NCBI GenBank assembly: GCA_027858735.1
Contig: JAQICC010000074.1
Span: 1 to 45,201, forward strand
Origin: Salinivirgaceae bacterium
Lineage (GTDB): Bacteria; Bacteroidota; Bacteroidia; Bacteroidales; SZUA-534
Direction of reading: 5' to 3'
Length of the DNA stretch: 45,201 nucleotides
The position numbers and the translations under genes are program-made. Position 1 is the stretch's first letter. Each line of letters starts with the position of its first letter. Shown here in pieces: positions 1-45,201 of the stretch. The notes beneath the pieces are model-generated. The model had not been told where the DNA came from. It saw nothing but the letters and a program-made list of their open reading frames with translations, and searched no databases.

Positions 1-90
1 AAGATTTTTCATTCTAATAAAATTCATTTAGGACGATTTTATGAACGTGCTATTTTAAGCAATACAAATCGAATTTTGGTAGTAGTTTAG
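1..90 (+). CDS. C-terminal fragment of an unknown protein (cut by window edge)
   Basis: Frame 1 is open from the window edge to a TAG at 88-90 and gives 29 residues ending in NRILVVV. The composition (RFYERAILSNTNRILVVV) looks like a genuine protein end rather than noise, but no family can be named. It converges on and overlaps the last 41 bases of the Crp-like fragment on the other strand. That overlap suggests the Crp fragment runs antisense into this gene's end. It could also be a chance open frame. Confidence 0.35.
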   Translation, partial: KIFHSNKIHLGRFYERAILSNTNRILVVV

Positions 91-388
91 TAATCTGTAC
101 GTTACCATATTTCAACAAAAAATGAGGGTCAAAATGATTAACTATTTTGGGGGTGAAGAAGCGGATAGTCATTATTTTTAATATCAGATTTTTATCGTTA
201 TGTTCTTTGTAAGTTTTAATAAGCCCATGGGTTAAAAAAAACATATGAGAAGCAAAACCTCCTTGCTTGCATAATATTTCACCTTTATTGTATGTAAGAT
301 TTACCTGATTTTCGGCAACTTTTTGCAATAATTCTTCAGAAAGGTTGTCAAACCACGGTGAAAATTCTTTTTGAATCTGGTCAATCAT
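50..388 (-). pseudogene. Truncated Crp/Fnr-family regulator (N-terminal cNMP-binding part only)
   Basis: Residues 1-72 look like the start of a Crp/Fnr-type regulator of the Bacteroidota: a short helix, then the cyclic-nucleotide-binding beta-roll with KGEILCKQGGFASHMFFLTHGLIKTYKEH. From about residue 73 the sequence no longer resembles the family, and the frame stops after 112 residues. Complete members have about 190-230 residues and end in a helix-turn-helix DNA-binding domain, which is absent; only 49 bases remain before the window edge. The gene therefore looks truncated by a frameshift or rearrangement. The alternative is a divergent stand-alone sensor domain, which is less likely because the tail is unlike any beta-roll. 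Confidence 0.5.
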
Positions 389-551
389 TTCTTTTACCTT
401 TAATTTTGCTTTAAATATACCTAAATTTGATGTATATCATAAAATTTCCTAAGGCCATTATTAAAATTTTTCATGAATTTACAATTTGTTTTCTTATTTT
501 TAAAAATTCTTAAAAGCAACTTTGCAATTTTGAAACAAATTTTACCAGTTT

Positions 552-935
552 ATGAAAAACTCTATACCTAACGTACTTTTGGTTGATGATTCATCTACAA
601 ATAACCTATTACTTGAAAGTGCACTAAAAGGACAAAACTTTAAAATTTCTACTGCCACAACTGGTGAAGAAGCGTTAAAAGTTTTGAGAAAGAATGAAAT
701 TGACTTGGTACTGCTTGATATCATGATGCCCGGTTTATCGGGGTATGATGTTCTTGAGGAAATGACTAAGGATGAAAAACTGGTATCCATACCAGTAATT
801 ATGGTAACAGCACGCAGTCAGTATGAAGAGGAAAAAAGAGCAAAGGAGTTGGGTGCAGCTGATTATTTTGAAAAACCATTGAAACTTGATAAGCTTATAT
901 TAAGGGTAAAGGAATTAGTTAAAGAATTGGTTTAA
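552..935 (+). CDS. Single-domain response regulator (CheY-like receiver)
   Basis: A 127-residue stand-alone receiver domain with no output domain. The acidic pair is D12-D13, the phospho-acceptor is D56 in LLDIMMPG, and the switch residues are T86 (VTAR) and K108 (FEKP). Such proteins are phosphorylated by a histidine kinase and act through protein contacts, for example in phosphorelays. No cognate kinase is adjacent; the nearest is the hybrid kinase at 9138-11396, so pairing is unknown. A rho-independent terminator follows 23 bases after the stop, which makes this a single-gene transcription unit. Confidence 0.93.
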   Translation: MKNSIPNVLLVDDSSTNNLLLESALKGQNFKISTATTGEEALKVLRKNEIDLVLLDIMMPGLSGYDVLEEMTKDEKLVSIPVIMVTARSQYEEEKRAKELGAADYFEKPLKLDKLILRVKELVKELV

Positions 936-957
936 TTTGACAAATCTAACGAGATAA

Positions 958-985
958 AGAACCGCCCCTAGAGGCGGTTTTTTTT
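958..985 (+). terminator. Rho-independent terminator after the response regulator
   Basis: A perfect 7-bp stem AACCGCC (960-966) / GGCGGTT (973-979) with loop CCTAGA is followed by an unbroken T-run to 985. It separates the response regulator from the ABC-F gene that starts 27 bases later. Confidence 0.88.
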
Positions 986-1011
986 ATTTTATTTTTATTT
1001 AGCACTATATT

Positions 1012-2868
1012 ATGAATTATTTGCAGGTTGATAATTTAACCAAATCGTTTGGAGATTTGGTTCTTTTTGAGAATATAAACTTTACCATTGATAAAGACCA
1101 ACGTGTGGCTCTAATTGCGCGCAATGGTACGGGTAAAACATCACTTCTTAAAATTATTGGTGGTAAAGATACAGCCGATGGTGGAAATCTGATTTTCAGG
1201 AAGGATATTTCAGTAGGATATTTAGAACAAGAACCCTCCGTAAATAATGAATTGTCTGTAATGGACGAGGTTTACCTGTCGTCGGGCAATGTTTTAGCTG
1301 CTATAAAGGAATACGAATTGGCCTGCAAGGAGGATAATGGAGATCGATTAGATGCTGCAATTCAACAAATGGATACCCTTAAAGCCTGGGATTATGAGGT
1401 GAGGGTAAGACAGATATTGAGTATTTTAAAGATAACCAATTTAAGTCAAAAAGTTGGCCATCTTTCAGGTGGTCAAAAAAAACGCCTAGCACTTGCTAGT
1501 GTATTGATAAAACAACCTGAGGTATTGATTCTTGATGAACCTACAAACCACCTTGACCTTGACATGATCGAATGGTTAGAAGGATTTCTTAAAAACTCGA
1601 AAAGCACCTTAATTATGGTTACACATGATCGTTATTTTTTAGATCGGGTTTGCGATGTTATTTTGGAATTAGATGACAATCAGATTTTTAGATACCGCGG
1701 AAATTATTCGTATTTCTTGCAAAAAAGGGAGGAACGTATACTAAATCAGAATTCAGAGATAGATAAGGCCAGAGCACTATACAAAAAGGAGCTTGACTGG
1801 ATCAACCGATCTCCCTCGGCCAGATCAACCAAAGCTAAATATAGGATTGATTCATTTTACGAAACCAAAGAGGCTGCAAATAAACAAAAGAATGAGGGCG
1901 AAGTAAATATTAATGTGCAGAGTGCAAGGCTAGGAAAAAAGGTTGTGGAAATGTATAATCTTAAAAAATCGTTTGGTGATATAAAAATACTGGATGATTT
2001 TACCTACAATTTTGCGCGAGGCGAGAAGATAGGGATTATTGGAGATAATGGTTGCGGAAAAACAACTTTTCTAAATATTTTAATGGGTACACAACAACTG
2101 GATTCAGGAAACCTCGATATTGGACAGACTGTTGTAATGGGCTACTATAACCAAGACGGCATTATAGTTGACGAGCAAAAAAAGGTAATTGATGTAATTA
2201 AAGAAGTTGCTGAGGATATTGCAGTTGGAGAAGGTAAAAGGCTTTCGCCTATTCAGTTTTTGAACTATTTTTTATTTCCTCCATCAACGCATTATTCATT
2301 TGTTTATAAATTAAGTGGTGGAGAAAAACGTAGGCTTTACCTTATGACTGTGCTGATGAAGAATCCGAATTTTCTTATTCTTGATGAGCCTACGAACGAT
2401 CTTGACATTATGACCCTAAATGTATTGGAAGATTATTTAAAAGGCTTCCAGGGATGCGTACTTATAGTATCACACGATAGGTTCTTTATGGATAAAATTG
2501 TTGATCACCTTTTTGTTTTTCAGGGTGAGGGAAAAGTTAAAGATTTTCCGGGTAATTATAGTATTTATAGAGAATGGCTTGATAATCAAGCGCTATATAA
2601 AAAGAAAGAAATAAAAGGAAAAACTGTTAAACCGGAAAAGGAGCCACAGGAAAAGATAAAACTTACCTATAAAGAGCAAAAGGAATACGAAGATTTGTTG
2701 GAAGAGATTGAAAATATTGAGAATGAGAAAAGCACGATTGAAACCAAATTGAGCGAAGGAACTATTTTAAGCGAGGAAATTGTGGAATTATCGAAAAGGT
2801 TAAATGAATTGGAAACACAATTGCCTGAAAAAGAAAACAGGTGGCTATATTTAAGCGAATGGGCTTAA
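1012..2868 (+). CDS. ABC-F family ATPase (Uup-like)
   Basis: 618 residues with two ABC ATPase domains in one chain and no membrane segments, as in the ABC-F family of ribosome-associated translation factors. Domain 1 has Walker A ARNGTGKT (36-43), signature LSGGQKKR (151-158) and Walker B LILDEPTNHLD (172-182). Domain 2 has Walker A GDNGCGKTT (344-352), signature LSGGEKRR and Walker B LILDEPTNDLD. A charged coiled coil occupies about the last 70 residues, which is characteristic of Uup and related branches. Uup-type proteins are linked to ribosome function and DNA transposon excision in E. coli; the role here is inferred only. The ATG lies 27 bases after the upstream terminator. Confidence 0.94.
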   Translation: MNYLQVDNLTKSFGDLVLFENINFTIDKDQRVALIARNGTGKTSLLKIIGGKDTADGGNLIFRKDISVGYLEQEPSVNNELSVMDEVYLSSGNVLAAIKEYELACKEDNGDRLDAAIQQMDTLKAWDYEVRVRQILSILKITNLSQKVGHLSGGQKKRLALASVLIKQPEVLILDEPTNHLDLDMIEWLEGFLKNSKSTLIMVTHDRYFLDRVCDVILELDDNQIFRYRGNYSYFLQKREERILNQNSEIDKARALYKKELDWINRSPSARSTKAKYRIDSFYETKEAANKQKNEGEVNINVQSARLGKKVVEMYNLKKSFGDIKILDDFTYNFARGEKIGIIGDNGCGKTTFLNILMGTQQLDSGNLDIGQTVVMGYYNQDGIIVDEQKKVIDVIKEVAEDIAVGEGKRLSPIQFLNYFLFPPSTHYSFVYKLSGGEKRRLYLMTVLMKNPNFLILDEPTNDLDIMTLNVLEDYLKGFQGCVLIVSHDRFFMDKIVDHLFVFQGEGKVKDFPGNYSIYREWLDNQALYKKKEIKGKTVKPEKEPQEKIKLTYKEQKEYEDLLEEIENIENEKSTIETKLSEGTILSEEIVELSKRLNELETQLPEKENRWLYLSEWA

Positions 2869-3045
2869 AGAAAATGAACAACCTTGCAGCAAGCTGACAA
2901 GGCATCAATACGAAAAACAGATAATTATACGCAACATGCTTTGGGAATAAAACCCAAAATGTGGGATTTAAAAGCTATAAACATTTGAATAATAATAAAA
3001 AGAATTAATTTTGCTGCCCGCAAATTTGCAATAACAGTTTGGTTA

Positions 3046-3912
3046 ATGGTTAGGATTTTTATAAAATTAATAATTCTATTGGTATTTATCTCAGGGTCAG
3101 TAAATGGCCAAGAAGAGGGTATACTTATTAGTGTACCCAAGGAGGTGAAAGCAGGGAATGAATTCTTAATGATTATAAGCTTACCAGAAAACCATATGCA
3201 GGGTGTGGCTCGTATGCAAATAGAGCTACCAAATGGTTTTACACCTGAAGTTAAGGAAAAAATGAATGCCGATTTTAGGTTTAAAAATCAAAAAGCAACT
3301 TTTCAATGGTTAAGTTATCCCGAAAATCAACCAGTTGAAGTTAAATTAACTATTACAGTGGCTCCTCAGCTTGAAGGGTATTTTGTTTTAAAGGGGGTGG
3401 CCAATTGGATAAATAGTACAGAACCTTTGCGTTCAAATATTTACCCTCAGGTAATTACAGTTATACCGGGCGAGACTACTGAGGATATGTTAATTGCTAG
3501 GCAAGAAAAAACAAAGATTACTTATGATGATTTTACGTCGGAAGGGGTGGCTTGTATTCGGCAGGTACCTTTTGAAGAAAATGGTGAAGTGATTGTAAAT
3601 GTAATGGTGAGTAAGGGTGACTTAAACAAATATGGAAAAATTCAAGAAAAAATACCTGTTGGATATAGGGTTGAAAATGTTAAAAGCCACAATGCTATTT
3701 TTATTTTTAATGAAAGACAACAATTGGTGAAATATATGTGGATGAATATGCCATCTACTCCTAAATTTATAGTTACCTATAAGTTAATTCCAGAAGTAAA
3801 AATAGATGAATCCAACCCTTTTATTATTTATGGTACTTTTTATTATGCCGAAAATAATATGACACAGACTGTTGATGTTCAGGAGCGTGGTATAGAGCTT
3901 GATAAATACTAA
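3046..3912 (+). CDS. Secreted protein of unknown function, beta-sandwich-like
   Basis: 288 residues. The N-terminus has a basic start, a hydrophobic core (FIKLIILLVFISG) and a probable cleavage site near residue 21, before QEEG, so the protein is exported. No lipobox Cys is present. Two beta-rich halves can be recognised. The first (about 25-135) reads like a cohesin-like or Ig-like sandwich with VPKEVKAGNEFLMIISLPEN. The second (about 150-288) has alternating hydrophobic strands around IPVGYRVENV and FIVTYKLIPE. No catalytic motif is visible and no family name can be given. It stands alone between the ABC-F gene and a convergent acetyltransferase whose stop codon is only 10 bases away. Confidence 0.8.
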   Translation: MVRIFIKLIILLVFISGSVNGQEEGILISVPKEVKAGNEFLMIISLPENHMQGVARMQIELPNGFTPEVKEKMNADFRFKNQKATFQWLSYPENQPVEVKLTITVAPQLEGYFVLKGVANWINSTEPLRSNIYPQVITVIPGETTEDMLIARQEKTKITYDDFTSEGVACIRQVPFEENGEVIVNVMVSKGDLNKYGKIQEKIPVGYRVENVKSHNAIFIFNERQQLVKYMWMNMPSTPKFIVTYKLIPEVKIDESNPFIIYGTFYYAENNMTQTVDVQERGIELDKY

Positions 3913-3922
3913 AAAGGCAACT

Positions 3923-4480
3923 TTAATTTATTTCCCAACAGAAAAGTTTCATTGAGCAAGTGCAGGGGGGTTCTCCACAGATAATGCAAGTATAATTGTT
4001 TGCAAGGCTATCATCAAACCAAAAGTTTTTATAGGTTTTATACTCCTTAAAACCGTTTTTTAAAACTGTTTTACAAAATGCCTGGCTTTTTGGTTCATCC
4101 CACGATGGATAATACAAGGCGCTTTTTATGAACTTACTTTTTATTTCCTGAATTACTTTTTGAATAAGTTTCGTTCCGAATCCTTTTCGCTGACATTTTG
4201 GATGAATCGCAATTGTTTGAAATAAAAAGATGTGATCTAATTTAGAGTTTGTTCCATATAAGGCTTCAAGCTCAGTATTTGGGATGTTTTTAACCATGCA
4301 AAATCCAATGGTAAGCTGATTGTATGCAATTTTTAAAAATACTCCTTCAGAAATAAATGTTTCGTTTAGTTTATTAGTCGTTATAAAACTTTCACCGAAA
4401 CAATGATTTGAAATTTCAATTATATCGTTAAAATCAATTGTTTCGATAGTTGATACCTTAATTTTAGTCTGTTCGAACAT
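3923..4480 (-). CDS. GNAT-family N-acetyltransferase with Cys-rich tail
   Basis: 185 residues from the ATG at 4480 (MFEQTKIKV). The longer frame from 4507 would start inside the terminator hairpin of the upstream gld operon, so the shorter start is chosen. The GNAT fold is shown by strand 4 plus the acetyl-CoA loop IAIHPKCQRKGFGTKLIQKV (Q/R-x-x-G-x-G type), followed by a C-terminal half with CKTVLKNGFKEYKTYKNFWF. The substrate is unknown. The last 20 residues carry CIICGEPPCTCS and a further Cys, six cysteines in all, which could bind a metal; this tail is not part of the standard GNAT domain. Confidence 0.85.
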   Translation of the reverse strand: MFEQTKIKVSTIETIDFNDIIEISNHCFGESFITTNKLNETFISEGVFLKIAYNQLTIGFCMVKNIPNTELEALYGTNSKLDHIFLFQTIAIHPKCQRKGFGTKLIQKVIQEIKSKFIKSALYYPSWDEPKSQAFCKTVLKNGFKEYKTYKNFWFDDSLANNYTCIICGEPPCTCSMKLFCWEIN

Positions 4481-4484
4481 ATTA

Positions 4485-4524
4485 TATAAAAAAATCCCTT
4501 TCAGCAATATAGCGAAAGGGATTT
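4485..4524 (-). terminator. Rho-independent terminator of the gld operon
   Basis: A perfect 10-bp stem AAATCCCTTT (4492-4501) / AAAGGGATTT (4515-4524), with loop CAGCAATATAGCG, is flanked on the left by an A-run that reads as a U-tract on the minus strand. It lies 85 bases after the stop of the DUF4340 gene and just upstream of the acetyltransferase ATG. Confidence 0.85.
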
Positions 4525-4608
4525 GAATATTTTAAATTTCATTCCGAAATATTCACAACAGGCAATTGATGGTTTATTTCCAGCAAGTAGCCAATGCAAG
4601 GTTTTATA

Positions 4609-5574
4609 TTAAGGAATAATAAACTGTTCTTTTCCAACAAATAGAGTTTGCTGTATTGAAGCTGATTTTAACACATTCCCTTTATTCTGATTTGAAATAT
4701 ATACCAATTCACCTGTATTATTTCGAAATGCTTTAACTTCTATTGGAGTTGCATTATCGGCTTCTATTCTTACAGAAAATTCAGCCTGTTGACCATCAAA
4801 CAATTCCATATTATTATCGTAGGTACTATTGCTTAAATTTTTAATACGTGAAAAATAAGTTGCAACAGATGCTGAATCAGCCAATGCACCATTTACCATC
4901 CACTTGTTATTCATATTAGTTAATGTAAATGAGCTGTCGGCAGGATAGGAGTATACCAGTTTTTTCCATTTTTGAGGTTCTCCACTTACAACCATTTTAT
5001 TTCTAAAAGCATCAGCATCACGATTAAACATCATACTTAAATATCCGTCGACAGCATAAACTTCATTTTCTTTATTTATACGTACATATGATGTCATTTG
5101 AATATTCTGGCGCTGTCTGTTAGGGTTTTGACCTTGAGGGGGCTGTTTATAGGAGAATTTGCCTATTAGAAAATCGCTTAGTACTTTCTTTCCTTCTTTT
5201 AAAACAATATGACTAGCAGCCGAATCGGTAACCTCATATTCAACCCATTTGTCTTTAGAAGTTGCTGCAATACTTTTGGTTTTAAGTGCTGCTACCTGAC
5301 CCAATAAATTATCAATAAAACCGTTATCGGCCTGAACCTTCTTATTATTTATACTCATCATCCATAATTTTCCTTCTTTAATAAGGTTAACACGCTCTGT
5401 TTTACCTTTTGGAGTGATTATGATGTTATTAACTATTGAAGTATCAATTTGAACTACATAGGCTTTAAATGAACGGTCTCCTTGTTTTCTATCTTTCAGT
5501 TTAACAATTAATAAGAGTACTAATAAAACTCCAATAATGATGAATATTTTTTTGAAATTAGTTTGCTTAGACAT
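4609..5574 (-). CDS. DUF4340 membrane-anchored protein of the gld-type ABC operon
   Basis: 321 residues from the ATG at 5574 (MSKQTNFKK), which has a clear GGAGG ribosome-binding site 8-12 bases upstream and overlaps the gldG stop by 8 bases. The 20-residue extension in the longer frame would run deep into gldG and is rejected. One N-terminal membrane helix (KKIFIIIGVLLVLLLIVKL) is followed by a periplasmic beta-rich region with repeated D-S-x-V and K-W-x-V patterns typical of DUF4340. DUF4340 proteins commonly sit next to GldG-like ABC auxiliary proteins, as here. The exact function is unknown; it probably works with GldF/GldG at the inner membrane. It is the last gene of the operon. Confidence 0.85.
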   Translation of the reverse strand: MSKQTNFKKIFIIIGVLLVLLLIVKLKDRKQGDRSFKAYVVQIDTSIVNNIIITPKGKTERVNLIKEGKLWMMSINNKKVQADNGFIDNLLGQVAALKTKSIAATSKDKWVEYEVTDSAASHIVLKEGKKVLSDFLIGKFSYKQPPQGQNPNRQRQNIQMTSYVRINKENEVYAVDGYLSMMFNRDADAFRNKMVVSGEPQKWKKLVYSYPADSSFTLTNMNNKWMVNGALADSASVATYFSRIKNLSNSTYDNNMELFDGQQAEFSVRIEADNATPIEVKAFRNNTGELVYISNQNKGNVLKSASIQQTLFVGKEQFIIP

Positions 5575-7084
5575 AACCTTCCTCCATTCTTTTAAATCGT
5601 AAATTACGCTGTTGTTGACTACGTATAAAGCCAATAATTACTATTAATAGTATAGGCATCAAAAAATTAAACCATTTTAAAAATGATTTTCTGCCATCTT
5701 CTAAATCCGTATCAATTGGTCGTGAGGTAACACCTTTTGTACGTAAACTTATTAAGCCTGTATCATCGCTTAAATAGTCAATTGCATTTACCATTAAGTT
5801 TATATTATCTGGATTTTGTTGGCGGGCTCCTTGTTCAGGACCATTAATGGCAAAATCACCATCAGCAATAACCACCATTTTGGAATAGTTTCCACCACCA
5901 ATATTACCTTCAAGTAATGCTCCTAAAGGAAGTTCAGCCAATGGGAAATCACTTTTGTCCCAATTTTTCTGAATATCGAAATACAGAGGAGATGAAAGAG
6001 TACCTGCCGATTCTGAAGTTGTTAATAATGGGGTACAAGTTACGGTAGAATCACCGGTATAGGTAATGGTACTCACAAACTGAGTGACCACTTGCTCAAG
6101 TCCCTTTGTAATTGGGTGATCGGTAAAATTAGAAATAATAGGAATATAGGGAAATTGAACTTGTGAGGTGAACGAGAAAAAACCTTGTTGCTGTTGAACA
6201 CCAACAGTAGCACAATTTGCATCGATCACAAAATTGTTCTCGACAATAAGATTTTTTGCAGCTAACCAACTTTCTAGTCCCGTACTTAAAGAAAATCCTT
6301 TTTGCTGCTGAAGTTCGCCGTTTACACGGTTCATGGCAATATAAATCCGTCCTCCATTTGCCATAAAAGCATCAATTTGAGCAAACTCATATTCATTAAT
6401 AGTATCGGTAGGAGCAATTATTGCAAGCGTGGATATTCCTTGTAGGGCATTATCACCTTGATTTAAGTTGACTGGTTGCATTTGGTATAGAACTCCCAAC
6501 TCAACCATTGCTTGTTGCATGGCATTAAGTTCCGGTTCACCATGGCCTTGTAAAAAACCAATTACAGGTTTGTTAACTACACTTAGCTTTTTAATTCCCG
6601 ACGATAGTGCATATTCCATGGCAGTACCAGGTTGCATAAAAGGAATAATATCGGTTTGTTCCCCTTTTTGAATAAGGGCACCTAAAAAAGCTTTTTGTTG
6701 TTTAACCTGATCTTTCTCTCTAACATTAATTGAAACTTGCATAATGCCCTTGCTTATAGCTTCTTGCTCTTTTTCTTCATCGGCATTTGGGTTAATAAAT
6801 TCATACATAATGTTATTCTTTGAAATATTGCGATATTCAGTCAATAACTCTTTAAAGTCACGACGAGTTTTTGCAATATCGGGAGGTAAATCCTCGCTAA
6901 AATAAGCTGTAATAGTTACAGGTTCATCTAAATTTCGAATAATATCTTTGGTAGCTTCGCTTAAGGTGTATCGGTTATCTTCGGTTAAATCGAGACGCAC
7001 AAATAATTTATCGGAAACTATATTGGCAATTACAATGGCTGCCAATACAAATACTATGTATATACTTACACTTTTAGTCTTCAT
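5567..7084 (-). CDS. gldG: Gliding-motility-associated ABC transporter auxiliary protein GldG
   Basis: 505 residues. One N-terminal membrane helix (VSIYIVFVLAAIVIANIVSDKLF), a large periplasmic domain of the ABC_transp_aux/GldG type (LTEDNRYTLSEATKDIIRNLDEPVTITAYFSEDLPP is characteristic in composition and position), and a C-terminal helix (FNFLMPILLIVIIGFI) ending in a basic tail. In Flavobacterium johnsoniae GldA, GldF and GldG form an ABC complex required for gliding; many non-gliding Bacteroidota retain it. The gene follows gldF after 18 bases and overlaps the DUF4340 gene by 8 bases, so it is translationally coupled. The T9SS-exported proteins in this window fit a gliding or T9SS-competent organism, but gliding itself cannot be shown. 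Confidence 0.9.
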   Translation of the reverse strand: MKTKSVSIYIVFVLAAIVIANIVSDKLFVRLDLTEDNRYTLSEATKDIIRNLDEPVTITAYFSEDLPPDIAKTRRDFKELLTEYRNISKNNIMYEFINPNADEEKEQEAISKGIMQVSINVREKDQVKQQKAFLGALIQKGEQTDIIPFMQPGTAMEYALSSGIKKLSVVNKPVIGFLQGHGEPELNAMQQAMVELGVLYQMQPVNLNQGDNALQGISTLAIIAPTDTINEYEFAQIDAFMANGGRIYIAMNRVNGELQQQKGFSLSTGLESWLAAKNLIVENNFVIDANCATVGVQQQQGFFSFTSQVQFPYIPIISNFTDHPITKGLEQVVTQFVSTITYTGDSTVTCTPLLTTSESAGTLSSPLYFDIQKNWDKSDFPLAELPLGALLEGNIGGGNYSKMVVIADGDFAINGPEQGARQQNPDNINLMVNAIDYLSDDTGLISLRTKGVTSRPIDTDLEDGRKSFLKWFNFLMPILLIVIIGFIRSQQQRNLRFKRMEEGYV

Positions 7085-7102
7085 GTTGCTGAATTTTAAT
7101 AG

Positions 7103-7822
7103 TTATGAAGTTTTTGATTGAAGTGATTTCTCGGCTAAAAATACCCCAGCATAGGTTAATGATGCAAAATAGATTAGATCTTTTGAATCAATAACACCAC
7201 GTGTAATACTTTCAAAATGAGTATTCATGCTTAAATAATAGAATACCTGTCCTAAAGCTCCTGACAAGCTTCCGGCTATTAATCCTGAAAGAATATGAAA
7301 GAATACACCAATAATTAATGCCACAAGGGCACTTACAATTTGGTTGCTAGTTAGAGCGCTTGCAAATAAACCTATTCCAATATAAGCGCTACTCATTAGA
7401 ATTAGTCCAAAATATCCACTAATAACTGCTCCATGATCGATATTACCAATGCTTGCTATTGTAAAATAATAGGGTAGCGTTAATGCTAATGCAATTATTA
7501 TTAATAGAAGCATTGCTAAATATTTACCCCATATAATTTGAATATGGGTAATTGGTTTTGTCAATAACAACTCAATAGTTCCTGATCGTGTTTCTTCTGC
7601 AATTGAACGCATTGTAAGCATCGGAATTGCAAAAAATAAGGTTAGGTATGCTACCTGAAAAAATACTTGTAGCGAGGCTTGTTGAACAAAGAAAATATCG
7701 TTGCCGTATATCCAGGTAAAAAATCCGCTAAAGCCTAGAAATAATATCAGTAATATATATGCCATCAATGAATCGAAATGCGATTTCAATTCCTGTTTGG
7801 CTATGATCCATATTGCTTTCAT
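7103..7822 (-). CDS. gldF: ABC-2 type permease GldF
   Basis: 239 residues and about six hydrophobic membrane segments (for example MAYILLILFLGFSGFFTWIY and LAMLLLIIIALALTLPYYF). The segment MLTMRSIAEETRSGTIELLLTKPIT is the typical cytoplasmic loop of ABC-2 permeases that contacts the ATPase. The gene lies between the ATPase gene and gldG in the same orientation, which supports assignment as GldF. The gap to the ATPase gene is about 100 bases and contains an inverted repeat. Confidence 0.92.
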   Translation of the reverse strand: MKAIWIIAKQELKSHFDSLMAYILLILFLGFSGFFTWIYGNDIFFVQQASLQVFFQVAYLTLFFAIPMLTMRSIAEETRSGTIELLLTKPITHIQIIWGKYLAMLLLIIIALALTLPYYFTIASIGNIDHGAVISGYFGLILMSSAYIGIGLFASALTSNQIVSALVALIIGVFFHILSGLIAGSLSGALGQVFYYLSMNTHFESITRGVIDSKDLIYFASLTYAGVFLAEKSLQSKTS

Positions 7823-7842
7823 AATTTTAAATTTTTAGTATT

Positions 7843-7896
7843 AAGTATCAAGTAAAAAGTATCAAGAGACAGAAAATTTGAAATATCTTGATACTT
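7843..7896. repeat. GATACTT-type intergenic inverted repeat (gldA-gldF gap)
   Basis: AAGTATCAAG occurs twice (7843-7852 and 7857-7866), and its inverse TCTTGATACTT at 7886-7896 makes a perfect 11-bp hairpin with 7857-7867 and an 18-base loop. A related unit (TTGATACTAGATT) occurs at 31669-31689 between galE and galK. The pattern resembles short degenerate intergenic repeats rather than a terminator, as no T-run follows. Confidence 0.6.
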
Positions 7897-7923
7897 GATT
7901 CTTGTAGTCTTGAATCTTTTTTT

Positions 7924-8847
7924 TTATTTCATTGTTAATTCACGGAACACATCTTCAAGCTTGGTTTCAATAGGTGTCATTTGTGTTAATACCCAATTTT
8001 TTTCCACGCAAAGTTTAAAAATATCGCGTTTGCTCGATTGACCAACCCTACTTTGAATCTCCATGTAATTTCCATTTGCAGTATCAACCAGGTCAACTGA
8101 AGGTAACTCCTGAAGTGCTTTAACAACTTCATTCTTTTCTGCATCTTCAATAGTTAACTTCACTATTTCATTGCCCTTTTCAGCTTTTCTAAGTTCTTCT
8201 GATGTTCCGTTTGCAACAATCTTACCCTTATTAATTATAAGAATTCTATCGCAAGTGGCTTCAACTTCGGCTAAAATATGAGAACTTAAAATAACGGTCT
8301 TTTCGCGACCAATATTTTTTATTAACTCGCGAATTTCAACAATTTGGTTGGGGTCGAGCCCAGTTGTGGGTTCATCAAGAATAAGAACTTCAGGATCGTG
8401 TATTAGTGCTTGAGCAAGCCCAACACGTTGACGGTATCCTTTTGAAAGTTCGTTTATTTTCTTGTGTTTTTCACCTTCAAGACCACAAATGTTAACCATT
8501 TCAAGAATTCGATCCTTAATTTTTTCAGATTTAATATTCTGGAGTTCGGCCACATACTTTAGATACTCAATTACAGGCATTTCCATGTATAATGGATTGT
8601 GCTCGGGTAAATAACCAATGGATTTTTTAATTTGTTCCTGATCGCTCCAAATGGAATACTTACCTATCGTAATATCACCCTCACTAGGTGATAAATAGCT
8701 TGTTATGGCCTTCATGGTGGTAGTTTTACCAGCACCATTGGGTCCTAAGAAACCAAGAATTTCACCTGTTTTTACTTCAAAAGAGATATTATCCACCGCT
8801 TTTTGTGGACCATATCGCTTTGTAAGATTTTTAACTACAATATCCAT
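7924..8847 (-). CDS. gldA: ABC transporter ATPase, GldA type
   Basis: 307 residues. Walker A GPNGAGKTT (about 34-42), Q-loop region GYLPEHNPLY, signature LSKGYRQRVGLAQAL, Walker B VLILDEPTTGLDP and the H-switch SSHIL are all present. The C-terminal 80 residues form the extension typical of ABC-2 export ATPases. It is the first gene of the gldA-gldF-gldG-DUF4340 cluster and should energise the GldF permease. Confidence 0.92.
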   Translation of the reverse strand: MDIVVKNLTKRYGPQKAVDNISFEVKTGEILGFLGPNGAGKTTTMKAITSYLSPSEGDITIGKYSIWSDQEQIKKSIGYLPEHNPLYMEMPVIEYLKYVAELQNIKSEKIKDRILEMVNICGLEGEKHKKINELSKGYRQRVGLAQALIHDPEVLILDEPTTGLDPNQIVEIRELIKNIGREKTVILSSHILAEVEATCDRILIINKGKIVANGTSEELRKAEKGNEIVKLTIEDAEKNEVVKALQELPSVDLVDTANGNYMEIQSRVGQSSKRDIFKLCVEKNWVLTQMTPIETKLEDVFRELTMK

Positions 8848-9107
8848 AATTTATTAGCAGTTAGTTATTTAAATTAAATTATTTAATGTTATTGTTTTAT
8901 TATAACTCAAACCTTCATTACCATTAGCCAACTCAATTAAAATACCGACACAATTTTCGTTTTCAGTGTTAGGTATTTTTATATTGAATTCAGGTTATTA
9001 AAAAGTAACAACACCTTCGAGCACAAATATAAATATCTGAACAAGCATTCAAAAGTTAAAAAATGTTAAAGTTGTGTTAAAGTCTGGGATTGTATGCTTT
9101 TGGGAAA

Positions 9108-9137
9108 TAGAACAATTCTCGCAGCCTAAGCTGCGAG
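9108..9137 (-). terminator. Hairpin directly after the histidine kinase stop
   Basis: A perfect 7-bp stem CTCGCAG (9118-9124) / CTGCGAG (9131-9137) with a 6-base loop begins at the base after the kinase TGA on the minus strand. The following sequence AATTGTTCTATTT is T-rich but not a clean run, so termination is probable rather than certain. The rest of 8848-9107, upstream of gldA, is AT-rich and shows nothing else that can be recognised. Confidence 0.55.
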
Positions 9138-11396
9138 TCACTCTATTTTAGATAAATACTTATCAATTATACCAATGAATTTCTTTGTTTTTATTGGTTT
9201 TGCAATAAAGTCGTTGCATCCTGCATCAAGTGCACTAACAACATCGTCGTACATGGCATATGCAGTTTGTGCAATTATAGGTATTTCGGTATTAAACTTA
9301 CGAATTTCTGTAGTTGCCTCATAACCATTAATTCCTGGTAGTTGTATATCCATTAGTACAAGTTCAAAATCAGGATTATCCTTTACCATTTGAATGCCTT
9401 CGTTGCCGGTTATGGCACGTGATAGTTCAACACCATGTTGACTTAGCATGCCTTCAATAAGCAAGAAGTTGGTGTCTGTATCTTCAACTACCAATACCTT
9501 TTTGCCTTTCCATGCAGATCCTCGATTTTCCGTTTTTGATTGTAAAAGCGATTTTTCAATTTGAGCCGGATGGGTAAAACAAAATGTCGATCCTGTACCC
9601 GGTGATGATAAGCACCAGATTATACCATCGAGAGCTTCAACATTCTTTTCTGCAATACTTAATCCCAACCCAGCATGGTTTTCTTTCTTCACACTAATAA
9701 AGGGCTCAAATATGCGCTCTGTGTCATCAGGATTGATTCCTACACCGGTATCTTTTACGAAAAACACAATTTCCTTTTCGTTATAAATATCATAGCCAAT
9801 TTCAATTTTGCCATTTTCAGTAGCTTCAATAGCATTTTCAAGTAGGAGAGAAAGGGTATTATTTAAAATTTTTTCGTCAGAATAAATTTGAATTTCATGA
9901 ACCGGAAGAATAATGTTTGCGTCAAGTTTATGACTTTCAATAAGCGCCGCATTTTCATTAAAGAAATCTTTAATTAGGTTATTAACAACTAAATTCTTTG
10001 GGCTTAAATTCTCCTGTTTATAACCATGTTGTGCCCAATCGGCAATTCGTATAATGGGTTCAAGGCAATTTTGAGGATTGTCATTAACATGATTTTTGTT
10101 GTTACACAGTTTATCACACCATTCTTTTAGATTTTGTCCAATTAATCGGTTTTCACCAATAATATGCTGCTTTTCTTCTTTTAAATCTCTTTCAACTTGT
10201 TTTATTTGTGTGATATCGCGTGATACATTTAAAACTGACTCAACAGTACCGTCAGTTGAGAGTTCAGGAACTAAATGTGCTTGAAATATCTTTGTTTCCT
10301 CATCTAAAACAAGTCGATATTCGAATTTTATAGTTCTTCCTGTTCTAAAAACCTCTAAGTGCATTTCTTCAAGAAATGATACAAGTTCTGCTTCTAAATC
10401 GAGTTCAAGATTATTTCTTCCCATAAATTGACTTATAGGTATATAGGTAATCTTTTCAACCGTTTGATTAGCATAAGTATATTTTAAATCCTTGCTATAT
10501 CTTGTAATTAAGTCGAGTGAATTTTCTGCAAGCATTCTAAAATCAGTCTGACTTTTACGCAGTGCTTGTTCAATTCGCTTGCGCGATGTAACATCTGATG
10601 TAATTATATAAGTGCTTTGTCGGCCATCACCACGTTGAGAAAAGGTATAGTTGCTTTTAAGGCATTTATCTTGCCCCATTTTGGTCTTTATCCAATATTC
10701 AATGGCATGTATACCTTGGTGTGTTTCCTTTATTTTTTGTTTAAACGATTTTATACGGTCAATTTCATTACCATAGGCCAATGAATATTCATCCATATCG
10801 CGCAATTGTTCTTTCGTATAACCAGTAATTTGGCTCATACTCGAATTAACAAATACGCTTTTGCCTTGTTCTTCAATTATAATTCCTTCAGCAACGTTCT
10901 CAGCCATTTGTAAAAAACGGTATTCACTTTGTCTTAGGGCTTCAACTACTTTTTGCTGATTTCCAATATTTCTTTGAAATATTAGCAAATGAATTTTTTC
11001 GTCTTGCGAGAAACTGTACAGCGTAATCTCAGAAGAAATAATAATGCCATTTTTAGTTTTAATTTTCCCTAAATAGGTGGCACTTTCGTTTGCCGATAGT
11101 GAATTAACAAATTTCTTGTATTGCTCTTCTGAATTAAACAATCCTAATTCAATGGGAGAAAGGGAACTACATTCATCAAAAGTAAATTTAACTAAATCGA
11201 GAGCACTTTTATTCGTCTTGCTAATTGTGGGCAATTTATCTGATTTATTTGCTTCAAGAATAAAAGCAGGTTGTTTAACGGCATCGAATAAAAAACCAAA
11301 ACTGAAAATTTCTTGAATATTCGACTTTTCTAAATTCTTGATTTTAGTTTCAAGGTTATGAATTTTTTTCTCTAGTTCGGTATTGCTTTTTGTCAT
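9138..11396 (-). CDS. PAS-rich hybrid histidine kinase without a recognisable H-box
   Basis: 752 residues, no membrane segment. An N-terminal coiled coil (1-28) leads into three PAS-like domains (about 30-150, 155-277 and 280-400; the last ends with VSRDIT). A short linker follows, then a HATPase domain (about 465-612) with N-box N521 (LLENAIEA), G1 DTGVGI (549-554), FEPF, and G2 GLGLS (576-580). A receiver domain occupies 632-750, with phospho-acceptor D683 (LMDIQLPG), T711 and K733. Only about 65 residues separate the last PAS from the HATPase domain, and no H-E-x-R-x-P motif occurs there (H411, H436 and H457 lack the context). It may bind ATP and be controlled through its receiver without classical autophosphorylation. 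Confidence 0.88.
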   Translation of the reverse strand: MTKSNTELEKKIHNLETKIKNLEKSNIQEIFSFGFLFDAVKQPAFILEANKSDKLPTISKTNKSALDLVKFTFDECSSLSPIELGLFNSEEQYKKFVNSLSANESATYLGKIKTKNGIIISSEITLYSFSQDEKIHLLIFQRNIGNQQKVVEALRQSEYRFLQMAENVAEGIIIEEQGKSVFVNSSMSQITGYTKEQLRDMDEYSLAYGNEIDRIKSFKQKIKETHQGIHAIEYWIKTKMGQDKCLKSNYTFSQRGDGRQSTYIITSDVTSRKRIEQALRKSQTDFRMLAENSLDLITRYSKDLKYTYANQTVEKITYIPISQFMGRNNLELDLEAELVSFLEEMHLEVFRTGRTIKFEYRLVLDEETKIFQAHLVPELSTDGTVESVLNVSRDITQIKQVERDLKEEKQHIIGENRLIGQNLKEWCDKLCNNKNHVNDNPQNCLEPIIRIADWAQHGYKQENLSPKNLVVNNLIKDFFNENAALIESHKLDANIILPVHEIQIYSDEKILNNTLSLLLENAIEATENGKIEIGYDIYNEKEIVFFVKDTGVGINPDDTERIFEPFISVKKENHAGLGLSIAEKNVEALDGIIWCLSSPGTGSTFCFTHPAQIEKSLLQSKTENRGSAWKGKKVLVVEDTDTNFLLIEGMLSQHGVELSRAITGNEGIQMVKDNPDFELVLMDIQLPGINGYEATTEIRKFNTEIPIIAQTAYAMYDDVVSALDAGCNDFIAKPIKTKKFIGIIDKYLSKIE

Positions 11397-11504
11397 GCTA
11401 CAGACTTTTTATTATGGACTTTATTAATGACTTATTTTCAATATTTATAAAATCAATAACAAAGTATTTTCATTTTTTTCTAGTTACATTCTTTTTTCAA
11501 ACCA

Positions 11505-12548
11505 CTAATATAAGAATATTTGTGGTTCTTTATCACTTTTGCAGTATCCGCGATACATACCCTGAGTATTGAATGGCATATTAATATTTCCATTTTTATC
11601 GATGCAAATTACACCTCCGCGGCCTCCCAATTCTTTTAAATTTTCAATTACTGTTTCCGAGGATTGTTTTAATGTTTCATTCAAGTATTTTATTCGGGCA
11701 GAAATATCGTAGGCTACATTATACCTGATAAAATATTCTCCATGACCCGTAGCTGAAACTGCACAGGTCATATTGTTGGCGTAAGTTCCTGCTCCAATAA
11801 TAGGAGAATCACCAATTCTACCATATTTTTTATTGGTCATTCCGCCTGTTGATGTTCCTGCTGCTAGGTTTCCATATGTATCGAGAACAACACAGCCTAC
11901 AGTTCCATATTTTGAAATGCTTTCATGGGTCTTTTTAAGAGCATTCCGATAGCTTTCCCAGCGTTTTTCCGTGTAAAAATATTTAGGCTCAACCATAGTA
12001 ATTCCTTGATCTTTGGCAAACTCTTCGGCGCCTGAACCACTTAAAAAAACATGGTTCGACCTTTGCATTACAGCAAATGCAGCTTCAATCGGATTTTTTA
12101 TTATGGTAACCCCAGCTACTGCTCCTGCATTTTCATTTATTCCATTCATTATAGAGGCATCCATTTCATTTTTTCCCTTATGGCTAAATACGGCTCCCTT
12201 GCCGGCATTAAATAGGGGAGAATCTTCAAGTATCTTTATTACTTCAACTACAACTAAAATGGCCGAATCACCATTATTAAGCTTTGAAATACCTACTTGC
12301 AATGCCTCGTAAAGTTTGGTTTTATATTGGGCTTCTTGTTCAGGCGTGAAATTATTTGGTGTTATATCTCCAGCACCGCCATGAATAGCTAATGCGTAGG
12401 GAATTGCCTTGATTTCGGCTGCTGGGATAAATGCTGTTTCAGTTACGAAATATTTATTTTTAACTGACTTTATTAGGGGTGCAAAAATCAGCGGTATTAA
12501 AAAGAATGATAAAATAAACAAATATGGTTTTACATGTTTTAATTGCAT
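11505..12548 (-). CDS. Isoaspartyl peptidase/L-asparaginase (Ntn-hydrolase)
   Basis: 347 residues. The family start motif ALAIHGGAGDI (51-61) and the autocleavage site GTVGCVVLD, whose Thr becomes the N-terminal nucleophile, are both present, followed by NLAAGTSTGGMTNKKYGRIGDSPIIGAG. Such enzymes cleave themselves into alpha and beta chains and hydrolyse isoaspartyl dipeptides or asparagine. A hydrophobic N-terminal stretch (YLFILSFFLIPLIFAPLI) suggests export to the periplasm or an anchor. The gene is 108 bases upstream of the histidine kinase gene on the same strand and may be cotranscribed with it. Its own start lies next to dispersed repeat copy A. Confidence 0.93.
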   Translation of the reverse strand: MQLKHVKPYLFILSFFLIPLIFAPLIKSVKNKYFVTETAFIPAAEIKAIPYALAIHGGAGDITPNNFTPEQEAQYKTKLYEALQVGISKLNNGDSAILVVVEVIKILEDSPLFNAGKGAVFSHKGKNEMDASIMNGINENAGAVAGVTIIKNPIEAAFAVMQRSNHVFLSGSGAEEFAKDQGITMVEPKYFYTEKRWESYRNALKKTHESISKYGTVGCVVLDTYGNLAAGTSTGGMTNKKYGRIGDSPIIGAGTYANNMTCAVSATGHGEYFIRYNVAYDISARIKYLNETLKQSSETVIENLKELGGRGGVICIDKNGNINMPFNTQGMYRGYCKSDKEPQIFLY

Positions 12549-12570
12549 GGGAACTATTAAATTAATGATA

Positions 12571-12727
12571 TTATTACGAATTTAGTGGAAAAACTTATTT
12601 ATAGTATGTTTTTATCAATGGAATATAGTCCACAGTCTGCAGTTCTCAGTCAGTAAATTGACTGTTGACCTGAAAATCTAAATAGGGACATCTTATAAAA
12701 AGAACCACTTAATTGGTAGTTGAACCA
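12571..12727. repeat. Dispersed intergenic repeat, copy A
   Basis: About 157 bases that match 33100-33271 over their whole length with scattered substitutions. Shared blocks include AACTTAT, ATATAGTC, CAGTTCTCAGTC, GTAAATTGACTG, TTGACC, AAAATCTAAATA, ACATCTTATAA and AATTGGTAG. Copy A lacks the 14 bases (AAGACTGAGAACTG) found in copy B. It lies between the divergent asparaginase and sulfatase genes. No coding potential is visible. Confidence 0.85.
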
Positions 12728-12810
12728 AATTAATTAAACTTACCACAAAGGTATGAAACTTGACTTCCAAATTTGGGATATGCAGATCAATAAATATCTC
12801 TATAAATATT

Positions 12811-12843
12811 TTTCATGCATTTTTTGCATTTATGCTACATTTG
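12811..12843 (+). promoter_or_regulatory. Probable Bacteroidota-type promoter for the LTA-synthase-like gene
   Basis: A perfect -7 box TACATTTG lies at 12836-12843, with a weak -33 element TTTC at 12811-12814 (spacing 21). The predicted transcription start is near 12850, 18 bases before ATG 12868. This argues against the longer frame that starts with TTG at 12760. Confidence 0.5.
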
Positions 12844-12867
12844 CATCTTATAAATTTAAAGCACCTA

Positions 12868-14691
12868 ATGAATAAAAGACTTATATACTTTCTTAAGTAC
12901 GCCCTGTATTGGTTACTCTTTTTTGTTTTTATTCGAATACTGTTTTTAGCATATAACAGTAGCCATACAGCTAAGCTTCCTTTTACCGAGATTCTATTCG
13001 TTTTTTTGCACGGCTTAAAGCTCGATATTTCAATGACCGGGTATATATTAATGGCATTATTACTTTTATCGGCCGGTTTAATTTTTGTTAAGCAAAATAT
13101 AACGATCAGAATTCAGCGAATTTACACGCTCATATTTCTTATTCTTTTTACTGTAATTTCTGTTGTTGATATTGAATTGTATCGAAATTGGGGCTTTAGA
13201 ATTGATTCAACCATTTTGCTTTACATTAAAACCCCAAAGGAAAGTTTGGCATCTACGCCAGTATGGCTAACACTAGTCTTAGTAATTACTGTAGTTGCTT
13301 TTGTTTGGACATGGTATTATTTATATAAAAAATTTGTAGAGAAAAATATAAAGGAATTACCATCGGTAAAATGGTTTTGGTCAATTGTTTTTGTTTTGTT
13401 GTCAGGTAGTATGATAATACCAATTCGTGGGGGTGTTGGAATTGCACCAATTAATCAGGGAACTGTTTTTTTTAGTCAGTATCAGTTTGCTAATCATGCT
13501 TCGTTAAATGCATTGTGGAATTTTGGCAATTCGTTAACTACTATGAATCAGAAGCAAACAATTCATTTTATGGATGATAAAAAGGCGGGTGATATTGTAG
13601 CTAATTTGTTACAACAGGCTGAAAAAGAAGAACCCCTAAAATTAATTGGAGATAAGCCAAACATATTAATAATTATTCTTGAAAGCTTTAATAATGGGGT
13701 GATTGAAGCACTTGGTGGAATTAAGGGTGCCGCGCCAAATTTGAATAAAATAGCCCAAGAGGGTGTGTTGTTTTCAAATTTTTTTGCCAATGGCGATAGA
13801 AGCGATAAGGGAATAGTTTCAATATTAAGTGGTTATCCGGCACAACCAACAACATCAATTATAAAATTTACAAGCAAAGCAGAAAAATTACCCCACTTAA
13901 GCAAAACTTTGGCTACAAAGGGTTATTCATCTGGATTCTATTATGGAGGTGAAATAAATTTTGCCAATATGAACTCATATTTTGTTAGTGGAGGGTATCA
14001 ACACACAGTAACCCTAAAAGATTTTTCAAGCTCCGATCTAAATTCGAAATGGGGAGCACATGATCATATAGTATTTCAGCGTTTGTTCAATGATATTGAA
14101 AAAATGAAAAGTCCTTTTTTTAGGGCAATGTTTACACTTAGCAGCCATGAGCCCTATGATGTACCTCATAAAAGTTCATTTAATGAATCAAATGACGAAG
14201 CAAAGTATCTTAATTCAATACATTACACAGATAGCTGTATAGGCGATTTTATTTCAAAAGCCAAACAAACTGATTGGTGGAATAATACATGGATAATTTT
14301 TGTGGCTGACCATGGAAACCGATGGCCTGGAAATATTTCGTACAGTGCACTTGAAAAATTCAAAATACCTATGATCTGGACAGGTGGATCCGTTTTACAT
14401 GATACTATAATAGAAGTTGCACTGAGTCAAGCAGATATTCCTTTAATGATTGCCAACCAAATAAATGCTGATGGTTCTGAATATAAATTCAGCAAAGATA
14501 TTTTTGTGGGTCAAAATCCCTTTGCTTTTTACTGTTTTAATAACGGATTTGGCTTTTTAAAAGATTCAAGTGGCTTTATATGGGACAATACAGCTGGTAA
14601 ACCAATAAAAGAACATCAATTAACCACGAACTGCCTAGAAGAGGGTAAGGCCATGATGCAGGTTTTATTAAATGATTTTAATAGCAAATAA
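12868..14691 (+). CDS. LTA-synthase-family (sulfatase-fold) membrane phosphotransferase
   Basis: 607 residues from ATG 12868 (MNKRLIYFLKYALYW). Five N-terminal membrane helices (about 1-210) precede an extracytoplasmic alkaline-phosphatase-fold domain. Motifs in order are ILESFNNG (metal Glu), NGDRSDKG (nucleophile position, Ser where Thr is usual), TLSSHEPYD (His) and FVADHGNR (Asp-His metal ligands). The family transfers phosphoglycerol or phosphoethanolamine from phospholipids to cell-envelope polymers or lipids. Gram-negative bacteria lack lipoteichoic acid, so the likely acceptor is an envelope glycan or lipid A-type molecule; this is inference. Frames starting at 12760 (TTG) would place the promoter inside the gene. 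Confidence 0.88.
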   Translation: MNKRLIYFLKYALYWLLFFVFIRILFLAYNSSHTAKLPFTEILFVFLHGLKLDISMTGYILMALLLLSAGLIFVKQNITIRIQRIYTLIFLILFTVISVVDIELYRNWGFRIDSTILLYIKTPKESLASTPVWLTLVLVITVVAFVWTWYYLYKKFVEKNIKELPSVKWFWSIVFVLLSGSMIIPIRGGVGIAPINQGTVFFSQYQFANHASLNALWNFGNSLTTMNQKQTIHFMDDKKAGDIVANLLQQAEKEEPLKLIGDKPNILIIILESFNNGVIEALGGIKGAAPNLNKIAQEGVLFSNFFANGDRSDKGIVSILSGYPAQPTTSIIKFTSKAEKLPHLSKTLATKGYSSGFYYGGEINFANMNSYFVSGGYQHTVTLKDFSSSDLNSKWGAHDHIVFQRLFNDIEKMKSPFFRAMFTLSSHEPYDVPHKSSFNESNDEAKYLNSIHYTDSCIGDFISKAKQTDWWNNTWIIFVADHGNRWPGNISYSALEKFKIPMIWTGGSVLHDTIIEVALSQADIPLMIANQINADGSEYKFSKDIFVGQNPFAFYCFNNGFGFLKDSSGFIWDNTAGKPIKEHQLTTNCLEEGKAMMQVLLNDFNSK

Positions 14692-14865
14692 CTTCAATTT
14701 ATTCAGTCCCTAACTTAAAAAAAATATTTTAATAAATTACGATGCCTTAAAATCAGTGATTAAGCATTGTAAACTATATTTTAGATTTTGCTAATATTTA
14801 AAAAAACTTTTACATTCATAGAATATTAGTTATCTTGTTCAACGTTTTTAAACCGCTAACATTAT

Positions 14866-15249
14866 ATGGATACATTAATACTAAAACCAACAAAAACTAA
14901 TCCCTATATTTGTTTAGATCCATCTTCACAAAAGTATGAGATTTCAGGTCAATCTTTTCCAGAAGATCCACAAACAGCCTTTTCTCCCATATTTAAATGG
15001 TTAGAAGATAATTTAGCAAAGCTTAACCATAAAATGGAGTTACATTTACAGGCCGATTATTTTAATTCAGCCTCGAACCGCTTACTTCTTAAAATGTTTC
15101 GATTGATGGAAATTCAGGTTCAAGCCGGTAAAGAAATTGAAATTATTTGGCGCTATGATGATGAGGAAATTCAAAATGATGGAATTATTTTTTCTCGAAT
15201 AGTTAGCATTCCTTTCCAATTTGTATATAATCCGGTTGAAGACGATTAG
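14866..15249 (+). CDS. SiaC-family regulatory phosphoprotein (DUF1987)
   Basis: 127 residues. The family pattern is present: DPSSQKYEISGQSFPEDP near the start, then the helix PIFKWLEDNL, then LQADYFNSASNRLLLKMFRLME, where the conserved Ser/Thr of the NSAS segment is the phosphorylation position, and IIFSRIVSIPFQFVY at the end. In Pseudomonas, SiaC works with the SiaA phosphatase and SiaB kinase in a switch controlling biofilm-related diguanylate cyclase activity. No SiaA or SiaB gene is adjacent, so this is an orphan copy whose partners must lie elsewhere. Confidence 0.85.
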   Translation: MDTLILKPTKTNPYICLDPSSQKYEISGQSFPEDPQTAFSPIFKWLEDNLAKLNHKMELHLQADYFNSASNRLLLKMFRLMEIQVQAGKEIEIIWRYDDEEIQNDGIIFSRIVSIPFQFVYNPVEDD

Positions 15250-15553
15250 ATTATAGAATACCATTCCCCAAAAAACAGCTTTTTAAGCTTAATTATTTGC
15301 CAATAAATTTTCATTTGTGCAATTAAATCTGAAATAGTGGTTAGTTACTATAACCTGTTGTAATGGTGATGATTACCTATTTATTTACACCCTATCCAAT
15401 AAACAAAACATGTTATATAACTCTCATTATATTAGTGATTTAGAACAATTAAAATTTCTATTTATGCCATTTTTTTATATATTTATTAAGGAAAAGTAAT
15501 TGTGTTAAAGTTTAAATAAACAAGCAATTTTTTATTAACTAATAACATTATTT
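15250..15553. other. AT-rich intergenic region
   Basis: 304 bases between the SiaC-like and SsnA-like genes. The only structures seen are small: AGCTTTTTAAGCT near 15284 and the palindrome GGTTA/TAACC around 15338-15354, which could be an operator but has no second copy nearby. No coding frame, RNA gene or convincing promoter is visible. Confidence 0.4.
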
Positions 15554-16834
15554 ATGTTAGTCCTGAAAGATGCAAATTATATGGATTGGAAAAGTTTGGA
15601 GTTTAGATCAGGGCATATTCTTGTAAGTGAAGATGAATCTAAACCTTTCGAATTTATAACAGAGTTTAATTCAGCTGACCCCATTCTCGATATTATAGAT
15701 TGCAAAGGTAAATATGTCACCAAATCGTTTGGATGTGCACATCATCAAGCTTACTCCGCTTTAACAACTGGTATGCCAGCATTAGCTAAACCCACGAGTA
15801 ATTTTTACGAAAGCCTTAAAAATATTTGGTGGAAATTTGATAAGGCTCTTGATTTAGAAACCATTAAAATTTGCGCTTATGCAACGGCAATAGCTTGTGC
15901 AAAAAACGGGGTAACTTTTATTATTGATCATCATTCTAGTCCGGTTGCTGTTGATGGGGCATTACAAGCAATAAGTGAGGCTTTTGCCGAGGTTGGGGTT
16001 GGGCATTTATTATCGTACGAGATATCAGATCGCGATGGGGTTGATATCGCTCGAAAATCGTTGGCTGAAACCGAAAATTATTTGCAAAGCAATCAGGGTT
16101 TAGTTGGGCTGCATAGCTCTTTTACTTTAACGAATAAAACCTTAGAAAAGGCAGTAAAGTTAGCCTACAAATATAATTCAGGCATACTTGTTAAAGTTGC
16201 TGAGGATATTTACGATCAGGAACATTGTTATGATATACATAATAAAAGGGTTATTGAACGTTTTTATGATTTTGGAGTACTGAATCTTCCAAAATCATTA
16301 TTGGTGCATTGCTTGTACCTTACAGACCAAGAACGCAATATGATACGCCAAAGTGGAGTGCATGTAGTTCAAAATACAGAAAGTAACTTAAATAATAACG
16401 AGGGGCATTTTAGTTCATGTGGTATTGGCAAAAATATTATGTTGGGCACAGGAGGTATTCACTCAAATATGCTTAGAGCTGCTAAAGCAACCTATTTTAA
16501 TGGACAATTGAATGATACGCTTGATTGCAGGGAAATTTATAGCAGGTTTAGAAACATTCATGAATATTTGAATATGAATAATTTTTCAGGCGATAAGGAA
16601 AATAATTTAGTCGTTTTAGATTATCAGCCACATACCCATTTTTCAAAAGAGAATTTCTTAGGTCATTTTCTATATGGATTTGATGCTTCGAATATACAGC
16701 ATGTAATTTCGCAGGGAAAACTTATTGTTAACAACAGACAGTTAACCACCATAGATGAGAAAGAAATAAAAGAAAAAGCGAAAGAACTAAGTAAGAAACT
16801 TTGGAGTAGAATGCATGAGTTTGTACTTAGTTAA
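15554..16834 (+). CDS. SsnA-like amidohydrolase-fold protein with degenerate metal site
   Basis: 426 residues, with full-length similarity by eye to the SsnA branch of cyclic amidohydrolases: IDHHSSPVAVDGALQAI, LLSYEISDRDG, GLHSSFTLT and VHCLYLTDQE. Family members bind one or two metals through HxH, a Lys or Glu region, two further His and a final Asp. Here the first motif is H63-H64-Q65 instead of H-x-H, the HVAE segment reads K214-V-A-E217, and the usual GTDG reads GTGG (G300). H187 and H252 are kept. Catalysis by the normal mechanism is doubtful. SsnA itself is linked to purine/selenium-dependent hydroxylase clusters, but none of those genes is present here. A strong terminator follows. 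Confidence 0.82.
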   Translation: MLVLKDANYMDWKSLEFRSGHILVSEDESKPFEFITEFNSADPILDIIDCKGKYVTKSFGCAHHQAYSALTTGMPALAKPTSNFYESLKNIWWKFDKALDLETIKICAYATAIACAKNGVTFIIDHHSSPVAVDGALQAISEAFAEVGVGHLLSYEISDRDGVDIARKSLAETENYLQSNQGLVGLHSSFTLTNKTLEKAVKLAYKYNSGILVKVAEDIYDQEHCYDIHNKRVIERFYDFGVLNLPKSLLVHCLYLTDQERNMIRQSGVHVVQNTESNLNNNEGHFSSCGIGKNIMLGTGGIHSNMLRAAKATYFNGQLNDTLDCREIYSRFRNIHEYLNMNNFSGDKENNLVVLDYQPHTHFSKENFLGHFLYGFDASNIQHVISQGKLIVNNRQLTTIDEKEIKEKAKELSKKLWSRMHEFVLS

Positions 16835-16852
16835 TCATTATTATTTAAGTTT

Positions 16853-16896
16853 AAAATTGAACCCGATTTAATGCATTTTAAATCGGGTTCAATTTT
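16853..16896 (+). terminator. Strong hairpin terminator after the amidohydrolase gene
   Basis: A perfect 19-bp stem (16853-16871 / 16878-16896, core GAACCCGATTTAA) with a 6-base loop, ending in TTTT. The A-run on the left makes it able to act in both directions. Confidence 0.85.
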
Positions 16897-16913
16897 AAAG
16901 TAATATGCATATT

Positions 16914-16944
16914 TTAGCAAAAGCTTAGAAAATAGGTATATTTG
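16914..16944 (+). promoter_or_regulatory. Promoter of the DUF6377 regulator gene
   Basis: A perfect -7 box TATATTTG (16937-16944) lies 19 bases after TTAG (16914-16917, one mismatch to TTTG). The ATG follows 23 bases downstream, which gives a short leader typical of this phylum. Confidence 0.55.
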
Positions 16945-16967
16945 AAATTCGTTAAACAAATTTAAAA

Positions 16968-18617
16968 ATGACTAGGAAACTAATTTCACTTATTGGCATT
17001 TTACTATTTAGTATTTTAACCAAAGCATCAGTATTAGATTCACTTTTTGTTCAATTAGAGCAAGTTATGGATAGCAGCAAAATATATGATGAGACTAAAG
17101 AATTAAAAATAAGGAGCTTGAAGGGATTAATAAACGAACCAAACCTTCCAAAGGAGCAACTATTTCAACTGAATAAGAGACTAATCAATGAATATGAAAA
17201 GTATACTTTTGACTCAACCATACATTACATTGAAAAGAATCTTGAAGTTGCCCAACAATTAAAAAATGCTTCATTAATTAATTATACCAATCTGCAATTG
17301 ACTAAAATACTCACGCTTTCGGGCAGGTATAAAGAGGCAATTGATATTTTAAGTGAAATTAATAAGTTGAGTTTAAGTAGAGAAAATTTAATTTTCTATT
17401 TTGAAAATTACCAGAAGGTATACAGTGAGCTTAGTTTTTACTCTCAGGTTGATAAAATTAAATCAAAATATAAACGGCAATATAAAAATTATACCGACTC
17501 TTTACTATATTATCTCGATTCGGAGTCAGATTCTTATTTGTCAATAATTGAGACAAGACATAGAGATTTACGACAACTCGATGATTGTGAGAAAATAAAT
17601 ACGCAGCGATTTAATCAAGCAAAAATGGCAACACCTAATTATTCGTTGATTGCTTTTGAAAGATCATTGCTTTATGAATTACAGGGAGATATGGAAAATC
17701 AGAAAAAATACCTTATTTTATCTGCAATTTCCGACATAAAAGCATCGGTTAAAGATAATGCCTCTTTAACTATTCTGGCCCACTTACTTTATAACAATAA
17801 GCAGATATTTAAAGCGCATCGTTATATAAATTTCTCGTTTAACGATGCTGAATTTTATAATTCGCGATTGCGATTTATAGGTATTTCAAATATTTTACCA
17901 CTAATTACAGAGGCTTACGAGGTTTCTGTAGATCAACAAAAATCGAAACTTCGAAAATCACTAATCATTATTAGCCTATTAACATTTGTGCTTCTTTTTA
18001 CGGTTATATACATCTATATTCAGGTTAAAAAACTTGCAAGTGCCCGCAATGAGCTAAAATATGCAAATAGTCAACTTGGCAATTTAAACGAAGAATTGAA
18101 AAGCACGAATACTTTGCTCAATAAATTGAATTTAGAATTATCTGAATCAAACCATGTAAAAGAGCAGTATATTGGAAACTTCTTAGGAATATGGTCAAAC
18201 TTTATTGACAAGTTGAATAATTATCGTAAAATGGTTAATAAGCAAATTGAAGCAAGAAAAGTTACCGAACTTCACCAAATAACCAAGTCGCGAAAGTTGA
18301 TTGATGATGAATTGGCCGATTTCTACGAAAACTTTGATACCACCTTCTTAAGTATCTATCCAGGCTTTGTTGAAGACTTTAATAACCTTTTAGAAGATGG
18401 AGAAAAGATAAATTTAAAAAAAGGAGAATTATTAAATACCGAACTTCGGATTTTTGCTTTAATTAGGTTAGGAATTACCGACAGTTCCAAAATAGCAGGG
18501 TTGCTTCGATATTCAGTTCGTACAATCTATAATTATAGAGTTAAAATAAAAAATAAATCAGTAGTGCCACGCGATGATTTTGAAGATTACATCTTAAAAA
18601 TAGGTGCTTTTTCTTAG
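16968..18617 (+). CDS. DUF6377-type membrane-bound transcriptional regulator of the PUL
   Basis: 549 residues. A signal peptide (1-20) is followed by a helical, TPR-like periplasmic region (about 25-325), one membrane helix (331-352), a cytoplasmic coiled coil (353-395) and a C-terminal domain (400-549). Residues 488-530 (LNTELRIFALIRLGITDSSK, then IAGLLRYSVRTIYNYRVKIK) look like a LuxR-type helix-turn-helix. This is the layout of SusR-like/DUF6377 regulators, which sense a glycan in the periplasm and activate adjacent polysaccharide genes. The SusC/SusD cluster begins about 290 bases downstream on the same strand and is the likely target. Confidence 0.85.
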   Translation: MTRKLISLIGILLFSILTKASVLDSLFVQLEQVMDSSKIYDETKELKIRSLKGLINEPNLPKEQLFQLNKRLINEYEKYTFDSTIHYIEKNLEVAQQLKNASLINYTNLQLTKILTLSGRYKEAIDILSEINKLSLSRENLIFYFENYQKVYSELSFYSQVDKIKSKYKRQYKNYTDSLLYYLDSESDSYLSIIETRHRDLRQLDDCEKINTQRFNQAKMATPNYSLIAFERSLLYELQGDMENQKKYLILSAISDIKASVKDNASLTILAHLLYNNKQIFKAHRYINFSFNDAEFYNSRLRFIGISNILPLITEAYEVSVDQQKSKLRKSLIIISLLTFVLLFTVIYIYIQVKKLASARNELKYANSQLGNLNEELKSTNTLLNKLNLELSESNHVKEQYIGNFLGIWSNFIDKLNNYRKMVNKQIEARKVTELHQITKSRKLIDDELADFYENFDTTFLSIYPGFVEDFNNLLEDGEKINLKKGELLNTELRIFALIRLGITDSSKIAGLLRYSVRTIYNYRVKIKNKSVVPRDDFEDYILKIGAFS

Positions 18618-18871
18618 CCGTAAAACACTATTTTTAATTGTATAAGAGCACTGAAACTTTTCACACTAAATTTTATCATTTTAATCGCAATCATTACCTG
18701 AATGATTGACATATTCAACATGATTTGTGCTGCACAAAAGTATCATTAGTTTACTTTTTTACACATTGATGAATATTATAATTACATGATTAACAGTCGT
18801 TTAGTAATAATATTATTAAAATGACAGTTACTAAATAGGTACTCATAAAATATTCTATGCAATTGTTATAA

Positions 18872-18879
18872 TAGATTTG
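18872..18879 (+). promoter_or_regulatory. Possible -7 box of the polysaccharide utilization operon
   Basis: TAGATTTG is a perfect match to TAnnTTTG and lies 21-30 bases before the candidate ATGs. No good -33 element stands at the usual spacing, which fits a promoter that needs an activator such as the DUF6377 regulator. The rest of 18618-18871 is AT-rich with no other feature seen. Confidence 0.4.
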
Positions 18880-18908
18880 ATGTATTGTTAAATTTAAAAA
18901 TGACTATT

Positions 18909-19796
18909 ATGAAAAAACACTTTACACAATTATTTATCGCAGTTTTCACAGTTGTAGCTTTTACAACAAATGCTCAAGTAAATATACTTGAAGGAAGCGA
19001 TATGGAAAGTGAAGATGCTTGGTTGGTGAGTACATTAGAAAATGACCCTTCAAACACTTCATCGTATGAGTTTGGGTATACTGATGATTTTCCAGATTAT
19101 GGTGAAGAAGGAGTGCTTCATTTTACGATTAATAATACAGGTGAAAATGGTGCGCATTTAATGTTTTACCAAGAAGTTACCATTGAAAAAGGCAAGCGTT
19201 ACATGGCTAATATGGCAGTTAGAGCTATGTTAGAAATGAATAATTCGTGGTTTGAGGTTTATTTAGGTAATGTTGAGCCTGCTGAAGGGAGTGATTATAA
19301 TACCGAGATAGGTGAAGCATTAGCATTAGGTGGTTTTAAATGGTCGGGTTGGGAAGCAGCTTGTACTGATCTATTTGATGGCATGTTACAAAATGATGGT
19401 TGTTTAGAAGGAAGTAACGGCGAGTTCATCATAGAAGGTGAGGGAGAAGTAACCATGTATTTTGGTTTTAAAGCTGGTATATGGGCTACAGAAACAACGG
19501 TTGAATTTTTAGTTGATAATGTTGAATTAATTGATTTAGACCAAGAAGCTACATCAATTTCCAAGGTAATAGCTAATACACAGCTTTATCCAAATCCAGT
19601 AAACAATAGTTTCAAGGTTGAATCAAATATCGATTATGTATCGGCAAAAGTTTATAATGTTTTAGGTAAAGAAGTATTAAATATTCAATCTTTAAATAAA
19701 ATTGTAGATGCCAGCGCACTTAATTCAGGCATGTATATAATTGAACTTAAAGATGCTGATGGAAACAGTGAAACATTAAAGTTCCAAAAGCAATAA
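18909..19796 (+). CDS. T9SS-exported surface protein, CBM4/9-like N-terminal domain
   Basis: 295 residues from ATG 18909; ATG 18900 is an equally possible start, while the TTG at 18885 is rejected. A signal peptide ends near TNA-QVN. The mature N-terminal part (about 25-215) reads like a jelly-roll carbohydrate-binding module of the CBM4/9 kind (MESEDAWLVS at the start, YFGFKAG and FLVDNVELI near the end). The C-terminal 70 residues form a type A T9SS sorting domain: LYPNPVNNSFKV, VYNVLGKEV, SGMYIIELKD. It should be displayed on the surface or released and bind the glycan taken up by the SusC/SusD pair encoded next to it. Its position before susC is unusual, as such proteins commonly follow susD. 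Confidence 0.82.
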   Translation: MKKHFTQLFIAVFTVVAFTTNAQVNILEGSDMESEDAWLVSTLENDPSNTSSYEFGYTDDFPDYGEEGVLHFTINNTGENGAHLMFYQEVTIEKGKRYMANMAVRAMLEMNNSWFEVYLGNVEPAEGSDYNTEIGEALALGGFKWSGWEAACTDLFDGMLQNDGCLEGSNGEFIIEGEGEVTMYFGFKAGIWATETTVEFLVDNVELIDLDQEATSISKVIANTQLYPNPVNNSFKVESNIDYVSAKVYNVLGKEVLNIQSLNKIVDASALNSGMYIIELKDADGNSETLKFQKQ

Positions 19797-19829
19797 TTTT
19801 CTTCGATAGATTGAGTGTTAATAAATTGT

Positions 19830-19861
19830 AAGAGTCACTTTCCATAGGGATAGTGACTCTT
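19830..19861 (+). other. Hairpin between the surface-protein gene and susC
   Basis: A perfect 10-bp stem AAGAGTCACT (19830-19839) / AGTGACTCTT (19852-19861) with an inner TCC/GGA pairing. No T-run follows, so partial termination or an RNA-processing/stability role is more likely than a full stop of transcription. Confidence 0.55.
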
Positions 19862-19913
19862 ATCAGAATCTCATTGCTATCAATTTTCTATTTATTTAAT
19901 TAAATAATAAAGA

Positions 19914-22868
19914 ATGAAGTATACACGATTTTTATTTGTGGTGCTGGTATTTGCAATGGTAACAATACCGACATTTGCCCAGCAGAATTCCATTAGTGGT
20001 ACTGTAGTTGATAAAACAGAAGTACCCATTCCAGGAGTTTCTATTGTTATAAAGGGAAGCACTTTAGGTACCATTACCGATATTGACGGAAAATATAATC
20101 TAGTCGTAGAAAATGCTGATGCTACGCTTGTTTTTAGTTTTATTGGTATGAAAAAGGAAGAGGTAGCCGTAAATAGTCAAACCAGCATTGATGTTATTTT
20201 AAGTGAAGATATCTTGGGTCTTGACGAAGTTGTGGTTGTTGGTTATGGTACTCAAGCCAAGAAAGATGTAACAGGTTCAGTTTCTTTGGTAAGTACAAAA
20301 GAAATGGAATCACGTCCCAATACACAAGTAGGTTCCCTTATTCAAGGAAAAGCAGCCGGTGTTAAAGTGATATCAAGTTCAGGTAAGCCCTCCCAGGGTT
20401 TAAGTATTCGTATTCGTGGTACGAATTCAATTACAGCCGGTAGTGAACCCTTATACGTAGTTGATGGCGTTCCTACCACCGATACACGTTCCATTAACCC
20501 ATCGGATGTTGAAAGTGTTTCTATACTTAAAGATGCATCTTCTGCAGCTATTTATGGAGCTCAAGGAGCAAATGGAGTTGTAATTATTACCACCAAGAGA
20601 GGTACCACCGGCAAACCAAAGGTTAATTTGGATATGTACACTGGTTTTTCTCAGGTATGGAAAACCATTGATGTATTGGACGGACCTCAGTATCGAGAAC
20701 TAATGGAAGAGATGGGACAGGAGACCGATTGGGATCTTTACAATAAAAACACCGATTGGCAAGATGAGATATTCCAAAATGGAGCTTCTCAAAATGTTCA
20801 GGTAGCATTATCAGGAGCAAACAACAACACTAATTATTATGTTTCGGGTGGTTTTGTAAAGCAAGTAGGAGCGGTGCGTAGTTCAGAAATGAGTCGTGCC
20901 AACTTTAAAATTAACCTCGATCAGGAAGTTACTGATTGGCTAACCATGGGGTCGCGTATGGCTTATACCAAATATAGCGATGTTGATGTTACCGATAATA
21001 CCAGTGTAAATTCAGGAGGTGTTTTATTGGGTAGCTTAACAACTCCTTCTATTATTGGTATTTACAATGAAGATGGAACGTTTACCAGTAACCCATTCCA
21101 AAATTGGGAAAATCCAATTGCAAGTACCGATGGAAGCGACAGAGAATACAATACCGATAGAATACTGGGTAATGTATATGCTGAAGTGAAAATTTTAAGA
21201 GATTTTAGCTTTAAATCAAGCTTAGGTATTGATAACTCTAACAGTATGTACGATTATTTTCTCGATCCTTACCGCACAAGTTACGGTAGAGCACTTATTG
21301 GAAAGGGTGTTAACAATACAGATAAAAACAGTTATTATATTTTCGACAATACCTTACGCTACAATAAAGAGCTGGGAAGTCATAAAATTGAGGCTTTAGC
21401 CGGTGCCGTTTCACAAAAGTTTATGTGGGAAAAAGCTGAAATTGAGCGCAGAAACTTTGCCAGCGATGCCATAAAAACTGTAAATGGAGGGTCTGAGATT
21501 ATTACAGCTACGGCAAATAAATCTGAAAAAGCCAATCAATCCTATTTGAGTCGTTTGAATTATGGTTTTGCCAATAAATATTTGCTAACTGCAAACTTCC
21601 GCTACGATGGTTCTAGCGTATTTGGACCCGACAATCGATGGGGATTTTTCCCTTCGTTCTCTGGAGGATGGCGTCTTTCAGAAGAATCGTTTATGCAATC
21701 GTTAACAGTTATAAGTGACCTTAAACTTAGAGCAGGATGGGGTGTAGTAGGTAACGACCAAATAGATAATTATGCCTATTTTGGGCGTGTTGGTATTGGT
21801 GCAAATTACCCAATAGGTGGTGTGGTTATGCCAGGTACTTATCCATCATCCATTGAAAATAATAAATTGAAATGGGAAGAGTCCAAGCAAACCAATATTG
21901 GTTTTGACTTAGCCTTATACAATAGCCGCTTGAACTTTACTGTCGATTATTATATCAAAAACACTTCCGATCTGCTCTTAAATGCTCCTTTGCCTCGCAG
22001 TACTGGTTTCGATAATGCTATTTCGAACATTGGAGCCTTGCAAAATAAAGGTTTTGAGTTTAGTTTCAAAAGTGTAAATATTGAAAGTGACATAGTTTGG
22101 ACTACTGATTTTAATATTTCATTTAATAAAAATAAAGTTACAAATTTGGTCGGACAGGAAATGTTTGCAGGAGATATAGCTGGCAGAGGTGATGCTATTA
22201 GAATTAGAGAAGGTGATGCCTTGGGTACATTTTATGGATATGAGTGGGGTGGAGTTGATCCTGAAACAGGAAATGCATATTATATTGATAGTTTGGGTGA
22301 GAGTACTTTTAATCCGACTGCAAATGATAGAAAGGTAATTGGAAATTCCAATCCTGATTTTATTTACGGTTTAACAAACACGGTAACTTATAAAGGAATA
22401 TCCTTCTTAATTTTTTTAGAGGGAGTAAAAGGTAACGATATGTTGAATGCTTCACGCTTTGATACAGAAGGAATGACTGATCCAAAAAATCAATCTACAG
22501 CGGTATTAAACAGGTGGAAACAATCGGGTGATGTTACTGATATTCCACGTGCGAGCTGGGGAAATACAAATAATTCAAGAATTTCTGATCGTTTTATTGA
22601 AGATGGTTCTTATATGCGTGTAAAAACAATGACCTTGAGTTATAATCTGCCAAAATCAATCCTGAATAAAATAAAAATTCAGAATGTTAGATTGTATGCT
22701 ACTGGTGAAAACCTGTTAACATTCACAAAGTACTCAGGTTTCGATCCAGAAGTAAATGCCTTTGGAAATGATAGTGATAATGGCGTAAAAAATACGGTTG
22801 GCGGAATTGACTATGGTACTTATCCACAAACAAGAAATATAATATTTGGTTTAAATGTTACATTCTAA
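19914..22868 (+). CDS. SusC-family TonB-dependent outer-membrane transporter
   Basis: 984 residues. The signal peptide ends near FAQQ (22). A carboxypeptidase-regulatory-like domain follows (about 25-100; ISGTVVDKTEVPIPGVSIVIKG), then the TonB box region and plug (LDEVVVVGYGTQAKKDVTGS, GSLIQGKAAGVKV, YVVDGVPTTD, SILKDASSAAIYGAQGANGV) and a long 22-strand-type beta barrel ending in an aromatic residue (NVTF). It imports oligosaccharides across the outer membrane together with the SusD lipoprotein encoded 6 bases downstream. Confidence 0.96.
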   Translation: MKYTRFLFVVLVFAMVTIPTFAQQNSISGTVVDKTEVPIPGVSIVIKGSTLGTITDIDGKYNLVVENADATLVFSFIGMKKEEVAVNSQTSIDVILSEDILGLDEVVVVGYGTQAKKDVTGSVSLVSTKEMESRPNTQVGSLIQGKAAGVKVISSSGKPSQGLSIRIRGTNSITAGSEPLYVVDGVPTTDTRSINPSDVESVSILKDASSAAIYGAQGANGVVIITTKRGTTGKPKVNLDMYTGFSQVWKTIDVLDGPQYRELMEEMGQETDWDLYNKNTDWQDEIFQNGASQNVQVALSGANNNTNYYVSGGFVKQVGAVRSSEMSRANFKINLDQEVTDWLTMGSRMAYTKYSDVDVTDNTSVNSGGVLLGSLTTPSIIGIYNEDGTFTSNPFQNWENPIASTDGSDREYNTDRILGNVYAEVKILRDFSFKSSLGIDNSNSMYDYFLDPYRTSYGRALIGKGVNNTDKNSYYIFDNTLRYNKELGSHKIEALAGAVSQKFMWEKAEIERRNFASDAIKTVNGGSEIITATANKSEKANQSYLSRLNYGFANKYLLTANFRYDGSSVFGPDNRWGFFPSFSGGWRLSEESFMQSLTVISDLKLRAGWGVVGNDQIDNYAYFGRVGIGANYPIGGVVMPGTYPSSIENNKLKWEESKQTNIGFDLALYNSRLNFTVDYYIKNTSDLLLNAPLPRSTGFDNAISNIGALQNKGFEFSFKSVNIESDIVWTTDFNISFNKNKVTNLVGQEMFAGDIAGRGDAIRIREGDALGTFYGYEWGGVDPETGNAYYIDSLGESTFNPTANDRKVIGNSNPDFIYGLTNTVTYKGISFLIFLEGVKGNDMLNASRFDTEGMTDPKNQSTAVLNRWKQSGDVTDIPRASWGNTNNSRISDRFIEDGSYMRVKTMTLSYNLPKSILNKIKIQNVRLYATGENLLTFTKYSGFDPEVNAFGNDSDNGVKNTVGGIDYGTYPQTRNIIFGLNVTF

Positions 22869-22874
22869 AAATTT

Positions 22875-24353
22875 ATGAAAATGAAATATATTAAATACAT
22901 AATAGAGTTAGTAGTAGCATTTTCTGTTGTTTCTTGCAGTGACTACTTAGATTTAAAACCGCTTTCTGAAGAAACCAGTGCAACTGCCTACGACAAGGCA
23001 AGTCAGATTGAAGCAGCATTAACGGGAACATATGAATCGTTTCAATCCGATCATTATATCTGGAACAATATAATGTTTCAAGATATTCGCTCCGATAACC
23101 ATTATGCAGGTGGAGATAATCCCGAAATTTTTGAACCGGACTTGCTAAATATTAGTACAACCAACTCAAAAGTATTTCAAAGTTGGTCGAATTTATATAA
23201 TGCAATTTCTAAAGCTAATTTAGTTATTACTAAGGTTGATGGAGTAACTGATCCTTCTTTAACAGAAGCAAGAAAAAATCAAATAAAAGGGGAGGCTCTT
23301 TTTTTAAGATCTTATCATTACTATAATTTAGTAACCTTGTTTGGAGGGGTTCCCATTATTTTGGCAACCAATTCTACCTTACCTGAAGATGTTCGTGTGG
23401 CCCGTTCAATGCCCCAGCAAGTGTTTGATCAAATATTAGCCGATTTAGATGTTGCTATAAGTTTACTACCTGATACGTATGGTAAGGATGCTTCTGTGAA
23501 CAAAGCCCGCGCAACTGCAGGTGCAGCCAATGCATTAGCCGCCAAGGCTTGTGCTCAAATGCCGGGTCACGATTATGCTCGTTCATTAAAATACATTGCT
23601 AAAGTGGAAGCCAGTAATGCCAAATACACGTTGCTGAGTGATTATAATCAATTATTCGATGGTAATAATTATAATAATGCAGAATCCATTCTTGAGATTC
23701 AGTTTTTAGGTGGCGATGAAGGCAATTGGGGACCGCAAATGTTATTACCTCCTTCAGTATCAGGAGATACCTGGAGAAAATTTGCAACTCCATCGCATAA
23801 TTTAATTGATGCCTTTGATGCTGAAGGAGATGAAATTCGTAAAAATGCCACGGTATTGTTCGAGAATGTTGATTGGGTTGATGAATTTTGGGGAAATGCC
23901 ATTGGCAGTTCAATTCCTTTTGGGTACAAATGGAAAAATGCAGATGGCTGGGCAAGTTCCGACCGTCTATACATTTTACGCTATGGCGATATTGTATTGC
24001 TAAAAGCAGAAGCTTTAAATGAAACCGATCAATTGGCAGCAGCTGTTGTAGAGGTAAACAGAATTCGTTCAAGAGTTAGCTTACCTGATTTAGCAGCTGA
24101 TAAAATAGCGTCGAAAGAAGCATTACGTATGGCTATTTTAAATGAACGTCGTTTGGAATTGGCTCAGGAAGCGCAGCGTTGGGACGATTTAACACGTTTA
24201 GGACTAGCTGTTTCAACCATGCAGAATTTAGTTGAAGTTGATTTAAGAACCGGGAAACCAATGAATTACAATATGACAGAGGCAAAGGTTTTATTGCCTA
24301 TTCCGCAACAAGAACTGGACAGAAATCCAGCCTTGGTTCAAAATCCATTATAA
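22875..24353 (+). CDS. SusD-family glycan-binding outer-membrane lipoprotein
   Basis: 492 residues. The lipobox VVSC gives lipidated Cys21. SusD/RagB features are present: SDYLDLKPLSEETSATAY at the start, TPR-like helices with GEALFLRSYHYYNLVTLFGGVPII, and the C-terminal LNERRLELAQEAQRWDDLTRLG and LLPIPQQELDRNPALVQNP. It forms the lid over the SusC channel and captures the glycan. It is tightly coupled to susC (6-base gap). Confidence 0.96.
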   Translation: MKMKYIKYIIELVVAFSVVSCSDYLDLKPLSEETSATAYDKASQIEAALTGTYESFQSDHYIWNNIMFQDIRSDNHYAGGDNPEIFEPDLLNISTTNSKVFQSWSNLYNAISKANLVITKVDGVTDPSLTEARKNQIKGEALFLRSYHYYNLVTLFGGVPIILATNSTLPEDVRVARSMPQQVFDQILADLDVAISLLPDTYGKDASVNKARATAGAANALAAKACAQMPGHDYARSLKYIAKVEASNAKYTLLSDYNQLFDGNNYNNAESILEIQFLGGDEGNWGPQMLLPPSVSGDTWRKFATPSHNLIDAFDAEGDEIRKNATVLFENVDWVDEFWGNAIGSSIPFGYKWKNADGWASSDRLYILRYGDIVLLKAEALNETDQLAAAVVEVNRIRSRVSLPDLAADKIASKEALRMAILNERRLELAQEAQRWDDLTRLGLAVSTMQNLVEVDLRTGKPMNYNMTEAKVLLPIPQQELDRNPALVQNPL

Positions 24354-24393
24354 AACAGTTAAATTAATTTTATATTAGTAAGGTTAAAAATAA

Positions 24394-24422
24394 AACCCGG
24401 AGGGATACACTTCCTCTGGGTT
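24394..24422 (+). other. Hairpin between susD and the GH30 gene
   Basis: A 10-bp stem AACCCGGAGG (24394-24403) / CCTCTGGGTT (24413-24422) with one G-U pair and a 9-base loop. It is not followed by a clean T-run. It is placed where partial termination or processing would lower expression of the enzyme relative to SusC/SusD. Confidence 0.55.
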
Positions 24423-24436
24423 CTAAAAATATAATA

Positions 24437-25879
24437 ATGATAACAAAGATTCTAAATAAAAACATTGTATTTGTGGCAGCCCTTTTTTTAAGTGCTTGTG
24501 GCATTCAATGCGAAGATAACAGTTCAAAACCATCGGCTCCACCGCCCAAAGATAGTGTTGAAGTCGTTTTTTACCTCACCAAGCCTGATCAAACCGTTTT
24601 GTTTACCAATCAAGTTGATGCTGTAGCAAATGGTATTATTGAGGGCAATGCTACAATTGAGGTTTTAGGTACAACCAGTTACCAAAGTATGGAAGGTTTT
24701 GGCTTTACCTTAACAGGTGGAAGTGCACTAGCTTTATCAAAAATGGATGTCGATTCACGAAGTGCATTATTAACGGAGCTTTTTGCTTTCGATGGTAACA
24801 ATATAGGAATAAGCTACCTTCGTCTGAGTATTGGTGCATCTGATCTTGATGAGTTTGTTTTTTCCTACAATGATATAGAAGCTGGTACTACAGATTTTGA
24901 ATTGGAAAAGTTCTCAATGGATCAGGATCGCAAGTATTTGTTACCGGTGTTGAAAGAGATTTTGGCAATTAATCCTGAAATAAGTATTATCTCAGCACCA
25001 TGGTCGCCACCCACATGGATGAAAAGTAATGGGGCATCAAAAGGTGGAGAGCTAAAAAAAGATTGCTATGCGGTTTATGCCCAATACTTTATAAAGTATA
25101 TTCAGGAAATGGAGCAAGAGGGTATAACTGTAAATGCTATTACGGTGCAAAACGAACCCTTGCACCCAGGAAACAATCCTAGCATGTATATGAGTTGGCA
25201 AGAGCAGGCTGAATTTATTAAAAATAACCTTGGACCAGCTTTCGAAGAAGCTAATATTACAACTAAAATAATTCTTTATGACCATAATGCTGATCGTACC
25301 GATTATCCAATCTCAATTATGGATGATCCCGATGCTAAAAAATTTGTAGCAGGTTCAGCCTTTCACTTATACGGTGGATCAATTAATGATTTGAGTAAAG
25401 TTCATACAGCTCATCCCGATAAGGATTTGTATTTTACCGAACAATGGACAGGTTCTGAAGGTAGCTTCGAGGAAGATTTAAATTGGCATACGGCTAATAT
25501 TGTTATAGGTGGGGCAAAGAATTGGTGCAGGGCTATTTTTGAATGGAATTTGGCGGCTGATCCGGATTTAAATCCGCATACGCCAGGAGGTTGTACGCAA
25601 TGTTTGGGCGCACTAACCATCGATGGAAATACCGTTACCCGTAATGTAGGATATTACATCATTGCTCACGCCTCTAAATTTGTTCGTCCGGGCGATATTC
25701 GTGTTGCCTCAAATGAGCCTCAAGGCTTAAAAAATGTAGCCTTTAAAAGTCCGAATGGAGCGACCATTTTAATTATCCAAAATCAAAACGAACAAAGCAA
25801 AGCCTTTAATATTAAAGTGGACGATAAGGAAATAAATACTGAATTACCAGCAAATGGAGTAGGTACTTTTGTTTTGTAA
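24437..25879 (+). CDS. GH30-family glycoside hydrolase lipoprotein
   Basis: 480 residues. The lipobox LSAC gives Cys21, so it is probably surface-exposed. The GH30 (beta/alpha)8 barrel is recognised from GFGFTLTGGSALAL, APWSPPTWMKSNG, the acid/base E240 in VQNEPLHPG, and the nucleophile E335 in LYFTEQWTG. A short C-terminal beta domain follows (about 415-480). GH30 members include glucosylceramidases, beta-1,6-glucanases, xylanases and fucosidases; the layout and PUL context favour a beta-1,6-glucanase (subfamily 3-like), but this is inference. It is the last plus-strand gene of the PUL. Confidence 0.9.
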   Translation: MITKILNKNIVFVAALFLSACGIQCEDNSSKPSAPPPKDSVEVVFYLTKPDQTVLFTNQVDAVANGIIEGNATIEVLGTTSYQSMEGFGFTLTGGSALALSKMDVDSRSALLTELFAFDGNNIGISYLRLSIGASDLDEFVFSYNDIEAGTTDFELEKFSMDQDRKYLLPVLKEILAINPEISIISAPWSPPTWMKSNGASKGGELKKDCYAVYAQYFIKYIQEMEQEGITVNAITVQNEPLHPGNNPSMYMSWQEQAEFIKNNLGPAFEEANITTKIILYDHNADRTDYPISIMDDPDAKKFVAGSAFHLYGGSINDLSKVHTAHPDKDLYFTEQWTGSEGSFEEDLNWHTANIVIGGAKNWCRAIFEWNLAADPDLNPHTPGGCTQCLGALTIDGNTVTRNVGYYIIAHASKFVRPGDIRVASNEPQGLKNVAFKSPNGATILIIQNQNEQSKAFNIKVDDKEINTELPANGVGTFVL

Positions 25880-26053
25880 ATGATTTTAACAATGCAAAAT
25901 ATTTTGTCTATTTTTTATCGCAATAGTTTGGTAAGTTTTTGTAATATGCTGATTTTGAGGCTGATTAGATTATGATGATTAATTATTTAACTCGCTATAA
26001 TTCAATAGGTTGATTTTTGTCTTAAATATCAAGTCAATATAATCGTGTCAATT

Positions 26054-26091
26054 AAAAAAAATCCTGTGTTTAAGTATTAAACACAGGATTT
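26054..26091 (-). terminator. Terminator between the convergent GH30 and GH5 genes
   Basis: A perfect 15-bp stem (26059-26073 / 26077-26091, arm AAATCCTGTGTTTAA) with a 3-base loop. Seven A on the left (26054-26060) give a strong U-tract for minus-strand transcripts from the GH5 gene. It may also slow plus-strand transcription. Confidence 0.85.
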
Positions 26092-26164
26092 AAATTTATG
26101 AATCTGATTCTAGCCCAACAGATGGTTTGGTCTTTACAAGTAAAATAAACATTTGATTATGTTT

Positions 26165-28066
26165 TTATTCCCTTATGAATTTTTGAACATTACCTTTTGT
26201 ATTAATAATGTACAAACCTTTATTTAAATTACTAATATTTGTTGATGTACCGGTAACTTCAATCACTTTATTACCTTTCATGTCATAAATAATACTTAGG
26301 TCATTATCAGTAGCTTGAGGTATATGTAATACATTTTTAACTGGGTTTGGATAAACTTTTGAGCTTAGTATTTCATCTTCAATATTCAAGGCAATAGTTG
26401 CTCCTTTTGTAGTTGTAGCCCAAGTAAAAGTTTCCCAACTACCTATAGCATTGCGATTACACATCATTCCCGAACCACCATTTTCTGAACAAACATACTT
26501 GCCATTACTTCCTTGCAATGCAAACTTATTATTTCCTAACTCAACCCAGGTAAATGCTTCCCAGTCTCCAATAGTTGTGCGGTTACAAATCAAGGCAGAA
26601 GTCCCATTTCCAGAACTTACAAATTTACCGTTTGTCCCTTGTAGTGCTATTTTACCATTGCCAGCATCCACTACAGTAAATTTCTCCCAACCACCAGCAG
26701 AAGGACGATTACAAATCATAGCAGAAGCCCCATTTTCAGAGCTTACAAAAAGTCCATTGCTTCCTTGCATGCTTATTGTCCATATATTGTTTACGCTACC
26801 TGTGTATTTTGTTGCATCATAAAAACCCTGATACCAATTAATACCTCCCGAACCATTGGTAATGTTATTTTTACAAAACCAAATCATATCATTGTATGCA
26901 TTTGAAGGGCGAGTGCCACCGTTACTAATATAATTGCGAACGTCATTATATGGTGCACTTGGTTGTATTGACCATAAACAGCGTGCGTGATACATTTTTT
27001 TGAACGACCAGGGTGAATAATGTACATTGTTGTTGATACACCAATCAGTAAAAGTTCTGATATTTGCATCTGTATTTTCTCCGTATTCACCCAAATATAA
27101 AGGAATATTTAATTTATTGGTTATAGCTAATCGATCCTTCATCGGGTTTAAATCATCCGAATAATGGTGCGTTTGATAAACCAGATTATTATCCCATTTG
27201 TAGTTTATACCAGTTTTAGATTGGGTGGTTCCATTTGTCCAATCAATTTTTGAAAAATCAGAACTCCACCAACTGCCTTCAGCAACAATTATGTGATTGT
27301 TATCAACCTCTCGAATTGCATTGCGCATAGTAACTAGCGAGGGTAGAAGTTCATATTCCCTTCCGTCTTGTGGCACGGGTTCATTAATTAGGTCGTAACC
27401 CCAAACCACAGGTTCATTCGCGTAGCGTGCTGCAATATGGCGCCAAACTTGTGCTGCTATATTAACATTATCGCCATCCCAAAAGGTAACACTTCCGCGT
27501 GGTTGACTCGAATTTGAATTTACATTATCGCAATGGTCCCCCGGGTTTTGGTAGCCTGGTGCAGCATGCATATCTAATAAAACATACATATTATGATTTC
27601 GACAAAATGAAATTACACGATCAATATATTGGAAACCACGATCGGAAACTGACCAGCTGCTATAGTCCCAGAACAGATTGAAATGAAAGGGTACGCGTAC
27701 AAAATTATAACCCAAACCACTTAATTCTGATATCTCTTTATCGGTAACGTAATTCATTCGCCATTGGTGTTCGAATTCAACAGCTTGTTCTAAGTTGCCA
27801 CCAAATGCATCTTTTACATTATTAAAAAATTGGGTATGCGTTCTGAAATTGTAATCACCCATCATTAAGTAACCTTCCCAAATTAGCCAGTTACCTAGAT
27901 TTACTCCATGTAAATGTAAATCCTTACCTGATGGATCCAAAATTTTAGTACCACTTGTTTTAACATATTGTGCGCTTAATTGGCTACTAAGCATAAAAAA
28001 AGCCATTAACACCAGTAATGCTTTAAGATTTAAATTAATTGTTTTGAATTGTTTTTTTTGTACCAT
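26165..28066 (-). CDS. T9SS-exported GH5 glucanase with fascin-like beta-trefoil
   Basis: 633 residues. The signal peptide ends near residue 32 (LSA-QYV). The GH5 catalytic barrel (about 35-410) has HGVNLGNWLIWEGY, the acid/base E229 in DLINEPVP, HH at 300-301, and the nucleophile E327 in LGEYGE. The start of the barrel resembles fungal exo-beta-1,3-glucanases. A beta-trefoil follows (about 428-550), made of three similar units around ALQGSNGKFVSSENG and SWETFTW, as in fascin-like carbohydrate-binding domains. The C-terminus is a T9SS sorting domain (VYPNPVKNVLHI, GLYIINTKG). It is convergent with the PUL and probably acts on the same beta-glucan outside the cell. Confidence 0.9.
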   Translation of the reverse strand: MVQKKQFKTINLNLKALLVLMAFFMLSSQLSAQYVKTSGTKILDPSGKDLHLHGVNLGNWLIWEGYLMMGDYNFRTHTQFFNNVKDAFGGNLEQAVEFEHQWRMNYVTDKEISELSGLGYNFVRVPFHFNLFWDYSSWSVSDRGFQYIDRVISFCRNHNMYVLLDMHAAPGYQNPGDHCDNVNSNSSQPRGSVTFWDGDNVNIAAQVWRHIAARYANEPVVWGYDLINEPVPQDGREYELLPSLVTMRNAIREVDNNHIIVAEGSWWSSDFSKIDWTNGTTQSKTGINYKWDNNLVYQTHHYSDDLNPMKDRLAITNKLNIPLYLGEYGENTDANIRTFTDWCINNNVHYSPWSFKKMYHARCLWSIQPSAPYNDVRNYISNGGTRPSNAYNDMIWFCKNNITNGSGGINWYQGFYDATKYTGSVNNIWTISMQGSNGLFVSSENGASAMICNRPSAGGWEKFTVVDAGNGKIALQGTNGKFVSSGNGTSALICNRTTIGDWEAFTWVELGNNKFALQGSNGKYVCSENGGSGMMCNRNAIGSWETFTWATTTKGATIALNIEDEILSSKVYPNPVKNVLHIPQATDNDLSIIYDMKGNKVIEVTGTSTNISNLNKGLYIINTKGNVQKFIRE

Positions 28067-28750
28067 AGTAATTGATTTTTTGGTAAAATGTATTACCGAT
28101 TTAAAAAACTAGCCTATTTATATTATAATGTATTCAATGTTAAACTGATGGGATGTTGTACTTCGAATTCAAAAGTTAAGTTCGCTAAATTAGTTAGGGC
28201 TTAAGTAGGGTGGTAACATAAAAGTAAAATTTGAAAACGATTGCGCTATGTTATAATATTGATATACAGTTGTATATAAAACTGAATAAATTCGAATAAA
28301 GTAACTTGAAAGGTTAAAGAAGTATTGTTAAAAGTTGTGTGAATTGTATTTTAAGTACAAATAAAAATTACAATTGTATGAAAGAATCGTTTAATTGAGT
28401 TACAATTTATAAAAACAAAAGGCTCTTTCCATTAATTTTAAAAATTCTTTTAGAATTTAGGTATCAGTTAATTTTACATTAATTAGTCCAACTCCAACTT
28501 GCAGATATTTGGTATTAACAAAATCGCCTATCACAATAACATAAATAAACATATTGAATATTTGATGTTTAATTTATTCGATAGGCTTAGAAGTCATACT
28601 TAAAAAATTATCGAATAATCTTTTAATACTAGTTTATAAGGGTTTAGTTTAATAATGTACTGCTTAAAAATCAAATCATCAGCTTTATATTTTAATATTT
28701 ATAGAAGAATTTGAAATAAAATATGATAAAAAAAGTAAATAATACTCTTA
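28067..28750. other. Long AT-rich intergenic region between GH5 and the galactose operon
   Basis: With the promoter and operator region that follows it, this is a divergent gap of 734 bases, the longest gap in the window. It must hold the GH5 promoter on the minus strand, though no clean TAnnTTTG box was found there. The only clear structure is the long inverted repeat listed separately at 28526-28586. No credible coding frame was seen on either strand. Confidence 0.4.
28526..28586. repeat. Long imperfect inverted repeat
   Basis: The outer arms GCCTATC (28526-28532) and GATAGGC (28580-28586) are perfect. Inside them, ATAAATAAACAT pairs with ATGTTTAATTTAT with one extra base. The whole can fold into one long hairpin of about 60 bases. 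It lies in the middle of the GH5-galactose gap, away from either start codon, and has no T-run, so it is not a simple terminator. Confidence 0.55.
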
Positions 28751-28785
28751 TAAATTTGCAATATTAAAAGTAATATATACTTTTA
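28751..28785 (+). promoter_or_regulatory. Promoter box and palindromic operator of the NUDIX regulator/gal operon
   Basis: TAAATTTG (28751-28758) is a perfect -7 box. Seven bases later a 21-base palindrome TAAAAGTA-ATATA-TACTTTTA occupies 28765-28785, over the expected transcription start and just upstream of the regulator ATG at 28801. That position suits repression by the regulator itself. No clear -33 element was found. Confidence 0.55.
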
Positions 28786-28800
28786 TACAAAATTTGGAAT

Positions 28801-29487
28801 ATGGATCATGTCACATATATAAATCAAGAAAAGCATTTAGTAGCAGTTGACTGTGTTATTTTTGGTTATGAAGAGGGCGAATTAAAACTCTTGTTATTTA
28901 AACGCCAATTGGAGCCCGACTTTGGAAAATATTCATTGGTTGGTGGTTGGATTCACCAGAACGAAAGTGCAGAACAGGCTGCAGAAAGAATTTTGCAAAA
29001 AATAACCGGTCTTGATAATATTTTCATGGAACAAGTTCAGGTATTTTCAAAACCCAATCGCGATCCAGGAGGAAGGGTATTGAGTATTGTATACTATGCT
29101 TTAATCGATATAAAAATTCATGATAAAAAAAGAACAAATCAATATGGTGCCGAATGGTTTTCAATTAATAACATACCCCAACTTATTTTTGATCATCAGG
29201 AAATGTATTGTTTAGCACTTAATAAATTGCGAACTAAAGCAAGTTATGATATTGTTGGTAAAGATTTATTACCAAAAGAATTCACTCTGATTCAACTGCG
29301 TCAACTTTACAATTCCATATTCGGAAGAGATTTTGATCCGGGAAATTTTCGTAAAAAAATAGTATCACTATCTGCCTTAAATCGCTTGGATAAAAAGGAT
29401 ACAAGTGAATCTAAAAAGGGCGCATATTACTATGTTTTTAAAACAATTGATGAAATTGACATCTCTGTACGAATTGTAAATATTTAA
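28801..29487 (+). CDS. NUDIX-related transcriptional regulator (NrtR/AraR-like), probable galactose regulator
   Basis: 228 residues. The N-terminal NUDIX-fold domain (about 10-140) is followed by a winged-helix DNA-binding domain (about 150-228; FTLIQLRQLYNSIFGRDFDPGNFRKKI). In the Nudix box G49-x5-E55-x7-R63 is kept, but the catalytic REUxEE segment reads R63-I-L-Q-K-I68, so the metal-binding glutamates are gone and hydrolysis is unlikely. This is the pattern of NUDIX-derived sugar-sensing regulators, known in Bacteroides for arabinose (AraR). The galT start lies 22 bases downstream, which suggests control of galactose genes with galactose or a Leloir intermediate as effector (inference). 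Confidence 0.88.
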   Translation: MDHVTYINQEKHLVAVDCVIFGYEEGELKLLLFKRQLEPDFGKYSLVGGWIHQNESAEQAAERILQKITGLDNIFMEQVQVFSKPNRDPGGRVLSIVYYALIDIKIHDKKRTNQYGAEWFSINNIPQLIFDHQEMYCLALNKLRTKASYDIVGKDLLPKEFTLIQLRQLYNSIFGRDFDPGNFRKKIVSLSALNRLDKKDTSESKKGAYYYVFKTIDEIDISVRIVNI

Positions 29488-29508
29488 TCATTGTCAAGAA
29501 ATAACTAA

Positions 29509-30552
29509 ATGATAAATTATAGCGAACATCCGCACCGTAGATTAAATCCATTAACTAATCAATGGGTATTGGTATCGCCACATAGAGCTAAAAGGCCATG
29601 GCAAGGGCAAACAGAAAAAACAGTACAAGCAGATAGACCTGCATATGATCCTGAATGTTATTTATGTCCAGGTAATAAGCGAGCATCGGGCCCAATAAAT
29701 GATAAATACGATTCAACTTTTGTGTTTACCAACGATTTTAGTGCTTTGTTGGAAGAAACTCCCGAGGGAGAATTAAATGATGGCTTATTTCAAGCTAAAG
29801 CTGAACGCGGAATAAGTCGTGTTATATGCTTCTCACCAAATCATAACTTAACGGTTCCTGAAATGGAAGTCGCTGATATTAAAAAGGTTGTTGATTTATG
29901 GGTAGAGGAATATGAAACTCTTGGTAGTAAAGATTTTATTAATCATGTACAGATATTTGAGAATAAGGGTGCTGTAATGGGATGCAGCAATCCGCATCCG
30001 CATGGGCAAATTTGGGCACAATCAAGTATTCCCGATGAAGTCAGCAAAGAGAGTGATGCCCAATATGACTATTTTAATAAAAATTGCAAAACATTGTTGG
30101 GTGATTATCTAGAGTCAGAGCTTGAAAAACAAGAACGCATAGTTGTAGAAAATGACACTTTTGTTGCGCTTGTGCCTTTTTGGGCTGTATGGCCTTTTGA
30201 AACCATGATTTTACCGAAAAGGAATGTTCAAAATATTACCCAATTAACAGAAGAGGAAAAGTTAGGGTTTGCCGATATATACAAGAAGCTCACCATTAAA
30301 TACGACAATATGTTTGAGGTTTCATTTCCTTATTCTGCAGGTATTCATCAGGCACCAACCGATGGTTTGGATCACCCTGAGTGGGCTTTGCACATGCATT
30401 TTTATCCTCCTTTATTGCGGTCTGCATCGGTAAAAAAATTTATGGTAGGTTACGAAATGATGGCAAATGCCCAGCGAGATATTACTGCTGAACAAAGTGC
30501 AGAACGTTTAAAAAAATTATCTTTGGTGCATTATAAAAAAAAGATCACATAA
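29509..30552 (+). CDS. galT: Galactose-1-phosphate uridylyltransferase
   Basis: 347 residues. Class I Gal[25 protein letters not shown], the Cys pair CYLCPGN (52-58), and the active-site motif [13 protein letters not shown], where the second His of HPH forms the uridylyl intermediate. [15 protein letters not shown]-type segment (here [14 protein letters not shown]) follows near the C-terminus. It converts galactose-1-phosphate and UDP-glucose to UDP-galactose and glucose-1-phosphate. It is the second gene of the operon, 11 bases before galE. Confidence 0.96.
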
Positions 30553-30563
30553 AATTATATAAA

Positions 30564-31601
30564 ATGAGCACAAAAGGAAAAATATTAGTTACAGGCGGAA
30601 TGGGTTATATTGGCTCGCATACTACTGTTGAATTAATAAACCAAGGTTACGAAGTTGTTATTATTGATAATCTTTCTAACTCGCAAGCCTTTATTTTAGA
30701 TAGAATAGAAGAAATAACTGGCCTTAGACCAAAATTCTATGAATTTGATTTATTGGATGAAAAAGCACTTGATGCGTGTTTTGCTGAAAATATAAACCTA
30801 CGAGGAATCATTCATTTTGCTGCCGGAAAAGCGGTAGGAGAATCGGTTGAAAAGCCCTTATATTATTACCGTAATAACTTGGTTACTATGCTAAATGTAT
30901 TAGAGGCCATGAAAAAATACAATATGGAAAATTTTGTATTTTCTTCATCATGCACTGTTTATGGTCAACCCGATGAATTACCGGTAACTGAAAATGCTCC
31001 GGTAAAACCAGCCGAATCGCCTTACGGATATACAAAACAGGTATGTGAAAGTATTTTACGCGACACCATTGCTTCTGGTGCCAAAATTAAAGGCATTGCT
31101 TTACGCTATTTTAATCCAATTGGAGCCCATCATACAGGATTAATTGGCGAATTACCCATTGGTGTTCCTGCTAATCTTTTACCATTTGTTACTCAAACAG
31201 CTTATGGTATTCGCGAACAGCTTAGTGTATTTGGCGACGATTACAATACACCTGACGGATCATGCATTCGCGATTACATTCATGTTGTTGATTTGGCAAA
31301 AGCACATATTGTAGCCATTGAGCGCATGATAGGCGGCAAAAATAAATCAAATTACGAAATGTTTAATATTGGTACCGGGAATGGGTTTTCAGTATTTGAT
31401 GTTATCAAATCGTTTGAAAAATCGACTGGGGAGAAAGTAAATTATAAGGTAGCCCCTCGTCGTGCTGGCGACATTGAACAAATATGGGCCGATACTACTA
31501 TTGGCAACAATGAATTAGGCTGGAAAGCAGAAAAAACAATTGATGAAATGACGCTTTCAGCGTGGAAGTGGGAACAGAATTACAGAAAATCGCAAGAATA
31601 A
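30564..31601 (+). CDS. galE: UDP-glucose 4-epimerase
   Basis: 345 residues. Short-chain dehydrogenase fold with the NAD motif TGGMGYIGSHT (11-20), IHFAAGKAVGESVEKPLYYY, catalytic Ser/Thr in SSSCTVYG and YxxxK in SPYGYTKQ, plus RYFNPIGAH and GSCIRDYIHVVDLA, all typical of GalE. It interconverts UDP-galactose and UDP-glucose, closing the Leloir cycle with GalT and GalK. A gap of 206 bases with an inverted repeat separates it from galK. Confidence 0.97.
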   Translation: MSTKGKILVTGGMGYIGSHTTVELINQGYEVVIIDNLSNSQAFILDRIEEITGLRPKFYEFDLLDEKALDACFAENINLRGIIHFAAGKAVGESVEKPLYYYRNNLVTMLNVLEAMKKYNMENFVFSSSCTVYGQPDELPVTENAPVKPAESPYGYTKQVCESILRDTIASGAKIKGIALRYFNPIGAHHTGLIGELPIGVPANLLPFVTQTAYGIREQLSVFGDDYNTPDGSCIRDYIHVVDLAKAHIVAIERMIGGKNKSNYEMFNIGTGNGFSVFDVIKSFEKSTGEKVNYKVAPRRAGDIEQIWADTTIGNNELGWKAEKTIDEMTLSAWKWEQNYRKSQE

Positions 31602-31668
31602 ACTACGATGAACTGAAAGTACCTGGGTTTGAGCTACGAATGAAATTTGTTTATTTTATAACAAGACC

Positions 31669-31734
31669 TTTGATACTAGATTTTAGATAATACATTGATT
31701 TTTTTTTGTCTGGTATCTAAACTCTAATATCAAA
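31669..31734. repeat. Inverted repeat between galE and galK
   Basis: Arms 31669-31689 (TTTGATACTAGATTTTAGATA) shortened here to its first 18 informative bases and 31714-31734 pair over 21 positions with two mismatches, with a 24-base T-rich loop. The unit TTGATACT-x-GATT also occurs in the gldA-gldF gap at 7888-7900, so it may be a member of a short intergenic repeat family. It could also act as a partial terminator inside the operon. Confidence 0.6.
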
Positions 31735-31807
31735 TAAAATTATTAGATGCAAAAGCGAGATCCACTAAAGAACATAGTTTAACTAATGATGAGACCAATA
31801 AAAAAAT

Positions 31808-33091
31808 ATGGCAACAATTGATTCAATAAAACAAATTTTAGGTTCAGGTGAACATCCTTTTTTAAAGGAATTGTATGGTAATGATTTAACTGTTTTAAAA
31901 GGAAAAGCAGAAGCATACATTCAACTCTCCAAAAAATTTCAATTATTATATAAACAAGGAGAAATGGATTTATTTAGTTCACCAGGAAGGACTGAAGTTG
32001 GTGGAAATCATACCGATCATCAGCACGGACGAGTTTTAGCCGGTGCCGTTAATATGGATAATATTGCAGTTGCTGCCAAAAATAATACGCAATCCATTAG
32101 AATTGCATCTGAAGGTTACCCTGAATTTATGGTTGATTTATCAGATTTAACGATTGATGAATCAAAATTTTATACGTCGGAGGCCTTGGTTAAAGGTATT
32201 TGCGCAAGATTAAAAGAATTGGGATTTAAAATTGGAGGTTTTGATGCCTGTATTTTGGGTGGAGTACCTGAAGGTTCTGGTTTAAGCTCGTCAGCGTCAT
32301 TTGAGGTTTTAATAGGTGCTATTATAAGCCATTTATTTAATGATGGTAAACTTGATGCTGTTGAAAACGCAAAAGTTGGTCAATGGGCCGAAAATAATTT
32401 CTTTGGAAAGCCATGTGGTTTAATGGATCAAACCGCTTGTTCTGTAGGTGGTTTTATTACTATTGATTTTGAAGATCCTTCAGCACCTATAGTAAAAGCC
32501 TTAAATTTTGATTTCATGAAAACGGGATTTTCACTTGTAATTACCGATACGGGTGGAAATCATGCCAATTTGAATGACGAGTATGCATCCTTACCAGTTG
32601 AAATGAGATCAGTAGCAAATGAATTAAATAAAGAGGTGCTTCGCGAAGTCACTCTGGATCAAATGATTGATGCTATTCCAGAAATTAGAGCAAAAGTAGG
32701 AGATAGGGCATTATTGCGAGCTCTACACTTTCAAGGTGATAATCAAAGGGTCGTTGATCAGGTTAACGATTTGGAAAATAATAATTTCGAGGCTTTTTTA
32801 TCTAAGGTTATTGAATCAGGATACAGTTCCTACATGTACAATCAAAATGTATTTTGCAATAATGAGCCCAAAGAACAAGGTGTAGCTTTAGGATTAGCTT
32901 TGAGCGAGCAAGTATTAAAAGGAAAAGGTGCTTGGCGTGTTCATGGCGGAGGATTTGCAGGAACTATACAAGCTTTTGTACCCAACGATATGCTTGAAGA
33001 ATATATTAAAACCTTGGAGCATGTTTACGGTAAGGGCAAGTGCCATAAATTATTTATTCGCTCAAAAGGAGCGGTTAAAGTTGAGTTATAA
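31808..33091 (+). CDS. galK: Galactokinase
   Basis: 427 residues, GHMP kinase. The galactokinase signature appears in the variant form PGRTEVGGNHTDHQHGRVLAGAV (split here: GRTEVGGNHTDHQHGR, then VLAGAV), also common in Firmicutes enzymes. Motif 2 is GGVPEGSGLSSSASFEV and motif 3 is HGGGFAGTIQAFV. It phosphorylates galactose at C1 for GalT. A dispersed repeat (copy B) starts 8 bases after the stop. Confidence 0.95.
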   Translation: MATIDSIKQILGSGEHPFLKELYGNDLTVLKGKAEAYIQLSKKFQLLYKQGEMDLFSSPGRTEVGGNHTDHQHGRVLAGAVNMDNIAVAAKNNTQSIRIASEGYPEFMVDLSDLTIDESKFYTSEALVKGICARLKELGFKIGGFDACILGGVPEGSGLSSSASFEVLIGAIISHLFNDGKLDAVENAKVGQWAENNFFGKPCGLMDQTACSVGGFITIDFEDPSAPIVKALNFDFMKTGFSLVITDTGGNHANLNDEYASLPVEMRSVANELNKEVLREVTLDQMIDAIPEIRAKVGDRALLRALHFQGDNQRVVDQVNDLENNNFEAFLSKVIESGYSSYMYNQNVFCNNEPKEQGVALGLALSEQVLKGKGAWRVHGGGFAGTIQAFVPNDMLEEYIKTLEHVYGKGKCHKLFIRSKGAVKVEL

Positions 33092-33099
33092 CGTTGGTA

Positions 33100-33271
33100 T
33101 TACTACGAATTTAATGGAAAAACTTATAAATAGTACATTTTCATCAATGGGATATAGTCGACAGTCTTCAGTTCTCAGTCGGTAAATTGACTGAAGACTG
33201 AGAACTGTTGACCTTAAAATCTAAATATGTACATCTTATAATAACACCCACTAAATTGGTAGGAGAACCAA
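33100..33271. repeat. Dispersed intergenic repeat, copy B
   Basis: About 172 bases matching copy A (12571-12727) from TACGAATTTA to GAACCA. Copy B carries 14 extra bases, AAGACTGAGAACTG, after TTGACTG. These make two interleaved inverted pairs with the CAGTCTTCAGT and CAGTTCTCAGTC blocks upstream (33164-33180 region). It lies between galK and the symporter gene, so it is within the galactose cluster. Confidence 0.85.
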
Positions 33272-33328
33272 AACTTTAAATAAAATATGAATTAAAAATC
33301 ATAATTATACACTTCAAAATTTAATACT

Positions 33329-34954
33329 ATGAATGGAGCTTTTACATTTATTGACTATGTAATATTTGCAATTTACGCAATAGTCATATTATCTGTGGGA
33401 CTTTTTGTTTCCAGAAATAAAAAGGGGGAAGAGAAAACTGCTGAAGATTACTTTTTGGCAGGTAAAACTTTACCTTGGTGGGCTATTGGTGCCTCGTTAA
33501 TAGCTGCAAATATATCTGCAGAACAATTCATTGGCATGTCAGGTTCTGGTTTTGCTGTTGGTTTAGCCATTGCTTCGTACGAATGGATGGCAGCTATAAC
33601 CCTTATTATAGTTGGTAAATATTTCTTACCAATTTTCATAAAGCAGGGGCTTTATACCATTCCTGAATTTGTTGAAAAACGTTTTAACACATCCTTAAAA
33701 ACCATTTTAGCAGTATTCTGGATTTGCTTATTTGTATTTGTAAACCTTACGTCTGTATTATTCTTAGGTGGAAAGGCTCTTGATACCATACTTGGAGTAG
33801 GAGACGGAACCACGATAATTCCATTTATGATAGGTCTGGCTCTTTTTGCAGCAGCATATTCTGTATGGGGTGGGTTATCAGCTGTGGCCTGGACAGACGT
33901 CATTCAAGTGGTTCTTTTGGTAATTGGTGGATTAGTAACAACGGTAATAGCACTAAATCATGTAACTCCTGATGGAAGTACGTTTAATGGTTTAGCTCAT
34001 ATTTACGACGTTGCAGCCGATAAATTTCATATGATTATTAAAAAAGATAATCCTGAATTCGCTAATCTTCCTGGTGTTGCCGTTTTAATTGGTGGAATGT
34101 GGGTTGCAAATTTATATTATTGGGGTTTTAATCAGTATATTATTCAGCGTGCTTTAGCTGCTAAATCATTAAAAGAAGCCCAGCGAGGTATCGCTTTTGC
34201 CGCATTTTTAAAAATAATTGTGCCCTTAATAGTTGTAATACCGGGTATTATTGCATCAGTAATGTATGCCGAAAATATTGCAGCAGCCCAAGATGCTTTT
34301 GGTGCAGCTGATGCTATTAATTATGACAAAGCCTATCCTTGGCTAATTAGCAAATTTGTTCCGGTCGGACTTAAAGGTCTTGTTGTTGCAGCATTGTCAG
34401 CAGCTATTGTTTCTTCATTAGCATCAATGCTAAACTCAACAGCAACCATTTTTACTATGGATATTTACAAGCCATATATTAATAAAAATGCCGGCAATAA
34501 ACAGTTGGTTGGGGCTGGACGTATAACCGTACTTGTTGCTTTGGCAATTGCGACATTGCTTGCAAACACTATGGGGTCAATACCACAAATGTTTCAATAC
34601 ATTCAGGAATATACAGGAATTGTTAGTCCGGGTATTTTAGCTGTGTTCTTAATGGGGCTATTCTGGAAGAAAACAAATGTTAAGGGTGCTATTATCGGTG
34701 TGCTATCATCAATTCCTGTAGCTTTAGCATTAAAATTCCTACCCATTGAAATGCCATTTTTAGATCAAATGCTTTATACCTTACTACTTACAATGGTTGT
34801 AATTGTTGGTGTGTCACTTAATACTGGAGAAGGCGATGATGATCCTAAAGGTATTCCATTGTTGCCAGATACCTTTAAAACGGGAAAGAAATTCAATATA
34901 AGTGCATATGTAATGCTATTAATTATAGCAGTACTATATATCGTATTTTGGTAA
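33329..34954 (+). CDS. Sodium/galactose symporter (SSS family, vSGLT-like)
   Basis: 541 residues with about 14 membrane helices. The sequence is very close by eye to the Vibrio parahaemolyticus Na+/galactose transporter vSGLT: SLIAANISAEQFIGMSGSG, ASYEWMAAITLIIVGKYFLP, WVANLYYWGFNQYIIQR, AAIVSSLASMLNSTATIFTM and FQYIQEYTGIVSPGILAVFL. Residues corresponding to the vSGLT sugar site (Asn and Gln in ANISAEQ, Glu in YEW, Asn and Tyr in NLYYWG) are kept; one Ser after YEWM is Ala here. It imports galactose (or glucose) with sodium to feed GalK, and a Na+-driven carrier fits a marine or gut habitat. A terminator follows. Confidence 0.95.
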   Translation: MNGAFTFIDYVIFAIYAIVILSVGLFVSRNKKGEEKTAEDYFLAGKTLPWWAIGASLIAANISAEQFIGMSGSGFAVGLAIASYEWMAAITLIIVGKYFLPIFIKQGLYTIPEFVEKRFNTSLKTILAVFWICLFVFVNLTSVLFLGGKALDTILGVGDGTTIIPFMIGLALFAAAYSVWGGLSAVAWTDVIQVVLLVIGGLVTTVIALNHVTPDGSTFNGLAHIYDVAADKFHMIIKKDNPEFANLPGVAVLIGGMWVANLYYWGFNQYIIQRALAAKSLKEAQRGIAFAAFLKIIVPLIVVIPGIIASVMYAENIAAAQDAFGAADAINYDKAYPWLISKFVPVGLKGLVVAALSAAIVSSLASMLNSTATIFTMDIYKPYINKNAGNKQLVGAGRITVLVALAIATLLANTMGSIPQMFQYIQEYTGIVSPGILAVFLMGLFWKKTNVKGAIIGVLSSIPVALALKFLPIEMPFLDQMLYTLLLTMVVIVGVSLNTGEGDDDPKGIPLLPDTFKTGKKFNISAYVMLLIIAVLYIVFW

Positions 34955-34971
34955 AAAATAAAAGTTAAATT

Positions 34972-34998
34972 AAAATCCCCTCAAGCAGGGGATTTTTT
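34972..34998 (+). terminator. Rho-independent terminator between symporter and galM
   Basis: A perfect 9-bp stem AAAATCCCC (34972-34980) / GGGGATTTT (34988-34996) with loop TCAAGCA, ending in a T-run. galM, 75 bases downstream, is therefore read by partial read-through or from its own promoter. Confidence 0.85.
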
Positions 34999-35070
34999 AT
35001 TTATTCGAATTTATTCGTTGAAAAAAAAGAATTTTACTAACTATGTACCAAACAACAAATCAACAATATT

Positions 35071-36084
35071 ATGAGCATAAAACAATACAAACTGAGCAAT
35101 AATAATGGTGTAACAATTGACTTTATCTCTTTAGGAGCTAGAATCACATCGGTTAAAATTCCCCATAAGGATTCGCATGTTGATATTGCATTAGGATATG
35201 ATACATTGGAAGAAACCATTAATGGTGATGGTTATATGGGAGCCATTTGTGGACGATTAGCCAATAGAGTTGATAATGGTAAATTCATACTTGAAGGAAA
35301 AGAATATATATTGGATCAAAACGAACGAACTAACCATATTCATGGAGGTGCTCATGGCTATAATAACAAAATATGGGAGGTTAAAGAATCAAAACTTGAA
35401 GGATATGAATCGGCATATGAGCTTAGTTATTTAAGTGTCGATGGAGAAGGTGGATATCCTGGTAATTTGCATTTAACCATTATATATGCCTTAAACAATG
35501 ATAATGAATTTTTGATTGATATCAAGGGTGTTACAGATAAAACCACGGTAGTTAATTTAACCAGCCATCCCTACTTTAATTTAAATGGATTAGGTGGAGG
35601 AAAGATTTTTAATCATGGATTGGAAATTAATGCCAATTCCTTCACACCGATAAACGAAATGGGTATTCCAACAGGTGAAATTCGATCTGTAGCTAATACC
35701 GATATGGATTTTATACAAGAAACTAAATTAAGCCGCAGAATCAAAAGTGAATATGAGCAAATTCATTTGGTCGGAGGACTTGATCATAATTGGGTAATTA
35801 ATGAAAGCAATGAAGCTTTAAAGTTTGCATGTAAAGTATCTGAACCAGAATCGGGGAGAAGTATTGAAGTATTTACCACTCAGCCGGGTATTCAAATCTA
35901 TACAGGAATGCATTTCGATGGCACTAATGTGGGTAAATCAAATATTCCTTTAACTCAATATGCTGGAATTGCAATTGAAGCACAAAACTTTCCAGATGCC
36001 GTAAACCATGAAAACTTTCCGAGTGCAGTTTTAAAACCAAATGAAACTTATAAGGAGAAGATTATATACAAATTTGGATTCTAA
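35071..36084 (+). CDS. galM: Aldose 1-epimerase (mutarotase)
   Basis: 337 residues. GalM motifs: GAICGRLANRVDNGKF, TNHIHGGAHGYNNKIW (catalytic His), LTSHPYFNLNG (second His), GGLDHNW, and the catalytic Glu in GIAIEAQNFPDAVNH. It equilibrates the alpha and beta anomers of galactose and so supplies alpha-D-galactose to GalK. It is the last gene of the galactose cluster and lies behind a terminator. Confidence 0.95.
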   Translation: MSIKQYKLSNNNGVTIDFISLGARITSVKIPHKDSHVDIALGYDTLEETINGDGYMGAICGRLANRVDNGKFILEGKEYILDQNERTNHIHGGAHGYNNKIWEVKESKLEGYESAYELSYLSVDGEGGYPGNLHLTIIYALNNDNEFLIDIKGVTDKTTVVNLTSHPYFNLNGLGGGKIFNHGLEINANSFTPINEMGIPTGEIRSVANTDMDFIQETKLSRRIKSEYEQIHLVGGLDHNWVINESNEALKFACKVSEPESGRSIEVFTTQPGIQIYTGMHFDGTNVGKSNIPLTQYAGIAIEAQNFPDAVNHENFPSAVLKPNETYKEKIIYKFGF

Positions 36085-36130
36085 ATACTTCTGTATTTGT
36101 TAATTTAAGCATCGTACCATTCTAAAAATA

Positions 36131-36160
36131 AAAGCTCCAAAATTACAATTTTGGAGCTTT
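36131..36160. terminator. Bidirectional terminator between galM and the PurF-like gene
   Basis: A perfect 14-bp inverted repeat (36131-36144 / 36147-36160, arm AAAGCTCCAAAATT) lies between two convergent genes, with T- or A-runs on the outer sides. It can end transcripts from both strands. Confidence 0.85.
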
Positions 36161-36182
36161 CTTGTTTAAGAATGCAATTTGA

Positions 36183-37589
36183 CTAACAGTAACTCGATCC
36201 ATCCCAGCAATGCGTGCAGAGTTTTTCTTTAGGTAAACCTATAGCTTCAACTAAATCATCAAGTTTCTGAAATTTTAAGGAAGTAAGATCCAAAGTTTTG
36301 CGAATTTGTTCAATCATAGCTGCATATTTTTCAGTGCTACTATCTGAATATTCTTTCATATTAATATCTTCTTTTCCTTCAAGTTCATATACGGCTTTCA
36401 ATGTAGCTAAATCCATATTTGAACGCGAGCGGCTAAAGTTCAAATATTCGCATGGATAGGTAAGGGGTGGACACGCAATTCTCATATGCACCTCTTTTAT
36501 TCCTGCAGCATGAAGGTCTTGTACATTATCTTTCAGCTGGGTTCCTCTTACAATTGAGTCATCAAGGAAAATTCCGCGGCCATCTTTAATAAGTGCTTTA
36601 TTGGGTATCAATTTCATTTTAGCCACCAAGTCTCTGGTTTTTTGGTTCTGTGGCATAAAACTTCGTGGCCATGTTGGCGTGTATTTCGAATAAGGGCGTT
36701 TTAACGGGACTCCTTTCTTATGGCTATAACCCATAGCATGTCCAACTCCAGAATCGGGAATTCCTGCAATAAAATCAGCTTCTAAATCGTCTCTTTCGGC
36801 AAGGGCTGCACCACATTTGTAACGGCATTCATCAACATTAATACCTTCATATACCGATGGCGGATAACCATAATACACCCATAAAAATGAACACACTTGC
36901 ATTTTGTCACCGGGTTTGCGCATTTGCTCATGACCTTCCGCAGTAATTCGAACAACTTCACCAGGGCCAACAAACTTGTCAGTTTCAAAACCCAAATTTG
37001 AAAAAGCACAAGTTTCAAAACTTGCAGCAAAAGCACCTTCTTTTTTACCAATAATTATAGGAGTCCTTCCAAGTTGATCCCTAGCAACAATCAGTTCGTC
37101 TGGCGTAATAATCAACATAGAACAAGAGCCTTTTACTCTATTATACACATTCTCAATTCCCGATAAAAAATCATCTCCTTCCGATATTAACATTGCCACC
37201 AATTCCGTTGGATTAATTCCACCTTGACTGGTTTCTGAAAAAGTTCGGTGTTGATCGGTAAAGTATGTTTCAAGCTCATCAATATTATTAATTTTTGCGA
37301 CTGTTGCTACCGCATAGCGTCTTAAATGGGAAGTTACTAAAATTGGTTGGGCTTCGTTATCACTTATTACTCCAATGCCGCTTGTAGCATCCCAGTTAGC
37401 AATATCGTTTTCAAATTTATTTCTAAAATAACCATCCTCAAGGCTATGAATGGCACGTTGAAAACCATCTTCTTTTGAAAAGAAAGCCAATCCGGCTCTT
37501 TTTGTTCCTAAATGTGAATGATAATCGGTACCGTAAAAAACATCGGCAACACAATCCTTTTTTGAGATACTACCAAAGAATCCGCTCAT
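36183..37589 (-). CDS. Amidophosphoribosyltransferase-like protein lacking the glutaminase nucleophile
   Basis: 468 residues with PurF architecture. The N-terminal Ntn-type domain (1-230) begins MSGFFG where PurF has MCGIFG, so the nucleophilic Cys is Ser. The usual HTRYAT and AHNGN segments are also gone (VISDNEAQP and TVAKINN stand there). The phosphoribosyltransferase half keeps IPDSGVGHAMGYS and the PRPP loop IFLDDSIVRGTQ (340-351). Cysteines at 233, 380, 458 and 461 match the four [4Fe-4S] ligand positions of Bacillus PurF. It may use free ammonia, another partner, or do something else. No other purine gene is near. The start is fixed because no Cys codon is found in frame upstream. Confidence 0.85.
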   Translation of the reverse strand: MSGFFGSISKKDCVADVFYGTDYHSHLGTKRAGLAFFSKEDGFQRAIHSLEDGYFRNKFENDIANWDATSGIGVISDNEAQPILVTSHLRRYAVATVAKINNIDELETYFTDQHRTFSETSQGGINPTELVAMLISEGDDFLSGIENVYNRVKGSCSMLIITPDELIVARDQLGRTPIIIGKKEGAFAASFETCAFSNLGFETDKFVGPGEVVRITAEGHEQMRKPGDKMQVCSFLWVYYGYPPSVYEGINVDECRYKCGAALAERDDLEADFIAGIPDSGVGHAMGYSHKKGVPLKRPYSKYTPTWPRSFMPQNQKTRDLVAKMKLIPNKALIKDGRGIFLDDSIVRGTQLKDNVQDLHAAGIKEVHMRIACPPLTYPCEYLNFSRSRSNMDLATLKAVYELEGKEDINMKEYSDSSTEKYAAMIEQIRKTLDLTSLKFQKLDDLVEAIGLPKEKLCTHCWDGSSYC

Positions 37590-37791
37590 TTTACTATAAG
37601 GTTTAATTTAAATTTTCGAAAATATAGATAGAAAATAAAAGAGTTAAAAACTTATTTTTAAAATGTTATTAACGGATAAATCAAAACTGTGCAATAATTA
37701 AAGAAATGAGCCAATTAATTATAATTCGTAAATATTAAAGTGCTAATGTTGTCAATTTATAAGTAATTGCTTAAAAATATATGACGATTAA

Positions 37792-37822
37792 TTTGATTAT
37801 TTAAAAATTACCACCATCTTTG
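37792..37822 (+). promoter_or_regulatory. Promoter of the aromatic amino acid operon
   Basis: TTTG (37792-37795), 19 bases of spacing, then CATCTTTG (37815-37822), one mismatch to TAnnTTTG. The expected start of transcription is about 37827-37830, some 15 bases before the leader-peptide ATG. The preceding stretch (37590-37791), divergent to the PurF-like gene, shows nothing else recognisable. Confidence 0.6.
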
Positions 37823-37842
37823 TTGTGTTAAAAATACAATTA

Positions 37843-37926
37843 ATGAAAAACTCAGTACGACATACTTCTTTTTATTATTTCTTTTTTTATTTCTGGAGAA
37901 GTAAAATGGGGTTTTTATGCATGTAA
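37843..37926 (+). CDS. Aromatic leader peptide of the pheA-aroA operon
   Basis: A 27-codon ORF (ATG 37843, TAA 37924-37926), too short for ordinary gene finding. Residues 10-18 are F-Y-Y-F-F-F-Y-F-W, nine aromatic codons in a row (37870-37896), and another Phe is at 24. Leader peptides rich in the regulated amino acid are the sensing part of ribosome-mediated attenuators (trpL and pheL in enterobacteria). The ORF lies between a promoter and a terminator, directly upstream of genes that make Phe and Tyr and the shared chorismate precursor. A chance run of this kind at exactly this place is very unlikely. No Shine-Dalgarno site is visible, which is normal in this phylum. Confidence 0.88.
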   Translation: MKNSVRHTSFYYFFFYFWRSKMGFLCM

Positions 37927-37956
37927 ATAATGTAAATATATAAAAATAAAAACCTC
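37846..37956 (+). promoter_or_regulatory. Competing 1:2 and 2:3 (antiterminator) helices of the attenuator
   Basis: Segment 1 is AAAAACTC (37846-37853), segment 2 is GGGGTTTTT (37908-37916) and segment 3 is AAAAACCTC (37948-37956). Segment 2 can pair with segment 1 over 8 bases or with segment 3 over 9 bases, each with one G-U pair. Pairing 2:3 uses the left arm of the terminator and so prevents termination. A ribosome stalled in the aromatic codons (37870-37893) covers segment 1 and leaves segment 2 free; one that reaches the stop at 37926 covers segment 2. Confidence 0.72.
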
Positions 37957-37976
37957 GCAATTAGCGGGGTTTTTTT
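37948..37976 (+). terminator. Attenuator terminator 12 bp before pheA
   Basis: The stem AAAAACCTCGC (37948-37958) / GCGGGGTTTTT (37964-37974) has one G-U pair, loop AATTA and a T-run to 37976. No gene on this strand ends nearby except the 27-codon leader, so its purpose must be to control the downstream pheA operon rather than to end an upstream unit. Confidence 0.85.
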
Positions 37977-37988
37977 ATTAATATGTAA

Positions 37989-38870
37989 ATGGCAGAAAGC
38001 GAATCAACACAAGCGCAAAAAATAAAAGTTGCTATCCAAGGTGGAGCAGGAGCTTTTCATGAAATAGCAGCACGTAACTATTTTGCTGAAGACATTGATG
38101 TAGTGCCGTGTGAGACTTTTGAGAATATTACCACTCTAATTGCCAATAAAGAGATTGATTTTGGTATAATGGCCATTGAAAATACTGTGGCAGGCAGTTT
38201 GATACCTAATTATGTACTATTGAAAGAATCGGTAGTGAAAATAATTGGTGAGGAATATTTACGCATAAAGCAGAATTTAATAGCCTTATCGGGCCAAAAA
38301 ATTGAGGATTTAACCGAAGTGCACTCGCATTATATGGCTATAGCTCAATCGCGTAAGTTTTTTAAAAACTATCCCGATATTAAATTGGTTGAATCAGTTG
38401 ATACAGCTTTAAGTGCACAAAAAATTCAAGAAAAAAAGCTGGTAGGAAAAGGAGCTATTGCCAGCGATTTAGCAGCTGAAATGTATGGTCTTGAAATTCT
38501 AGCTCCGGGTATTGAAACCAACAAAAGAAATTATACGAGGTTTTTAATACTTACACACCAAGAAAATAACAACAATAATACACAAGATATTAGTAAAGCT
38601 TCTATTTGTTTTAGTTTACCTAATTATCAAGGGCGATTGTCGCAAGTTTTAAGTGTATTAGCATTTTATGATTTAGATTTAACTAAAATACAATCGATGC
38701 CGATAGTTGGAAAGGAATTTCAATATTTCTTTTATGTTGATTTGGCCTTTGATAAATACGAAAAATACACTCAGGGATTAACCGCTATAAAACCATTAGT
38801 AGTTGATTTAAAAATACTAGGAGAATATAAGTACAGTATTGAAACTTTAGAAAACATTCATCATCAGTAA
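37989..38870 (+). CDS. pheA: Prephenate dehydratase
   Basis: 293 residues. The PDT catalytic domain (about 11-190) has IQGGAGAFHEIAA, ENTVAGSLIPNY and the T183-R-F motif NYTRFLIL. The ACT regulatory domain follows (205-285). The Phe-binding motifs of the ACT domain differ from the classical ones: GALV is GRLS and ESRP is QSMP (235-238). It converts prephenate to phenylpyruvate for Phe synthesis. There is no fused chorismate mutase; that activity is in the fusion gene three places downstream. It is the first structural gene of the attenuator-controlled operon, and the next ATG follows 1 base after its stop. Confidence 0.94.
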   Translation: MAESESTQAQKIKVAIQGGAGAFHEIAARNYFAEDIDVVPCETFENITTLIANKEIDFGIMAIENTVAGSLIPNYVLLKESVVKIIGEEYLRIKQNLIALSGQKIEDLTEVHSHYMAIAQSRKFFKNYPDIKLVESVDTALSAQKIQEKKLVGKGAIASDLAAEMYGLEILAPGIETNKRNYTRFLILTHQENNNNNTQDISKASICFSLPNYQGRLSQVLSVLAFYDLDLTKIQSMPIVGKEFQYFFYVDLAFDKYEKYTQGLTAIKPLVVDLKILGEYKYSIETLENIHHQ

Positions 38871-38871
38871 T

Positions 38872-40038
38872 ATGATACAACCAGCAGACAGAACCCAATT
38901 GGTTCAAGAGTATTATTTTTCTCAAAAGCTTAAAGAGATCGCCCAAATGAATAAGGAGGGTAAGAATGTCATAAATCTTGGCATTGGTAATCCTGATATG
39001 CTTCCACCAAAACCAGCTTTAGACGCATTTATTTCTGGTATTGAATGCCCGCTTAATCATGGTTATCCAAGCTATAATGGATTACCAGAATTGCGACTAG
39101 CTTTTGCAGAATGGTATAATACTTTCTATCAGGTAAATTTGGATAGTAATACCGAAATACTTCCTCTGATTGGTTCAAAGGAGGGTATTATGCATATTTC
39201 AATGGCCTTTTTAAATCCGGGAGATCAGGTTTTAATTTCAAATCCAGGATATCCTACATACAGGGCTGTTTCACTTATTGTGGGAGCTGAAGTTATAGAT
39301 TATGACTTAAAATCGGAGAACAATTGGTATCCGGATTTTGAGGCCCTTGAAAAACTTGATTTAACGAAGGTCAAATTAATGTGGGTGAATTACCCCCATA
39401 TGCCTACAGGTCAGCCTGCTTCATTGGAGTTATTCCAGCAGTTGATTGAATTTGGGAAAAAACATAACATATTAATTTGCAACGATAATCCATATAGTTT
39501 TATCTTAAATGATAATCCAATAAGCATATTGAGCATTCCGGGTGCAAATGACATTGCACTTGAATTAAACTCACTTAGCAAGTCGCACAATATGGCTGGA
39601 TTTAGAGTGGGTATGCTTGCGGGTAAAGCCGAGTATATTAATTATGTGCTTAAAATAAAAAGCAATGTTGATACGGGTATGTATAAACCTTTACAAATGG
39701 CTGCAACTATAGCTTTAGGTGAGAAAAAAGATTGGTATACTACCATTAACAAAGAATATATAAAGCGACGGGCATTGGTTTGGAGCTTATTCGATATGCT
39801 TGGACTAGAATATGATAAAAAGCAAACCGGAATGTTTGTTTGGGCAAAAATTCCGAAGGCGTACGATCATACTTTTGAATTTTGTGACTATATATTGTAC
39901 GAAGCAAACGTATTTATTACCCCAGGATCCATTTTTGGATCGAATGGTGCTAAGTACGCGAGGATTTCACTTTGTAGTTCAATTGAAACTTTAAAAAATG
40001 CTATTGAACGCATTGATAATCTTTCATTTAATAGATAG
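38872..40038 (+). CDS. PLP-dependent aminotransferase class I/II (probable aromatic aminotransferase)
   Basis: 388 residues of fold type I. Signs are NLGIGNPDMLPPKPA, GYPSYNGLPELRLAFAEWY, SNPGYPTY, the PLP contact D205 (CNDNPYSF) and the Schiff-base lysine K237 in LNSLSKSHNMAGFRVGM. The position between pheA and tyrA implies transamination of phenylpyruvate and 4-hydroxyphenylpyruvate to Phe and Tyr. Alternatives from sequence alone include LL-diaminopimelate or alanine aminotransferase-like enzymes. Confidence 0.9.
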   Translation: MIQPADRTQLVQEYYFSQKLKEIAQMNKEGKNVINLGIGNPDMLPPKPALDAFISGIECPLNHGYPSYNGLPELRLAFAEWYNTFYQVNLDSNTEILPLIGSKEGIMHISMAFLNPGDQVLISNPGYPTYRAVSLIVGAEVIDYDLKSENNWYPDFEALEKLDLTKVKLMWVNYPHMPTGQPASLELFQQLIEFGKKHNILICNDNPYSFILNDNPISILSIPGANDIALELNSLSKSHNMAGFRVGMLAGKAEYINYVLKIKSNVDTGMYKPLQMAATIALGEKKDWYTTINKEYIKRRALVWSLFDMLGLEYDKKQTGMFVWAKIPKAYDHTFEFCDYILYEANVFITPGSIFGSNGAKYARISLCSSIETLKNAIERIDNLSFNR

Positions 40039-40056
40039 AAAAATATATTACTAATA

Positions 40057-40899
40057 ATGGTACTTACAATTATTGGACTAGGATTAATGGGTGGCTCTGC
40101 TGCCATTGATTTACGCAAAAGAGGTTTTGCCGATAAAATAATTGGTGTTGATAAAGACCAAATAAACGCCAATGCAGCCCACCATATTGGGTTTGTTGAT
40201 GAAATTACTGATTTGGAATCGGCTGTAAAACAAGCCGATATGGTTATTTTGGCTATTCCGGTTGATGCCACTGTTAATCTTTTACCCAAAGTGCTTGATT
40301 TAGTTGATAAGCAGATTGTTACCGACATGTGTTCAACCAAATCAACGTTACTTGAGCGTGTAAAATATCATAGTAAGCGAAAGCAGTACGTTGCTGGTCA
40401 CCCAATGGCAGGTACCGAATTTTCGGGCCCCTGGGCAGCAGTTTCTGGTATGTTCGACAGTAAGGCAACTATTTTATGCGATACCGAAGACAGTGATATT
40501 AGGGCTGTTGCAGCAGTAAAACGCATGTATGAATTGTTAAATATGCGTGTTATATATATGAATAGCATTAATCATGATGTGCATGCAGCCTATATTTCAC
40601 ACATTTCTCATATAAGTTCATTTGCATTAGCTTTAACGGTGCTTGAGAAAGAAAAAAATGAGAAACACATATTTGATCTTGCTAGCGGAGGATTCGATAG
40701 CACAGTGCGTTTAGCAAAGAGTTCGGCCGATATGTGGACACCTATTTTTAATCAGAACAAAGAGAACGTTACCACTGTTTTAGATACTTATATTAATAAA
40801 TTACAGCAGTTTCGTGATTATATAGAAAACGATGAAAACGAAAAGGTTCATAAATTAATAACGGAATCAAATAAAATAAAACGTGTATTATTTAAATAA
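40057..40899 (+). CDS. tyrA: Prephenate dehydrogenase
   Basis: 280 residues. The N-terminal Rossmann motif is IIGLGLMGGSAAID (5-18). The prephenate-binding signature GHPMAGTEFSGP holds the catalytic His, and a helical C-terminal dimerisation half contains SHISHISSFALAL and LASGGFDSTVRLA. It oxidises prephenate to 4-hydroxyphenylpyruvate in Tyr synthesis. No ACT domain is attached, so feedback by Tyr may be weak, which leaves control to the leader. Confidence 0.94.
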   Translation: MVLTIIGLGLMGGSAAIDLRKRGFADKIIGVDKDQINANAAHHIGFVDEITDLESAVKQADMVILAIPVDATVNLLPKVLDLVDKQIVTDMCSTKSTLLERVKYHSKRKQYVAGHPMAGTEFSGPWAAVSGMFDSKATILCDTEDSDIRAVAAVKRMYELLNMRVIYMNSINHDVHAAYISHISHISSFALALTVLEKEKNEKHIFDLASGGFDSTVRLAKSSADMWTPIFNQNKENVTTVLDTYINKLQQFRDYIENDENEKVHKLITESNKIKRVLFK

Positions 40900-40925
40900 G
40901 CAAATAAATTTAACAGCATATAATT

Positions 40926-42014
40926 ATGAATGCAATATTAAAACATCCTTTTGATGGTTGGGGTTTTGAACACGATCTAAGACCGCTAGTTATAGCAGGT
41001 CCTTGTAGCGCCGAATCGGAAGAGCAGGTATTGGATACTGCCAGACAATTAAAAGATCAGGGAATTGAGATTTTTAGGGCTGGAATTTGGAAACCTCGCA
41101 CGCGCCCAAATTCCTTTGAAGGTGTTGGTAGTATTGGCTTAGAATGGATGCGTTTGGTGCAGCAAGAAGTTGGAATGAAGGTTTCTACTGAAGTTGCAAA
41201 TGTTAAGCATGTTTACGAAGCCTTAAGAATGGGTGTTGATATAATTTGGATAGGTGCTCGTACATCTGCCAATCCTTTTGCCATGCAAGAAATTGCTGAT
41301 GCCTTAAAGGGTGTAGATATTCCGGTATTTGTGAAAAATCCGGTCAATCCTGACGTTGACCTTTGGATGGGAGCAATAGAGCGTATTCAAGGTGCTGGTA
41401 TTACGAAAGTAGGAGCAATTCATCGTGGATTCTCTACCTTCGATAAAACAAGGTACCGTAACATTCCACAATGGCAATTACCCATTGAGCTTCGTAGAAA
41501 AATGCCGGGATTACCAATGATCGTTGATCCAAGTCATATTGGAGGCCGCCGGGATATTCTTGAAGAAATTGCACAAAAAGCACTAGATTTAAACTACGAC
41601 GGTTTAATTATTGAAACACATTGCAATCCTGATAAAGCATGGAGCGATGCAAGTCAACAAATTACTCCTGCGACATTAAAAACCTTACTTGGAAATTTAG
41701 TGATACGTCACCGTGAAATTGAAGCTAATGTAAATTTAGATTCGCTTGAAGATTTACGACTTCAGATTGATACCTTTGATAATGAATTACTTGCCATTCT
41801 TGAAAAACGCATGCAAGTTGCTGAAAAAATTGGGGAGTATAAAAAAACGAACAATATTACCATTCTTCAACCCGATCGATGGCAGGAGATTTTAGATAAA
41901 ACATTGGAAAAGGGTAAAAATGTTGATTTAAGTGATGATTTTATTGCACAAATATTTAAATCGATTCACCAAGAATCAATTAATAAGCAGGAAAAAGTAA
42001 TGAACGAAGACTAA
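40926..42014 (+). CDS. Bifunctional DAHP synthase-chorismate mutase
   Basis: 362 residues. The DAHP synthase (family I-beta, residues about 1-262) has VIAGPCSAESEEQ, GIWKPRTRPNSFEG, WIGARTSANPFAMQE, VKNPVNPD, GAIHRGFS and IVDPSHIGGRRD. A chorismate mutase of the AroQ helical type (about 270-350) follows: LEDLRLQIDTFDNELLAILEKRMQVAEKIGEYK. One protein thus catalyses both the first step of the shikimate pathway and the branch to prephenate, which pheA and tyrA upstream then use. Such fusions often give feedback control of DAHP synthase by prephenate or chorismate. Confidence 0.95.
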   Translation: MNAILKHPFDGWGFEHDLRPLVIAGPCSAESEEQVLDTARQLKDQGIEIFRAGIWKPRTRPNSFEGVGSIGLEWMRLVQQEVGMKVSTEVANVKHVYEALRMGVDIIWIGARTSANPFAMQEIADALKGVDIPVFVKNPVNPDVDLWMGAIERIQGAGITKVGAIHRGFSTFDKTRYRNIPQWQLPIELRRKMPGLPMIVDPSHIGGRRDILEEIAQKALDLNYDGLIIETHCNPDKAWSDASQQITPATLKTLLGNLVIRHREIEANVNLDSLEDLRLQIDTFDNELLAILEKRMQVAEKIGEYKKTNNITILQPDRWQEILDKTLEKGKNVDLSDDFIAQIFKSIHQESINKQEKVMNED

Positions 42015-42026
42015 ATTCCTATTCAA

Positions 42027-42066
42027 ACCTGAGAGGTTCAATATTACGATATTAAACCTCTCAGGT
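42027..42066. repeat. Palindromic element inside the aromatic operon
   Basis: A perfect 12-bp stem ACCTGAGAGGTT (42027-42038) / AACCTCTCAGGT (42055-42066), extended inside by AATAT/ATATT after one mismatch. No T-run follows. It sits in the only gap over 35 bases of the operon, between the DAHP synthase fusion gene and aroB. An RNA-processing site or a REP-like repeat is more likely than a terminator. Confidence 0.6.
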
Positions 42067-42095
42067 CTTGCTATTTCGACCAAGCAAATATTAAA

Positions 42096-43115
42096 ATGGA
42101 AAAATTAGAAATTCAAGGCTCGCTATCGAATTCAACCTTACTTATAGGGGAAAGCTTTCATAATTACAAGCTCTACCTACCCAATAAACAAGTTATTGTT
42201 TTAATGGATGATAAGGTTCGCGGGCTTTATGGTAAATATTTTGAAGATTATCCAATTATTGAAATTGGACAAACTGAAAAAAATAAAACGCTAAGCACCA
42301 TTGAAAATATAATGGGGCAATTGCTTGATTTAAATGCTGATAGAAGCACGTTTCTTTTAGCCGTTGGTGGTGGTATCATTTGCGATATTGGCGGTTTCGC
42401 AGCTTCAATTTATTTGCGCGGTATTGAGTTTGGGTTTATTTCAACCACATTGCTATCACAGGTTGACGCTAGTGTAGGAGGCAAGAATGGAGTAAATTTC
42501 AAAGGCTTTAAAAACATGGTTGGAGTATTTAACCAACCCAGCTTTGTTTTGTGCGATCAAGAAATGTTAAAAACCCTAAGTACTGAAGATTTAAACTGTG
42601 GTTTTGCTGAAATTGTTAAACACACTCTTATTTCAGATGCTGAAATGTTTGAAAAACTTGAAAATAATATTGAGAAAGCATTGAATATTGAAACCGATTT
42701 TATTGAAGCTTTGGTCGCAAATTCTGTGAGAATTAAAGCCGGAATTGTAAACAAAGATGAAAAAGAAAAAGGAGAACGTCGAAAACTGAATCTGGGCCAC
42801 ACCTACGGACATGCAGTTGAGAAGGTTTTAGGTGTAGCGCATGGAAATGCAGTAAGTATTGGCTTAGCTATTTCAGCAAAGCTTTCGCTAAATAGAGGAA
42901 CCATTACTGCGAATGATTACCAGAGAGTAGTTAATTTGCTTAAAGCACTGAATTTACCAATAATGGTAACTGAAAAACACGAAGAGATACTTGAAGCTTT
43001 GTTGATGGATAAAAAACGCGAAGGCAATGAAATACATTTTGTTCTGATGCATGGGATAGGAGACGTTAGCCTGGAGTTAATATCTATTGAAGAACTAAAG
43101 AAAATTGAACTGTAA
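42096..43115 (+). CDS. aroB: 3-dehydroquinate synthase
   Basis: 339 residues. NAD-binding LLAVGGGIICDIGGFAASIYLRGI, then STTLLSQVDASVGGKNGVNF, metal ligands in GFAEIVKHTLI (Glu, His) and NLGHTYGHAVE (His), which are standard for AroB. It closes DAHP to 3-dehydroquinate. The gene lies 81 bases after the fusion gene, behind a palindromic element. Confidence 0.96.
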   Translation: MEKLEIQGSLSNSTLLIGESFHNYKLYLPNKQVIVLMDDKVRGLYGKYFEDYPIIEIGQTEKNKTLSTIENIMGQLLDLNADRSTFLLAVGGGIICDIGGFAASIYLRGIEFGFISTTLLSQVDASVGGKNGVNFKGFKNMVGVFNQPSFVLCDQEMLKTLSTEDLNCGFAEIVKHTLISDAEMFEKLENNIEKALNIETDFIEALVANSVRIKAGIVNKDEKEKGERRKLNLGHTYGHAVEKVLGVAHGNAVSIGLAISAKLSLNRGTITANDYQRVVNLLKALNLPIMVTEKHEEILEALLMDKKREGNEIHFVLMHGIGDVSLELISIEELKKIEL

Positions 43116-43135
43116 CCTTAATTAAACGCATTACA

Positions 43136-43765
43136 ATGCTTTGTAGATCGATAGCGGTTGAAGGGTTTGAAAAAGTAAAAGAGCTTCTTAATGGGGCTGA
43201 AATGGCAGAAATACGCATTGAAAAGACCGGTCTTTCTGTCGAGGAAGTTAAAATGCTTTTTCAAAGTCATAATAATTTGATTGCCACATGTCGTGTTGAA
43301 AATAATACTGATGCCGAAAGGACACAGCTATTATCAGCTGCAATTGAAGGCGGAGCAAAGTGGATTGATCTTGAACTGGAATCAGAGAACAGTTTTACAG
43401 AACCTTTAATTGAAAAAGCAAAAATTCATGGGTGCACTGTTATTATCTCGTACCACAATTATGAAGAGACTCCTGATTTAAGAGAGTTAACAGCGATTAT
43501 TGAAAAATGTATATCAAAAGGTGCTGAGCTTGTAAAACTGGCAACTAGGGTCAATAAGCAAACCGACATTACAAATCTATTGTCTCTATATTCCTATAAT
43601 TACCCTATGTTGGCCTTAGGAATGGGTAAACTGGGTAACATATCGCGCGTTGCAGCTTTAAAATTGGGAGCTCCGTTTACCTTTGTAAGTTGCGATTCGG
43701 AAGAAGTTACTGCTCCAGGCCAAATTACCGAAAGCGAAATGAATACAATTTTAAATATATTATAA
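43136..43765 (+). CDS. aroD: Type I 3-dehydroquinate dehydratase
   Basis: 209 residues, a (beta/alpha)8 barrel of class I. AEIRIEKTG, the catalytic His in VIISYHNYEETP, the Schiff-base Lys in GAELVKLATRVN and LALGMGKLGNISRVAALKLGAPFTF are present. It converts 3-dehydroquinate to 3-dehydroshikimate. Shikimate dehydrogenase (aroE), shikimate kinase (aroK) and chorismate synthase (aroC) are not in the window. Confidence 0.95.
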   Translation: MLCRSIAVEGFEKVKELLNGAEMAEIRIEKTGLSVEEVKMLFQSHNNLIATCRVENNTDAERTQLLSAAIEGGAKWIDLELESENSFTEPLIEKAKIHGCTVIISYHNYEETPDLRELTAIIEKCISKGAELVKLATRVNKQTDITNLLSLYSYNYPMLALGMGKLGNISRVAALKLGAPFTFVSCDSEEVTAPGQITESEMNTILNIL

Positions 43766-43795
43766 TCAGATATATAAAACAATTTATTTAAACCC

Positions 43796-45046
43796 ATGAT
43801 TAAAGTAATACATCCATCAAAAATTAAAGGAGAAGTTAAGGCTCCAGCGTCAAAAAGTTTTATGCAACGTGCCATTGCTTTATCGGTATTGGCTGATGGT
43901 GAGACCATTATTGAAAATCCATCACGCTGTGACGATGCCTTGGCAGGTTTGAATATAGCTTCGAGTTTTGGATGTAAGGTGTATGATAATGGTGAGTTTA
44001 TTTCTGTTATTCCAAATAAAGAGGTTAAGCCAACAAAGTTGCTATGCGGTGAATCAGGTCTGGCAATCCGTTTGTTTGCACCAATTGTGAGTCTTTATTC
44101 CCATCAGGTTGAATTGCAAGCAGAAGGTTCTTTGTTAAAGCGACCTGCTGATTTTATGACAAGTACATTGAATCAATTAGGTGTTGGTACTGAAACAAAC
44201 GACGGTTTTCCTCCTTTGAAAATTCAAGGCCCCTTGAAAACAGGCTCGGCTGAACTTGATGGTAGTTTAAGCTCGCAATTTTTATCGGGCTTATTAATTG
44301 CTTTACCTAAAGCTCAAGGTAATAGTACTTTAAAGGTGAATAACCTTATGAGTATTCCTTATATTGATATGACTTTAAAAGCAATTGAATCATTTGGTGG
44401 CAAAATTGAACATTCAGATTATAAAGTATTTACCATACAAGGTAGCCAGAATTACAATGCGGGTACATATTTTATTGAAGGTGATTGGAGCGGAGCTGCC
44501 GGGTTACTTGTTGCAGGAGCAATTGGTGGCAATATTATGGTTACAAAGCTTACATCAACGTCAACTCAAGCCGATATGGCTGTTATGAAAGCTTTGCGCG
44601 ATGCTGGTGCTGAAATTGAAATTGATGATGATACCATAATAATTAAGCGACCAAAACAGCTACAAGCTTTTGAATTTGATGCTTTGCATTGCCCAGACCT
44701 GTTTCCAGTACTTACAGCTTTAGCGGCAAATTGCGAGGGAACAACAAGAATAAGTGGCGTTCATAGATTATTACATAAAGAAAGCAATAGAGGAGAAGCC
44801 TTAAAGAATGAGTTTAATAAAATAGGGGTATCTATTGAATTTGAGAATGATATAATGTTAATAAAAGGAGGAAACATTCAAGGTGGTGATGTTTTTGCTC
44901 ACAACGATCATAGAATTGCAATGGCTTTAACCTTGGCAGCCTTTAATGCAGCAGGGGCTATTAAAATTTCAGGGACTGAATGTGTAAATAAAACATACCC
45001 TGAGTTTTTTGAAGACATGAAAATGTTAGGTGTAAAAGTAGAGTAA
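43796..45046 (+). CDS. aroA: 5-enolpyruvylshikimate-3-phosphate synthase
   Basis: 416 residues. EPSPS pattern: KAPASKSFMQRAIALSVLADG at the start (substrate-binding Lys and Ser), LLCGESGLAIRLFAP in place of the usual GNAGTAMR loop, GSLSSQFLSGLLIALP, EGDWSGAAGLLVAGAI, LLHKESNRGEAL and NDHRIAMALTLAAF. It joins PEP and shikimate-3-phosphate. The variation in the GNAGT loop is similar to that in class II-like enzymes of this phylum and may affect glyphosate sensitivity, which the sequence alone does not settle. It is the last gene of the operon seen here. Confidence 0.95.
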   Translation: MIKVIHPSKIKGEVKAPASKSFMQRAIALSVLADGETIIENPSRCDDALAGLNIASSFGCKVYDNGEFISVIPNKEVKPTKLLCGESGLAIRLFAPIVSLYSHQVELQAEGSLLKRPADFMTSTLNQLGVGTETNDGFPPLKIQGPLKTGSAELDGSLSSQFLSGLLIALPKAQGNSTLKVNNLMSIPYIDMTLKAIESFGGKIEHSDYKVFTIQGSQNYNAGTYFIEGDWSGAAGLLVAGAIGGNIMVTKLTSTSTQADMAVMKALRDAGAEIEIDDDTIIIKRPKQLQAFEFDALHCPDLFPVLTALAANCEGTTRISGVHRLLHKESNRGEALKNEFNKIGVSIEFENDIMLIKGGNIQGGDVFAHNDHRIAMALTLAAFNAAGAIKISGTECVNKTYPEFFEDMKMLGVKVE

Positions 45047-45051
45047 TAAGC

Positions 45052-45103
45052 TTGGGGTACTTGTACCCAAATTGAGCGATTTGCTATCGCAAATCTGCTC
45101 AAT
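45052..45103 (+). other. Tandem hairpins after aroA
   Basis: The first small hairpin, TTGGGGTAC / GTACCCAA (45052-45070), has one bulged G. The second is strong: ATTGAGC-GATTTGC (45071-45084) with GCAAATC-T-GCTCAAT (45089-45103), 14 pairs with a single bulge and loop TATC. No T-run follows, so they may protect the 3' end of the aro transcript or end it in a rho-dependent way. Confidence 0.6.
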
Positions 45104-45120
45104 CGACTGAGGTCTTGTAA

Positions 45121-45181
45121 GGTTTTCATACTTTTCGTTTCCCCGAAATAATCGGGGCAGGCTACTCAAAATGTGAAAACC
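45121..45181. repeat. Long palindromic element at the right edge
   Basis: The outer arms GGTTTTCA..TTTT (45121-45134) and AAAATGTGAAAACC (45168-45181) pair with one short internal mismatch. Inside, CCCCGA (45141-45146) pairs with TCGGGG (45152-45157). The 61-base unit looks like a REP- or MITE-like element, or a structured RNA. The window ends 20 bases later. Confidence 0.55.
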
Positions 45182-45201
45182 AACAATTCCTAGGTCAGCC
45201 T

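Follow-up and report, generated by a model that had tools for sequence, protein, structure and literature searches.

A putative leader-peptide attenuator upstream of pheA in Bacteroidia with conserved phenylalanine and tyrosine control codons

Attenuation of pheA and of the trp, his, ilv and thr operons is textbook knowledge. The E. coli pheA leader, pheL, reads Phe only, and a mixture of Phe and Tyr codons is found in pheM, the leader of pheST. A comparative paper by Lopatovskaya et al. from 2010 (cited in PMC4833913) may list attenuators from Bacteroidetes as well. Attenuation of ilvGMEDA and thr is listed in PMC1183508. Within Bacteroidota, the transcriptome of F. psychrophilum gave strong clues to leader-peptide attenuation ahead of amino acid operons, and the main text of the same study describes conserved structured 5′ elements, without Rfam hits, that precede pheA and hisG in Flavobacteriaceae (PMC9723704). 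A map of the B. thetaiotaomicron transcriptome mentions leader-like small ORFs in general (PMC7366714).

The window analysed here, a stretch of 45,201 nt from a Salinivirgaceae bacterium, carries a seven-gene operon running from pheA through tyrA to aroA, preceded by a short ORF, a predicted promoter and an intrinsic terminator (Table 1). The order of the operon genes is kept in genomes G004, G005, G007 and G001. Since aroE, aroK and aroC are not among the seven genes, the operon does not hold a complete shikimate set, and its initial annotation as a complete shikimate/Phe/Tyr operon was overstated. The 27-codon ORF with the run FYYFFFYFW, the promoter and the terminator, all proposed in that annotation, were each found where it had placed them. 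The nine aromatic codons read, in order, TTT TAT TAT TTC TTT TTT TAT TTC TGG. The predicted promoter differs at one position from TTG / TAnnTTTG, the Bacteroidota consensus, and has 19 nt between its two elements. The terminator hairpin has 11 bp, including 5 GC pairs, with a loop of 5 and a T7 tail, and is the single site found in 37590–38100, a span in which shuffled sequences gave 0.1. Its T run ends 12 nt before the start of pheA. Because the upstream gene is divergent (36183–37589, minus strand), the only genes that the terminator can affect are pheA and those that follow it, as had been claimed.

Table 1. Features of the pheA leader region and of the operon behind it (positions in the window)
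Feature	Position	Strand	Details
Bacteroidota-type promoter (predicted)	37792..37822	+	-33 TTTG 37792-37795; 19-nt spacer; -7 CATCTTTG 37815-37822
Leader ORF, 27 codons + TAA	37843..37926	+	ATG 37843; TAA 37924-37926; peptide MKNSVRHTSFYYFFFYFWRSKMGFLCM
Control codons FYYFFFYFW (5 Phe, 3 Tyr, 1 Trp)	37870..37896	+	residues 10-18
Region 2, antiterminator 5′ arm GGGGTTTTTAT	37908..37918	+	overlaps leader ORF 3′ end
Region 3	37946..37956	+	common to antiterminator (3′ arm) and terminator (5′ arm)
Intrinsic terminator	37948..37976	+	stem 37948-37958 / 37964-37974; T run 37970-37976
pheA, prephenate dehydratase, first gene of the operon	37989..38870	+	Pfam PDT, E=1e-52, 179 bits
Remaining operon: aminotransferase, prephenate dehydrogenase, DAHP synthase-chorismate mutase, aroB, aroD, aroA	38872..45046	+	

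Taken by itself, the aromatic run was rejected as evidence: in this AT-rich genome such runs are common in raw DNA, with 77 TTY/TAY six-codon runs against 109 for a reversed control pattern. An aromatic score of 9, that of the leader ORF in the window, was reached in 0 of 3000 shuffles of the region, and no second leader-plus-terminator was found at other six-codon aromatic runs among the first 30 matches listed. The rarity of the leader lies in its context and conservation and not in the aromatic run alone.

Conservation was assessed in 117 loci with prephenate dehydratase, drawn from relatives and from a class-wide set. A leader was scored as present where an ORF starting with ATG and reaching an aromatic score of 5 or more lay within 350 nt upstream of the dehydratase gene. 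Such an ORF was present at 93 of the 117 loci and in 36 of 46 families, counts in which the rows are not phylogenetically independent, compared with 0.4% of dinucleotide shuffles and 0/117 on the reverse strand. Downstream of 92 of 94 leaders there is a hairpin with a T run, compared with 0.9% in shuffles, and 57 of 94 have a Bacteroidota-type promoter within the 80 nt that precede the leader ATG (3% in shuffles). Among close relatives the aromatic run changes in length by one codon, in frame, and region 2 follows the run at a median distance of 10 nt (IQR 9–12). Named gut species carry the pheA leader too: Parabacteroides distasonis (peptide MNRFSFTYYFYYFYFSRVRAGVCM), Bacteroides finegoldii (MKSFTYAYYFFFYFYFSNKVEREFVCIK) and Phocaeicola massiliensis (MKALYNTYFFFFYYFYFSNKVKREFVCVR). 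The scan of named genomes by PDT yielded only two loci.

At 24 of the 117 loci no aromatic leader was found upstream of pheA. Bacteroidia lineages in which prephenate dehydratase occurs without it are family f56 (L053, L054, L056, L058, L059, L063, L099 and L101), as well as f105, f65, f44, f97, f68, f47, f83, f108 and part of f59 and f64. In the rest of the phylum (21 loci outside the class), a leader was detected in only four, L248, L256, L259 and L238, whose dehydratase N-terminus is of the Bacteroidia type (AIQG..SFH). This suggests either that operon and leader were transferred together or that these are mis-binned contigs. Two plasmid-labelled records also carry the pheA operon (L263, NZ_OY725761.1, and L264, NZ_OY725947.1, the latter with recQ); these "plasmids" look like pieces of chromosome.

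The region between the leader and pheA contains the parts of a switch. Region 2 can form 11 contiguous pairs with region 3. In computed folds, free region 2–3 RNA adopts the antiterminator (-11.9 kcal/mol) before region 4 is made, and the terminator forms when region 2 is masked (-14.3 kcal/mol). In the full-length RNA the terminator is computed to be more stable than the antiterminator, so that switching has to depend on how the RNA folds while it is being transcribed, as it does in trp attenuation in E. coli. A 1:2 protector stem, present in E. coli trp and not essential to the leader-peptide attenuator class, pairs weakly in the window (-7.7 kcal/mol). Compared over the loci, its pairing is no better than shuffled (p=0.28) and slightly better than cross-family (p=0.004), with no clear sign of conservation.

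The alternative helices covary. Among 81 leaders whose hairpin is simple, pairing of region 2 averaged -15.1 kcal/mol with the region 3 of the same leader, -9.8 with the arms of other families and -6.8 when shuffled (Wilcoxon 1e-14), and at least 7 contiguous region 2–3 pairs were found in 63% of loci, 26% of cross-family combinations and 5% of shuffled ones. The terminator core varies between families and region 2 varies in step, matching within each family, as in the region 2/region 3 cores AGCGGGA/TCCCGCT, GGTGGGT/GCTCACC, GAGCAGGA/TCCTGCTC and CGAGGCTT/AAGCCTCG. That the leader is a chance ORF in AT-rich intergenic DNA ahead of an ordinary terminator, a reading for which the abundance of aromatic runs in this genome could be cited, is refuted comparatively by its retention in 36 of 46 families, by its complete absence from the reverse strand and by the covarying antiterminator, and we assign this reading a negligible probability.

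Ribosome geometry fits the same scheme. With the leading edge set at 12–14 nt, an assumption taken from established ribosome footprints, a modelled ribosome stalled at any of the nine aromatic codons either stays clear of region 2 or just abuts it, and one placed at the stop codon covers 37906–37936, region 2 included. From this anatomy we infer that the leader is transcribed and translated and that ribosome stalling within it governs read-through of the terminator. In a shortage of tRNA-Phe or tRNA-Tyr, the ribosome would stall in the aromatic run and leave region 2 free to pair with region 3 before region 4 is made; no terminator would then form, and pheA to aroA would be transcribed. With the aromatic tRNAs charged, the ribosome would advance to the stop codon and mask region 2, region 3 would pair with region 4, and transcription would terminate.

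The same genome carries comparable arrangements ahead of other amino acid operons. A Trp leader (MIRNYKNIWWWRNDL, with IWWW) lies approximately 140–190 nt upstream of trpE and has a strong terminator behind it (G000:C101, L197), and trpE leaders with IWWW or WWW recur in relatives. Upstream of trpE in G004 (L198), the run is interrupted (IWRWH) and two terminators stand in tandem. A His leader (MIITVHHHHHHLNQAEI, with HHHHHH) and terminator lie approximately 145–200 nt upstream of hisG (G000:C89, L228); His-run leaders precede hisG in most relatives checked, and none was found in G001 or G023. The trpE and hisG leaders in this genome and its relatives suggest that leader-peptide attenuation is a general habit of the lineage.

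Together with the conserved parts of the pheA switch, they make classic attenuation the best explanation of the locus. Three features expected of a leader-peptide attenuator are present: a conserved short ORF, putatively translated, in which codons for the end products cluster; an intrinsic terminator lying behind the leader and ahead of the first gene; and a mutually exclusive antiterminator, placed so that a stall would free it and a ribosome that has reached the stop codon would mask it. The layout of ribosome-mediated attenuation recognized in the initial annotation is thus strongly supported, with leader, antiterminator and terminator all conserved. Judged from sequence comparison, the element is real, conserved and almost certainly a classic attenuator; very probably, it acts at the level of transcription by sensing charged tRNA-Phe and tRNA-Tyr through the ribosome, with a possible minor input from Trp.

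What is conserved across families is the codons and the pairing, and there is no fixed RNA or peptide sequence. This bears on a rival proposal, under which either the terminated transcript (approximately 150 nt) would work in trans as a small RNA or the encoded peptide would do so. Sinorhizobium trpL offers a precedent (PMC7298713) and such action would be compatible with attenuation, but the pattern of conservation speaks against it here, and we regard it as very unlikely.

Under attenuation, the composition of the run indicates which amino acids would be read. Over the 94 leaders, the run residues are 51% Phe, 42% Tyr and 3% Trp, and both Phe and Tyr occur in 91 of the 94 runs, the other three containing Phe only. 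One alternative is a Phe-only attenuator like E. coli pheL, in which the Tyr and Trp codons would be neutral drift from TTY. Its appeal is that pheA is the first gene, that Phe is the commonest residue of the run, that F-only leaders exist and that TTY becomes TAY by one base change. However, the residues besides F and Y that lie one base change away from TTY/TAY (L, S, C, I, V, N, H and D) make up approximately 1% of run residues, and their near absence makes drift an unlikely source of the Tyr codons. A Phe-only attenuator is therefore improbable, and the data support Phe plus Tyr as the conserved signal.

The position of Trp is different. The initial annotation proposed that the leader senses Phe, Tyr and Trp; the mixture of Phe and Tyr stands, whereas conserved codons for all three aromatic amino acids were not found among the 94 leaders, as Trp occurs in just 22 of them and in 10 of 37 families. 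Trp is nonetheless enriched in the run (3.0% of residues versus 0.8% outside it; Fisher p=0.0003), the Trp codon of the window lies inside the stalling range, and the DAHP synthase and aroB/aroD/aroA of the operon also feed Trp synthesis, so that a real Trp response from a lone codon deserves consideration. Against it, the position is Cys (TGT) in G009 (L005) while TGG is present in G005 and G007 of the same genus, it is Asn in L007, and G001 lacks Trp although its operon is unchanged. The presence of Trp does not clearly track that of aroB, aroD and aroA (p=0.34 strict, 0.05 lenient), and the trp operon has a leader of its own. Given that Trp is sporadic and lost even in the nearest genus, three-way sensing is unproven; Trp sensing by the leader is possible. 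We tentatively consider, as the less likely case, an OR-gate in which a shortage of any of the three aromatic tRNAs would relieve termination and lineages would tune their sensitivity to Trp through gain or loss of a single TGG codon. If so, a single leader would set the flux into the shared aromatic pathway.

The distribution of the Phe/Tyr leader points to control of Phe and Tyr synthesis by ribosome stalling across a large part of the class Bacteroidia, in gut Bacteroides among others. Such control would imply that ribosome and RNA polymerase are closely coupled in the phylum, and we know of no direct test of this coupling in Bacteroidota. The leader may also serve as a ready natural read-out of Phe/Tyr starvation in genetically tractable gut bacteria.

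Among known systems, no Rfam family covers the leader at threshold: the match to RF01859 (Phe_leader) scored 33.9 bits (E=0.00066), below the gathering threshold of 55 bits. The structured element of Flavobacteriaceae belongs to the same phylum and precedes the same gene, so the initial claim that Bacteroidota offer no example needs qualifying; the main text of that report gives no peptide, Phe/Tyr mix, antiterminator or spread beyond Flavobacteriaceae (PMC9723704). No description of a mixed Phe/Tyr pheA leader, or of its class-wide spread, was found in the open-licence papers searched. Leaders that read more than one amino acid are represented in E. coli by ilvGMEDA, thr and pheM, with targets that differ from the one here. 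Among the closest counterparts is E. coli pheL, which shares the target gene, a short Phe-rich leader, a terminator before pheA and, very probably, the mechanism. In contrast to pheL, the leader described here combines Phe with Tyr and sometimes Trp, in another operon and another phylum. The mechanism is thus familiar, while the reading of two amino acids and its breadth across most of the class Bacteroidia are largely undescribed, and the conserved novelty lies in the joint control by Phe and Tyr rather than in three-way sensing.
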